A stretch of DNA of 45,120 nt. Source: an uncultured Ralstonia sp. Its GTDB lineage: Bacteria > Pseudomonadota > Gammaproteobacteria > Burkholderiales > Burkholderiaceae. The stretch is from contig CAJXMR010000018.1 of assembly GCA_913056305.1 (NCBI GenBank), forward strand, positions 1 through 45,120, read 5' to 3'. The stretch's first letter is position 1, and each line of letters begins with the position of its first letter. Below, in pieces: positions 1 to 45,120 of this stretch. A program made the position numbers and the translations under genes. The notes beneath the pieces were generated by a model. That model made no database searches, was not told the origin of the DNA, and saw nothing but the letters and a program-made list of their open reading frames with translations.

Positions 1-153
1 AGGTGGTGGAGGTGGTGGAGGCGGCGGTGGTGGAGTTGGCGTAGGCGTAGGCGTTGGTGTCGGTGTCGGTGTTGGTGTTGGTGTTGGTGTCGGCGTCGGC
101 GTCGGCGTCGGGGTCGGTGCGGGGGTCGGTGTGGGCGTGGGAGCTGGCGCCGG
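1..153 (-). repeat. Low-complexity Thr-Pro / poly-Pro coding repeat
   Basis: From 34 to 153 the minus strand encodes about 20 T-P or A-P dipeptides (six-base units close to ACCGAC), and 1-33 encodes 11 consecutive prolines. The six-base unit is imperfect but highly similar from copy to copy, so it could expand or contract by slippage and change the fibre linker length. Confidence 0.8.
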
Positions 154-429
154 TGGTCGGTAGTTCGCCAGCGCGGCGGCGACCGCTGCATTGATCAGGA
201 CCTCGATCGCCTGCCTGAGCTGGTTGAGCGCGTTGCGGTCGGGTGCGAGCCCAGCGGCCAGGATGACATTGCGGATCTCCTCGCTGACCTGATAGAACCA
301 GTAATCCCCCGGCGTGGTGGCCGGCGTATTGGTGGCCGGATTCCCGTCGGTCGGGTAGCCGATCGACGGATTGGCCGGCACGGCAGGTGGTGTTTGGGCG
401 GCGTTGGCCTCCCAGACGCGGTTGTCCAT
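1..429 (-). CDS. Phage tail fibre-like protein, N-terminal part (cut by window edge)
   Basis: An open frame runs from the ATG at 427-429 to the window edge without a stop, giving 143 residues. The N-terminus (MDNRVWEANAAQTPPAVP) is followed by a roughly 50-residue segment beginning DYWFYQVSEEIRN, then about 20 consecutive Thr-Pro or Ala-Pro dipeptides, then a run of 11 prolines at the edge. It follows the baseplate gene block, 8 bp after the YmfQ-like gene, which is where tail fibre genes sit in Mu-like phages. The TP/PP stretch probably forms a stiff linker ahead of a receptor-binding domain that lies off-window. The fibre assignment rests on position and N-terminal character, not on a recognised domain. 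Confidence 0.6.
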   Translation of the reverse strand, partial: MDNRVWEANAAQTPPAVPANPSIGYPTDGNPATNTPATTPGDYWFYQVSEEIRNVILAAGLAPDRNALNQLRQAIEVLINAAVAAALANYRPPAPAPTPTPTPAPTPTPTPTPTPTPTPTPTPTPTPTPTPTPPPPPPPPPPP

Positions 430-437
430 GTGATCTC

Positions 438-1061
438 CTACGTGTAGCTGAAGAGCAGCGTGGTGTGGGCGGGCTTGAGCCGCCGCATCACGCACTCGAG
501 CAAGGTGTTGCCCCAGGCCGCGAGCGGATCGGAGACGCGGCCGTTGACGGTGAGCGTGCTGCGCGTGTCCCCGAGGGGCACGTGAATCGTCCAGGTGTAA
601 ATCCAGTTGCTATTGGCCAGCGGGTTGTTGACCGGCGAAATGACGGTGTCGATTTCCTGCCAGCCTTCAGTGATCGAGATGGCGAAGCCCAATGCCCGCG
701 CCACGGCGATGAAGTAACCGCGAGACTGGCCGCCGACCTGGATCAGCCGGGACACCAGCGTGGCCCGTCGCTGCGCAAACGTCTGCTGACTGCCGAGCGC
801 TACCACGCACGGATCGGGCAAGCCCGCCACCCGCTGCCAATCGGGAAACAATTCGTTGGTGGTGCGCGGATCGGCCTCGTCGATGAGTTGCCAGCTTCTG
901 GCATCGATCCGTGCCAGTTCCTGCGCGAGGCCCGTCAGCAGCCGGGTGATGGCCGCGTCGGCGTCATCGGTCCACGCCGGGCCATAGGGCAGGAGCTTTT
1001 GCAGCGACGCCAGGTAGTCGGCGGCGGCCAGTGGCTGGCTGACCTGCTGCGTCACTGCCAT
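438..1061 (-). CDS. YmfQ/DUF2313-family tail protein (Mu gp48-like)
   Basis: A 207-residue protein that starts MAVTQQVSQPL. The segment LLPYGPAWTDDADAA near the N-terminus and the following helical region ending FPDWQRVAGLPDP are typical of the YmfQ/DUF2313 family, a baseplate-periphery protein of Mu-like phages encoded between the baseplate J protein and the tail fibre. The ATG at 1061 is preferred over an upstream in-frame start because the extension would be arginine-rich shadow sequence lying inside the preceding gene. The chosen start overlaps the baseplate J gene by 10 bp, which suggests translational coupling. Confidence 0.85.
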   Translation of the reverse strand: MAVTQQVSQPLAAADYLASLQKLLPYGPAWTDDADAAITRLLTGLAQELARIDARSWQLIDEADPRTTNELFPDWQRVAGLPDPCVVALGSQQTFAQRRATLVSRLIQVGGQSRGYFIAVARALGFAISITEGWQEIDTVISPVNNPLANSNWIYTWTIHVPLGDTRSTLTVNGRVSDPLAAWGNTLLECVMRRLKPAHTTLLFSYT

Positions 1062-2113
1062 ACCACCCTCCCCATGACCGGGATTTGGCCGGGCGACAAC
1101 ACGACGTTGGCGGCCGGAGTAACCAGCACGTAGTCCCATTCCTGGGCCGCAGAGGAAATCGCCGAGCGCATGTGCGACAGCAGGATCGTGCCGCCGGGCT
1201 GCCCCTCACGCGCCAGCAGATCGGCGAGTTCGGCCGTGATGGCCTGTTGAACGGCCAGCGTGTCCGGGCTCAATCCTTCGATCGCGAAATCGATCGGCAC
1301 GGCGACCGGCGCATAGACCGTCACATGCGCGGTGACCGGGCGGACCGTGTCGATGAAGGCGGCGACGGCCGCGATCTGCGCGGCCGAGGGAAGGATCGCC
1401 GCGCCCGCGCCGTTGCCGTCGCAGACGAAGGCGACGCCCACCGTGCCTTGCCCGAATTGCTCGGCCACGACCCAAGCACGGGTGGCGCCGCCGCCGGGCG
1501 TTGCCAGGGTCCATTGCACGTAGTCGTTGGCGTCCCCGCCTTGCGGCGGTTGCTGGATGCGGTTGAGCAGCCGCTCGCGCAGACTGTCGTCGGACTCGAG
1601 GTCGCCGCCACCGGCAAGCAGCCCGAGCACGGCAGCGGTCTGCACGCCCAGCACCGGCGTGACCAGATTGGCCGTCTGCCCGGCGTAGCCGTTGCTGGCG
1701 GCAGACGGTGCGACCGCCGTGACGGTGGTCGTGGCCTGGAGTCCGCTGACCGTGATGTCCGCTGTCGTCTGGAATTGCGTGCCATCGAGCGTCTGCACCA
1801 GCGTACCGGCCGGGATGTCCGCTGCCCCCGGCGCCACCGTGAAGGTGATGGTGCCGGTGGCGGGTGTTGCCGCGAGACGCTGCACGCCCCAGATGGAGGC
1901 CCAGCGCTCCAGGAACTCGGCTTCGGCGGTGTCGATGATGATCTGGCGGCTGATCCATTCAATGAAACCGTACAGGCCATGGGCCACGCCGGCGAGCACG
2001 CGGGCATAGACCTGGGCGTCGGCGCGGCGCAGCACGTTGTCTTGCTGCAGCCGTTGAAACACGTCGTTCGTCGTGCGATTGATCAGGTCCGCGAGGGACG
2101 GACGGTTAAACAT
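1052..2113 (-). CDS. Baseplate J-like protein (Mu gp47 family)
   Basis: A 353-residue protein of the baseplate J/gp47 family, which forms baseplate wedges in contractile tails. The N-terminus (MFNRPSLADLINRTTNDVF) and the segment around EFLERWASIWGVQRLAAT are characteristic, followed by a beta-rich central part and a C-terminal alpha/beta domain. It overlaps the GP46-like gene upstream by 8 bp and the YmfQ-like gene downstream by 10 bp. The order GP46-J-YmfQ-fibre matches Mu. Confidence 0.92.
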   Translation of the reverse strand: MFNRPSLADLINRTTNDVFQRLQQDNVLRRADAQVYARVLAGVAHGLYGFIEWISRQIIIDTAEAEFLERWASIWGVQRLAATPATGTITFTVAPGAADIPAGTLVQTLDGTQFQTTADITVSGLQATTTVTAVAPSAASNGYAGQTANLVTPVLGVQTAAVLGLLAGGGDLESDDSLRERLLNRIQQPPQGGDANDYVQWTLATPGGGATRAWVVAEQFGQGTVGVAFVCDGNGAGAAILPSAAQIAAVAAFIDTVRPVTAHVTVYAPVAVPIDFAIEGLSPDTLAVQQAITAELADLLAREGQPGGTILLSHMRSAISSAAQEWDYVLVTPAANVVLSPGQIPVMGRVVWQ

Positions 2114-2573
2114 TCAAGAGACTCCAGAGGTTGTCGAACCTGAGCACCGCGTTCGCCGTGCCATCGGCCGCGAACAGCGTGCATTGCAGGGCCAGCGTCG
2201 ACAGGCCCTGGCGCTCCGCACGCACGGCGATGCGGGCGGCGACGCCATCGTCGATCAGCCACTGCAGGGCCTCTTCGGCATAGTCCTGGGCTCGTTGCAC
2301 CGTGGTCAGCGTGAGCTTCGCGCGCGCCAGCAGCCACAGGCGTGAGCCGATGCGGTCGTTGGCCACCGCCGGGTAGGAGTCGCCCCACCAGCCCATGCGA
2401 AACCCCTTCGGGTCGGGCAAGGTGTCGTCGGCATTGGCGCGGCGCCAGGTGAAGAGACTGATGAGCACGGCCCGCACCAGCGGATGGGCCTTGTCGTTGT
2501 CGATGTCCTGGAGCAGGCCGAGCGGGGTCGTCTGGCCGTCGAAGGTGACGGTCAGCGGCATGGTGTCGCGCAT
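2106..2573 (-). CDS. Phage GP46-family baseplate protein
   Basis: A 155-residue protein matching the GP46 family, a small gpW/gp25-like baseplate wedge component. Visible features are the early TPLGLLQDIDNDKAHPLV segment, the SLFTWRRANADD and GWWGDSYP motifs, and a C-terminal region on the LWLLARAKLT pattern. A CAGGAA ribosome-binding sequence precedes the ATG at 2573. It sits 3 bp after the gp45-like gene. Confidence 0.9.
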   Translation of the reverse strand: MRDTMPLTVTFDGQTTPLGLLQDIDNDKAHPLVRAVLISLFTWRRANADDTLPDPKGFRMGWWGDSYPAVANDRIGSRLWLLARAKLTLTTVQRAQDYAEEALQWLIDDGVAARIAVRAERQGLSTLALQCTLFAADGTANAVLRFDNLWSLLNV

Positions 2574-2576
2574 GGC

Positions 2577-3215
2577 TTATTCCTGCTGGTTCGGCGGGTT
2601 GGTGGTGAAGCCGTCGCCGTGGCTGTCGGTGCCGGCATGCGTGTGGCCGTTGTAGATCTCCCGCATGCCGGCCATCGTCTTGACACCACCCTGGTCACCG
2701 ACGTCCTGTGCCGCCGTGATGCTGGCGTCGCTCGTGATGTTCTGGGTCACTTCCAGCGTGCCGACGATCTTGCTGTTCGCGTTGATCGTGAGGCCGGCCG
2801 CGAACGTCATCGATCCGCTGCCGTCACCTTGCATCACAACGGTCGATCCCGCCTTGTCAGTCAGCTTGATGCCGCCGCGCATGAGATAGACGGACTGCCC
2901 CTGGTCGTCATGCAAGATGACTTCGCCGCTCGCCAGGCCCTTGACCCGATAGCGACGATCGGCCACGCACACGACGACGCCATGCGAGCGGTCGCCATCG
3001 AGAAAAAGCGCGACGCATTCGGCGCCGGGCTGGGGATGGCTGGTCAAGCCATACGGCTCGAAATGCTCGACGTCATCCTTGGACTCGCCGGCCAACAGGC
3101 GCAGTTGCAGGCTCTGCATCTTGGTCGCCGCGTTGACCAGGGACACGCTGCCACGCGCGACCATGTTGGACAGGCGGCGCGCATAGGGCGCGACCAGGCG
3201 CGCGAAATCCGTCAT
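2577..3215 (-). CDS. Phage baseplate assembly protein V-like (Mu gp45 spike)
   Basis: A 212-residue protein of the Mu gp45 / gpV family, which forms the trimeric spike at the tail tip. An N-terminal helix (MTDFARLVAPYARRLSNMV) leads into an OB-like region (LLAGESKDDVEHFEPYGL, then HPQPGAECVALFLDGD). A beta-helical C-terminal part follows, ending in GHTHAGTDSHGDG; in spike proteins such histidine-rich tips can bind metal. The ATG at 3215 lies 10 bp after the gpP-like stop; the longer in-frame start at 3320 would overlap that gene by about 95 bp and is rejected. Confidence 0.9.
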   Translation of the reverse strand: MTDFARLVAPYARRLSNMVARGSVSLVNAATKMQSLQLRLLAGESKDDVEHFEPYGLTSHPQPGAECVALFLDGDRSHGVVVCVADRRYRVKGLASGEVILHDDQGQSVYLMRGGIKLTDKAGSTVVMQGDGSGSMTFAAGLTINANSKIVGTLEVTQNITSDASITAAQDVGDQGGVKTMAGMREIYNGHTHAGTDSHGDGFTTNPPNQQE

Positions 3216-3225
3216 GGATTGAACC

Positions 3226-4521
3226 TCATTCCACATCTCCCCAGGTGTCGGCGCCGCCGCGCTTGATGCCCTTGCGCGGCTTGGCCGCCTTGGAGCGGTA
3301 ACCATCGGGCGGCCCGACACGCAATTGCGTGCGCAGTCCGTTGTCGTCGAGCAGGTAATGCGCTTCGGCGATGACCATGGTCTGGTCGAAGCCGATCAAG
3401 TCGTCCCGGACGCGTACCAGCAGGTTCGGCACCCACAGCTGTCCGTCACCCTGGCGCCAGCCAGCGACCGTATAGGTGGCTTCGAGCGCCTTGGCGGCCC
3501 GGTGCGCGCGCTCGTACAGCGCCCGGTCCTGGCAGGTGCCGGCGTCGGCATGGCCGGCTTGCTTGAGCACCAGCACCCGAAAGCGCTTGGAACGCGCATC
3601 CGTCAGACTCGCCGTCACCGGCGTGCCGGCGTCGGAGATCCCGCCTTCGAACTCGGCCTCGCCGTCATCGTCGCCTTCGACCTCGTTGGCAATGACGCCG
3701 AAGTCGCCGTCATTGCCCGCACGCTGGCCCTTCACGACGTAGCTGGACATCACCGCCTTGAAGTCGAGTTCGCAACTCCCCTCCCGGATGTTCTGGCCCA
3801 ACTCGAGCGTGGTGGTGGCATTGCCGGCGCTGCCGACATCGATGAACACCAGGTCGCCCCGGGCGTTGTCGGTGGACAGCACATGGCGCAGGCGCATCAG
3901 CCGGTCGATGCTCTCGAACACGGTTTCCCCGACCTGGACGTGGTGCTCGGTGATCGGCGCACCGCTGTCGATCTCGGTCAGCACGCGCACGCCATAGGGC
4001 GCGGCCAGCGCGGCGGCAATGGTCTCCAGCTTGGCGTTGCGCCAGACGTTGGTGTTGGCCGCCGCCGGCTTGACGACCGTGCCGGTCTTGCCGTCCTTGC
4101 CTTTGACGTCCGCCCACAGGCCGTTGCCCGCCGGTGCTGCCCGCCCGGAATCGGGCGGGCAGCAGTCGACCAGATCGCAGGTGCGGCTGCGGCCCTTGAC
4201 GGTGACGCTGACGCGCTTGCCGTCATACTGGATCGGGGTGGCATCGACATAGCCGGTCAGCACCAGGTCGTTGCCGATCAGCACCTGACAGGCATCGAAT
4301 GGCCGGATACGGCGCCAGACCGGTGGTGCGGTGTCTGCGGTGGCGGCCGAGGTCGGTCCGGGCCAGCGGTCGGTGACTTCCAGCTCGAAGCTGCGCGCCT
4401 GCCGCTCGATCCCGGCCTCGATGCGGATCTTCTTCCAGCCGCCGAATTCCTGGCCGCCCACCACGAGGCGCACCTGATTCTCCGGCAGGCCCGCCGGATA
4501 GCCTGGATCAGTGCTCGCCAT
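3226..4521 (-). CDS. Phage baseplate hub protein (Mu gpP/gp44-like)
   Basis: A 431-residue protein of the gpP family, the baseplate hub that connects tube and spike. The N-terminal pattern NQVRLVVGGQEFGGWKKIRI followed by EAGIERQARSFELEVTDRW is typical. The mid-protein segment APYGVRVLTEIDSG and the C-terminus are also gpP-like. It begins 1 bp after the DNA circularisation gene and ends 10 bp before the spike gene, as in Mu (N-P-gp45). Confidence 0.92.
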   Translation of the reverse strand: MASTDPGYPAGLPENQVRLVVGGQEFGGWKKIRIEAGIERQARSFELEVTDRWPGPTSAATADTAPPVWRRIRPFDACQVLIGNDLVLTGYVDATPIQYDGKRVSVTVKGRSRTCDLVDCCPPDSGRAAPAGNGLWADVKGKDGKTGTVVKPAAANTNVWRNAKLETIAAALAAPYGVRVLTEIDSGAPITEHHVQVGETVFESIDRLMRLRHVLSTDNARGDLVFIDVGSAGNATTTLELGQNIREGSCELDFKAVMSSYVVKGQRAGNDGDFGVIANEVEGDDDGEAEFEGGISDAGTPVTASLTDARSKRFRVLVLKQAGHADAGTCQDRALYERAHRAAKALEATYTVAGWRQGDGQLWVPNLLVRVRDDLIGFDQTMVIAEAHYLLDDNGLRTQLRVGPPDGYRSKAAKPRKGIKRGGADTWGDVE

Positions 4522-4522
4522 G

Positions 4523-5785
4523 TCAGGCCACGATCACGGAAAGCGCGCCGGGCGGCACGAAGCCGGGATGGCGGATGCCGTTGCGCGACTGGATCTCGGC
4601 ATCGCGCGACGCATCCGCGTACAACTCGTAGGCGACGGCCAGCATCGGCATCGTCTCGGGCGGCGTCCAGGCGGTCAGACGAGCCGCGCCCTGCGCCCGG
4701 GCCGTCAAATCCACATAGACCGCCGCGCTCGCGGTCTGCAACGCCTCATAGGCGGCGTCCCCGCAGCGGCGCATCTCGGCGTCGAGCGTGGAGAGCAGCG
4801 CGTCGCGCACCGCCAGCATGCTGTCTTGCGTGACCTGTTGTGGGGCGACCGGCATGCCGCCCGACGGCTGGCTGATGCCGGCCTGCACGCTGTCCTGCTC
4901 GGTGCCCACCAGGGACGAAATGCCCACCGCTTGCGCGAGCAGGAGTTGCCGGCCCAGGCCGTAGAGCGCGACGGCATTGGTATCGATCTGCCGGCGTGAC
5001 GGCGTGGCCGCCACGACCGGGGTGCGCGCCAGCATGGCGTTCGACGACGCCGTGCCGGTGAGCAGCTTGACCACGTTGGACCAGGCGGCGACGGCGCCCG
5101 CCGCGCCCGACAGGCCGAAGGCATTGAGCAGCGTCTGACCCAGCATCGCCGGATTGCTCAGAAAAGACGCCGCCTGGGTGACCAGGTTGGCGACCGAGGT
5201 GGCCTGCGATGTGAAGTTCGCGAGCACCTGCGCGATCTGCCCAGCCCCCACGAAACCCAGCATGGCGGCCAGTCGTCCTTGGGCCGCCGCCGCGACGAAG
5301 CTCTGAAAGCCCGCGACCGTGAAACTGCCCGCAAAATCCTGGATGGCCGCCGTGGCCAGTCCATCGGCCGCGAGCCGGCTGGCCGCCTGGGTGGAACTCG
5401 TCGGAATCGGGAACGTGAGTTCGCCCGATTCGACGAAGGACAGGGATACCGTCGCCACGCCCAGGCCGGAATCGAAGCGCACGCGAGCCGGTGCGGACAG
5501 GCACACCTGCATCGTTCCCAGCCAGGGATGCACGAGCGTCCCCGGCCCAGCCATCTCCAGAACTGAGAGCAGGCGATTGGCCTGATCGATGTAGTCCGCA
5601 CCGATCAGAAAGGCGTCCAGCGCGATCTCGCGGGTGGCACGGCCCAGGTCCTCCACCCAGGGCATGTCGCGCTGGGGGTATTCATGGACCTGCACGCGTC
5701 GGCCGGCGCCGCAGTCGGCGCCATTGACCTGGAACACCACCCCGCGAAAGGATGCCGTATGCAGAGAGTCGGAATACTTGGCCAT
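4523..5785 (-). CDS. DNA circularisation protein / Mu gpN-like tail protein
   Basis: A 420-residue protein of the Mu gp43 (gpN) family. The N-terminal domain is recognisable from LHTASFRGVVFQVNGADCG, then RRVQVHEYPQRD and WVEDLGRATREIALDAFLIG. The family name comes from a historical proposal for DNA circularisation, but its members are baseplate/tail-tip proteins. It sits between the tape measure and gpP-like genes, as in Mu. Confidence 0.9.
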   Translation of the reverse strand: MAKYSDSLHTASFRGVVFQVNGADCGAGRRVQVHEYPQRDMPWVEDLGRATREIALDAFLIGADYIDQANRLLSVLEMAGPGTLVHPWLGTMQVCLSAPARVRFDSGLGVATVSLSFVESGELTFPIPTSSTQAASRLAADGLATAAIQDFAGSFTVAGFQSFVAAAAQGRLAAMLGFVGAGQIAQVLANFTSQATSVANLVTQAASFLSNPAMLGQTLLNAFGLSGAAGAVAAWSNVVKLLTGTASSNAMLARTPVVAATPSRRQIDTNAVALYGLGRQLLLAQAVGISSLVGTEQDSVQAGISQPSGGMPVAPQQVTQDSMLAVRDALLSTLDAEMRRCGDAAYEALQTASAAVYVDLTARAQGAARLTAWTPPETMPMLAVAYELYADASRDAEIQSRNGIRHPGFVPPGALSVIVA

Positions 5786-5800
5786 GAGAGGAATCCGGCG

Positions 5801-7606
5801 CTATGGCATAAGCAGCGCATGCGCGCTGTAGCCGGCATCGACATTGATCGGCATGGTGCCGCCGCGCACCTGTTCGACGCGTGAACCTGCAGGCAGGCCG
5901 TCGATCTTGATGTTCACCTGGCCCTCCACCTTGGCGGCGCCGGCAGCCGTCCCCAGCAAGGAGGGGCGGTTACCGGCAACCGGGGATGCCATCGCCCCCA
6001 GAGGCGTGCCCCGGGAGGGGTTGCCTGGCTCGGGGCTCGCCGATCTTTCGTCGCCGCCACCGATACCGAAGGCATGGCCCACGGCTTTGGCGGCATCGAC
6101 CATCCAGCGCAGCTTGTCCGACAGCCAGCGCACGAAATCGCCGAACCAGGCTTTGAGCGGCTCCCAATGCTCGATGATCGTGCTGGCGACCCAGCCGATC
6201 GGGCCGAGGCAGGTGAGGATCAGTTCGGCATGGGCCTTGATCCAGTTCCAGAAGCCGGTGAACCAGCTTTTGACGGTGTCCCAGTTCTCATAAATCAGCC
6301 AAGCTGCCGAGGCGATCGCGAGAATGATGCCCAGCGGGTTGGCCATCAGCGCCGCACCGACGGCGCGAATGCCGCCACTGACCATCGCCATGGCGCCCGA
6401 CATCAGGCCGCTCATCGACACCGTCGTGGTGGCGAGCAACGTCCACAGTGCGCGCAAGCGCCCAAGCGGGCCGGTGAGCAGCGTGGCCGCGATGCCGGTG
6501 CGCGCCATCGACAGCAGCGCCGCATTGCTCGCGACATAGGCCCGTGCCGCCATACCAAGAAATGCCAGGCCCGCGCGGCCGATGGCGCCAACCAGGCCGC
6601 CCAGGGCCATGATCGTCTGGGCATTCATCACGACCGCCAGGCCGATCAGCGCATTGCGCGGGCCGCCGACGAAATCGACCAGTTTGCCGATGCCCTGGCC
6701 GAAGGCCAACACACTGCGGGCCATGCCGCGCCAGTCGATGCTGGACAGCCAATGTCCGAGATCCTTGGCCATGCGGCCGACCTCGGCGGACACCAGCTTC
6801 TTGTTGGCTGCCATCCAGTCGTTGAAGCCATCGAGCAGCGGTTTGATCGCCGGCACCAGGCTCTTGGCGATGGTCATCTGGAAGCCCTTGCTGACCATCT
6901 CCAGATCGCGCAGCGACTTGGCGAATTCCCGCGATCGGTCGATATTCTCCTCGTTCATGACGCCCTTGAAGCGCGACATGCGCGCCTGGGCTTCCTCGAT
7001 GCCCTTGCCGCCGGCTTCCAGCAGCGGCACGATCTCCTGCCACTTCTTGCCGAACAAGGCCATCCCCATACGGGCACGCACGGCCGGGTTTTCGTTGCGC
7101 ACGAACGCATCGGCCAGTTCGGGCAGCACAGTCATGCCCGAACGCAGTTGACCGGACGCATCGCGCATGGCGATGCCCAGGCGAGCGAACAGCGCGGCGG
7201 CTTCCTTGCCTCGCCCGCCGGCCGCGCGCCCGAGCGTCAGGTTCAGCTTGCCCATGGCGCCTTCCATCTGTTCGACCGCGACGCCGTTTTGCTCCGCCAC
7301 GTACTTCATGCGCTGGAACTGCTCGACGCTCATGCCCGCGCGCGTGGCGCCGTGGTGCACCGCCTCACCTAGTTCGGCATAGGTGTGCACCGCATCCTTG
7401 ACCTTGGCGAGGCCGAAACCGGCCGCCAGGCCACCGGCGATCCCGACCGGCAAACCGAACTTGCCCGCCAGGCCGGAGGCGGACTTGCCGATGTCGGTGA
7501 GGTATTTGCGCGCAGCCTGCGCGGGGGCCTCGACCGACTTCAGGGCATGGATGAGGCTCTCCGCGTTGGCCGACAAAATGGCCTTGAGCTCGAAACGGTC
7601 AGACAT
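5801..7606 (-). CDS. Phage tail tape measure protein
   Basis: A 601-residue tape measure protein that sets tail length and helps DNA entry. It starts MSDRFELKAILSANAESLIHAL and has an N-terminal helical region with GLPVGIAGGLAAGFG. Residues about 320-440 hold a hydrophobic domain with several possible membrane segments, ending PLGIILAIASAAWLIYENWD and the W-rich SWFTGFWNWIKAH that is common in Mu-like tape measures. At 601 residues it predicts a fairly short contractile tail. It follows the frameshifted chaperone gene by 24 bp, the standard order. Confidence 0.93.
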   Translation of the reverse strand: MSDRFELKAILSANAESLIHALKSVEAPAQAARKYLTDIGKSASGLAGKFGLPVGIAGGLAAGFGLAKVKDAVHTYAELGEAVHHGATRAGMSVEQFQRMKYVAEQNGVAVEQMEGAMGKLNLTLGRAAGGRGKEAAALFARLGIAMRDASGQLRSGMTVLPELADAFVRNENPAVRARMGMALFGKKWQEIVPLLEAGGKGIEEAQARMSRFKGVMNEENIDRSREFAKSLRDLEMVSKGFQMTIAKSLVPAIKPLLDGFNDWMAANKKLVSAEVGRMAKDLGHWLSSIDWRGMARSVLAFGQGIGKLVDFVGGPRNALIGLAVVMNAQTIMALGGLVGAIGRAGLAFLGMAARAYVASNAALLSMARTGIAATLLTGPLGRLRALWTLLATTTVSMSGLMSGAMAMVSGGIRAVGAALMANPLGIILAIASAAWLIYENWDTVKSWFTGFWNWIKAHAELILTCLGPIGWVASTIIEHWEPLKAWFGDFVRWLSDKLRWMVDAAKAVGHAFGIGGGDERSASPEPGNPSRGTPLGAMASPVAGNRPSLLGTAAGAAKVEGQVNIKIDGLPAGSRVEQVRGGTMPINVDAGYSAHALLMP

Positions 7607-7630
7607 GATTGGTTTCTGATTCGGATGCCG

Positions 7631-8082
7631 TCACTCGTCGCCCTGCAGGCGCTGCGCGATGCGCTCGGCCTGCCGGTTCCAGAGTTCGAATTCGGTGAGG
7701 GTCAAGCTCAGGACGTCGCGCGGGGATGTTTTGAAGAACCAGGCGACTTCGAAGACGCGCTCGGCGAACTGTTCGTCCGATCCGAGCCGTCTTCCCCGAA
7801 AAAACCCAGGACCGCCTGCGTCGCACGGCCAAAGTCACCCAGCGACAGGGACTTGACGCTGGACAGTGGAATCGACGCAAGGCGCGCCACGTAATGCGCC
7901 ACCACGCCCATGCGCACTTCGACGGCGGCGTCCTCCATGCCATTGCCTGGCAGCAGCCGCATCGGTTGCCCCAGTTCGATCAGGTCCGCCGTGGTCGGCT
8001 GGCGCAGCACCAGGCAGGTGATTTCCTCGCCATGCGCCATCACCGGCGCGGACAGGGGGATGGTCAGTTCTTGGTCGCTCAT
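7631..8082 (-). CDS. Tail assembly chaperone, -1 frameshift fusion product
   Basis: Shifting -1 at TTTTTTC (7804-7798) joins the first about 95 residues of the gp41-like protein to a second frame that ends at the TGA at 7633-7631, giving about 150 residues. The new C-terminus includes SDEQFAERVFEVAWFFKT and DVLSLTLTEFELWNRQAER, which looks like a real helical protein with the SLTEFELW pattern of phage tail chaperone T domains, unlike the low-complexity in-frame tail. It ends 24 bp before the tape measure gene, as in lambda gpGT. The annotation spans both frames. The shift itself is inferred. Confidence 0.75.
7708..8082 (-). CDS. Phage tail assembly protein (Mu gp41-like), in-frame product
   Basis: A 124-residue protein starting MSDQELTIPLSAPVMAHGEE, the pattern of the Mu gp41 tail assembly family. 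Residues about 1-95 look conserved (TTADLIELGQPMR, ASIPLSSVKSLSLGDFGRA). After the FF pair at residues 94-95 the zero frame turns into a serine-rich tail that looks like out-of-frame sequence. This short form corresponds to the G product of a G/GT chaperone pair. Its ATG overlaps the stop of the tube gene by 4 bp. Confidence 0.88.
   Translation of the reverse strand: MSDQELTIPLSAPVMAHGEEITCLVLRQPTTADLIELGQPMRLLPGNGMEDAAVEVRMGVVAHYVARLASIPLSSVKSLSLGDFGRATQAVLGFFGEDGSDRTNSSPSASSKSPGSSKHPRATS
7798..7804 (-). other. Programmed -1 ribosomal frameshift slippery site
   Basis: The minus strand reads T-TTT-TTC in the zero frame of the gp41-like gene, the X-XXY-YYZ form of a -1 slippery heptamer. It is followed at once by G-rich sequence that could pair with downstream C runs. 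Shifting here is the only way to join the first 95 residues to the convincing downstream frame that ends at 7631. Confidence 0.75.
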
Positions 8083-8447
8083 TGGTTGTTACTCCACTGT
8101 CCCTGGCTTCCCGAGAACTCGATCTCGATCGTGCCGTCGATGGGTTTGGCTTTGGGCTCCCCGCGCACGAAGGCGTTGGAGAGCGTGTAGACGACGCCGT
8201 TGGCGAGTTCCGCCGTCACGGTCAGTGTGGTGTTGGTGCGCAAGGTGTTCACCGGAAAGTCCGGCGTGAACAGCGCCACCACCTTGATGTAGGGTTCCAG
8301 CGCCGTTTCCTTGTAGCCGGCCGGTCCGGACAGGCCCATGACGGCCTCGCGCTTGAACTCGGTCAGCGGAATCTCGATGTCGCCGGAGATTTCGAATTGG
8401 GCGCCGTTGACCTTGACGAAACAGATGCCCGCGATACGTTGAGCCAT
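8079..8447 (-). CDS. Phage tail tube protein
   Basis: A 122-residue protein of the Mu-like tail tube family, forming the inner tube of the contractile tail. Typical patterns are AGICFVKVNGAQFEISGDIE at the N-terminus, then EFKREAVMGLSGPAGYKET and TLTVTAELANGVVYTLSNA. It lies 13 bp after the sheath gene, and its stop overlaps the chaperone start by 4 bp. This sheath-tube-chaperone-tape order is standard. Confidence 0.92.
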   Translation of the reverse strand: MAQRIAGICFVKVNGAQFEISGDIEIPLTEFKREAVMGLSGPAGYKETALEPYIKVVALFTPDFPVNTLRTNTTLTVTAELANGVVYTLSNAFVRGEPKAKPIDGTIEIEFSGSQGQWSNNQ

Positions 8448-8460
8448 GGTTGCCTCCTGG

Positions 8461-10029
8461 TCAGCTGACGATCTGGTTGGCCGGGTACTGCAGTCGGAAC
8501 TGGTTCAGTACCGCGAACACCCGCAGTTGATTGACGTAGTCGGGCGGGAAGAGGACATTGACCCGGTTGGGGTCCGTGGTGTCGCGCTCGACGATCAGGT
8601 ACTGCTTGAAGGTGTCGAGGTTTTCGACGATGCCCAGGTATTCCATCTGCCCGTAGATCGCGCAGAGCTCGCCCTTGATGACGGCGGGCGTCACGATGGC
8701 CTGGCCGGCGGCGAAGCGTGTGCCATCACTCGCCAGCTTGTGCCGGGGATACTTCGACGTGATCACGCCCTTGAGCGCACGCAGCACGTAGGCCGAGGTG
8801 TGCAGGGTTTCCGAGTCGAGGTAGCTGGTGTCCGGCGCGCCGAAGGCGTTCTGCTGGTAGGTCGTGATCGCGCGCTCCACGCGCAACTGGCCGCCGGAGA
8901 CGAAGCTCGTCGCGATCCCGAAATTGAGCAGCGCCTGGCGATCCTCGAACAGGAAGCGATTGCCGGCGCGCGGCGCGAGCAGGCCCAGCAGCGGCGTCGT
9001 CTGGGTGGGACGCGCCGGATCGGCGGCGATGTCGACCGCGTTGGCGCCGCCATAGGCTGCCGCGTATTCCCAGCAGGGATTCGGGCAATCGGCATCGATG
9101 GCGGCAACGGTGTGGTGCTGGTCGTTGCGCGTCATGCCGAAGGCGACCAGATCACTGAGCATGCCGCGCAAGGCGGTGTAGCCGTGTCCGTAGATCTGCT
9201 TGGCGTAGGACCAACGCCCGGTGATGTCGTTGAGTTCCAGCTGCAGGTCGTTCAGGGCCTGCGCCTGGCCATAGGGGTGGATGATGAAGTCGTAGGGGTC
9301 ATCGCCCATGCCCGGGATGGCGGTGGCCGCCAGCGTCGGGTCGGTGGACCCACCCGCAAGCGTGGGGCCGGAATAACTCAGCGTCACACCGGCGGGCACG
9401 CGCTCACCGGCGCTCCACCCCAGGAAGGAGTCGAGGACGGTGATGTCGTTGGCCGTCTGCCCAGCCCACTTGCTGGTGAGCGTGACGACGGCCGAGCCCT
9501 CGGCGATCGCCGACATGGGGCGCACGGCGGCGAAGGCATACGCCCCCGTCGTGGCGGTCACCGGCAGATCGGCATTGGCGTTGATGCTGCTGACCATGTT
9601 GGCGGCGATGTTGAACGGGCTGTCACCCAGCTGGACGCCGACATTCACGCGCTGGCCCGCGATGTAGAGGGCGATGGCGCCCGCCGCGCTGGCGAAGCCG
9701 TTGATGACGATCGTGCCCGAGGCCTGCGAGGCAGCGGGGTCATCTTGTACGGGGATGCACCACAGGTTGCAGGAACCAGCATCCTGCAGCCGATAGCTGG
9801 CCACCATGCGCGCCAGCATCGATCCCTGGCCGAACAGGACCAAGGCCGACTTTGGATCGGTGACCAGCACCGCCTTGTTGGGCGTGGCTGTTCCCCAGGG
9901 AAACATCTGACCAATCAACAGCGCATTGAGCGCCTGGTCGCCCAGATTGGCCTGGCTGTTGTCCATCTCCGCGTAGAACAGCGGCACGCGCAGATTGGAT
10001 GGAATGTGTTCGAAGGACACGCCGCTCAT
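8461..10029 (-). CDS. Phage tail sheath protein (Mu gpL-like)
   Basis: A 522-residue sheath subunit that contracts to drive the tube through the cell envelope. The N-terminus (SFEHIPSNLRVPLFYAEMD), the GQMFPWG segment and the C-terminus (NVLFPPDYVNQLRVFAVLNQ) are typical of Mu-type sheaths. Its presence defines the phage as a myovirus. The start overlaps the stop of the DUF2635 gene by 4 bp (ATGA). Confidence 0.95.
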   Translation of the reverse strand: MSGVSFEHIPSNLRVPLFYAEMDNSQANLGDQALNALLIGQMFPWGTATPNKAVLVTDPKSALVLFGQGSMLARMVASYRLQDAGSCNLWCIPVQDDPAASQASGTIVINGFASAAGAIALYIAGQRVNVGVQLGDSPFNIAANMVSSINANADLPVTATTGAYAFAAVRPMSAIAEGSAVVTLTSKWAGQTANDITVLDSFLGWSAGERVPAGVTLSYSGPTLAGGSTDPTLAATAIPGMGDDPYDFIIHPYGQAQALNDLQLELNDITGRWSYAKQIYGHGYTALRGMLSDLVAFGMTRNDQHHTVAAIDADCPNPCWEYAAAYGGANAVDIAADPARPTQTTPLLGLLAPRAGNRFLFEDRQALLNFGIATSFVSGGQLRVERAITTYQQNAFGAPDTSYLDSETLHTSAYVLRALKGVITSKYPRHKLASDGTRFAAGQAIVTPAVIKGELCAIYGQMEYLGIVENLDTFKQYLIVERDTTDPNRVNVLFPPDYVNQLRVFAVLNQFRLQYPANQIVS

Positions 10030-10322
10030 GTCGTACTCCTTGCGGAAGCCGCCGGTTCAGGTGCTACGGAGGTGGCTGGGGGCGGGCTGTTTGCCGCCGG
10101 TGCGGATGCCGGGGCCGGCGATGCAGCCGTTGACGCGGCCTTTGCTGCTTCCGTCGCCGCCGGGGTCGCAGCGGGAGGCGCCTCGCTCAGCGTGATATCG
10201 CCCTCATGCAGCCGGCGCTGCCAGTACTGGGTGACCTGGCCGATGTTCTGGCCGGTGGCCGGCAACAGTGTCCTGGTTCCAGGGATGGGGACCGATCGGC
10301 CCGGTGTGGGAATGGCAAACAT
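10026..10322 (-). CDS. DUF2635-family protein (Mu gp38-like)
   Basis: A 98-residue protein. The first 45 residues (around GRSVPIPGTRTLLPATG and YWQRRLHEGDI) match the small DUF2635 / Mu gp38 family found before tail sheath genes. The rest is an alanine- and proline-rich tail of about 50 residues that such proteins usually lack. The role of the family is not established. The gene is separated from the gp37-like gene by a U-tailed hairpin, so its expression may differ from the genes before it. Confidence 0.8.
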   Translation of the reverse strand: MFAIPTPGRSVPIPGTRTLLPATGQNIGQVTQYWQRRLHEGDITLSEAPPAATPAATEAAKAASTAASPAPASAPAANSPPPATSVAPEPAASARSTT

Positions 10323-10336
10323 GCGTGCTCCAGTGC

Positions 10337-10369
10337 AAAAAGCCCGCGACGACGCGAGTCGTGGCGGGC
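10337..10369 (-). terminator. U-tailed hairpin upstream of DUF2635/sheath genes
   Basis: On the minus strand GCGGGC (10342-10347) pairs with GCCCGC (10364-10369). An inner five-pair stem and a four-base loop follow with one mismatch between the stems, and the hairpin is followed by five Ts. It lies in the 82-bp gap between the gp37-like and DUF2635 genes. It has the form of an intrinsic terminator inside an operon. Confidence 0.6.
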
Positions 10370-10404
10370 GGTCATGAAAATCCGTCGTGGCCTGGGCAGC
10401 CAGG

Positions 10405-11088
10405 TCAGGGAACTGAAATGTCGAACTCGATGCGTCCGTCTGGGCCGTGCGTGCGCGGCGCGCTCACGGTAGCCTGGGCAAAGTCGGCGATCGGGTTGGC
10501 CGGGTAATCGGCCGTGGCGTCGAAGATCGGCCTGCCGACATCGACTTCCACGTTGGCGGCGGAGCCCGGTAGCCATCGACCTTGGGCATCCTCGGTGCCA
10601 AAGTCCGGCAAGGTGCGCAATGCACCGGCTTCCCAGCCATCGCTGGCACCGATCCACATCTGCGCGCCGAACTCGAACTGGTACCAGAGCCGCGCGCGGT
10701 CCATCGCCAGCAGGCTGCCGCCCTCGTAGAAGATGCCGTTGTAGTCGGTGGCCGGATTGACGGTGTTCACCGGCCCCGGCACCCAGCCGAGCAAGGCCCG
10801 CCAGATTTCGGCGCGGACGGCATGCACGCCATCGAAGGCAGATTGGCCCTTCTCATCGGCACGGTTGTCGAGCGCGATGATCACGCCGAAGCTGTCGGTC
10901 ATCTCCTGCCCCACGGCGTTGAGCGCCTTGGGTGGCTCGGGACGGTCGTCGAGCGGGATGACGAAGGCGCACGGCACCGGCAACGCTGCCGCTTCCTGCA
11001 CCGGCTTGAATTCGGCGGCACCGGCCACCCGGCCGCTGAACGACGGGCACAGTGCGCGCAGTTGCGCGATGACGAGTTCGAGTTGCAT
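10405..11088 (-). CDS. Phage tail terminator-like protein (Mu gp37 family)
   Basis: A 227-residue protein starting MQLELVIAQLRALCPSFSG. The pattern of a short N-terminal domain, then PVPCAFVIPLDDRPEP and TDSFGVIIALDNRADEKG, resembles Mu gp37-like tail terminator proteins, which cap the tube and join tail to head. About 60 extra C-terminal residues (from TLPDFGTEDAQG) extend beyond the part I recognise. Its start shares one base with the stop of the preceding gp10-like gene. Confidence 0.8.
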   Translation of the reverse strand: MQLELVIAQLRALCPSFSGRVAGAAEFKPVQEAAALPVPCAFVIPLDDRPEPPKALNAVGQEMTDSFGVIIALDNRADEKGQSAFDGVHAVRAEIWRALLGWVPGPVNTVNPATDYNGIFYEGGSLLAMDRARLWYQFEFGAQMWIGASDGWEAGALRTLPDFGTEDAQGRWLPGSAANVEVDVGRPIFDATADYPANPIADFAQATVSAPRTHGPDGRIEFDISVP

Positions 11089-11537
11089 TACCTGGGCACC
11101 AAGGCGTGGCGCAGCGCGTCGCGCACCTGCTCGCGGATCTCGCTGCCGCGATTCGCCAGCGCCGCCGTCATGAAGTTGCCGCGCGCGGCGATGTGGCGCG
11201 CCGGGCTGCCGTAGAACAGCACGGCCGGGTAGTAGAAGCTGCCGGGAATCGCGCGCACACCCACCTTGACCCAGCCGCCCTTGGAGCCTCTGCCGATCAC
11301 GCCGATGGCGCGGCGCATCGCGCCCGTCACTTCACCGGGGAACTCGCCAGGCTGGGACACCACGCGGCGGGACACCAGCGTGCGTGCCTCTTTGCGCACG
11401 ACCGCCGCGCCCTTGACCAAGGCACGGCGCATGGCCTTGCGGTCGTAGTCGATCGTGCTGTGGAAATCGAGACCGACGTGCAGGCTGATGCCTGCCACCT
11501 GTCCGTCACTGCTTTGTTGAGTCATGGCGAATCTCAC
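11088..11537 (-). CDS. HK97 gp10-like head-tail / tail completion protein
   Basis: A 149-residue protein, basic at its N-terminus (DRKAMRRALVKGAAVVRKEA), with the closing pattern FMTAALANRGSEIREQVRDAL seen in HK97 gp10-like tail completion proteins. The GTG at 11537 overlaps the stop of the preceding gene (GTGA), as at several other junctions in this prophage. The ATG at 11525 is an equally possible start and would shorten the protein by 4 residues. Confidence 0.7.
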   Translation of the reverse strand: MRFAMTQQSSDGQVAGISLHVGLDFHSTIDYDRKAMRRALVKGAAVVRKEARTLVSRRVVSQPGEFPGEVTGAMRRAIGVIGRGSKGGWVKVGVRAIPGSFYYPAVLFYGSPARHIAARGNFMTAALANRGSEIREQVRDALRHALVPR

Positions 11538-11917
11538 GGTGCGCTCGTGTTGAGCGAAGCGATGGCACCCAGATTCTTGGCGGTGATCCGGATGTAGCGG
11601 TCGGCATCCTGGAAGTTCTGCGCGTCGAGGATGCGATAGCGCCGGGCGCGGTACTCGATGACGCGGTCCTGCGAAAAATAGTCAGCCGTCGTCTCGGCGC
11701 TGTAGCGCACCCAGAAGTAATGCGTCGCTTCCTCCACCGTCGCCACGCCCATGCGGGAGGCAATGCCCCGGATGGGCTCGACCTTGGCCCAGCGGTTGAT
11801 GCCGGCATCGAAGGTCTGATCGACGTTGAAGCTGGCATTGGGGACGTCGGTCCAACGCCGGATGACGATGCGACGGTTGAGCTCCCCGGTATCGGGGAGC
11901 ATCAGCGCTTCGCTCAT
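11534..11917 (-). CDS. Phage head-tail adaptor / head closure protein
   Basis: A 127-residue protein of the head-tail joining type: LPDTGELNRRIVIRRWTDVP at the N-terminus, followed by WAKVEPIRG and YRARRYRILDAQNFQDADRY, the usual pattern of SPP1 gp16 / HK97 head closure proteins. It seals the connector after DNA packaging. It overlaps the connector gene upstream and the gp10-like gene downstream by 4 bp each. Confidence 0.82.
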   Translation of the reverse strand: MSEALMLPDTGELNRRIVIRRWTDVPNASFNVDQTFDAGINRWAKVEPIRGIASRMGVATVEEATHYFWVRYSAETTADYFSQDRVIEYRARRYRILDAQNFQDADRYIRITAKNLGAIASLNTSAP

Positions 11918-12555
11918 AGGATGGCGATCCGGTAGGGGTCGAGCAGCGCGTCCACATAGGGCAGCTTGTCCATGCGCCCGCGTGCGAAGGCCACTTCGCC
12001 GCGCTGGTTGTAGAGGCTGTCGACGCGCAGCTTGATCCAGTGCTTGATGCCCTCGGGCACCTGCGTCGAATCGCCATAGCCCGCCACGAACTGCACGGCG
12101 ACCGCGCCGATTTGCGGCAACGTCGGCTGCCAGATCTGGCCGAAGATCGGCGTGATGCGGGTCAGATCGTCGGTGGAGGTCACCACGTAGTCCTCGGGCG
12201 GCATCGTCACCAGATTGAAATTCATGTCCTGGTAGACGATCGAAGTCACGGTTTGCACCGGCCCCTTCGGAATGAGGATGGCGTGCCCGGGGATCGAGTA
12301 CGACAGACCCGCCGGCACGCCCATTAGGCTTGGCCCAGGGAAGGCATCGAGCACCAGGTTCCAGGTGGCCGGGAGCAACTGACGGTTGGTCAGCGTCTCG
12401 GCCATCTGCCGCGCACTGCTGATCAACGCCAGGATCAGCGCGTCATCATCCGGGATGTCGACGCGCAGATGCTGCTTGACCTCGGCCAGGGACACCGGCT
12501 CGGCGATGCCGGTGGTGGCATCGACGGCCGGTGGTGTCACCAGGTGAAATGGCAT
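11914..12555 (-). CDS. Head-tail connector protein (gp6-like)
   Basis: A 213-residue protein of the phage gp6-like connector family. The pattern PVSLAEVKQHLRVDIPDDDA followed by ISSARQMAETLTNRQLLPAT is diagnostic, and the C-terminal helix (IKHWIKLRVDSLYNQRGE) is also typical. It forms the ring under the portal. The ATG shares one base with the stop of the preceding Ala/Pro-rich protein gene. Confidence 0.88.
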   Translation of the reverse strand: MPFHLVTPPAVDATTGIAEPVSLAEVKQHLRVDIPDDDALILALISSARQMAETLTNRQLLPATWNLVLDAFPGPSLMGVPAGLSYSIPGHAILIPKGPVQTVTSIVYQDMNFNLVTMPPEDYVVTSTDDLTRITPIFGQIWQPTLPQIGAVAVQFVAGYGDSTQVPEGIKHWIKLRVDSLYNQRGEVAFARGRMDKLPYVDALLDPYRIAIL

Positions 12556-13184
12556 CAGCCTTGGGTGCTGGCAGTTGCCGTGGTCGCGGACGACGGCGCC
12601 GCAGCAGCCGGCTCGTTCGTCGAAGCGGCGGGCGCGTCAGGCGGCGTAGCGGTCGTCGCCTGTGCTGCCGGCGCCGCCGAGTCAGCGGAGGCTGCCGCCG
12701 CGCTTGCCTGGGTCCCGGTGGCGTCGGCAGGCTGGGCCGCCGTCAGAGACGGATCGCCAGGCGTATCGGTCGCCGACGGACTGGTCACAGGCGCTGCCGC
12801 CACCACGACGGCGGGAGCCGGCACAGGATCGGTTGCGGTGGTCGCCGGAGTCGCCGAGGACGCGCTTGCATCCGCAGCCGGAGCGGGATCTGCGGCGGGC
12901 GCTGCCGCCGTAGTCGCCGGTGCTACGTCTGCCGCTTGGGCGACCGGTGCGGTGTCCGGGGTCGCATCCGACACCGGGGTCGGGTCGGGCTGGGCCGGCT
13001 CGGCAGTCGCAGCGTCGCTGGTCGTGGCGGTGACATCGATCACCACAATCTCGGCGTGCCCGGCCTCCACATGCGACAGGGTTTCGTCGTCAGCCGGATA
13101 GGTCTGGCCCTTGGCGTACTTGACGGACTGCACGCCCGCGCCGTTGATGTGGAAGAAATCGATGAGATAGCGGATCACGTTCAT
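12555..13184 (-). CDS. Head-region protein with long Ala/Pro/Thr-rich tail, unknown function
   Basis: A 209-residue protein. The first about 52 residues (MNVIRYLIDFFHINGAGVQ, then KYAKGQTYPADDETLSHVE) form a small ordered unit like short phage proteins encoded between capsid and connector genes. The remaining about 155 residues are nearly all A, P, T, S, D and V without any hydrophobic core, so they are probably disordered. A good AAGGAG ribosome-binding sequence precedes the ATG. I do not recognise a function. The tail may decorate the particle surface or be a neutral extension. Confidence 0.7.
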   Translation of the reverse strand: MNVIRYLIDFFHINGAGVQSVKYAKGQTYPADDETLSHVEAGHAEIVVIDVTATTSDAATAEPAQPDPTPVSDATPDTAPVAQAADVAPATTAAAPAADPAPAADASASSATPATTATDPVPAPAVVVAAAPVTSPSATDTPGDPSLTAAQPADATGTQASAAAASADSAAPAAQATTATPPDAPAASTNEPAAAAPSSATTATASTQG

Positions 13185-13253
13185 GGAAAAGCTCCTTGTT
13201 GAGGGGGGTGAAAAAAATCAGGAATGGGAAGACCGTTCGCGACCAGTCGTGGC

Positions 13254-13709
13254 TCAGCCGGTGATCTGGGCGACGGATGCGGCGTTGAGCGAGCTGGCCG
13301 GCTCAAACCGCGCATTGATGCCCAGCAGCAGGCCCGCGATCAGGCCGGCGTTCGACAGCGTGATCTGCAACTGCACGAAGGCGTAGCCGTTGTTGGTGTC
13401 GAGCTCGTCGACCGAGCAATCGATCAGGGCCTGCACGTTGATTGCATTGCCGGCTGCGATCGGGGTGAGTGCCTTGGCCTGGCCATTGACGCCGGTGATC
13501 GGCTTGGCGCCGGTGCCGGTGGCGTCCAGTGCCTGCAGCAGCTGCGCATTGAGCACGCCGTTCGCGTTGGCGCCGGTATCGATCAGCGCCAGCAAGCGAT
13601 GGACGTTGCTGACCGGGACCCAGGCGGATTGCGCGGCATTGGCATTGAGGGGGCCGGTGCGGCCAAGAATGGCGAACTGTTCCGAGCCTTTGGTGTTGGG
13701 GAAGCCCAT
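13254..13709 (-). CDS. Conserved phage head-region protein, unknown function
   Basis: A 151-residue protein starting MGFPNTKGSEQFAILGRTG, encoded directly after the capsid gene with a 28-bp gap. It is rich in N, A, G and L, with alternating patterns (IDCSVDELDTNNGYAFVQLQ) that suggest beta structure. The position after an HK97-fold capsid is where decoration or head-stabilising proteins are often encoded, but I see no family signature. A longer in-frame start at 13748 would overlap the capsid gene and is not favoured. Confidence 0.65.
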   Translation of the reverse strand: MGFPNTKGSEQFAILGRTGPLNANAAQSAWVPVSNVHRLLALIDTGANANGVLNAQLLQALDATGTGAKPITGVNGQAKALTPIAAGNAINVQALIDCSVDELDTNNGYAFVQLQITLSNAGLIAGLLLGINARFEPASSLNAASVAQITG

Positions 13710-13737
13710 GGGATGTCCTTCTGTGTGAGTGAAAAGA

Positions 13738-15123
13738 TCAGCGCGCACCGAGCTGGACGAAGGGCGAGAGCGTGGCCGCGCCCTTGGCGGGCGACACGGC
13801 CTGCGCGATCTTGCTTTGCCCGTCCATGCGGAAGGTGGTGCGGAAGGCCACCGCGTCGGCGTCGAAATACAGATGCATGCTGGTGGCGGTCTGCAGGCCG
13901 CCCGCCTTGGTGATCGTGTGGTAGTACTGCAGGTCCACCAGCAGCACGTCGCCCTGGCTCGAGAACGGCGCCGGGTGCTGCGAGAAGATCACTGGCAGGC
14001 CCAGCAGCGTGTTGCGCTGCACCTGGGCGAGCGAGCCGCCGAGGTTGACCTGGTAGCCGATCGGCATGAAGGCCGGCATGCCGTTCCAGGTGATGCCGTA
14101 CAGGGCGGCCTGGACCGACTTGTTGATGATCCACACGCCCTTGTTCTCCGAGCCGGGCATGAAGCGTGACTGCATGTTGAGCAGGTTCGTGAGGGTCAAG
14201 GTCTGGGTCGCTTGGCCCTGGTCCTTGGGCACGGTGATCACCGCACCGGACTGGAAGGCGCCCAACGGCACGCCATCGCCCTGGCCGTTCAGGATGGCCT
14301 CGTTGGTCTTCCAGCGGATACGCTCGGCGATCTGCTTGGGCAGGTAGGAGGTGAGCGCGTTGGTGTCCTCCAGCAGTTCCGAGGTGATGGGCACCAGCGC
14401 CATGAGTTTCTTCAAGCGCAGCGTGGTCAGGCCCAGTTGCGGCTTGGTGGCCTGGGCGACGGAGGCCTCGCCCTGCCAGTAGGCGCGCACGCCGTTCGAT
14501 CCCCAGGGCGTGGTCTCGTCCTTCGGGAAGGACATGCTGTTGCCGGAGATCTCGACGTTGTCGGTCATCGGCAGCAGGCCGTCCTCACCCAGCGAGAGCG
14601 TGAAGATCTCCTGCGCGAACTGAGGCGGCACGGCAAAGCCGCCGTCCACGCCGGCCGATTCGTTGGCCGCCAGGCCGGGGGCGACGGCACCGATCCCGGA
14701 GCCGACCAGCAGCCGCTCGTCGACCACGCCGCCCGCGCGGCGCGCGATCTCGGCCTGTCGCACCGACTTCAGGAAGTCGCCGACGCTGGCAAAACCGCGC
14801 CGGGGATCGAGTTCGCGGTTGTCGCTGACGGTGATGATGCTCGCGCCTGCCGGTGCGCTGGCGGCAGGCGGATTGGGCTGCACGGCACCAGCCGTTGCCA
14901 AGGCCACGGCGACGCCGGCCGAGCGCGCCTCCTCCGCAACCAGGGTCATCTCCCGGTCGATGGCGGCGGAGGCCGTTTCGATCTGGGCGCGCAGGGTGTC
15001 GAAGCGGCTGGCCTCTTCGGCCGTGAGATCGCGATTCTCGGCAGCGGCGCCTTCCGTCAAGGCACGGGCGTCCTTGACCAGATTCGCTTTCCTGGCCTGA
15101 AGCTCTCGTAGGTGTTTGCTCAT
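13738..15123 (-). CDS. HK97-family major capsid protein
   Basis: A 461-residue HK97-fold major capsid protein. The N-terminal about 100 residues (from MSKHLRELQARKANLVKDA) are a charged coiled coil that acts as a scaffold (delta domain) and would be removed by the neighbouring protease. The mature part includes VPPQFAQEIFTLSLGEDGLL, the KLMALVPITSELLEDT helix and the ENKGVWIINKSVQAALYGI region typical of the fold. It is preceded by a GGAGAA ribosome-binding sequence and two U-tailed hairpins, so its expression may be set separately. Confidence 0.95.
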   Translation of the reverse strand: MSKHLRELQARKANLVKDARALTEGAAAENRDLTAEEASRFDTLRAQIETASAAIDREMTLVAEEARSAGVAVALATAGAVQPNPPAASAPAGASIITVSDNRELDPRRGFASVGDFLKSVRQAEIARRAGGVVDERLLVGSGIGAVAPGLAANESAGVDGGFAVPPQFAQEIFTLSLGEDGLLPMTDNVEISGNSMSFPKDETTPWGSNGVRAYWQGEASVAQATKPQLGLTTLRLKKLMALVPITSELLEDTNALTSYLPKQIAERIRWKTNEAILNGQGDGVPLGAFQSGAVITVPKDQGQATQTLTLTNLLNMQSRFMPGSENKGVWIINKSVQAALYGITWNGMPAFMPIGYQVNLGGSLAQVQRNTLLGLPVIFSQHPAPFSSQGDVLLVDLQYYHTITKAGGLQTATSMHLYFDADAVAFRTTFRMDGQSKIAQAVSPAKGAATLSPFVQLGAR

Positions 15124-15140
15124 TGCGGGTTCTCCAAATG

Positions 15141-15176
15141 AAAAAACCCGCGCGGGTGAGCATCACCGGAGCGGGT
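15141..15176 (-). terminator. U-tailed hairpin just before the capsid gene
   Basis: On the minus strand ACCCGC (15176-15171) pairs with GCGGGT (15151-15146), with an inner GGTGA/TCACC stem, followed by six Ts and then the capsid ribosome-binding site. It has the shape of an intrinsic terminator but lies inside the head operon, 18 bp before the capsid ATG. Confidence 0.55.
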
Positions 15177-15179
15177 ATG

Positions 15180-15211
15180 AAAAAAGCCGCCGAGGTCACC
15201 CTCAAGCGGCT
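15180..15211 (-). terminator. Second U-tailed hairpin between protease and capsid genes
   Basis: On the minus strand AGCCGC (15211-15206) pairs with GCGGCT (15190-15185), with an inner GAGG/CCTC stem, followed by six Ts. It stands directly upstream of the other hairpin, so two terminator-like structures come in tandem in the 128-bp protease-capsid gap. Confidence 0.55.
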
Positions 15212-15251
15212 GTTCGTTGGGTCTGCCCAGTGACGCCGGGCAGGCAGAAAA

Positions 15252-16175
15252 TCAAATCAAGGCAAGCGTGTTCCTGGCTTGCGTGAGGCGGGACGTGGCT
15301 CGACCTTGAGCACGTCCGCGCTTTTGCATCATCGTGACGACCTCATCGAAGGTAGCGATGCCATCGACCATCTTCTGCGTGAGCGCGGCATCCGCGCCGA
15401 GCACCCGGCCCTGGCCCATGCCCTCGCGCACACTGGCAATCGGCTGGCCGCGCCCCTTGGCGACGGCTTTCGTGAACGCGCCGTAGTAATCGTCCACGCG
15501 CGATTGCATGAAGCCGCGCGCTTCCTCGTCCAACGGCTCGTAAGGATTGCCTTCGACCTTGTACTTGCCGGCCGAGATCAGGGTGGGCTTCACCCCATCG
15601 GTGGCCAGCGCTTGCGAGTAATCGAAATGCGCCTGCCACACGCCGATGGAGCCGACCTCGCCACCGGGCGTGACGTACAACTCGGCGGCGGCACAGCCGA
15701 TCCAGTACGCGGCGCTGGCCGCGAGGCTGTTGGCGATCGCCACGACCGGTTTGGCCGCGCGCGCCGACTGGATCTGGTCCGCGAGTTCGGCGACGCCGTA
15801 GACGCTGCCGCCCGGACTGTCGATGTCGATCAGGATCTGGCCGACCGAGTCGTCAGCGAGCGCCTGGCGCAAGGCGGCACCAAACATCTGCGTGCTGGTG
15901 GTGCCCGGGCCAGAGACGTCGTCGACCATGTTGCCGCGCTGGGTCACCACGCCATACAGCGGCAGCACCGCGATGCCATTGCCACCGGCGGTCTGCGCCG
16001 CCTGGCGTTTGAGCTGGCGTGCGTCACGGTCGGCCATCACGCGGGCCAGGATGTCGTCGCCGGCCGGCTCGTTCCTGGCCCACCGCCCGAAGACGGCGGT
16101 CAATGCATTCAGTCGTTCCGGCATCAAGGCCCACGGCGTGGCCAGGAACTCGGCCAGCAGCAGTTCACGTTTCAT
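15252..16175 (-). CDS. S49 family peptidase (prohead protease)
   Basis: A 307-residue ClpP-fold serine protease of family S49 (SppA-like), used as the head maturation protease. Visible motifs are IDIDSPGGSVYG, the nucleophile region NSLAASAAYWIG (about residue 154), and SAGKYKVEGNPYEPL with the catalytic lysine (about residue 202). It would process the capsid delta domain. The ATG at 16175 has a GAGAAG ribosome-binding site 6 bp upstream. The longer in-frame extension to 16316 is arginine/serine shadow sequence inside the portal gene. Confidence 0.92.
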   Translation of the reverse strand: MKRELLLAEFLATPWALMPERLNALTAVFGRWARNEPAGDDILARVMADRDARQLKRQAAQTAGGNGIAVLPLYGVVTQRGNMVDDVSGPGTTSTQMFGAALRQALADDSVGQILIDIDSPGGSVYGVAELADQIQSARAAKPVVAIANSLAASAAYWIGCAAAELYVTPGGEVGSIGVWQAHFDYSQALATDGVKPTLISAGKYKVEGNPYEPLDEEARGFMQSRVDDYYGAFTKAVAKGRGQPIASVREGMGQGRVLGADAALTQKMVDGIATFDEVVTMMQKRGRAQGRATSRLTQARNTLALI

Positions 16176-17457
16176 CGTCATCTTCTCGGTCGTTGATCTT
16201 GTTCGGCTGCGCGTTGTCGTCATCGGGCGGCGGCGCCTGGAACGGCTGCTGGTTGGTGCCGGTCGCCCCCATGTTGAGCGCCACCAGCGGCTCGTCGAGC
16301 CCTGGCAGCGGCGCATAGTTCTCGGCCAGGCGCACTTCGTTGCGCGTGAGCGCGCCCATGCTGACCATCGCGGAGTAGTAGGTCGCCCGGCTGTTGGCGT
16401 CGCCGCGCATCAAAGCGGCGAAGTCGAATTCGCAGTCCAGCCCTTCGTTGTCGAGCATCAAGTCGGCGCGGATGCTGGCCTCCCAGCGCTCGGCCCAGGG
16501 ACGCATGGTGTAGCGCACGAACTCGATCGACTGCTGCTCGATGTTGTTGTTGGTCGCGCGGTCCAGGTCCGCAATCATGTGCGGCGGCACGCGGAACAGG
16601 CGCGCGATATCGGTGACCTGGAACTTGCGCAGCTCCAGGAACTGCGCCTCCTTGTTGGTGACGCCGACCTCGTGGTACTTCATGCCCGCTTCCAGCACCA
16701 GCACCTTGCCGCGATTCATCGCGCCCTGCGCGTTCTGGTAGGACTCGCGGAAATTGTCTCGGGCGGGCTTGTCCTTGAAGGTGCCCGGATATTCGATCCA
16801 GCCACCGGTGGGCTTGGCATCGTTGGCGAAGAAGCGCGCGCCGTAGTCTTGGGCGGCTAACGCCAGGCCAAAGCTCTCGCGCGCCATCTCGATCGGCGAC
16901 AGGCCGATCATGCCGTCAGAGGACAGTCCACGTAGATGCCAGACCGCGCCGCGCGGCAGGATGGTCTGGTTGCCGAAGCGGTCAAGGATGCGATAGCTGT
17001 ACTCGTCGGCCTGGGTATTCGAGAGCACCAGACTGACTCGGTCCGGGTGGATCGGGATCAGGTCGGTGATCTCGCCAGCGGCATTGCTGACGATGCGACA
17101 GAACGCATTGCCGCGCAGCGCCAGGTGGCCCATCAGCATCTCGCGCCACTCGAACGGGTTTTGATACCGGTTCGGGCGGATATGGAACAGGCGGTACAGC
17201 CAGTGGTCGCGCACTTCCACCTTGCCGCGCTTGGAGCCGGGTCGATAGAGGATGAACGGCAACGAGGCCATGCTCTCGGCCAGGATGCGCACGCAGGCAT
17301 AGACGGCGGAGAGCCGCAGCGCCGACTCGGACGAGATGCGCGCGCCGCTCATGCTGCGCACGGTGACCGGCTCGAACCAGAACGATCCCCACGGACTGCG
17401 ATCGTCCGAGTCCGAGCGTGGCCCGAGACGTCGGAAGAAGTCGGCGACCTTGCCCAT
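16165..17457 (-). CDS. HK97-family portal protein
   Basis: A 430-residue portal protein that forms the dodecameric DNA channel. The patterns ESALRLSAVYACVRILAES, SLPFILYRPG, GHLALRGNAFCRIV and the clip/stem segment FRVPPHMIADLDRATNNNIE are hallmarks of HK97-type portals. The ATG at 17457 shares its first base with the stop of the large terminase; a GTG at 17460 is also possible. The C-terminus is acidic, ending in a DDD run, and overlaps the protease start by 11 bp. Confidence 0.95.
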   Translation of the reverse strand: MGKVADFFRRLGPRSDSDDRSPWGSFWFEPVTVRSMSGARISSESALRLSAVYACVRILAESMASLPFILYRPGSKRGKVEVRDHWLYRLFHIRPNRYQNPFEWREMLMGHLALRGNAFCRIVSNAAGEITDLIPIHPDRVSLVLSNTQADEYSYRILDRFGNQTILPRGAVWHLRGLSSDGMIGLSPIEMARESFGLALAAQDYGARFFANDAKPTGGWIEYPGTFKDKPARDNFRESYQNAQGAMNRGKVLVLEAGMKYHEVGVTNKEAQFLELRKFQVTDIARLFRVPPHMIADLDRATNNNIEQQSIEFVRYTMRPWAERWEASIRADLMLDNEGLDCEFDFAALMRGDANSRATYYSAMVSMGALTRNEVRLAENYAPLPGLDEPLVALNMGATGTNQQPFQAPPPDDDNAQPNKINDREDDDET

Positions 17458-19166
17458 CACAGCACCATCAGCTCGTAGCTGCTGTCGATCACGATGCCGT
17501 CACCCGGTTTGATCGCACGCGAGATCGCCATGATCAGAGCGACGATGCCGTCGATCTTGTTCTCCGGGCGCTCCTTCCTCGGGTAAATGTTGTCCTTGGC
17601 GTCCAGATGCGCGACCACGTTGGAGGCCATCCAGGCCAGTACCGGATCGCCGTCGTGCACCAGCTTCCTCTGCAGCACAAGCGCCTCCAGGGTCTTCATC
17701 GGCTCGCTGAAATTGAGCACCGTCGGCCGCACCTCGATCATGGGCAGGCCCTCAGCCAGCATGCGGGTCGAGAGCTGCGTGGCCTGGAACGGGTCGAAGG
17801 CCACGGCCTGGATCTGAAAGCGCGAGGCCATCTCCGTCAGGTCGGCCTCGATCCAGCCGAAATCGATCACATTGCCGGGCGTCACGGTCAGCCGCCCGGT
17901 ACGCATCCAGCCTGGGTACTGGCTGTTGCCGGCGGCCTGGACCGTGTCCTCGGGCAGGTAGTACTTGCCGAACACCGCGTAGGCATCAGCGATGTCGGGA
18001 TGCTGGAACACCAGCACCAGCGCCGCGATGTCGGTCTTGCTGGCCAGATCCAGCCCGACCCAGCAGGGCTGGCCCTCGAAGGCGTCGAGATCGAGCGTGG
18101 AGTCGCCGCAGGCGTCCCAGGCCCGCATGTCCATCCACGCCGTGTCGGCGTTGACCCACTCGTTCAGGTGCTTGGTCTTGAAGTTGTTGATGGCGCTGGG
18201 CAACTGCATGGCCTTGGCCTGCAGCGGTCCCAGCACCTCCGGGCGCACCGAGATGCCCCAGTTGGGATTGGCCTTGATCAGCGCCGGCTCGGTATCCCAG
18301 GCGTCGCCGTCATCCAGCCCGTAGATGATCCCGAACTGGGTGTCGTCCTGGATCACCCCGTCGAGCAGCTTGGTGACGAAGGTGCGCACCTCGTAGCAGA
18401 TGCCGGCGCGGTTGCTGCCGGCGGTGGTGATCACCCAGAGCAGTGAGTTGTCGCGTTTACCGGTGCCGGTTTCGACCACGTCATAGACCGTGCGCGTCTT
18501 GTGGGCGTGCAGCTCATCGACGCAGCCGAAGTGGATGTTCAAGCCGTCCAGCGTCGAGCCCTCGGCCGACAGCGCCTCGAACTTGGAGCCGCTGGCCAGC
18601 ACATGCATGTTGTGCGCGCCGACGTTCACCGCGAAGCGGCTGCGAAAGCCGGCACTGCGCCGCGCCATGGTCTGCGCGTCGCCGAACACGATGCGCGCCT
18701 GGTCACGCGTGGTGGCCAGTGAATACACCTCGGCGCCCCCCTCGCCATCGGCGGCCAGCATGTACAGGCCCACCGCCGAGGACAGCGTGGACTTGGCGTT
18801 GCCGCGCGGCACCTCGATGTAAGAACGGCGGAACCGTCGCTTGCCGTCGGACTTCACCCAGCCGAACACCGTCGAGAGGATGAACACCTGCCACGGTTCC
18901 AGGCTGATCGGCTCACCGGCCAGCGGCCCCTTGACGTGCGGCAGCCGCTCGATGAAGGCGCACAGGTTGTCGGCGGGCTGAAAGGTCCGGCCTTCCTTGT
19001 CCTTCAACTTCGGGTTGAAGCGGTAGGGGCTGGCCTTGCCCGTGTACCGGGCCAGATCATCGAGCTGCCGGCGACAGGCCTGTTGCACCCAGCGGCAGGC
19101 CAGGATTTCTCCGGCCACCACCGCTTCGGCGTAGCGACGAGCGACGGTGGCGTAGTTAGAGCTCAT
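17457..19166 (-). CDS. Terminase large subunit
   Basis: A 569-residue terminase large subunit (packaging motor). The N-terminal ATPase has a Walker A-like motif EVPRGNAKSTL (about residue 117) and an acidic pair in FGCVDELHAHK (about residue 212) that fits Walker B. The C-terminal RNase H-like nuclease starts at CWVGLDLASKTDIAALVLVF (about residue 370). MSSNYATVARRYAEAVVAGE is the chosen N-terminus; it is a typical HK97-type start, and the longer frame is shadow of the glycosyltransferase gene. It overlaps that gene by 11 bp. Confidence 0.95.
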   Translation of the reverse strand: MSSNYATVARRYAEAVVAGEILACRWVQQACRRQLDDLARYTGKASPYRFNPKLKDKEGRTFQPADNLCAFIERLPHVKGPLAGEPISLEPWQVFILSTVFGWVKSDGKRRFRRSYIEVPRGNAKSTLSSAVGLYMLAADGEGGAEVYSLATTRDQARIVFGDAQTMARRSAGFRSRFAVNVGAHNMHVLASGSKFEALSAEGSTLDGLNIHFGCVDELHAHKTRTVYDVVETGTGKRDNSLLWVITTAGSNRAGICYEVRTFVTKLLDGVIQDDTQFGIIYGLDDGDAWDTEPALIKANPNWGISVRPEVLGPLQAKAMQLPSAINNFKTKHLNEWVNADTAWMDMRAWDACGDSTLDLDAFEGQPCWVGLDLASKTDIAALVLVFQHPDIADAYAVFGKYYLPEDTVQAAGNSQYPGWMRTGRLTVTPGNVIDFGWIEADLTEMASRFQIQAVAFDPFQATQLSTRMLAEGLPMIEVRPTVLNFSEPMKTLEALVLQRKLVHDGDPVLAWMASNVVAHLDAKDNIYPRKERPENKIDGIVALIMAISRAIKPGDGIVIDSSYELMVL

Positions 19167-19770
19167 CGGGCGAGAAATCCAAAGACTGGCGAACGCGCCG
19201 GACGGCCCCAAGGTCGCCCATGCGATGGCTTTGGCGCGGATGCTGTCGCCAATGCCGTCCGATGACGGGCAGGTGCAGCACTTCGCCTGCCTTGGCAACC
19301 AGCAGCGTCAGCAGCCAGTCGGAAAAATTGTTGATGTCGGTGGTTTCTTTCAGCACGGCTTCGACGGCCCATCGACGCATCACGATCAGGCCGTGCACAT
19401 GACTGGCGCTGCCCTCGTGCTGCTGGCGGCTGTAGGGGAGGCGCCGCATAGCAATGTCTCGTCCACGTTCGTCGGTCAGCGTTTCGTCGGTGTAGGCCAT
19501 CACGGCCTGCGGGTTAGCATCGAGCGCATCAGCCAGCTGAGTGAAGGTGCTGGCTTCGTACCGGTCATCGGGATCGACGAAGGACACCAGGGGCAAAGTG
19601 CCTTGCATGTAGCCAGCGGCACGCGCCTGGCCGATGCGACCAGGAATTCCCGGCAAGACGTGCAACTGGATCGGTGCGCCCGCGAGGCTGGCGATGCAGG
19701 CCTCGCGCCATTCATCAGGCTCGTTGAGGGTCAGCAGATGAACATCGATACGCGCTTGGGTTGCCATCAT
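19156..19770 (-). CDS. Glycosyltransferase-like protein (GT-A fold), between terminase genes
   Basis: A 204-residue protein with the look of a family 2 glycosyltransferase: MATQARIDVHLLTLNEPDEW at the start, VSFVDPDDRYEASTFTQLAD with a DPDD metal/nucleotide-sugar motif (about residues 61-80), then AVMAYTDETLTDERG. The usual GT2 C-terminal acceptor region is short. It lies between small and large terminase genes, starting 5 bp after the small subunit and overlapping the large one by 11 bp, so it is transcribed with packaging genes. The role may be modification of a phage or host glycan; this is inferred. The start could be either of two adjacent ATGs (19770 or 19767). Confidence 0.7.
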   Translation of the reverse strand: MMATQARIDVHLLTLNEPDEWREACIASLAGAPIQLHVLPGIPGRIGQARAAGYMQGTLPLVSFVDPDDRYEASTFTQLADALDANPQAVMAYTDETLTDERGRDIAMRRLPYSRQQHEGSASHVHGLIVMRRWAVEAVLKETTDINNFSDWLLTLLVAKAGEVLHLPVIGRHWRQHPRQSHRMGDLGAVRRVRQSLDFSPDEL

Positions 19771-19775
19771 TCCAT

Positions 19776-20237
19776 CTATCCCGCGATGTCCGCCCAAGGA
19801 TCGAGATCGTCCTCAGCGGCTTCCATGGGCAGCGTGACACGGGAGCGCGATGCCGGCGTGAAGCCCATCTCGGTCGCGGCCTTGGTCATGATCTGCGCCT
19901 GTTTGTTGGCAATGGCGAGGTACGGCGACTGCATCGGCACGCCAGTGTTCGGCGCCTTCACGAGCAGTCCGGTCTTGCTGATGCCGGCCTGCGCTTTGCG
20001 GTACAGATCAGCGGCGCAGGCCCACACTTCAAGGACCGACATGTCGAGTTTCTTGAGCAGGTGCGGCGGTGCGCATTCCAGCGCATAGCGCCAGGCGGAC
20101 TTCGCGCCCTCGCTCATGTACTCTGGTGGCTCGACCAGATCCCCTTGCGGCTTGGGCTCCCGCAGGTTGGTGCGGCACTTCTGCAGCGTGCCCTTGATTT
20201 GCTTGACGGTGGTGGGCAGCGGCTTGCGTCCGGCCAT
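19776..20237 (-). CDS. Terminase small subunit (P27 family)
   Basis: A 153-residue DNA-recognition subunit. It begins MAGRKPLPTTVKQIKGTLQK, the signature of the P27 family, and carries LREPKPQGDLVEPPEYMSE, then the mid-region KSAWRYALECAPPHLLKKLD and the closing LGFTPASRSRV-like segment typical of the family. With the HNH nuclease just upstream and the HK97-type large subunit downstream, this points to cos packaging. Confidence 0.93.
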   Translation of the reverse strand: MAGRKPLPTTVKQIKGTLQKCRTNLREPKPQGDLVEPPEYMSEGAKSAWRYALECAPPHLLKKLDMSVLEVWACAADLYRKAQAGISKTGLLVKAPNTGVPMQSPYLAIANKQAQIMTKAATEMGFTPASRSRVTLPMEAAEDDLDPWADIAG

Positions 20238-20356
20238 TGGATTCGGGTCCTCGCAGGGGGAGTCCCCCCTGTTTCAATTTGCACGCGGAAAAATTTGACG
20301 GGGCGCGCGGTCTTTTGCGAATCGCGCCCAAGGATTTCACCCCCTACCCGGGGGCA
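20238..20356. other. Candidate cos region (GC-rich inverted repeats)
   Basis: This 119-bp gap between the small terminase and the HNH nuclease holds three inverted repeats: CAGGGGG/CCCCCTG around AGTC (20254-20271), GGGCGCG/CGCGCCC (20301-20307 and 20323-20329), and CCCCC/GGGGG (20340-20354). In HK97-like phages cos lies next to the terminase small subunit and HNH genes. The exact cut site cannot be seen. Confidence 0.4.
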
Positions 20357-20755
20357 TCAAAAGCTGTCGTTGCCGGGCGCCCCAGGCTTGAACGCCGGGT
20401 CACGCGGTTGGCGCGACTCCTGGGCCGTTTTGAGCACGTGGCAGCGGTGGCAGATCGCCTGGCAGTTGTCGGGGTGGTCGGCGCCGCCTTGTGACTTGGG
20501 CACGACGTGGTCCACCGCCACGGCCGGCGTCAGGCGTCCGGACCGTTTGCACGGCTGGCACAGCCCTTGGTCGCGTCGCATGACGAAGGCGCGCAGCTTT
20601 TGCCACTTCGCGCCGTACCCGCGCTGATGCGCACTGCGACGGTCCTGGTACCAGCCGACCTTGTTCCGCTGATGTTCGGCGCAGTAGCCGGAGCCGTCCT
20701 GGACCAGCTTGCCGCAACCGGGGTGGCGACAGGGCGTGGGGGCTTTGCGGGGCAT
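20357..20755 (-). CDS. HNH endonuclease (packaging-associated)
   Basis: A 132-residue HNH nuclease. Zinc-binding cysteines appear in CRHPGCGKLV and YCAEHQ at the N-terminus and in CQPCKRSG. The catalytic core is VDHVVPKSQGGADHPDNC followed by AICHRCHVLKT. Such proteins next to P27/HK97-type terminases take part in cos cleavage. The ATG at 20755 is chosen; an in-frame TTG at 20770 is less likely. Confidence 0.92.
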   Translation of the reverse strand: MPRKAPTPCRHPGCGKLVQDGSGYCAEHQRNKVGWYQDRRSAHQRGYGAKWQKLRAFVMRRDQGLCQPCKRSGRLTPAVAVDHVVPKSQGGADHPDNCQAICHRCHVLKTAQESRQPRDPAFKPGAPGNDSF

Positions 20756-20862
20756 CGATGGCCTGTTCAAGAAAGAAGCGACGAATGCGCCGAAACGACT
20801 TGTCTTCGTGGCGGATTGAAGCGTTCATGCGAACACCATCAACCACGTCGACGGAGATCCAA

Positions 20863-21336
20863 ATGACCACTCAGCTCACACCCGCCCAACACGCCATCCT
20901 GGCCTATGCCCATCAACACACCGAGGGCAAGATCACCTGGTTCCCGGACCACATCAAAGGCGGCGCGCGCAAGAAGGTTCTCGACGGACTGTCCAACCGC
21001 ACTCTGATCACGAACACCGGCGACGACTGGTTCATCGCCGCCGAGGGTTACGAGGCGCTGGGCGTACCGCGCAAGGCGCCGGTCAGCGCCAAGGCGATCG
21101 ACGAGGCCATCGAACAAGCCAAGCCGCGCACGCGCGAGAACAGCAAGCAGGCCCAGGTGATCGCGATGCTCAAGCGACCGGAGGGCGCCACCATCGCGCA
21201 GATCGTTGAGGTGACTGGCTGGCAGCCGCACACGGTGCGCGGCACCTTTGCTGGCGCCTTCAAGAAGAAGCTGGGCCTGACGATCACGTCGACCAAGGTG
21301 AACGGCGGCGAGCGGATCTACGCCATCACCGGCTGA
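20863..21336 (+). CDS. DUF3489-family protein
   Basis: A 157-residue protein on the opposite strand to all flanking phage genes. The C-terminal half (KQAQVIAMLKRPEGATIAQI, then VTGWQPHTVRGTFAGAFKK, ending NGGERIYAI) is the DUF3489 domain, which looks like a winged helix. The N-terminal half (TPAQHAILAYAHQHTEGKI) is a second possible helical unit. A GGAG ribosome-binding site lies upstream of the ATG. The 3' end overlaps the convergent methyltransferase gene by 19 bp. Its orientation suggests separate expression, perhaps in the lysogen. Confidence 0.85.
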   Translation: MTTQLTPAQHAILAYAHQHTEGKITWFPDHIKGGARKKVLDGLSNRTLITNTGDDWFIAAEGYEALGVPRKAPVSAKAIDEAIEQAKPRTRENSKQAQVIAMLKRPEGATIAQIVEVTGWQPHTVRGTFAGAFKKKLGLTITSTKVNGGERIYAITG

Positions 21337-22580
21337 TCCGCCTCCGGCACCGTTCCGAATTTCGCGCCATCACTGGCGCGTATCGCTTCTTGCCCCGTGT
21401 AGTCCTGCCAGCGGCGCACGATCACATCGACATACTTCGGATCGAGTTCGATCAGACGGGCACGGCGGCCGGATTTTTCGCAGGCGATCAGCGTGGAGCC
21501 GGAGCCGCCGAACGGATCGAGCACGATGTCTTTGGTCTTGCTGCTGTTGCGCACCGCGCGCTCGACGAGTTCCACCGGTTTCATGGTCGGGTGCAGATCG
21601 TTCTTGGCCGGCTTCTTGATGTTCCAGACGTCGCCCTGATCACGGGCGCCACACCAGTAGTGATCGGTGCCGTCACGCCAGCCATAGAGGATCGGCTCGT
21701 ACTGGCGCTGATAGTCGGCGCGTCCGAGGGTGAAGGTGTTCTTGGCCCAGATGATGAAGGTCGACCAGCGACCGCCGGCAGCGCGGAAGGCCGATTGCAG
21801 GGTGTCGAGTTCGCTGGAACTCATGGCGACATAGACGGCGCCCTTGGTGACGCCCAAGATGTTCTGGCAGGCGGCAAGCAGGAATGCTTCGAAGCCGTCG
21901 CCCAGGTTGTCGTTCAGGATCGGACGATTCTTGCCGCGCAATTTGTCCTTGGCCGTGTTGGCGTAGTTCACGTTGTACGGTGGATCGGTGAAAGCCATGT
22001 CCGGCAATTCGTCACCGAGCAGCAGCTTGTAGTCGTCCGTCTTGGTGGCGTCGCCACACAGCAGTTTGTGATCGCCCAGCAACCACACGTCGCCCGTTTT
22101 GGAGATGGGTGTTTCAGGCACTTCCGGCACAGCATCGTCGTCGGTGAGCCCGTCCTTGGTAGCTTCGTCGCCTGCGATCAGCGCTTCCCATTCGTCGGGA
22201 GAAAAGCCTGTCAGGCCGAGGTCGAAGCCGGCGTCTTTCAGCTCGGACAACTCAATGCCCAGCAGTTCGTCTTCCCAGGAGGCGTTCTCGCCGATCTTGT
22301 TGTCAGCCAGGATCAGCGCCCGACGTTGGGTGTCCGTCAGATGCTCCAGCGGGACGACCGGAACCTCCGTCATGCCGAGCTTGCGGGCAGCCAGCAGGCG
22401 ACCGTGGCCGGCGATCACATTGTTCTTGCCATCGATCAGGATCGGCGCACCCCAACCGAACTCGCGGATGCTGGCGGCGATCTGCGCGACCTGGGCATCC
22501 GAGTGCTGCTTGGCATTGCGGGCGTACGGGATCAGCGAGTCGATCGGACGGTAGTGGATCTGCAGCGCGCTCATCGGCAT
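21318..22580 (-). CDS. ParB-domain DNA methyltransferase (DNA modification methylase)
   Basis: A 420-residue protein in two parts. Residues about 1-110 are a ParB/Srx-like domain (IPYARNAKQHSDAQVAQI, IDGKNNVIAGHGRLLAA). Residues about 165-405 are an amino-methyltransferase with the catalytic motif DPPYNV (in AFTDPPYNVNYAN) and the SAM-binding motif DPFGGSGSTLIACE near the C-terminus, a permuted order (DPPY before FGGSG) as in beta-class enzymes. It would methylate adenine N6 or cytosine N4. No restriction partner is seen, so it probably protects phage DNA or changes host methylation. No clear ribosome-binding site; the ATG at 22574 is an alternative start. Confidence 0.92.
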   Translation of the reverse strand: MPMSALQIHYRPIDSLIPYARNAKQHSDAQVAQIAASIREFGWGAPILIDGKNNVIAGHGRLLAARKLGMTEVPVVPLEHLTDTQRRALILADNKIGENASWEDELLGIELSELKDAGFDLGLTGFSPDEWEALIAGDEATKDGLTDDDAVPEVPETPISKTGDVWLLGDHKLLCGDATKTDDYKLLLGDELPDMAFTDPPYNVNYANTAKDKLRGKNRPILNDNLGDGFEAFLLAACQNILGVTKGAVYVAMSSSELDTLQSAFRAAGGRWSTFIIWAKNTFTLGRADYQRQYEPILYGWRDGTDHYWCGARDQGDVWNIKKPAKNDLHPTMKPVELVERAVRNSSKTKDIVLDPFGGSGSTLIACEKSGRRARLIELDPKYVDVIVRRWQDYTGQEAIRASDGAKFGTVPEADQPVMA

Positions 22581-22592
22581 TCATAAATGAAA

Positions 22593-22623
22593 AGCCCGCC
22601 GAGAGCGATGCTCCGGGCGGGCT
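22593..22623 (-). terminator. Terminator-like hairpin upstream of the methyltransferase
   Basis: On the minus strand AGCCCGCC (22623-22616) pairs with GGCGGGCT (22600-22593), with an inner GAGC/GCTC stem, and is followed by TTTTC. It stands between a possible promoter (about 22670) and the methyltransferase start at 22580. Confidence 0.6.
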
Positions 22624-22668
22624 ACAAGTCGATTCGATGCGAGACACAGCTCTCGCAACCATAGAGAG

Positions 22669-22674
22669 AATTTA
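22669..22674 (-). promoter_or_regulatory. Possible -10 element of a late-type promoter
   Basis: The minus strand reads TAAATT here, with no good -35 sequence 17 bp upstream. In the 191-bp gap between the DUF6362 gene and the methyltransferase this is the most AT-rich promoter-like element. Downstream comes the hairpin at 22593-22623. A promoter without a -35 would need an activator. Confidence 0.25.
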
Positions 22675-22726
22675 CCCTCGATCGCCGCAAAACGCGACAC
22701 GCCGGAAAGCGTGCAATCCCATCAAG

Positions 22727-22754
22727 CGTTAGCAATGGCTGGCGCTCGTTAGCA
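22727..22754. repeat. Direct repeat CGTTAGCA, 20 bp apart
   Basis: CGTTAGCA occurs at 22727-22734 and 22747-22754, exactly 20 bp apart, about two helical turns. The pair lies just after the DUF6362 stop and upstream of the possible promoter. It could be a binding site for a regulator dimer. Confidence 0.4.
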
Positions 22755-22771
22755 GCCACCAGCAACTTCAC

Positions 22772-23152
22772 TTAATTTCCCGATGCCAGATGGAGTGCCA
22801 CGAGATGCAGGGCCATGTCCCACCGTCGTTGTGCCGTGCGCGGTGCACAACCGAAGCGCTTGGCGATCTCTGACCAGCGATACCGCTCCGCCCGCATCCA
22901 CACGAGGTGTCGTTGGTCCATCTCCAAACACTGCACCCATCGCATGACCTCCAGCATTCTGTCGACATCGGCAGGGCTCGGCGGAAAACGGATGGGTGCA
23001 GGATCGTCGGAGGCCAGGCGTTCGAACTCCGTGCGCACGATCGTCGGCCAGACGTTGAAATAGCCTTGCACCCGCACAGGGGGCAATCGATGTGCAGTGC
23101 GTGCAGCCTCGACAAAACGATCTGCAAGTTCATCGATGCTCCATTCAGCCAT
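22772..23152 (-). CDS. DUF6362-like HTH protein, possible late-gene regulator
   Basis: A 126-residue protein starting MAEWSIDELADRFVEAART. The segment RLPPVRVQGYFNVWPTIVR is typical of the DUF6362 family. The C-terminal half (LVWMRAERYRWSEIAKRFGC, then APRTAQRRWDMAL) is a helix-turn-helix like sigma region 4. It is the last gene of the early operon, with an AAGGAG ribosome-binding site 8 bp before the ATG. Its position matches that of late regulators (lambda Q). A role in switching on the late operon is inference. Confidence 0.75.
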   Translation of the reverse strand: MAEWSIDELADRFVEAARTAHRLPPVRVQGYFNVWPTIVRTEFERLASDDPAPIRFPPSPADVDRMLEVMRWVQCLEMDQRHLVWMRAERYRWSEIAKRFGCAPRTAQRRWDMALHLVALHLASGN

Positions 23153-23357
23153 GGCGACGCTCCTTGTTCCCATACAGGCGGTTGCCAATGCGACGGAGCA
23201 GCTCACGCTCGGACCAGTCGAGTCGTGTGTCCTCGGGTGAAATGACGAGGATGTGCTGGTCGAGCCATCCCTCGCGTTTGATCTCTTCGGGATCTCGTCG
23301 GGGCTCTGGCACGAGCCGTCCCAGCGGGCTGCGGTACTGAGGTGTGGGGATCTTCAT
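23145..23357 (-). CDS. Small phage protein, unknown function
   Basis: A 70-residue protein starting MKIPTPQYRSPLGRLVPEP. It is rich in charged residues and has a PRRDPEEIKREGWLDQHIL segment followed by a helical C-terminus (DWSERELLRRIGNRLYG). An AGGAGG ribosome-binding site stands 6 bp before the ATG, which supports translation. It overlaps the DUF6362 gene by 8 bp. I do not recognise the family. Confidence 0.7.
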   Translation of the reverse strand: MKIPTPQYRSPLGRLVPEPRRDPEEIKREGWLDQHILVISPEDTRLDWSERELLRRIGNRLYGNKERRHG

Positions 23358-23358
23358 G

Positions 23359-24147
23359 TCACACCTCCTGCCCATCGTGGTAGATCTGGATGGCCCAGTG
23401 CAGGATCGCCAGGGCATCGGCCTCGTTGTCATCCGTAGGCGCATATCCAAGAAGCCGGGCGGCAGCGATCATGTCGTCCTTGCTTGCGTTGCCTTTGCCG
23501 GTCGCGTGCTTCTTGATCGTGCCAACCGGAACGCCCTGGTACGGGATCTGATGGTGTTCGCACCAGGCAGTCAGATGGGCCATGAAACCGCCGTAGGCGT
23601 GCGCGGCATCGACGCCGGCATGACGACGGACCTCTTCGAAGAACACGGCATCCAAACCATCAGCAACCTGCTTGAGTTCGGTGAGCCAGCGTTTGAAGCG
23701 GAGGTAGCGCATGCCGCCACCCTCGAAGCGCTGTGGCTTGAACCCTTCGGTTCCACTGCTGATGTCGCCGTCACGGTCCAGCAGAGCCCAACCGGTCTGG
23801 GTGCCGAGATCCAGCGCCAAGATCGCGTTTCCGTTCGCCGGCAGACCGCCCCCATCCCGACCTCCAGGCAAACCTCCACGTAAGGTAGAGGGAACTGCTG
23901 TTCCCTCTCCTACGTAGTAGGAGGGGGAGTTTTCGCCAACTTGGAATTCCCGGAAAACCCAGTATCCATGCGGGTTTGCTGAAGTTGGCAAGTTGGCGGC
24001 GCTGCCAACTTGCCAATTTGCCGACAACTCCGCAAGGCGTTGATTTGAAATGGATTGAAGTTGGCAGGTGTTTGCCAACTTGCCGACGTCGGCAAAAAGC
24101 AGGGGGAAGTTGGCAACGGTTTTGCCAACTTGTCGATGCGTGTTCAT
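23359..24147 (-). CDS. RuvC-like Holliday junction resolvase with unusual N-terminal extension
   Basis: A 262-residue protein. Residues about 107-262 are an RNase H-fold RuvC-like nuclease: AILALDLGTQTGWALLD (Asp113), VFFEEVRRHAG (Glu171/172), ATGKGNASKDDM (about 216-226) and DDNEADALAILHW (Asp at about 240-244). It would resolve branched replication or recombination intermediates before packaging. The ATG overlaps the primase-helicase stop (ATGA) and has a CAGGAG ribosome-binding site, so this start looks real. The first about 105 residues, however, are translated iteron DNA (FADVGKLANTCQLQS, LPTSANPHG) and resemble no RuvC. A later non-ATG start cannot be excluded. Confidence 0.82.
   Translation of the reverse strand: MNTHRQVGKTVANFPLLFADVGKLANTCQLQSISNQRLAELSANWQVGSAANLPTSANPHGYWVFREFQVGENSPSYYVGEGTAVPSTLRGGLPGGRDGGGLPANGNAILALDLGTQTGWALLDRDGDISSGTEGFKPQRFEGGGMRYLRFKRWLTELKQVADGLDAVFFEEVRRHAGVDAAHAYGGFMAHLTAWCEHHQIPYQGVPVGTIKKHATGKGNASKDDMIAAARLLGYAPTDDNEADALAILHWAIQIYHDGQEV
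23887..23908. repeat. Perfect inverted repeat, 9-bp arms
   Basis: AGAGGGAAC (23887-23895) and GTTCCCTCT (23900-23908) flank TGCT. A second short inverted repeat, TCCTAC-GTA-GTAGGA, begins at 23908. Both lie at the edge of the iteron array within the RuvC-like reading frame and could form a stem in DNA or mRNA. Confidence 0.6.
23935..24131. repeat. Iteron array AAGTTGGC/GCCAACTT, candidate replication origin
   Basis: Eight exact octamers AAGTTGGC or its complement occur at 23935, 23982, 23990, 24004, 24058, 24074, 24107 and 24124, plus a variant at 24012. They are arranged as three inverted pairs: 13-bp perfect arms at 23985-23997 and 24004-24016; 9-bp arms at 24058-24066 and 24073-24081; 10-bp arms at 24107-24116 and 24122-24131. 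A separate 16-bp perfect palindrome lies at 24080-24095 around GACGTC. The array abuts the 3' end of the primase-helicase gene. Such spacing and neighbourhood fit a replication origin. A regulatory or recombination role is possible. Confidence 0.65.
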
Positions 24148-26333
24148 GCGGGCTCCTGAGGATCGTTGATGTCGTCTTGGTAAACCCACACCTCGGGGTT
24201 CTCGACCGGCAAGGCGGCCCCCGATTGCGGGCATTTGAAGTGGGTGGGCTGTACGGCGAGTTCGCGCAACGGCACTTCGCCGGTGTCTGGATCGGGTTCG
24301 CCAGCGACCGAGCGCAGGACCATGCCTTCCACGCAGAGGTAGCCGAATTTGGTGCGGGCTGGCGGCAGGCCGTAGTCGACTGCATTGCGGAAATACTTGA
24401 TGTAGCCCTGCGTCGAGAGCGCAGAAAGCCGCTCGCGGATCGTGCGCTCGCCGCCGAGCCCCGCCTTGCCTTCGAAGCCTTCGGCGAACTGATTGGCGGT
24501 GTAGCAGCGACCCTGCGCAGCCTCATCGAACAGGATCTGCAGGATCACATCGCGTTTGCGGCGGCGTTCGGCATCGAGCCGCTGGCCATACTCCTGCATG
24601 ACCAGCCGCTCATTGGGTTCGACCTCGCGCCACTCCCCCTGCACCTTGTCCACGTGCTTGAGGGGGATGCCCGGCCCATTGCGCAATTCGAAGATGAGCT
24701 GCCGCGTCGTGCGCAGCTCGTCGGGCCGATACAGCAGCATTCCGCTCGAGTAGTAGCCGCGCAGGCTGCCGGCACCGGCCAGAGCCTGGAACGGGTCCTC
24801 CTCGAACTGCTTCTTGCCCAGCTTCCTCGTGTGGTGGGCCAGGATCACCCCGGCATCCGGATTCACCGCCTGGCGAAGCCGGTCCACCCGTTGCGAGAGA
24901 AAAAACAGCATCGCGCCGTTGTCGTTCTCGCCACCGGCGTCGCCGCCATCGAACACATTGCGGATGGGATCGATGGCGATGATGTCCGGAGGCTCGCCAC
25001 CAAACGCATTCGCAATGGCAGGAATCACCTGCGCGAGGCCGGCGTCGTCCAGCACGAGGCGCAGCTGGGGCGTGGCCACGAAGTTCGCGCGGGCATCCAG
25101 GAGCCGGCTGGGTGGAATGCGCAGCTCTTTGACCCGTTCGCGCAGGTAGTGGTACTGCACCTCTGCCTGCAGGTAGAACACGCGCAAAGGGCGTGACGGG
25201 CGCATGCCGAGAAAGGCGGCACCAGCGGCCATGTGGGTCAGCCAGGCCAGCAGGAAGTCGCTCTTGCCGACCTTGGGCGCGCCGCCGAAGACCAGCATTC
25301 CGGCCGGCGTCAGCACGCGCGGCGAGATGAGATCAGGCGGCAGCGGCGAATCGTCATCCAGCAGCGCGCCCAGCGTGAATGTCGGCAGCATCGGCAATGC
25401 CGCCTTGACCACGCGGCGCTCGCCCTGCGCGATGAACCCATCGCAGTCGAAGCCTTCGGCGACGGCATCAGCCGCGTCCCACTTGTCGGGCTTGTCGGAT
25501 GGCGGCACCAGAATGGCTACGGAAGCGCAGCCCGCCGCGACACAAGCGCGTGCGGCGTTCTCGGCGTAGTCCCAGCCCGGCGCGTCGCGGTCTGGCCAGA
25601 TCAGCACCGAGCGGCCAGCGAGCGGTCGCCAGTCGGTTTTGTCGATCGGCGCCCTGGCCCCGTTCATCGCGGTGGTGGCCGCAATGCCGCAGGCGATTAG
25701 CGCATCGGCGCATTTCTCGCCCTCGACCAGCACCACGTCCTGCAGCTTTGAGATTGCCGGCAGGTTGTAAAGCGGGCGCGGATCGGGTGCCCGCCACATC
25801 CGGGCGCGCACGTCCCAGGGGCGGTACTCCTTGCCGGTCGGTGGGTCGTAGCGGTACACACAGGCGATCAGCTCGCCCTCGGGCGTGAGGTAATCCCATT
25901 TCGCGGTGTAGGGGCCAAGCTCATCGACAGCAACGGTACGGACCGCGTGAGGAGCAATGGACTGCGCAGGCGGTGCGACTCCCAGCCACTGGCGAATCTC
26001 CGTGGCAAGACGGGGAAAATCCTGGCGCGTGGACAGCCCCTGGGATCGTGCCCACAGGTCGATGACATCACCGCCATCGTCGGTGGCGAAGTCCTTCCAC
26101 AAACCGCGACGAGCGCCGTCGAGCTCGACGACCAGGCTTTTGCCGGGTGAGCCGTCGGTGTCGCCGACATAGAACTTGCCGCCCCGCATGCGGCCTTGGG
26201 GGAACAGGTAGTGCAAGACGGCTTCGAGCCGATCCAGCAACCCGGTACGCAACGTCTCCGTGTCATTTACGAGTTCATTTCGAGGTTCGGCCGCGTCGTT
26301 GAAGTCGAGCCACACGATATCGTTCGTCGTCAC
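24144..26333 (-). CDS. Phage primase-helicase (TOPRIM plus RepA-like AAA ATPase)
   Basis: A 729-residue replication protein. Residues about 45-130 are a primase-like region (GGKFYVGDTDGSPGKSLVVE). A TOPRIM domain is marked by VVLVEGEKCADALIACG (about 198) and LIWPDRDAPG. A RecA-fold ATPase follows, with Walker A GGAPKVGKSD (about 350) and Walker B IIAIDPIRN (about 450), then AHHTRKLGKK. The C-terminal about 150 residues include a winged helix. It would unwind and prime phage DNA. The GTG at 26333 overlaps the stop of the nuclease gene (GTGA); the 3' end abuts the iteron array. Confidence 0.9.
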   Translation of the reverse strand: MTTNDIVWLDFNDAAEPRNELVNDTETLRTGLLDRLEAVLHYLFPQGRMRGGKFYVGDTDGSPGKSLVVELDGARRGLWKDFATDDGGDVIDLWARSQGLSTRQDFPRLATEIRQWLGVAPPAQSIAPHAVRTVAVDELGPYTAKWDYLTPEGELIACVYRYDPPTGKEYRPWDVRARMWRAPDPRPLYNLPAISKLQDVVLVEGEKCADALIACGIAATTAMNGARAPIDKTDWRPLAGRSVLIWPDRDAPGWDYAENAARACVAAGCASVAILVPPSDKPDKWDAADAVAEGFDCDGFIAQGERRVVKAALPMLPTFTLGALLDDDSPLPPDLISPRVLTPAGMLVFGGAPKVGKSDFLLAWLTHMAAGAAFLGMRPSRPLRVFYLQAEVQYHYLRERVKELRIPPSRLLDARANFVATPQLRLVLDDAGLAQVIPAIANAFGGEPPDIIAIDPIRNVFDGGDAGGENDNGAMLFFLSQRVDRLRQAVNPDAGVILAHHTRKLGKKQFEEDPFQALAGAGSLRGYYSSGMLLYRPDELRTTRQLIFELRNGPGIPLKHVDKVQGEWREVEPNERLVMQEYGQRLDAERRRKRDVILQILFDEAAQGRCYTANQFAEGFEGKAGLGGERTIRERLSALSTQGYIKYFRNAVDYGLPPARTKFGYLCVEGMVLRSVAGEPDPDTGEVPLRELAVQPTHFKCPQSGAALPVENPEVWVYQDDINDPQEPA

Positions 26334-27085
26334 GTCGCCCCCCAGCAGCGGTCTTGCCAGGAGCACGACTTGCACTCGAAATGGGTCGGGGTCGTTGCAT
26401 GGCGTGGCAACAACTCGCCGGCATCGGATGCGGAAATGACCCGGACCGCGCGATCGGACATGCGCTGGGCCAGTCCGCCGTCAAACGGCACCAGCTCGAA
26501 CCAGATCTCCTGCGAATCCTTGTTGATCGCGGTGAACAGCGCGGGGTTGCGCGATATGCCGGGAATGGCGGCTTCCATGTAGGCCTGGTAGATCGCCATC
26601 TGCGCTGCGTACACCGGCTTGGACCGGGCGACGCCGAGCTTGACCGTGTCCCGCCAGGACTTGTCGTTCATGGTCTTGCATTCCCATAGCGACGGGCACC
26701 GGAGCCCGAGCTCGCCTGGGGCGGCGTTGATCACACCGTCGACATGGCCCTGGATGCGGCCGCCCGCCACGGAAAAGCCGAATTGGCCTCCGCCGGCCTT
26801 GCGGGTGTACAGGTCGAAGCCAGCCAAACGCAGCCAGCGAACGGCCAGGTCTTCGAGCGCATGCCCGACCTCAAACACGCGCAGGATGCGACCGGGAATT
26901 TCACGGCCGGGATCGACCGGCGTGCGCAGGTACTCGTACTGCAGCGCGCGCTCGCAGGCCACACCCAGCCGCGAAGCGCCGAGGTAGGTGCGCGGTGCCT
27001 GTCCATCACGATCGCTAGCGAGGGCGGCATCGATGAGAGCGCCGATCTGTTCGTGAATCTTGGGGCGGTGGTTGAAATCCAGCAT
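26330..27085 (-). CDS. PD-(D/E)XK nuclease, Cas4/RecB-like with Fe-S cysteines
   Basis: A 251-residue nuclease of the PD-(D/E)XK superfamily. The core is visible as GHALEDLAVRWLRLAG, GHVDGVI and LWECKTMNDKSW. One cysteine in LGVACERALQ near the N-terminus and three at the C-terminus (CKSCSWQDRC) match the Fe-S cluster layout of Cas4/AddB-type nucleases. In phages such enzymes process ends for recombination. Its start shares one base with the stop of the DUF6511 gene. Confidence 0.87.
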   Translation of the reverse strand: MLDFNHRPKIHEQIGALIDAALASDRDGQAPRTYLGASRLGVACERALQYEYLRTPVDPGREIPGRILRVFEVGHALEDLAVRWLRLAGFDLYTRKAGGGQFGFSVAGGRIQGHVDGVINAAPGELGLRCPSLWECKTMNDKSWRDTVKLGVARSKPVYAAQMAIYQAYMEAAIPGISRNPALFTAINKDSQEIWFELVPFDGGLAQRMSDRAVRVISASDAGELLPRHATTPTHFECKSCSWQDRCWGAT

Positions 27086-27507
27086 CAGAACGGCACTCCC
27101 TTCGGAGCGGCTTGACCTTGACGGGCCAGGCGCTCCTCCAGGAAGGCACGATCCTTGGCGGCCATGCGCTCGTGCTCTTCGATCATCTGGTCCTGATAGG
27201 TGGTGACGACGACATCGATCAGGGTCAGCACCTCATCCCGCGTGTAGTCCGCCAAGGGCCGCTCCATGCCGATGGAGCCGACGTACTCACCCAGCGGCGA
27301 CAGGCACGCCCGCATGGCTGCCAGTTCCATGTCACTCGGATCGATCATGCGTGCCTCCGTCTTGGTCATCAATTTGCAGAACGCGTCCTGGCAACGGCGC
27401 GAACAGAACACCCAGCGATCTGAGTAGCGTTGTGGGTCGCCCGGTTTGAACCGAGGGTTGGACCAGCCATAGCCCTTGGCCTTGCGGTAGCAGATCGCGC
27501 ATTTCAA
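27085..27507 (-). CDS. DUF6511-like zinc-binding protein
   Basis: A 140-residue protein with a probable TTG start at 27507, overlapping the helicase stop (TTGA) and preceded by GGGAGG. Two CXXC-like groups, CAICYRKAKGYGWSNPRF and FCSRRCQDAFC, bracket the N-terminal zinc-binding unit. The helical rest (MIDPSDMELAAMRACLSPLG, LTLIDVVVTTYQDQM) matches the DUF6511 pattern. Function is unknown. If only ATG starts are allowed, the first would be at MTKTEARMIDPS, which would lose the zinc site. Confidence 0.78.
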   Translation of the reverse strand: MKCAICYRKAKGYGWSNPRFKPGDPQRYSDRWVFCSRRCQDAFCKLMTKTEARMIDPSDMELAAMRACLSPLGEYVGSIGMERPLADYTRDEVLTLIDVVVTTYQDQMIEEHERMAAKDRAFLEERLARQGQAAPKGVPF

Positions 27508-29177
27508 GCGGCCTCCCGATGGCTTTCGTTGGCCGCGACCACTAGCCGCTGAATTGACGATTTGTTGAACTGGAACGCCAACAAGGCCGATGCCTGGTAG
27601 CGGGTCATGCCGAAGTCCACCCGCATGTGCTCTGGGAGGTAGCGCAGTTGCTTGTCGGTCGGCGGCTCGTTCAGCCAGCGCCGGGTCTTGTGGGCGGAGT
27701 CGGCGGATTCGTGGTCGTTGAGCCAGTCGTCGGCCTTGGCCATGCACACCGTGCGCTCGCCGACGGCCAGCAGGTGTGGCCTCAAGTCTTTCCCGCCGCC
27801 GACGGCGTGCCAGCGGCCATTGAGATAGAAGATGCCGCCCCATGCGCTGAACCCCGTGGCCATCAGCGCGTCGTCATGCCCGAACAGGTCGCACCAGCGG
27901 AAGTTGGAGCGCTTGAGCAGATCGATCTCGCTCATGACGAAGTCCGTCAGTACGCCAAGCTCCTGCGGCTCGCGCTCCCACACGTGGCCGCACAGGGGGC
28001 ACTCCATGCAGGCCAGCGGAACGATGGCACCACACTCCGGGCAGTCCTTGGTCGGCGCATCACCGTCGCCCGGATGCCCGTCGAGGTTAATTTCCTGTTC
28101 GAGAGATCCGTGCATCAAGCTGGCCGTACCGAAATCCAGCACGATGCAATCGGTCTTGATGACGCCCGGGAACTCCTCGGGGTCCACGGTGCGCAGACCA
28201 CGGCCGACCATCTGGATGAAGGTGGACTTGTAGGAACTGGGACGCAGCAGGACGACGCAACTGGTGGGCGTGTAGTCATAGCCCTCGGTCAGCACCGCGA
28301 CATTGACCACGACCTGGGCGTGCCCGGACTCATACTCGGCCAGGCGCGCTTTGCGATCGGCGTCGGACAACTCGCCGTGGATCAGCACGGCGTGTATGCC
28401 CGATTCGACAAAGGCATCACAGACGTTCTGCGCATGGGCGACCGTGGAACAGAAGACGATGGTCTTGCGCGACGACGCATTCGCCTTCCAATGCTTGATC
28501 ACCGCCTCGGTGATCAGGCGCTTGTCGAGAATGGAGGCGACCTCGTCCATGTCGAAGTCCATCGCGGTGCGGCGGACGTTGCGCAGTGCGTCCTGTACGC
28601 CGACGTCGATCACGAAGGTGCGCGGCGGAACGAGGTGCCCGGCGGCGATCATTTCGCCCAAGGTGATCTGGTCTGCCACGTTGGAGAAGACCTCGCGCAG
28701 CCCCTTGCCATCACCGCGATTCGGGGTGGCGGTCAGGCCGCAGACGCCAGCCCGAGGATTGCGGGCCAGCACCGTGTCGATGACGGCGCGGTAGGTCGGT
28801 GACGAAGCGTGGTGCGCCTCGTCGATCACGAGCAGATCCAGGGTAGGCATCTGGTCGAGGTGCGTCTGGCGCGACAGGGTCTGCACCATCGCGAACGTCG
28901 CTTGGCCGCGCCAGGACTTCTCGTTGGCATCGAACACCGACGTGCTCATGCTCGGATTCACACGCGAGAACTTGTCGCGGTTCTGACCGGTCAGTTCAGT
29001 GCGATGGGCGAGGATGCAGGCCTTCGCATCGGGCTCGGCCAACACCCTGCCGGTGACTGCCGACAGCATGATGGTCTTGCCCGACCCGGTCGGTGCGACA
29101 GCCAGCGTGTTCCCGTGCTCGTCGAGCGCCGCAAGCGTGCGCTCGATCAGGAGGGATTGGCGGGGACGGAGCATCAT
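27504..29177 (-). CDS. SF2 DEAD/DEAH-box helicase
   Basis: A 557-residue superfamily 2 helicase. Motif I is AVAPTGSGKTIM (about residues 26-37), motif II is LLVIDEAHHASS (about 114-125), motif III is GLTATPNRGDG, and motif VI is IQMVGRGLRT. A CPEC...CPLC zinc ribbon follows the helicase core, then a 150-residue C-terminal domain. In phages such helicases act in replication or recombination, sometimes like UvsW. It lies 15 bp after the SSB-like gene. Confidence 0.93.
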   Translation of the reverse strand: MMLRPRQSLLIERTLAALDEHGNTLAVAPTGSGKTIMLSAVTGRVLAEPDAKACILAHRTELTGQNRDKFSRVNPSMSTSVFDANEKSWRGQATFAMVQTLSRQTHLDQMPTLDLLVIDEAHHASSPTYRAVIDTVLARNPRAGVCGLTATPNRGDGKGLREVFSNVADQITLGEMIAAGHLVPPRTFVIDVGVQDALRNVRRTAMDFDMDEVASILDKRLITEAVIKHWKANASSRKTIVFCSTVAHAQNVCDAFVESGIHAVLIHGELSDADRKARLAEYESGHAQVVVNVAVLTEGYDYTPTSCVVLLRPSSYKSTFIQMVGRGLRTVDPEEFPGVIKTDCIVLDFGTASLMHGSLEQEINLDGHPGDGDAPTKDCPECGAIVPLACMECPLCGHVWEREPQELGVLTDFVMSEIDLLKRSNFRWCDLFGHDDALMATGFSAWGGIFYLNGRWHAVGGGKDLRPHLLAVGERTVCMAKADDWLNDHESADSAHKTRRWLNEPPTDKQLRYLPEHMRVDFGMTRYQASALLAFQFNKSSIQRLVVAANESHREAA

Positions 29178-29192
29178 GAGATTAGCCCTCCG

Positions 29193-29798
29193 TCACTGCG
29201 CCCAGCTGGGGCGGCCCGAAACGGGTGCTCGGCCGGTGGCCTGTGCATACGCGTTGGGAGCGCTGGCAGCGGGGGACGTAGGTGCTGGCTGACGCGCACC
29301 GCCCATCAGCGCGGCGTAGTCCTTGTGGTCCGGCGTGACGGCGGCCTTGATGACGCTCTTGTCCTGACCGTTCTTGTCCTTCTCCCAGTCGACCTTGCCC
29401 AGGAACTCGATGCCATCCAGATCGGCGAATCCACCGATGCGTCGCGCGTTCTGTGCGGCAGGGCTGTTGTCGCCGGGGTGCACCCCACGCGCCGAGTTGA
29501 GGACCGCCTTGACGAAGGTGCGGCCCATGTTGGCCCATTCCGGCCCCTTGGGGCTGTGCAGGCCGATGAGCGACCACATCTTGCGGCGGGCGAACTCGCC
29601 GTCCGTCACGACGAACTCGCAGCTGAGGTAGACCGAGCCGGTCTCGGCATTGCGGGTGGCATAGCCGCCAGTCCACCCTTGCGACGCGTCATCGAAGCCG
29701 CCCGGGCGGATGGTCATGCGGACGCGGACCAGGGTGCCCTTCGGGATCAGATCGAAGGACGTCTGTTCGGAAGCGGAATTGAAATCGAAATAAGTCAT
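29193..29798 (-). CDS. Phage DUF669/SSB-like protein
   Basis: A 201-residue protein. It starts MTYFDFNSASEQTSFDLIP, then GTLVRVRMTIRPGGFDD and a beta-rich segment (SVYLSCEFVVTDGEFARRKM). The C-terminal about 35 residues are Pro/Ala-rich and end in RPSWAQ, a disordered tail like those of single-strand binding proteins. The family resembles DUF669-type proteins encoded next to phage recombinases. The neighbouring Sak4-like ATPase gene ends 1 bp before it. DNA binding is inferred from context. Confidence 0.6.
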   Translation of the reverse strand: MTYFDFNSASEQTSFDLIPKGTLVRVRMTIRPGGFDDASQGWTGGYATRNAETGSVYLSCEFVVTDGEFARRKMWSLIGLHSPKGPEWANMGRTFVKAVLNSARGVHPGDNSPAAQNARRIGGFADLDGIEFLGKVDWEKDKNGQDKSVIKAAVTPDHKDYAALMGGARQPAPTSPAASAPNAYAQATGRAPVSGRPSWAQ

Positions 29799-29799
29799 A

Positions 29800-30693
29800 T
29801 CAGGACTCCTGAGTCGAAGTGGATTCGGGGGCGGCAGCTGAATCAGAGGCAGACGCCGGATTGGGACGGGCGAAATCGAGTCGCTCGGTGGCGGGCCTCG
29901 CGGGGCCGGCGATCTTTTCCATCAGGCGGCCGAGATGCGGCTCCTCGATGGCGTCGAGCCGACCGGAACGGTCCTTGGCCGGGTAGTTCCATGGGTTGAG
30001 CGTGTGGCAGACGAATGCGCGGTAGCCGCTGCCGTCGTCGGCCTTGAGCTCGGCGAGGGTCACGACCTCGTCGACGATTCCGGGCAGCTCGAGGCCGGTC
30101 TTGGAGCCGTCGATCTGCAGCGAAAACACCCGGCGGTTGAAGTCGTCCAAGGCCTCGTTCAAGATGCCGACGAACCACACGTTCTTGCGGCGCGTGTGCT
30201 GCAAGTGGGTGAGCCAGCCGATCATTTCCTGGCCCATCAAACCGTAGGCGCCACGGCTGTCTGGCTTGCCGGTCTTCTCCGAGTAGGCCTGTGGCTGGCC
30301 CTTGCACCACTGCAGGCACAAGCGTCCGGCCACGGTGATCGAGTCGACGAAGACGGTCTCGTACTTGTCCAGAGCCGACGGGTCGCCAAAGCGATCGCAG
30401 ACCGCGTCGAAGTGCGCCTGGCTGTAGGGCTGGTCCTCGCGCAGTGCCGGGTTCGGGCCGCCGATGAAGACGGCGAAGTCGCGGCATTCCTGCCATGTCC
30501 GTGGGCGGATCGCGTCGCCCGCCCAGCCTTCGACGGCGAGATCGCCGGCCTCGAGGTCGAAGAACAGCGTCGCCGTTGGCTTCAAGGTCCAGAGCTGTGA
30601 GGTCTTGCCGATGCCGCTCTTGCCAACGAGCACGCCCTTGACGCCACGGCGCTCTGCGAGACGCTGGTCTGCGGTGATGATGGGCAGACTCAT
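29800..30693 (-). CDS. Sak4-like RecA-fold ATPase
   Basis: A 297-residue ATP-binding protein. Walker A is LVGKSGIGKTSQLW (about 22-35), a Walker B-like strand is YETVFVDSITVAGRL (about 110-124), and ENVWF-like strand NVWFVGILNEALDDF follows. This is the AAA_24/Sak4 layout, a single-domain relative of RecA that promotes strand annealing with an SSB partner. The C-terminus is Ala/Ser/Pro-rich. Its ATG overlaps the stop of the preceding gene by 4 bp. Together with the SSB-like gene and the Cas4-like nuclease it forms a recombination module. Confidence 0.82.
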   Translation of the reverse strand: MSLPIITADQRLAERRGVKGVLVGKSGIGKTSQLWTLKPTATLFFDLEAGDLAVEGWAGDAIRPRTWQECRDFAVFIGGPNPALREDQPYSQAHFDAVCDRFGDPSALDKYETVFVDSITVAGRLCLQWCKGQPQAYSEKTGKPDSRGAYGLMGQEMIGWLTHLQHTRRKNVWFVGILNEALDDFNRRVFSLQIDGSKTGLELPGIVDEVVTLAELKADDGSGYRAFVCHTLNPWNYPAKDRSGRLDAIEEPHLGRLMEKIAGPARPATERLDFARPNPASASDSAAAPESTSTQES

Positions 30694-31004
30694 TTCCGGC
30701 CTCCTTCACCACCCAGATCGGCGAATGCAGCAGCCACCGTGGTGACGCCCAAGGCGCCGCGCTTGCGGGCCAGGTCATACAGATCGCGCAAGCCCTGCAG
30801 GCGGCGGTGTTGAACGCGGGACTCGGCTTCCATGCCCTGGATCGCGAAGGCCAGGTCATCAACGGTCGCGTCCTCCAGCGGGCGCACCACCTCGTCGGCA
30901 CGGTTGTCACCGAGCGCCGGGATGCGGATCGTTTCCGGCAGATCGCGCAGGTACATCTCGGGCTGCTTGCGCAGCAGCTCGATCAACATGGTTTTGGTTT
31001 TCAT
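30690..31004 (-). CDS. Small conserved phage protein, unknown function
   Basis: A 104-residue protein starting MKTKTMLIELLRKQPEMYLR. A helical segment VEDA-like (VVRPLEDATVDDLAFAIQG) and RRLQGLRDLYDLARKRGAL follow. The ATG at 31004 has a CAGGAG ribosome-binding site. It overlaps the Sak4-like gene by 4 bp. No known family signature is seen; it may be a small helix-bundle protein. Confidence 0.7.
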   Translation of the reverse strand: MKTKTMLIELLRKQPEMYLRDLPETIRIPALGDNRADEVVRPLEDATVDDLAFAIQGMEAESRVQHRRLQGLRDLYDLARKRGALGVTTVAAAFADLGGEGGRK

Positions 31005-31009
31005 TGGGA

Positions 31010-31480
31010 TCACTCCTGAATCAATGCAAGACGGAACCCGGGCTTGCCGGTCTTGAGCGTTCGCGCCGAGGCGAACGCGGTCTTCAGCGTCTCGGGCCAG
31101 GCGTTGAACTTGGTTTCGGAGACGCGGTAGCTGATCTCGACGTACTCGGCGGGGTCTTCGCCGTTGGCGGCGATGCGGCGGGTGATGTCGCCCAGCTTTG
31201 CCTGGTCCCACTCGACTTTCTTGGGCAGGTCGGCAGTGATACGGATACGGCCGTCATCGAAGTGCACGACGCCGGTGTCTTTGCCGGCCGCCAGGCGCAG
31301 TTCGTGCGCGCGTTGGGCGTACTTCAGATCCAGGGCGCGATCGACGTGTTCGACGATGGCTTTGGCAGCGGCCAGCAGGTCAGCTGCGTCGTTCTTCAGT
31401 TGGAAAAGCGACTCGCCGGATTGCTGGGCGAGTTCGCCGGCCGGCGTGGTCAGCACTTGATCGGGGGAGAGGAGGTTCAT
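31010..31480 (-). CDS. Conserved phage protein, unknown function
   Basis: A 156-residue protein starting MNLLSPDQVLTTPAGELAQQ. Residues about 20-65 are helical (LLAAAKAIVEHVDRALDLKY). The C-terminal part contains VEISYRVSETKFNAWPETLK and ends KTGKPGFRLALIQE, a motif I associate with conserved early phage proteins of unknown role. It overlaps the AlpA-like gene by 4 bp and ends 5 bp before the next gene, so it is in the early operon. Confidence 0.72.
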   Translation of the reverse strand: MNLLSPDQVLTTPAGELAQQSGESLFQLKNDAADLLAAAKAIVEHVDRALDLKYAQRAHELRLAAGKDTGVVHFDDGRIRITADLPKKVEWDQAKLGDITRRIAANGEDPAEYVEISYRVSETKFNAWPETLKTAFASARTLKTGKPGFRLALIQE

Positions 31481-31689
31481 GCCGCACCTCCCGCTTCGAC
31501 GCGCTCGGACGTGCTCTTGCGCAGGCTCTCGGACTCGAAGGCTTCGACGTCCTCAAGGCGGTACAGGACACGCCCTTGCAGTTTCAGAAAGACCGGACCG
31601 ATTCCTTCGGACCGCCAGCGTTCCAAGGTGGCTTCGCTGACGTCCCAACGGTCGGCCAATTGGCGTTGGTTGAGGTGTTTGACACTCAC
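31477..31689 (-). CDS. AlpA/excisionase-like HTH protein
   Basis: A 70-residue DNA-binding protein: LNQRQLADRWDVSEATLERW is a winged-helix/MerR-type HTH, followed by GPVFLKLQGRVLYRLEDVE, the wing of AlpA-like proteins. The start is a GTG at 31689 with a strong AAAGGAG site. It is the first gene of the early operon and lies just below an array of TGTACGGGC repeats. It may be an excisionase (directionality factor) for the serine recombinase or an early regulator; the sequence does not decide. Confidence 0.8.
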   Translation of the reverse strand: MSVKHLNQRQLADRWDVSEATLERWRSEGIGPVFLKLQGRVLYRLEDVEAFESESLRKSTSERVEAGGAA

Positions 31690-31743
31690 GTTTTTCTCCT
31701 TTCAGGTGATTGCGAAAACGTGAGGTCATCTTCAAATTCGGCC

Positions 31744-31787
31744 TGTACGGGCGTCAGCCACCGCCATGTACGGGCTGATGTACGGGC
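31744..31787. repeat. Three direct repeats TGTACGGGC upstream of the early operon
   Basis: TGTACGGGC occurs at 31744-31752, 31767-31775 and 31779-31787, with TCAGCC following the first and last copies. They stand 55-150 bp upstream of the AlpA-like GTG start, where operators of the early promoter would be expected. I see no clear consensus promoter in this gap. Confidence 0.6.
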
Positions 31788-31822
31788 TCAGCCAAAACAG
31801 GAAAAAGTGGGACCCAGAAAGC

Positions 31823-31844
31823 AAAAAACCGCCCGAAGGCGGTT
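31823..31844 (-). terminator. Rho-independent terminator of the two-gene accessory operon
   Basis: On the minus strand AACCGCC (31844-31838) pairs with GGCGGTT (31833-31827) around TTCG, followed by six Ts. It ends the operon 34069-31873 and separates it from the early genes. Confidence 0.85.
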
Positions 31845-31872
31845 GTGCGTGAGGATGAATGTCGGCGCTGGT

Positions 31873-32877
31873 TCATTCCAGCTTGATGCCATACCCATCG
31901 TCGTCATGTTCGATGTAGTCGAGCCACTGGCTGTTGCTGCTGAAGATGCTCGGAACCCGCTTGCCGCGTGCGGCCTCCCGTGAACCGTGAGCCGCGACCA
32001 GAATGTCTCCCGCAGAAACTCGCGCGCGACCGTTTTCGAACTGTTCGACCAGGTACTTCACCACGGCGACCTGCTTGGCACCCTTGATGGCCCAAGGCTT
32101 GTCGGCCTTGGTGGCGATGACCAGTGTGTTGGAGTACGGGTCGAAGCGAACCGGGAGGGATTTTTCCTCTTTGCTGCCTGCCGGTGCGACCAGCAAGCGG
32201 TGGATCAGGTCGGTATCAAGGTGTGGCTTGACCGCGTAGTCCACCAGAACGCTGGCAATCGGAACGATGCGGTAGCTCCGGGGCGGCGGCACGATGTCGG
32301 GCAGGGCTTGGCCCGTTGTGAAGATCAAGCCCTGTTCGGGTTGTGATGCCGCACGGAAATGGTCGAAGACCCGATCGATGGATGAAGAAAGCGCTCGCGC
32401 CAGCCATACGTCGACCTGCGCATCGGCTATGCGCATCTTGCCGAGATTCCACAGCACGCCACCGATGGCAGGCGCCGTGATGCCACGTCGATGTGCCTGT
32501 GGAATTCCGAGCAGGTCCGCCAGGTAGTTCAGCAGCTTGGTGTCGGTGATGGCATGGACCGCCACCAGATCGGCAGACACGTATTTGGTACGGAAGGTCT
32601 CGGGGCACCGGTAGCGATAGCGTCCCGGGTCATCGTCTTCCTCGATTTCAACCGGCACGCTTTCGTCACCTCTGGGCGCCGGATAGCATCCGGCATAACC
32701 GATACGTTCGGTCCATTGCGCGAGATCCCGGTCGGAGAGCGTCGCGCGGCGCGACAGATCCCAACCGGGCACACCATGCAGTCGCTGACCATCTCCATCG
32801 GCTATGGCATCGGCCGATCGCTCGAAGAGATCGAGCAAATCAAGCAACGAGCGCGTCGACAGGCTCTTCGGCGACAT
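31873..32877 (-). CDS. Uncharacterised protein, second gene of accessory operon
   Basis: A 334-residue protein I do not recognise. The N-terminus is helical (STRSLLDLLDLFERSADAIA), with RYRYRCPETFRTKYVSADLV at about residue 90. The C-terminal about 75 residues (AVVKYLVEQFENGRARVSAG, then DILVAAHGSREAARGKRVP, IFSSNSQWLDYI) look like a winged helix with DNA-contact potential. An AAGGAA site precedes the ATG. It overlaps the first gene of the operon by 38 bp, so the pair are tightly coupled and probably act together. A terminator follows. Confidence 0.75.
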   Translation of the reverse strand: MSPKSLSTRSLLDLLDLFERSADAIADGDGQRLHGVPGWDLSRRATLSDRDLAQWTERIGYAGCYPAPRGDESVPVEIEEDDDPGRYRYRCPETFRTKYVSADLVAVHAITDTKLLNYLADLLGIPQAHRRGITAPAIGGVLWNLGKMRIADAQVDVWLARALSSSIDRVFDHFRAASQPEQGLIFTTGQALPDIVPPPRSYRIVPIASVLVDYAVKPHLDTDLIHRLLVAPAGSKEEKSLPVRFDPYSNTLVIATKADKPWAIKGAKQVAVVKYLVEQFENGRARVSAGDILVAAHGSREAARGKRVPSIFSSNSQWLDYIEHDDDGYGIKLE

Positions 32878-34069
32878 CTGTGATTTCCTTCACCAACTGC
32901 CACTTGGCCAGCAAACGGTCGCACAGCGCCCGATCCTTTTCGCGCTTGGTCTTGACGTTGCACTTGTTGTCGTCACGCAGGATCACCGTGATCGTGCGCG
33001 CACGTTCCTTGCCGACCTTCTTGATGCGGATCGACAGCTTTGCGTAGTTGAGATGGTGGTTGCGGAAATCGAACGACAGGGAGATCAGTGAGCGGGCGGC
33101 AGTGTAGATGTCGTCGACGTCCTTGGACCAGATTTTCACCAGCAGGGACCGGTGGTTGGCCAAGGTGTAGCCGAGTTCGATCACCTTGACCGACGCGACG
33201 TCCTCGCCGGACAGATCGAAGGTGCGAGGGGCAGCCAGGCTCTGGTAGTCATATTGCTTCAGCGGAATCTTGTCGCCGGTGATGGGCGACTGCAACAGCG
33301 AGTCCGCAACGATGCGGGCCAGCGCCTCGCGGCCATCCGTGTCTTTGGACAGGACCTCCAGATGGCCGTTGGCCGGCTCATAGGTGATGTGCGAGGAGAC
33401 CGCACGGATGACTTCCTGCGGCACCAGTTCGCTGGCCTGGACGCGGTCGATGATCTCGGGCGGGCGGTTGTGATGCACGCTGACCTGGTACAGGTCGACG
33501 TCTTCGCCGGTGAGTGTGTCGGGGCGCAGCCGCTTGAAGACCTGGACGGCGACAGTGTCCGCCGCGCAACCAAGGTGCTGAGCGACGGCCTGATGGAATG
33601 CCTGCCGCGCTGTTGCGTCGTCCAGCACCGTGAGGTCCTTGGGCGCGACGTAGCCGGAATAGCACGACGCGCTCTGGCGGAACACGTCGGCCTGGCGAGC
33701 GTTCAAAGCCTCCTCGAAGAGCGCGGGCTCATGGAGGTGAAGCCACAGCGCGCGCTCATATTGATTCGGGATGGCGGCAAACGCCGCTTTTTCTGCGTCG
33801 CCGAAGATGTCCTGACTGATGCCTTCGATGACGTCCTGCCCGGCGCCGTCCGACAGCAGCACGATGCGCTCGGCCACTTCCTCGATCTTCTGGCGCTCGC
33901 TCACCGTCAGGGCCGACAGTACCGGCTCCATGACGGCGCGCTGGTCCTGTTTGCCCTGCTTTTTGTCCAGTTCCGGCATGGCCAGACCGAATTCCCCCAC
34001 CATGAATTCACGGAAGACTGCCGGCGGCAGGTGGCCGAGCAGCTTGGACAGATTTTCAGCATCGTTCAT
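32840..34069 (-). CDS. Uncharacterised protein, first gene of accessory operon
   Basis: A 409-residue protein without a recognisable domain. The N-terminal part is helical and acidic (MNDAENLSKLLGHLPPAVF; LTVSERQKIEEVAERIVLLS). A middle segment has RARQ-like basic stretches, and the C-terminal third is beta/basic (LSIRIKKVGKERARTITVIL; CNVKTKREKDRALCDRLL). No signal peptide or membrane segment is visible. The ATG at 34069 has an AAGGGGG site 7 bp upstream; an ATG at 34075 and a GTG at 34108 lie in frame. It is divergent from the XRE regulator, with a promoter and operator at its 5' end. Confidence 0.78.
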   Translation of the reverse strand: MNDAENLSKLLGHLPPAVFREFMVGEFGLAMPELDKKQGKQDQRAVMEPVLSALTVSERQKIEEVAERIVLLSDGAGQDVIEGISQDIFGDAEKAAFAAIPNQYERALWLHLHEPALFEEALNARQADVFRQSASCYSGYVAPKDLTVLDDATARQAFHQAVAQHLGCAADTVAVQVFKRLRPDTLTGEDVDLYQVSVHHNRPPEIIDRVQASELVPQEVIRAVSSHITYEPANGHLEVLSKDTDGREALARIVADSLLQSPITGDKIPLKQYDYQSLAAPRTFDLSGEDVASVKVIELGYTLANHRSLLVKIWSKDVDDIYTAARSLISLSFDFRNHHLNYAKLSIRIKKVGKERARTITVILRDDNKCNVKTKREKDRALCDRLLAKWQLVKEITDVAEEPVDALVA

Positions 34070-34152
34070 CGACATTCCCCCTTTGCAAGGTTTTGATTGG
34101 GTTGGCACCAGCCCAGGCCCCCGTCTTCTTGTTGGGGATTTCAGACCGATAA

Positions 34153-34170
34153 CGTTCGGCGTACCGAACG
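34153..34170. promoter_or_regulatory. Operator palindrome CGTTCGG-CGTA-CCGAACG
   Basis: A perfect inverted repeat with 7-bp arms around CGTA, placed at the transcription start of the minus-strand promoter. A related half-site GTTCGGTA lies at 34221-34228 before the XRE gene, and GTACCGAACGATT recurs at 34662-34674 within the ImmA/IrrE gene. These fit binding sites of the XRE protein. Confidence 0.65.
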
Positions 34171-34176
34171 ATTCAG

Positions 34177-34206
34177 ATTATTTCCGGTCGGATAGTGGTT
34201 TGTCAA
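34177..34206 (-). promoter_or_regulatory. Sigma70-type promoter of the accessory operon
   Basis: On the minus strand TTGACA (34206-34201) and AATAAT (34182-34177) are separated by 18 bp: a perfect -35 and a five-of-six -10. Transcription would start inside the palindrome at 34153-34170, so repressor binding there would block it. The operon start is about 100 bp downstream. Confidence 0.75.
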
Positions 34207-34274
34207 GCAGGTACAGTTTTGTTCGGTATGGTGGTATCATTTTTGGGTTGAAGCAGACGAATGAGGAGAAGACG

Positions 34275-34598
34275 GTGCCATCCCCCCTGGGCGACAAGAT
34301 CCGTGCACTGCGTAAGCAGAAGAAGCTCAGCCTTGAACAGCTGGCGGAGTTGACCGAGTCCAGCAAGAGCTACATCTGGGAGCTGGAGAACAAAGACGAT
34401 CCGAAACCGTCGGCGGACAAGATCAGCAAGATTGCGGCGGTGCTCGAGGTGACCACAGAGTTCCTGCTCACCGAGTCCTCGGCGACGCCAGACGAGGCTG
34501 TGCTCGATGAGGCGTTCTTCCGCAAGTTCAAAGCCATGTCCGAGCCGGACAAGAAGAAGATCCGCAAAATTCTCGATGCTTGGGAAGACGACGAGTGA
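34275..34598 (+). CDS. XRE-family transcriptional regulator
   Basis: A 107-residue repressor-like protein. Residues about 6-62 are an XRE helix-turn-helix: GDKIRALRKQKKLSLEQLAE, then TESSKSYIWELEN, ending EVTTEFLLTES. The C-terminal about 40 residues (EAFFRKFKAMSEPDKKKIRK) form a helix that could dimerise. The start is a GTG at 34275 with GAGGAG 6 bp upstream. The next gene overlaps its stop (GTGA). The XRE-ImmA/IrrE pair resembles ImmR-ImmA of ICEBs1 and phage phi105-type immunity, in which the protease removes the repressor. Confidence 0.9.
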   Translation: MPSPLGDKIRALRKQKKLSLEQLAELTESSKSYIWELENKDDPKPSADKISKIAAVLEVTTEFLLTESSATPDEAVLDEAFFRKFKAMSEPDKKKIRKILDAWEDDE

Positions 34599-35503
34599 CC
34601 GAACACAAGAAACCGATGGCCGAGGCCAACCGCATCTCGAAGATGCTCAACGCGGTGCTTGGTACCGAACGATTTCCGGTGAAGGTCGATGAGCTGGCGC
34701 TGGAGTATTCGCGCCAGTGTTTTGCCGCGTCGCCGATCGACAAGGTTCAGGGAGAAGACCTGGACGGTTTCGACGGCATGTTGGCGGCCAACAAGTCGCG
34801 CTCGAAATGGCTGATCCTCTACAACAGTGCAACAGCCTCGGAAGGTCGGAAGCGCTTCACCATTGCGCACGAGTTTGGACATTACCTCCTGCACCGCCAC
34901 CAACAGGATCGCTTCGAGTGCGGTGGCGACGACATCGAAACCGGGGACAACAATGAGCGCGACATCGAGGTCGAATCGGACTCGTTCGCCTCGACCCTGT
35001 TGATGCCGCTGGATGATTTCCGGCGCCAAGTGGATGGGCAGCCGATCAGCTTCGATCTGCTGGGTCACTGCGCCGATCGCTACGGTGTTTCGCTGACAGC
35101 CGCCGCCTTGCGCTGGACCGAAATCGCCCCGAAGCGCGCCGTGTTGGTAGCCAGCCGTGACGATCACATGCTGTGGGCCAAGTCGAATGAGGCGGCCCTT
35201 CGGTCCGGCGCATACTTTGCCACCCGCAAGAACACCGTCGAGTTGCCTCGCCAGGCGCTGGCCCACAGCTACAACGGCTGGGACGCAGGCGATCAGCAGA
35301 CGGGGCGCGCACAGTCCTGGTTTCCAAGGGAGCCCGCGAGCATGCCCGTCACCGAAATGACCCGCGTGGCCGGGCAGTACGACTACACACTGACGCTGCT
35401 GTTGATGCCCGATGCCGAATGGCAACGGCCTCGGCATGATGAAGAGGCTGAGGAGGACACCTTTGACCGATTCATCCGCAACGGCCAATTCCCTGTGCGA
35501 TAG
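34595..35503 (+). CDS. ImmA/IrrE-family metallo-endopeptidase
   Basis: A 302-residue zinc protease. The motif IAHEFGHYLLHRH (HEXXH, about residue 91) and the third ligand region EVESDSFASTLLMPLDDF give the ImmA/IrrE fold. The C-terminal about 130 residues (RAVLVASRDDHMLWAKSNE onward) are less conserved and may sense a signal. The start is GTG at 34595, overlapping the XRE stop. It is expected to cleave the XRE protein, relieving repression after stress. Confidence 0.9.
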   Translation: MTEHKKPMAEANRISKMLNAVLGTERFPVKVDELALEYSRQCFAASPIDKVQGEDLDGFDGMLAANKSRSKWLILYNSATASEGRKRFTIAHEFGHYLLHRHQQDRFECGGDDIETGDNNERDIEVESDSFASTLLMPLDDFRRQVDGQPISFDLLGHCADRYGVSLTAAALRWTEIAPKRAVLVASRDDHMLWAKSNEAALRSGAYFATRKNTVELPRQALAHSYNGWDAGDQQTGRAQSWFPREPASMPVTEMTRVAGQYDYTLTLLLMPDAEWQRPRHDEEAEEDTFDRFIRNGQFPVR

Positions 35504-35506
35504 ATC

Positions 35507-35623
35507 ATGAGCGCGCGCAACTGGCTGTTCAGTTCCCGCTTCCGCCGTCACGCCTTCGGCTGGCGATCCGACACGCCGATTCAGCGTATCAAGGAAGTCC
35601 TCGCCCAACATTTGCCGGGCTGA
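35507..35623 (+). CDS. Small ORF, 38 residues, possible truncated gene
   Basis: ATG at 35507, 3 bp after the ImmA/IrrE stop, encodes 38 residues from MSARNWLFSSRFRRHAFGWR, ending RIKEVLAQHLPG before a TGA. The basic-aromatic start followed by a helix looks like the beginning of a larger protein that has been cut short. No frame continues it beyond 35623. It may be a peptide of the operon or a remnant. Confidence 0.35.
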   Translation: MSARNWLFSSRFRRHAFGWRSDTPIQRIKEVLAQHLPG

Positions 35624-35726
35624 TTCGCGCGCGGTTTGGGCTCTGACGGCACTGCGTTCTGGCTGCGCCGATACTGTGTATTCGCAGCGGCCCGCACTAG
35701 TACGCCTGCGCCCGAAACTCCCTCAT

Positions 35727-35793
35727 GGTGTCGGTCAGCATTCGTCCGGAGAATTTCGCTATTCAAGCGAGTTTGACGGAGAGGACCGACACC
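35727..35793. repeat. Inverted repeat (10-bp arms) before the integration cassette
   Basis: GGTGTCGGTC (35727-35736) and GACCGACACC (35784-35793) are exact inverted copies 47 bp apart. The second arm ends 2 bp before the ATG at 35795 and abuts its ribosome-binding site. The rest of the 35624-35726 gap shows no gene. It may be an operator, an RNA fold over the start, or a recombinase site. Confidence 0.55.
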
Positions 35794-35794
35794 G

Positions 35795-36010
35795 ATGCAC
35801 GCAATCAACCAAATACCACCCGACCGGATGACCCCCGAACAGCGTCGGCGCGAGCTCGCGTCGTTGCTGGCAAATGGGATCGCGCGCCTTCGACTGGCCG
35901 ACGATCTCCGGTCCGCAGATAGTGCTGAAGATAGCGAAGTTTTACTTGGCTTTCATGGCAACCAGAGCGTTCATTCAGACACCGTCAACAACACAAAAAC
36001 GGAGTCCTGA
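35795..36010 (+). CDS. Small protein of the integration cassette
   Basis: A 71-residue protein. The first about 40 residues (MHAINQIPPDRMTPEQRRRE, then LASLLANGIARLRL) follow a pattern common in small ORFs found upstream of DUF2924-recombinase pairs. The rest is polar. A GGAGAGG site stands before the ATG. The stop TGA overlaps the ATG of the DUF2924 gene (TGATG). Function unknown; translational coupling suggests it is part of the same module. Confidence 0.65.
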   Translation: MHAINQIPPDRMTPEQRRRELASLLANGIARLRLADDLRSADSAEDSEVLLGFHGNQSVHSDTVNNTKTES

Positions 36011-36510
36011 TGAGAACGAATACAAGCACCTTCACCACGTCACCCTCGGTGGCTGCGCAGATCGCACGATTGCCCGAGCTTCCTATGCCGGAAATCAAAG
36101 CGCTCTGGCTATGGCTCTTCGGCGGCGATACGCCCACCCACAACCGCCAGTTTCTCGAGCGCCGCATTGCCTACCGCCTGCAGGAGATGGAGTTCCGCAA
36201 GGTCGATGTCGGCCTGCTGGAGCGCAACAAGCGCCGCATCGCATCCTTGATCGAGACCGGCAAGGTCAAGAAGCGCGATCGCGACTACCGACCGGCAGCC
36301 GGGACCGTGCTGACCCGTGAGTACCAGGGCGTTGAGCACCGCGTGATCGTGACCCAGGACGGTCAGTACGACTTCCAGGGCCGGATGTACCCGAGCCTGT
36401 CGATGATCGCCCGCGAAATCACCGGCACGCGCTGGTCTGGGCCGCTGTTCTTCGGGCTCAAGGCACCCGCCACACCCAAGACGAAGGCGAAGAAGGGAGC
36501 GCGGCGATGA
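36010..36510 (+). CDS. DUF2924-family protein
   Basis: A 166-residue protein of the DUF2924 family. Typical features are SVAAQIARLPELPMPEIKAL, the FLERRIAYRLQEMEF helix, and TVLTREYQGVEHRVIVTQDG with FQGRMYPSLSMIAREITGTR (a winged-helix-like unit) near the C-terminus, then a lysine-rich tail. Members occur almost always just before a serine recombinase. A DNA-binding or accessory role in recombination is likely but not proven. The ATG overlaps the previous stop, and its own stop overlaps the recombinase ATG. Confidence 0.9.
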   Translation: MRTNTSTFTTSPSVAAQIARLPELPMPEIKALWLWLFGGDTPTHNRQFLERRIAYRLQEMEFRKVDVGLLERNKRRIASLIETGKVKKRDRDYRPAAGTVLTREYQGVEHRVIVTQDGQYDFQGRMYPSLSMIAREITGTRWSGPLFFGLKAPATPKTKAKKGARR

Positions 36511-37862
36511 GCGAAGTTTTGAAGCGCCGCATGCGCTGCGCCGTCTACACCCGCAAGTCCACCGATGAGGGGCTGGACCAGGAATACAACTCCATCGACG
36601 CCCAGCGCGATGCCGGCCACGCCTACATCGCCAGCCAACGCGCCGAAGGTTGGATTCCTGTCGCAGATGACTATGACGATCCGGCGTTCTCCGGCGGCAA
36701 CATGGATCGTCCCGCACTCAAGCGGCTGATGGCGGACATCGAGGCGGGCAAGATCGATGTGGTCGTCATTTACAAGATCGACCGCCTCACACGCAGCCTT
36801 GCCGACTTCTCCAAGATGGTCGAGGTGTTCGAACGCTACGGCGTGTCCTTCGTGTCGGTCACCCAGCAGTTCAACACCACCACGTCGATGGGGCGACTGA
36901 TGTTGAACATCCTGCTGTCCTTCGCCCAGTTCGAGCGCGAGGTCACGGGCGAGCGCATCCGCGACAAGATCGCCGCCAGCAAGCGCAAGGGCATGTGGAT
37001 GGGTGGTGTCCCGCCGCTCGGCTACGACGTCGAGAACCGGCGGCTGGTACCCAACGAAAAGGAGGCCAAGCTCATCCGGAATATCTTCCAGCGTTTCGTC
37101 GAACTCGGCTCCGGCACGCTGCTGTTCAAGGAGCTGAAGCTGGATGGCGTGACCTCCAAGGCATGGACCACGCAGGACGGCAAGACTCGCGAAGGCAAGC
37201 CGATCGACAAGGGACTGATCTACAAGCTGCTCAACAACCGCACCTACCTCGGCGAACTGCGCCACAAGGAGCAGTGGTACCAGGCCGAACATCCACCCAT
37301 CATCGACCGCGCGTTGTGGGATCAGGTGCACGCCATCCTGGCCACCAACGGCCGGGTGCGCGGCAATGCCACCCGGGCGACCGTGCCGTACCTGCTCAAG
37401 GGCATCGTATTCGGCAACGACGGACGGGCGCTGTCGCCGTTTCACACCACCAAGAAGAACGGCCGGCGCTACCGCTACTACGTGCCGCAGCGCGAGAACA
37501 AGGAGCACGCGGGCGCGTCGGGGCTGCCGCGACTACCAGCCGCTGAACTCGAATCCGCCGTGCTGGACCAGCTGCGCTCGATCCTGCGATCGCCGGCTCT
37601 CTTGGGCGACGTCCTGCCGCGCGCTATTGAACTGGATCCCAGTCTCGACGAGGCCAAGGTCACGGTCGCCATGACACGGCTCGACACGATTTGGGACCAG
37701 CTGTTCCCGGCCGAGCAGACGCGCATCGTCAAGCTGCTGGTCGAGAAGGTGATCGTGTCGCCCAACGATCTCGAAGTGCGATTGCGCGCCAACGGCATCG
37801 AGCGCTTGGTGTTGGAACTGCAACCGGCGGGCGTTGCCCAGCCCGAGGAGGCCTTGTCATGA
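36507..37862 (+). CDS. Large serine recombinase (phage integrase)
   Basis: A 451-residue serine recombinase. The catalytic domain runs from residue 8 to about 160: AVYTRKSTDEG with nucleophile Ser18, then YNSIDAQRDAGHAYIASQRA, VYKIDRLTRS and LNILLSFAQFEREVTGERIR. The recombinase domain follows (VPPLGYDVENRRLVPNEKEA, YKLLNNRTYLGELRH). In the region where large serine recombinases carry a zinc ribbon (LLKGIVFGNDGRALSPFHTT) no cysteines are present, and Cys11 is the only cysteine I see in the protein. It is coupled to DUF2924 and HTH genes on both sides. Confidence 0.93.
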   Translation: MSEVLKRRMRCAVYTRKSTDEGLDQEYNSIDAQRDAGHAYIASQRAEGWIPVADDYDDPAFSGGNMDRPALKRLMADIEAGKIDVVVIYKIDRLTRSLADFSKMVEVFERYGVSFVSVTQQFNTTTSMGRLMLNILLSFAQFEREVTGERIRDKIAASKRKGMWMGGVPPLGYDVENRRLVPNEKEAKLIRNIFQRFVELGSGTLLFKELKLDGVTSKAWTTQDGKTREGKPIDKGLIYKLLNNRTYLGELRHKEQWYQAEHPPIIDRALWDQVHAILATNGRVRGNATRATVPYLLKGIVFGNDGRALSPFHTTKKNGRRYRYYVPQRENKEHAGASGLPRLPAAELESAVLDQLRSILRSPALLGDVLPRAIELDPSLDEAKVTVAMTRLDTIWDQLFPAEQTRIVKLLVEKVIVSPNDLEVRLRANGIERLVLELQPAGVAQPEEALS

Positions 37863-38308
37863 GCGAGATCCGCATCCACAAGACGGGCGAGCCCGACATC
37901 GTCAAGGCCAGCGATGGCCGGCTGACGTTGTCGGTGCCGATCCAGATCAAGCGGCGCAGCGGGCGCAAGCTGGTCACGCTGCCCACCGGCGAAACGACCA
38001 AGGCCAGACCGTGGGACGCGGCGGCCACACCGCTGCAACTGGCGCTGGCCAGAGGCCATCGGTGGCTGGCCATACTGGAGTCGGGCGAGGCCAAGTCCCT
38101 CAAGGAGATCGCCGCTGCCGAAGGGATCGACAACAGCTACGTCAGTCGCATGGTCAACTTGACCACGCTGGCGCCGGACATCGTTGCCGCTATCCTGGAC
38201 GATGCCATGCCGAACCATGTCACGCTGTTCGACTTGGCTGTCGATCCGCCGGCGCTATGGGAGGAGCAGCGCGCCAGGCTCCACGGCGCCGTCGCAGAGA
38301 CGAAATGA
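37859..38308 (+). CDS. HTH protein of the recombinase cassette
   Basis: A 149-residue protein whose ATG overlaps the recombinase stop (ATGA). The N-terminus is beta/basic (VPIQIKRRSGRKLVTLPTG). Residues about 75-110 form an HTH of ParB type (KSLKEIAAAEGIDNSYVSRM, VNLTTLAPDIVAAIL). The segment LQLALARGHRWLAILESG precedes it. It may bind the attachment site together with the recombinase, possibly controlling direction. It is the last phage-like gene before the chromosomal tmRNA. Confidence 0.82.
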   Translation: MSEIRIHKTGEPDIVKASDGRLTLSVPIQIKRRSGRKLVTLPTGETTKARPWDAAATPLQLALARGHRWLAILESGEAKSLKEIAAAEGIDNSYVSRMVNLTTLAPDIVAAILDDAMPNHVTLFDLAVDPPALWEEQRARLHGAVAETK

Positions 38309-38556
38309 GTTCCCTCCGGGTAGGCAATGCTGAAAAACAACCGCTTGATCGGTCCGCGCGTAACTTGTTGATTTTTAATGGTGCAGATCAGGGTCTTTGC
38401 GGACTTCCGGCCTTTCGCGGAGAGCACGACCGGAGAGAAGAATGGCCTGGAGAGAGTGGAAAGCGGCCATGGACGGGCCACTTGGCCGGCCGGCGAAGTC
38501 CGCAGGCGTTCGCAGAAATCCGCGCAAACACGCGGGAACCGCTGCGATCAGGCAAG
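38309..38556. other. Gap between recombinase cassette and tmRNA; possible prophage end
   Basis: About 250 bp without a convincing gene; the short ORFs here have no family signature. It holds an inverted repeat: GCGGACTTC at 38399-38407 (followed by CGGCC) and GAAGTCCGC at 38495-38503 (preceded by GGCCGGC). The prophage-chromosome junction should lie in or near this gap, but with the other end off-window the core cannot be found. Confidence 0.4.
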
Positions 38557-38587
38557 AAAAAACCCCAACCGAGAGTGGTTGGGGTTT
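38557..38587 (-). terminator. Terminator of tmRNA (ssrA)
   Basis: On the minus strand AACCCCAACC pairs with GGTTGGGGTT around ACTCTC, followed by a run of Ts. It begins 7-8 bp past the tmRNA 3' end. Confidence 0.9.
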
Positions 38588-38593
38588 CGATAT

Positions 38594-38952
38594 TGGTGGA
38601 GCCGGCGGGAATCGAACCCGCGTCCGCAAGTCCTCTACAGAGCGTTCTACATACTTAGTTCAGTCATTTGATTTAACCGCCGCATCGCGGACGAACACGC
38701 TCTACGACGGCGATTCACTAGGGTTTTCGTCCTCGGGCCCGTGACGCACCCGAGGCTTATCTGACGTAAATGACCTCGCTGGTCTTGCGACCCTAGCCCG
38801 TCAGCGAGCCAGTGCGAGGACGGCAGCCCTTAGGCTGCCAGTGCGTAACGTTCGTCGTTAGCAGTTATTGCATTCCCATTGATTAACGAGGTGACGGGTC
38901 CTCGGTATGCCCGCTACTGCTTCGCAACCCACGTCGAAACCAGGTCGGCCCC
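38594..38952 (-). ncRNA. ssrA: Transfer-messenger RNA (tmRNA)
   Basis: tmRNA rescues stalled ribosomes. On the minus strand the gene starts GGGGCCGACCTGGTTTCGAC at 38952 and ends with the T-arm/acceptor sequence GGTTCGATTCCCGCC and CCA at 38594-38596. The acceptor arms (GGGGCCG and CGGCTCC) pair. The tag reading frame (38862-38830) encodes ANDERYALAA and stops at TAA, as in betaproteobacteria. A GATAAT lies about 20 bp upstream as a possible -10. The 3' end is complete, so any prophage inserted at tmRNA left it functional. Confidence 0.96.
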
Positions 38953-38984
38953 AATAGAAGAAAGATGATTATCCCACAGATGGG

Positions 38985-41900
38985 TCACTTCAGCGCGAAA
39001 TCAACCCGCGTGGTCTTGCCCTTGTCCTTGATGCCCTCGGCGTCGAGCTTGGGCGCCACCACGAACAGGCGGCCCGGGTCCACGCGTTCGGCCAGCGCCA
39101 CGTGCACGGCGTTGGCGCGGCGCTGGGCCAGTTCGCGCAGGTCCGATTCCGTCACCTGCACGTTGGTTTCCATCAGCTTGCGCATCTCGTCCGGTGGCAG
39201 CGATTTCGCCAGGCCGATCACATTGCGCGGCTTGGGGAACTTGGCCGCCTTGTAGGCGCGCTCGAGGTACTTGTCCACCTCTTCCGGCTTGACACTGGTG
39301 TCGGCCTCGGCGGCGTCGCCGGCGTCCTTCAGCTTCTGTTCGCGGATCTGGCGGTTCACCGCCTCACGGCGCAGGCCGTCGCGGTCGAATTCCGGATCGA
39401 CGCGGCCGACGATGTCGACCTTCAGCCCCGGGCGGTCCTTGAGCGCGGCGGCCAGCTTGTCGAGCTTGGCGATCGACGCCTGGCTGATGGCCGCCGTGCC
39501 CGGGTCGAACTCGATATAGCCGAGCTCTTCGCCGCCGGCACCCCCAAACGCGCTGGCCAGCAGCGAGAACGGCGCCGTCACCGCACGCGCGATCAGGTTG
39601 ACGAAGGCCCGCAGGATCACGCCGCCGACGCTGAACTGCGGATCATTGAGCGAGCCCGACACCGGTACGCGCACATCGATCTCGCCGCGCGAGTTCTTCA
39701 GCAGCGCCACCGCCAGGCGCACCGGCAGGTTGGTCGCGTCCTTGCTCTCCACGCGGTCGCCGAAGGTGAGCTGGTCGATGAAGATGTGGTTGTCGGCCGT
39801 CAGCTTGCCGCCGTCGAGCAGGTAGTGCAGGTCCATCGTCAGCTTGCCCTTGGTGATTGGGTAGCCGGCGTACTTGGCGGAGTAGGGCGTGAGGTTGGTC
39901 AGCTCCACGCCGTCGGCCTTGGCGGTCAGGTCCACAAAGGCGGTGGGCGCGAGCGGGTTGACCTTGCCGTGGATGTCGACCGGCGCGGTGCTGTCCACGC
40001 TGCCGCGCAGGGTCACATCGGCGGGTGGCTGGTTGGCGGCCGTGCTGATGGTGCCGACCGAGCCGCCGATGGCGGTCAGGTTGGCGGTGTAGTTCGGTTT
40101 GACGAAGTTGTCGGTGAAACGGATGTTGCCGTCCTGCAGTGTGATGGCATCGATGCGCAGGTCGGCGCCGCTGGCCTTGGGCGCAGGTGCGCTGGTTGCC
40201 GCCATCGACGATGCGGGGGCCGCGCTTTCCGCCACCGCAGGCGTTGGGGCAGGTGCGGCAGTCTGCGCTGCAGGTGCCGAGGCCGGTTCCGACTGCGTCA
40301 GCGAGCGGCGCTCCTCGGTCGGCTGCACGCGGATGTCCTGCAGGTTCAGGCGGCCGTTCGGATTGATGATGATCCGCGCATAGAACGTCGAGAGCGCCAC
40401 CGCGCCCACGCGCACGTGCGGTGTGGTGCCGTCGTAATTCGCCTGGATGCGGTTGAGCGCGAGCGAGCGCCAGCGCAGGAAGTCGTCGGCGCTCACGCGG
40501 TCCTGCAGGCGCACGTTGCCCAGCGTCGCGTTGCCCTGGTAGTTGACGGTCAGCGCCTTGCCCTGGTTGAGCACGAGGCGTCCGTCCATCGTCAGCAGCG
40601 CGCTGGTGATGGCGGCGTTCAGGGCCTTGTCGAGGTACGGGTCGAAGCCCGCCAGCGACAGGTTCTGCGTGTTCACGCGCAGGTCGGCCTTGAGCGGTTG
40701 CGGCACGACATCGCCGCGCACATCGAGCTTGCCCTTGCTGCCCAGTCCCGCGCCGATCTGCACGTTGACCGGCTTGCCGAGATCGGTCGAGGCGTTCTGC
40801 ACGACCACGTTCAGCGGCTCGACGCGTACCTTGACCGGGCGCGAGTTGGTCTGGTCTTCGAAGCCGACGGCGCTGTTGTCCACCTTCAGCGTCTGTACGG
40901 TGACCGCCCATGGCTTCTCGGCGGCGGCGTTCGATTTTGCGGCGGCGGGCTTGGCCGCGGCAGGCGCCGTGCTGTCGAGCAGCGTCAGCGTGGTGGTGCC
41001 GTCTTTCTTGCGCAGCGCGTCGAGCTGCAGGCCATCGGTGCGCACTTCGTTCAGCACGATCGTGCGCGCAGCCAGGTCGAAGCTCTTCACATCGGCGCGC
41101 AACAGCTTGGCGCGCAATGCCGTGTCCTTGCCCGAAGCCGGCGCCATGGCGAGATCGGCCAGGCTAGCGGTCAACGGCTCGGCGCGCACGTTGAACTTGT
41201 CCGCGCCGAAATCGAGCGCGACCTTGCCGTCGGCCGACAGCGCGCCGCTCTGCAGTTGCGGCGCACCGGCCTGGCGCAGGTACGGCCCGATGCCGGCCAG
41301 CTTCACGCCGTCGAGCTTCAGTTCCAGCTCGCCGTTGTTCTTCTCCAGCGACGTGCTGCCCTTGACGTTGAGCGTGCCGCCCTGCGCCAGCTTGGCGCCC
41401 ACGTCGAGTGTGGTCGGGCCGCCGAGCGTGCGCACTGCCACGTCGCCGTGGAGGTCTTCCAGCGTCAGGTCGGCCGCCGGCTGCGTGGTGGCATCGCGCC
41501 AGTGCACGCTGCTGTTGGCGAGCTGCAGCTTGCTGACGACGACGTCGAGTGGTTTCGGCTTGGCGGGTTCGGGCGAGGTGGGTTTGGCCTCGGTCGGTGC
41601 CGGCTTGCCGCCAAGCCGTGCGAAGTTGATGGCGCCATCCGCCGCGCGCGCGGCATCGACGCGCACGCCGTCGAGCGACAGCGCATCGAGGTGGTAGACG
41701 CTGTCCAGCGGGCGCACGTCGGCCAGCGTCGCGCGCACTTGCTTGGCGGCCACCAGCGGCGCCTTCTTCGGGTCGGTCACTTCCAGGTTGTCGAGCCCCG
41801 CCGTGCCATGCACGCGCAGCACCGGGGCGCCGGTCTTGGGCTTCTGGAAATCGATGGTCAGGTCCGTGCTCAATTTGCCCTGCGGGATGGCCACCGGCAA

Positions 41901-42746
41901 CGGGCCGGGCACATAGCCGAGGTAGCGCGGCAGGTCCAGGCCGTCGATCTTGATGGTCAGGTCCGATTGCAACGATTCTGCAAACGGCTTGGTCTTGCCC
42001 GCGAAATGCAGCGGCGATCCATCGACGCGCGCAGCCAGCAGCGGCTGTACGAAGATGTCCACATCGGCCGGCAGGCTGGCCAGGAACGGCACGCCGATCT
42101 GCAGGCCATCCACCGTGTGCTGCGCGCCCAGCGGCTGGTCGATGAACTGGATCGCACCGTCGTTGAGCTTCAGGTTGGCCAGCACGAAGCGCGCCGGCTC
42201 GGTTGACTTGGGCTTGGGCGGCACCTCCGGCTGATTCAGCCGGTCGAGGATGTCGGAGAAGTTGAAACGCTGCTCGGCGGTGCGCACGATGCGCACGCGT
42301 GGCGCATCCACCGTCAGCTCTTCGATGACCGGTGCGCGGCGGAAGACCGAACTCCACGCCGCATTCACATGCAGGTGGCCGATGTCGATAAAGGGCGTCT
42401 TGCCGTCGCGCTCGGCAATGTGCAGCTGGTCCACTTCCAGCCGCAGCGTGTACGGGTTCAGGCGGATCTTGCCGACCGTCACCGGCCGGTCCAGCACCTT
42501 GCTCAGCTGGGTCTCGGCCAGATAGTGCAGCAGCGGCGGCCCGCCCACCGCGCCCAGCAGCCCGAACACCACCAGGAAGATCAGCACGCCCAGCCCGATA
42601 CGCCTGGTGCGCCGCGACGTGCGCATCCGCGCGCCGAATTGCGCAGCGCGCTGCCAGCCTGGGGTGTCGCGCAAGCGGCCCAGCCGTGCACGCAGGCCGT
42701 TGTTGTTGGAGTGCTGCTCAGGACGCGAATCGGGGGAGGTCGTCAT
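38985..42746 (-). CDS. DUF748 / AsmA-like inner membrane protein with OmpA-like C-terminus
   Basis: A 1253-residue envelope protein. After a basic N-terminus, one membrane segment (about residues 50-70: IGLGVLIFLVVFGLLG) is followed by an AsmA-like beginning (LRLEVDQLHIAERDGKTPF) and long DUF748 repeats. A Pro/Ala-rich linker lies at about residues 809-855. The C-terminus (YIEFDPGTAAISQASIAKLD, then KVDIVGRVDPEFDRDGLR) resembles OmpA-like peptidoglycan-binding domains. It probably spans the periplasm like other AsmA/TamB relatives that bridge the two membranes or move lipids. It is chromosomal, not phage. Confidence 0.88.
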   Translation of the reverse strand: MTTSPDSRPEQHSNNNGLRARLGRLRDTPGWQRAAQFGARMRTSRRTRRIGLGVLIFLVVFGLLGAVGGPPLLHYLAETQLSKVLDRPVTVGKIRLNPYTLRLEVDQLHIAERDGKTPFIDIGHLHVNAAWSSVFRRAPVIEELTVDAPRVRIVRTAEQRFNFSDILDRLNQPEVPPKPKSTEPARFVLANLKLNDGAIQFIDQPLGAQHTVDGLQIGVPFLASLPADVDIFVQPLLAARVDGSPLHFAGKTKPFAESLQSDLTIKIDGLDLPRYLGYVPGPLPVAIPQGKLSTDLTIDFQKPKTGAPVLRVHGTAGLDNLEVTDPKKAPLVAAKQVRATLADVRPLDSVYHLDALSLDGVRVDAARAADGAINFARLGGKPAPTEAKPTSPEPAKPKPLDVVVSKLQLANSSVHWRDATTQPAADLTLEDLHGDVAVRTLGGPTTLDVGAKLAQGGTLNVKGSTSLEKNNGELELKLDGVKLAGIGPYLRQAGAPQLQSGALSADGKVALDFGADKFNVRAEPLTASLADLAMAPASGKDTALRAKLLRADVKSFDLAARTIVLNEVRTDGLQLDALRKKDGTTTLTLLDSTAPAAAKPAAAKSNAAAEKPWAVTVQTLKVDNSAVGFEDQTNSRPVKVRVEPLNVVVQNASTDLGKPVNVQIGAGLGSKGKLDVRGDVVPQPLKADLRVNTQNLSLAGFDPYLDKALNAAITSALLTMDGRLVLNQGKALTVNYQGNATLGNVRLQDRVSADDFLRWRSLALNRIQANYDGTTPHVRVGAVALSTFYARIIINPNGRLNLQDIRVQPTEERRSLTQSEPASAPAAQTAAPAPTPAVAESAAPASSMAATSAPAPKASGADLRIDAITLQDGNIRFTDNFVKPNYTANLTAIGGSVGTISTAANQPPADVTLRGSVDSTAPVDIHGKVNPLAPTAFVDLTAKADGVELTNLTPYSAKYAGYPITKGKLTMDLHYLLDGGKLTADNHIFIDQLTFGDRVESKDATNLPVRLAVALLKNSRGEIDVRVPVSGSLNDPQFSVGGVILRAFVNLIARAVTAPFSLLASAFGGAGGEELGYIEFDPGTAAISQASIAKLDKLAAALKDRPGLKVDIVGRVDPEFDRDGLRREAVNRQIREQKLKDAGDAAEADTSVKPEEVDKYLERAYKAAKFPKPRNVIGLAKSLPPDEMRKLMETNVQVTESDLRELAQRRANAVHVALAERVDPGRLFVVAPKLDAEGIKDKGKTTRVDFALK

Positions 42747-42845
42747 ACTGGTGTCAGTTCGGCCACGGCGTGGCGTACGTCGTCAGTGAGTCGACCGCCG
42801 CGTCCTGGTGAGGAGGCGGCGGTCAAGTGTCATGCGGTGGGCCAA

Positions 42846-43535
42846 TCAGGCGCGCTGCGCGTCGAACAGCAGCGGGATCAGCTCGGTCGCGTGCGTGATC
42901 AGCGCATCGGCTTGCCACTCGGCGGGCGGCGGCCCGTTACCACAATAGCCGTAACTGGCGGCAATGGTAGGCATGCCGGCGGCGCGTCCGGCCTCGATAT
43001 CGCGCACATCGTCGCCCACGTACACCACATGCTGCGACGATACCCCGATCGATTGCGCGGCATGCAGCAGCGGTGCAGGGTGGGGCTTGCTATGCGGAGT
43101 CGTATCGCCGCTGACCACGCAGACCGGCGGCACCGGAAAGCGCAGCTGCGCAACCAGCGGCACCGTGAACCGCGCCTGCTTGTTGGTGACGATGCCCCAC
43201 GGCACACCCGCGCGGCCCAGTTCGGCCAGCACATCGTCCATGCCCGGAAAGAGGCGCGTGTGCACGCAGATGTCCGCCTCGTAGTTGGCCAGGAACGCGT
43301 GCTTGAGCGATTCGAACTCCGCATCGCCGGGGCCCACGCCGAAGGCCACACCGATCAGCCCGCGCGCCCCGTGCGAGGCCATCGGGCGCAGCGCCTCGTA
43401 GGCCAGGGGTTCGAGGCCGCGGTCGGTACGGACCTTGTTGGCGGCCGCAGCGAGGTCGGGCGCCGTGTCAGCCAGGGTGCCGTCCAGGTCGAACAGCACC
43501 GCACCCAACGGATTCGGAAATTTGCCGATGATCAT
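42846..43535 (-). CDS. gph: Phosphoglycolate phosphatase
   Basis: A 229-residue HAD-family phosphatase that hydrolyses 2-phosphoglycolate; near ubiG, such proteins are sometimes annotated MupP/UbiG-linked, which is an alternative. Motif I is [17 protein letters not shown], motif II is WGIVTNK, and motif IV is [17 protein letters not shown] with KPHPAPLL before it. The ATG at 43535 overlaps the stop of ubiG (ATGA), so they are an operon; the longer in-frame start is ubiG shadow. Confidence 0.9.
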
Positions 43536-44248
43536 GCCGCCGCCGGCCGCTGCGTGGCCATCAGGTAGTTGACGCTGGTGTCCTGCGTGAGCGCATAGCG
43601 ACCTGTGATCGGGTTGTATTCGAGGCCGCGCATCTGCTGCGGCTCCAGCCCCGCCGTGCGCGCAAACGTCGCCAGCTCGGAAGGGCGGATGAACTTGTCG
43701 TAATCGTGCGTGCCGCGCGGCAGCAGGTTCAGCACGTACTCCGCGCCGATCACCGCCAGCAGATACGCCTTGGCGTTGCGGTGGATGGTCGAGAAGAACA
43801 CGTGGCCGCCCGGCTTGACCAATGTCGCGCAAGCTCGCACAACTGACGCCGGATCGGGCACATGTTCGAGCATTTCCATGCAAGTCACGACGTCGTAGCT
43901 GCCAGGCTCGCGCGCAGCAAGTGCTTCTGCTGCGATCTCCTCATAATCGACGGCAACGCCGGCTTCAAGGCTGTGCAGATCCGCCACCCGCAAGGCTTTG
44001 CGTGACAGGTCAATGCCTTTGACGTTGGCGCCAACGCGCGCCATGCTCTCGGAGAGGATGCCGCCGCCGCAGCCAATGTCGACGACACGCTTGCCGACCA
44101 GCGGTGCGATCGACTGGATCCAGTCGAGGCGCAACGGATTGATTTCGTGCAGGGGTTTGAACTCGCTGTTCGGGTCCCACCAACGGTGGGCGAGTTCGCT
44201 GAATTTTTCGAGTTCGCCGGGATCGGCGTTCGCGTAGGTCGTGGTCAT
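43532..44248 (-). CDS. ubiG: Ubiquinone biosynthesis O-methyltransferase
   Basis: A 238-residue SAM-dependent methyltransferase carrying out both O-methylations of ubiquinone synthesis. The start ([20 protein letters not shown]) and [20 protein letters not shown] are the UbiG signature; motif I is [17 protein letters not shown]. The patterns [18 protein letters not shown] and [20 protein letters not shown] complete the family. It is upstream of gph with 4-bp overlap. Confidence 0.96.
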
Positions 44249-44409
44249 GGTGCGCTGCGCCTGGGCTCAAACGGCTAGGTGAGGAAATGTACCAAAAAGC
44301 CCGGCACCGACCAAATCACACAACGCGATTAAATGGTTTCACATTGAAACAAAGGCGAACAAATACGCGTGCACTCTCTCCAATGATCACCCTCGCTCTA
44401 GGAGAAATC

Positions 44410-44916
44410 ATGAAATCGAAACGCATTCTGGCGGGACTCGGCGTCGCGGGCCTCGCCGTGCTGGCGGGCTGTGCCGCCCCGGGTTACGGCGGTGGATATG
44501 GCAGCGGTTATGGTGGCGGCTATGCGCCGGCCCCCGCACCCGCTTACGGCGGCCAGCCGCAGCAGCAGCCGGGCGCCCTCTATGGCCGGGTCGAGTCGAT
44601 CGAGCCGATGCAGGCGCCGGTCAATAGCCCGGGCATTCTCGGCACCATCATCGGTGGTGTGGCGGGTGGTGTGCTGGGGCATCAGGTCGGCGGCGGCACC
44701 GGCAACACGGTCGCGACGATTGGTGGCGCCGCGCTCGGCGCGCTGGCCGGCAACCAGGTTGAACGCGCAGCGGGTGCCGGTGGGCAGACCGTCTATCGTG
44801 TGAACGTGCGTCTGGACGATGGCCGTCTCGCCACCGTCACGCAGCGCAGTCCGAACAACCTTCGGGTGGGTGATCGCGCAATGGTCGCCAACGATCAGGC
44901 AACGCCGTCTTACTAA
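44410..44916 (+). CDS. Glycine-zipper outer membrane lipoprotein (17 kDa antigen/SlyB-like)
   Basis: A 168-residue lipoprotein. The signal peptide MKSKRILAGLGVAGLAVLAG ends in a lipobox (LAG-C21). A Gly/Tyr/Pro/Gln-rich segment follows. A glycine zipper comes next (GTIIGGVAGGVLGHQVGGG and GGAALGALAGNQVERAAGAG), then a small beta domain (YRVNVRLDDGRLATVTQRSP). AGGAG stands 6 bp before the ATG. It is divergent from ubiG and convergent with ompA. The longer upstream in-frame start at 44287 would lose the signal peptide. Confidence 0.9.
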   Translation: MKSKRILAGLGVAGLAVLAGCAAPGYGGGYGSGYGGGYAPAPAPAYGGQPQQQPGALYGRVESIEPMQAPVNSPGILGTIIGGVAGGVLGHQVGGGTGNTVATIGGAALGALAGNQVERAAGAGGQTVYRVNVRLDDGRLATVTQRSPNNLRVGDRAMVANDQATPSY

Positions 44917-44938
44917 ATGCACGGGCGTCAGCCAAAGC

Positions 44939-44971
44939 AAAAAGCGGTGACGCGGGGCATCACCGCTTTTT
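44939..44971 (+). terminator. Rho-independent terminator after the lipoprotein gene
   Basis: AAAAAGCGGTGA (44939-44950) and TCACCGCTTTTT (44960-44971) pair around nine bases. The T-run follows on the plus strand and the A-run gives a weaker site on the minus strand. Confidence 0.88.
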
Positions 44972-45008
44972 ATGGTCTGATCCCGCTGGTTTGCCCGGAA
45001 TAGGGGCG

Positions 45009-45041
45009 AAAAAAAAGCCCAGCTTTCGCTGGGCTTTTTTT
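45009..45041 (-). terminator. Bidirectional terminator downstream of ompA
   Basis: AGCCCAGC and GCTGGGCT pair around TTTC, with A- and T-runs on both sides. It lies about 18 bp after the stop of the ompA-like gene on the minus strand. Confidence 0.9.
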
Positions 45042-45058
45042 GACCTGCAGGTACCGAA

Positions 45059-45120
45059 TTACTGTGCCTTGCGGGTGCCGACCACTTCGACGTCCACGCG
45101 GCGGTTCGGTTGCTGGCAGG
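45059..45120 (-). CDS. ompA: OmpA-family protein, C-terminal end (cut by window edge)
   Basis: The last about 20 residues read CQQPNRRVDVEVVGTRKAQ before a TAA at 45061-45059. The NRRVDVEVVG pattern is the end of the OmpA-like peptidoglycan-binding domain. The rest is off-window. In Ralstonia and relatives ompA lies next to ubiG-gph. Confidence 0.85.
   Translation of the reverse strand, partial: CQQPNRRVDVEVVGTRKAQ

Follow-up and report, generated by a model that had tools for sequence, protein, structure and literature searches.

Genes and repeats at the locus

The window, by which we mean the whole 45,120-base stretch of DNA analysed, looks like a prophage from its gene content, which includes terminase, portal, protease, major head protein, tape measure, baseplate and integrase genes, together with recombination genes of Cas4-exonuclease and Sak4 type. 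The integrase gene (36507-37862), which has a DNA invertase match too, adjoins a tmRNA gene (38594-38952) that may be the integration site of the prophage. At 21318-22580 lies a gene for a DNA methyltransferase with a ParB-like N-terminal domain, for which the Pfam result falls just below cut-off and the PHROG matches are strong.

The gene of main interest encodes a 743-residue primase-helicase, P0002 (24144-26375, minus strand; PHROG DNA primase/helicase, 1.6e-68), with a primase region, an AAA_25 helicase (Pfam, 4e-21) and a C-terminal winged-helix domain placed by structure prediction at about residues 602-686 (24318-24572, minus strand). AAA_25 is the helicase match: no SF3 or D5 helicase family was reported for P0002 in the Pfam search at E up to 0.001, and no solved protein chain matched it by sequence. 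Primase, helicase and predicted binding domain are carried on this one chain, with no separate RepC initiator or RepB' primase arrangement.

Directly behind it on the same strand lies a RuvC-like gene with an extended N-terminus (23359-24147, minus strand; PHROG RuvC-like resolvase, 9.3e-35). The two genes overlap in an ATGA, with the primase-helicase stop at 24144-24146 and the RuvC-like ATG at 24145-24147. From this ATG the reading frame is open to the RuvC domain, through an extension of about 102 residues predicted without structure (23842-24147, minus strand) that contains a repeat array. The first-pass annotation had placed the array inside this extension, beside the primase-helicase gene, and had described the RuvC-like start as coupled; the open frame and the positions of stop and ATG bear out both points.

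The array is built from the octamer GCCAACTT, or AAGTTGGC on the other strand. An exact count over the window found eight copies, four per strand, all at 23935-24131, and no exact copy elsewhere in the 45,120 bases. One hundred dinucleotide-preserving shuffles of the window gave a mean of 0.84 copies and a maximum of three, in agreement with the earlier claim that eight in about 200 bp is far beyond chance. Reading away from the primase-helicase stop, the copies lie at 24124-24131 (plus), 24107-24114 (minus), 24074-24081 (plus), 24058-24065 (minus), 24004-24011 (plus), 23990-23997 (minus) and 23982-23989 (minus), with a lone copy at 23935-23942 (plus). Comparison of arrays between loci added a copy with one mismatch, GCCAATTT, at 24012-24019 (plus).

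The inverted pairs described in the first-pass annotation could be read from the sequence at 23985-23997/24004-24016 (arms of 13, spacer of 6), 24058-24066/24073-24081 (arms of 9, spacer of 6) and 24107-24116/24122-24131 (arms of 10, spacer of 5). The 16-bp palindrome it mentioned is also there, in the inverted-repeat list at 24080-24095 (no strand). Because several relatives carry an ordinary iteron at this spot (position 51-54 in loci L004, L018 and L091), the palindrome is probably a decayed iteron copy.

The array is retained with the primase-helicase gene

Comparing array conservation with protein conservation in related phages had been suggested as a check. Searches with the primase-helicase found 79 loci in species genomes and 80 in viral contigs, or 160 with the window, and 133 of the 160 have both primase-helicase and RuvC. 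An octamer in at least four copies around or after the primase-helicase stop was found in 139 of 146 loci, window included, whether RuvC was present or absent, so that relatives keeping the primase-helicase keep the array; these raw counts overstate independence because many loci are near-copies. The seven exceptions are L019 and L053, with fewer or poorer copies, L074, L151 and L152, in each of which the best octamer occurs three times, and L030 and L068, identical regions from one genome that have kept the primase-helicase with no recognisable array. The primase-helicase is likewise kept with no clear array in L171; L030, L068 and L171 represent a lineage with Ser at residue 647, as read in L030 and L171. 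Counted locus by locus, the exact octamer of each locus occurs at 15.2 per kb in the array region versus 0.05 per kb outside it, a roughly 300-fold difference in density.

The octamer switches in concert between lineages, which have AAGTTGGC, CAGTTGGC, CAGATTGC, CAGTTTGC, CAGATGGC, CAGTGGGC or others. Arrays of differing octamers nevertheless occupy the same place with a similar layout. In the main group an inverted pair comes first and another inverted group next; beyond a spacer follow two copies in forward and two in reverse orientation, and a single last copy stands after a gap. The exact order ><<><>><<> occurs in 34 of 122 distinct loci, and other lineages show variants or other orders.

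Retention of the array could be separated from that of the RuvC-like gene. In 118 of 133 loci the RuvC frame stays open on its upstream side beyond the primase stop; it is broken in the other 15, and 13 of these retain the array. So do nine of the ten loci in which no RuvC match was found over 1.3 kb or more of downstream sequence. These results imply that the array belongs with the primase-helicase, which we propose as its initiator, and that the following gene simply reads through it.

Six viral contigs from different metagenome samples (L082-L087) encode a primase-helicase 100% identical to that of the window, and in five of the six the array region is identical as well. Close relatives of the module also occur in assemblies labelled Bacillota or Geobacter (L003, L014 and L012), possibly through binning errors. 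The gap to RuvC is long in L060 (647 nt) and L030 (571 nt) and, on visual inspection, appears to contain an additional small frame; in L060 the array stays beside the primase-helicase despite this gap.

Octamer sequence covaries with the predicted winged helix

If P0002 were the initiator, its predicted C-terminal winged helix would be expected to change with the repeats, and residues of this domain do track the iteron sequence. For iteron base 6 we began with 129 distinct loci, and because all of them passed the array score, the score did not discriminate. L019, L030, L171 and L074, with no clear array, were set aside by hand, and L060 was dropped where the pattern missed the residue (by eye it has R with G, in agreement), leaving 124 rows; the residues of L055 (Y) and L181 (A) were entered by hand. 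In 124 of these 124 rows, residue 647 of the predicted recognition helix (R647 in the window; codon at 24435-24437, minus strand) is Arg whenever base 6 is G, and never Arg when base 6 is T. Among the loci set aside, L030 and L171 have Ser with T and would agree, and L019 has R with A from a wrong automatic motif, three CAGTTGGC-like copies being visible by eye.

Residue 647 was the best of 743 columns in the base-6 scan (0.95), and 652 of the same helix came second; residue 128, outside the winged helix, scored 0.898. On an LG+G4 tree of the remaining protein, which carries a warning of long branches that meet, each trait changed ten times, and eight of eight independent pairs on supported branches agreed (p 0.008). 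A first association scan that took bases 4-6 jointly was less focused on this domain, with residue 419 as its top column and 10 of the 25 best columns before residue 601.

A second association concerns the wing, PPA at codons 671-673 in the window (24357-24365, minus strand). A three-residue wing accompanies A at iteron base 1 in 69 of 69 rows, these being the 70 dereplicated rows of A/C type minus L089, whose wing was unreadable; among the 21 short-wing rows, two (L025 and L100) have one C copy at base 1. Wing length and base 1 showed 11 changes, with agreement in six of six supported independent pairs (p 0.03). Of all 743 columns, residue 672 alone reached 69/69, and the next outside the wing reached 62. 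Third codon positions reached at most 59, and columns of RuvC at most 52 of 63 over a baseline of 45.

Both rules were derived from the data; the wing rule alone was afterwards put to the test in additional loci. Among 13 further distinct loci, all five with repeats of the AGTTGGC class obey it, including phage WO and a plasmid; the wing of L168 was read by eye. The rule is violated by L079, which has a four-residue wing with AAGTTTGC and falls outside the two main classes and the AGTTGGC class.

These comparisons bear on two other explanations. The array might be the target of the RuvC-like resolvase, or form a cruciform that this enzyme cuts: the RuvC-like gene overlaps the array, and inverted repeats could extrude cruciforms. 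Iteron type, however, hardly tracks RuvC, as its best column shows, and the array persists where RuvC is not found or lies further away, so that we regard this explanation as very improbable. Alternatively, the covariation could be mere hitch-hiking of neighbouring stretches, with the repeats being selfish or neutral. Some of the covariation does reflect joint inheritance of the array and the adjacent predicted binding domain, as fourfold sites in the last codons of the gene (721-743) follow iteron type too (score 0.18). R647 and the wing nevertheless outscore every other site tested, including those nearer the array, and differing octamers hold the same place and a similar layout; hitch-hiking as the whole explanation therefore seems to us highly unlikely. 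Taken together, the results show the repeat varying jointly with the primase-helicase's C-terminal domain, as expected of an initiator and its origin.

An IHF-like site and a hairpin accompany the repeats

Between the two half-arrays lies an IHF-like site, AATCAACGCCTTG (24033-24045, minus strand), at position 99 after the primase stop. It was read in the row for L083, whose array region is identical to that of the window, and is a perfect match to WATCAANNNNTTR, which we take to be the IHF consensus and used for scoring. A perfect consensus occurs in 39 of 125 distinct loci versus 2 of 496 background windows taken from the primase gene, and a consensus with at most one mismatch in 97 of 125 versus 32 of 496. 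Position 99 or 102, counted from the stop and lying between the half-arrays, accounts for 59 of these 97 best matches; among the 39 perfect ones, 21 are at 99 or 102 and nine more at 243, in loci with a long insertion. The perfect match is kept in several loci in which the RuvC frame is broken (L030, L035, L036, L041, L060, L071, L079 and L106). An IHF consensus is found, then, between putative initiator sites, the arrangement looked for in an origin that would use IHF.

Past the last iteron the hairpin scan found two stem-loops. Hairpin 1 (23907-23923, no strand; CTCCTAC-GTA-GTAGGAG) has a 7-bp stem and a triloop that reads GTA on the plus strand and TAC on the coding strand, and hairpin 2 (23887-23908, no strand; also in the inverted-repeat list) has a 9-bp stem and a 4-nt loop. 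A perfect stem of at least six pairs past the last iteron, with a C-G-closed TAC or TTC loop on the coding strand, is present in 110 of 124 distinct loci versus 7 of 492 background windows. It takes the form of 16 stem-loop sequences, some overlapping, and one of them is common to 70 of the 110. On the opposite strand the loop reads C-GNA-G, a form that makes very stable DNA mini-hairpins in phage origins and in phage N4 promoters. No separate AT-rich unwinding element was identified at the array, and GC skew was weak in the one plasmid relative for which it was computed.

The stretch past the last iteron also folds strongly as RNA, which raises the question of whether the repeats are a structured mRNA element or a device for translational coupling. 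We give this reading very little probability. No Rfam family came near its gathering score in 23300-24400, the iterons are found in either orientation and in each of the three codon phases, and it is a predicted DNA-binding domain that their sequence tracks. The conserved hairpin itself may act as DNA or as RNA; in its common form the stem, judged by eye, would not close an RNA tetraloop of the UNCG kind and does close the triloop.

A probable DNA signal within an open reading frame

Because the frame is open in most loci, the array is probably translated in most of these phages. We compared codon positions, reading frames and structure predictions, and found no sign that the peptide encoded by the array part matters. 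In the array spacers, third codon positions vary no more freely than first and second ones (0.115, 0.146, 0.134); in the stretch beyond the array they do (0.062, 0.062, 0.110), and some peptide constraint is therefore possible in that stretch. Structure prediction from an alignment of 18 sequences gave the extension a mean pLDDT of 33-43 per ten-residue block over residues 1-100, and most of the RuvC domain was well predicted in the same run. The 94 distinct extensions that run from the ATGA start to RuvC, in rows chosen for an open frame, have ten lengths between 195 and 480 nt, so length changes among them are in frame.

Discussion

We consider it very likely that the array is the replication origin of the prophage, bound by the prophage's own primase-helicase and read through by the next gene. 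The first-pass annotation had raised the idea of a phage origin inside a gene, and the idea gains support from conservation of the array in relatives, from covariation with the C-terminal domain and from arrays kept without RuvC. We infer origin function here with a named protein partner and specific residues.

The predicted winged helix, encoded directly upstream of the array, would bind the octamers, with R647 of the recognition helix reading G at base 6 and the wing reading base 1. IHF would bend the DNA at the central site and so bring the two half-arrays together. The duplex would then open and the helicase part be loaded, and the primase part would begin synthesis, perhaps at the hairpin just past the last repeat. 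The RuvC-like resolvase gene starts at the primase-helicase stop, and its translation would run through the origin, giving a tail for which no structure is predicted.

Covariation indicates a binding partnership and does not say what binding does. The array lies inside an operon, and the primase-helicase might bind it to control that operon or to limit copy number, with replication starting elsewhere; the crr region of phage P4, which limits copy number, is a precedent. Against such a regulatory site, the gene that the array would regulate lies upstream of it, the predicted binding domain shares its chain with a primase and a helicase, iterons, IHF-like site and hairpin make up the parts list of an origin, and the octamer is confined to this one place in the window. 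We judge a purely regulatory role improbable and favour the origin.

Initiators of the SaPI Rep and P4 alpha type have an SF3 or D5-type helicase. In SaPI Rep helicases and in SCCmec Cch2, the C-terminal domain binds iterons just behind the protein's own gene (PMC7581432). The present locus is similar in that the C-terminal domain of a helicase is matched to short repeats directly 3' of its own gene, where it would bind. It differs in that primase and helicase form one chain whose helicase part matches AAA_25, in that inverted iterons flank an IHF-like site, and in that the array lies in the frame of the next gene. By analogy, the system would operate in the manner of a SaPI Rep origin, though with a different class of helicase.

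Phage lambda offers a second comparison, as its inverted iterons lie inside gene O and are bound by its own initiator (PMC5043065). Inverted iterons within coding sequence are common to both, given the open RuvC frame through the array in most loci, but the lambda origin is in the initiator gene itself, whereas here it would be in the extension of a RuvC-like gene behind the initiator. The same source describes IHF as assisting origin opening at the iteron plasmids pSC101 and R6K. Our array resembles these in combining iterons with an IHF-like site, although their repeats are mostly direct and ours are inverted octamers beside a primase-helicase. A putative origin inside a gene is also described for phage KIRK of Francisella in PMC7924643.

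A possible resemblance to a RepA-type helicase comes from the AAA_25 match and from the annotation of phage WO gp5 (AB036666.1) as similar to RSF1010 RepA. RSF1010 oriV combines a RepA-type helicase, a primase, iterons and hairpin priming sites, the last as two facing ssi hairpins. Primase, iterons and a hairpin recur here, but RepA, RepB' and RepC of RSF1010 are three proteins where we find one chain, and its two facing hairpins compare with one conserved hairpin element.

Known phages and a plasmid can be set beside the window. In phage WO of Wolbachia (WOVitB, L162:5118-5500) an array of AAGTTGGC/AAGATGGC directly follows RepA, the wing is short as the rule expects and an IHF-like stretch can be seen by eye; unlike in the window, the array is intergenic. 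Acidithiobacillus phage AcaML1 has a related primase part with a different C-terminus, and different repeats (CCGTCAGA) lie between its primase and the next gene. The 71.7-kb circular plasmid pSU2 (L166, 2151-4620) has a related gene module, again with a different C-terminus, and repeats like GGGAACGC behind the gene that are not clearly beyond chance. Its gene table, which is incomplete, names no gene as replication initiator, and MOB-suite assigns it a replicon type.

A survey of phage WO (PMC9203015) leaves the array undescribed in the text available; the origin meant in that text is the bacterial one, and the word iteron is absent from its main text. Nor was a description of the array found in the accessible parts of the open-licence literature, including PMC9203015, PMC7924643, PMC7145576, PMC5043065 and PMC7581432, and the string AAGTTGGCAAGTTGGC was not found in the open-licence literature searched.

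More broadly, these loci may belong to a family of self-contained phage replicons whose single polypeptide serves as primase, helicase and initiator at once. Its recognition code would pair Arg647 with G, and Asn or another residue with T, at base 6, and a short wing with A at base 1; the same protein would prime at the C-GNA-G mini-hairpin beside the array; and the family would span phages of proteobacteria and phage WO of Wolbachia. We advance this wider proposal tentatively, as somewhat less probable than even. If it is true, the sequence of the protein would suffice to predict the type of origin.

Locating a phage origin by sequence is often difficult, as is finding the partner of an iteron array. 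For the present phage group, which occurs across many proteobacteria and takes in phage WO, the two putative partners can be named at the level of individual residues and bases. The proposed origin would double as translated sequence in most relatives, judging from their open frames, and is free of a reading frame in others. With natural pairs of protein and origin at hand, origin recognition becomes directly testable.
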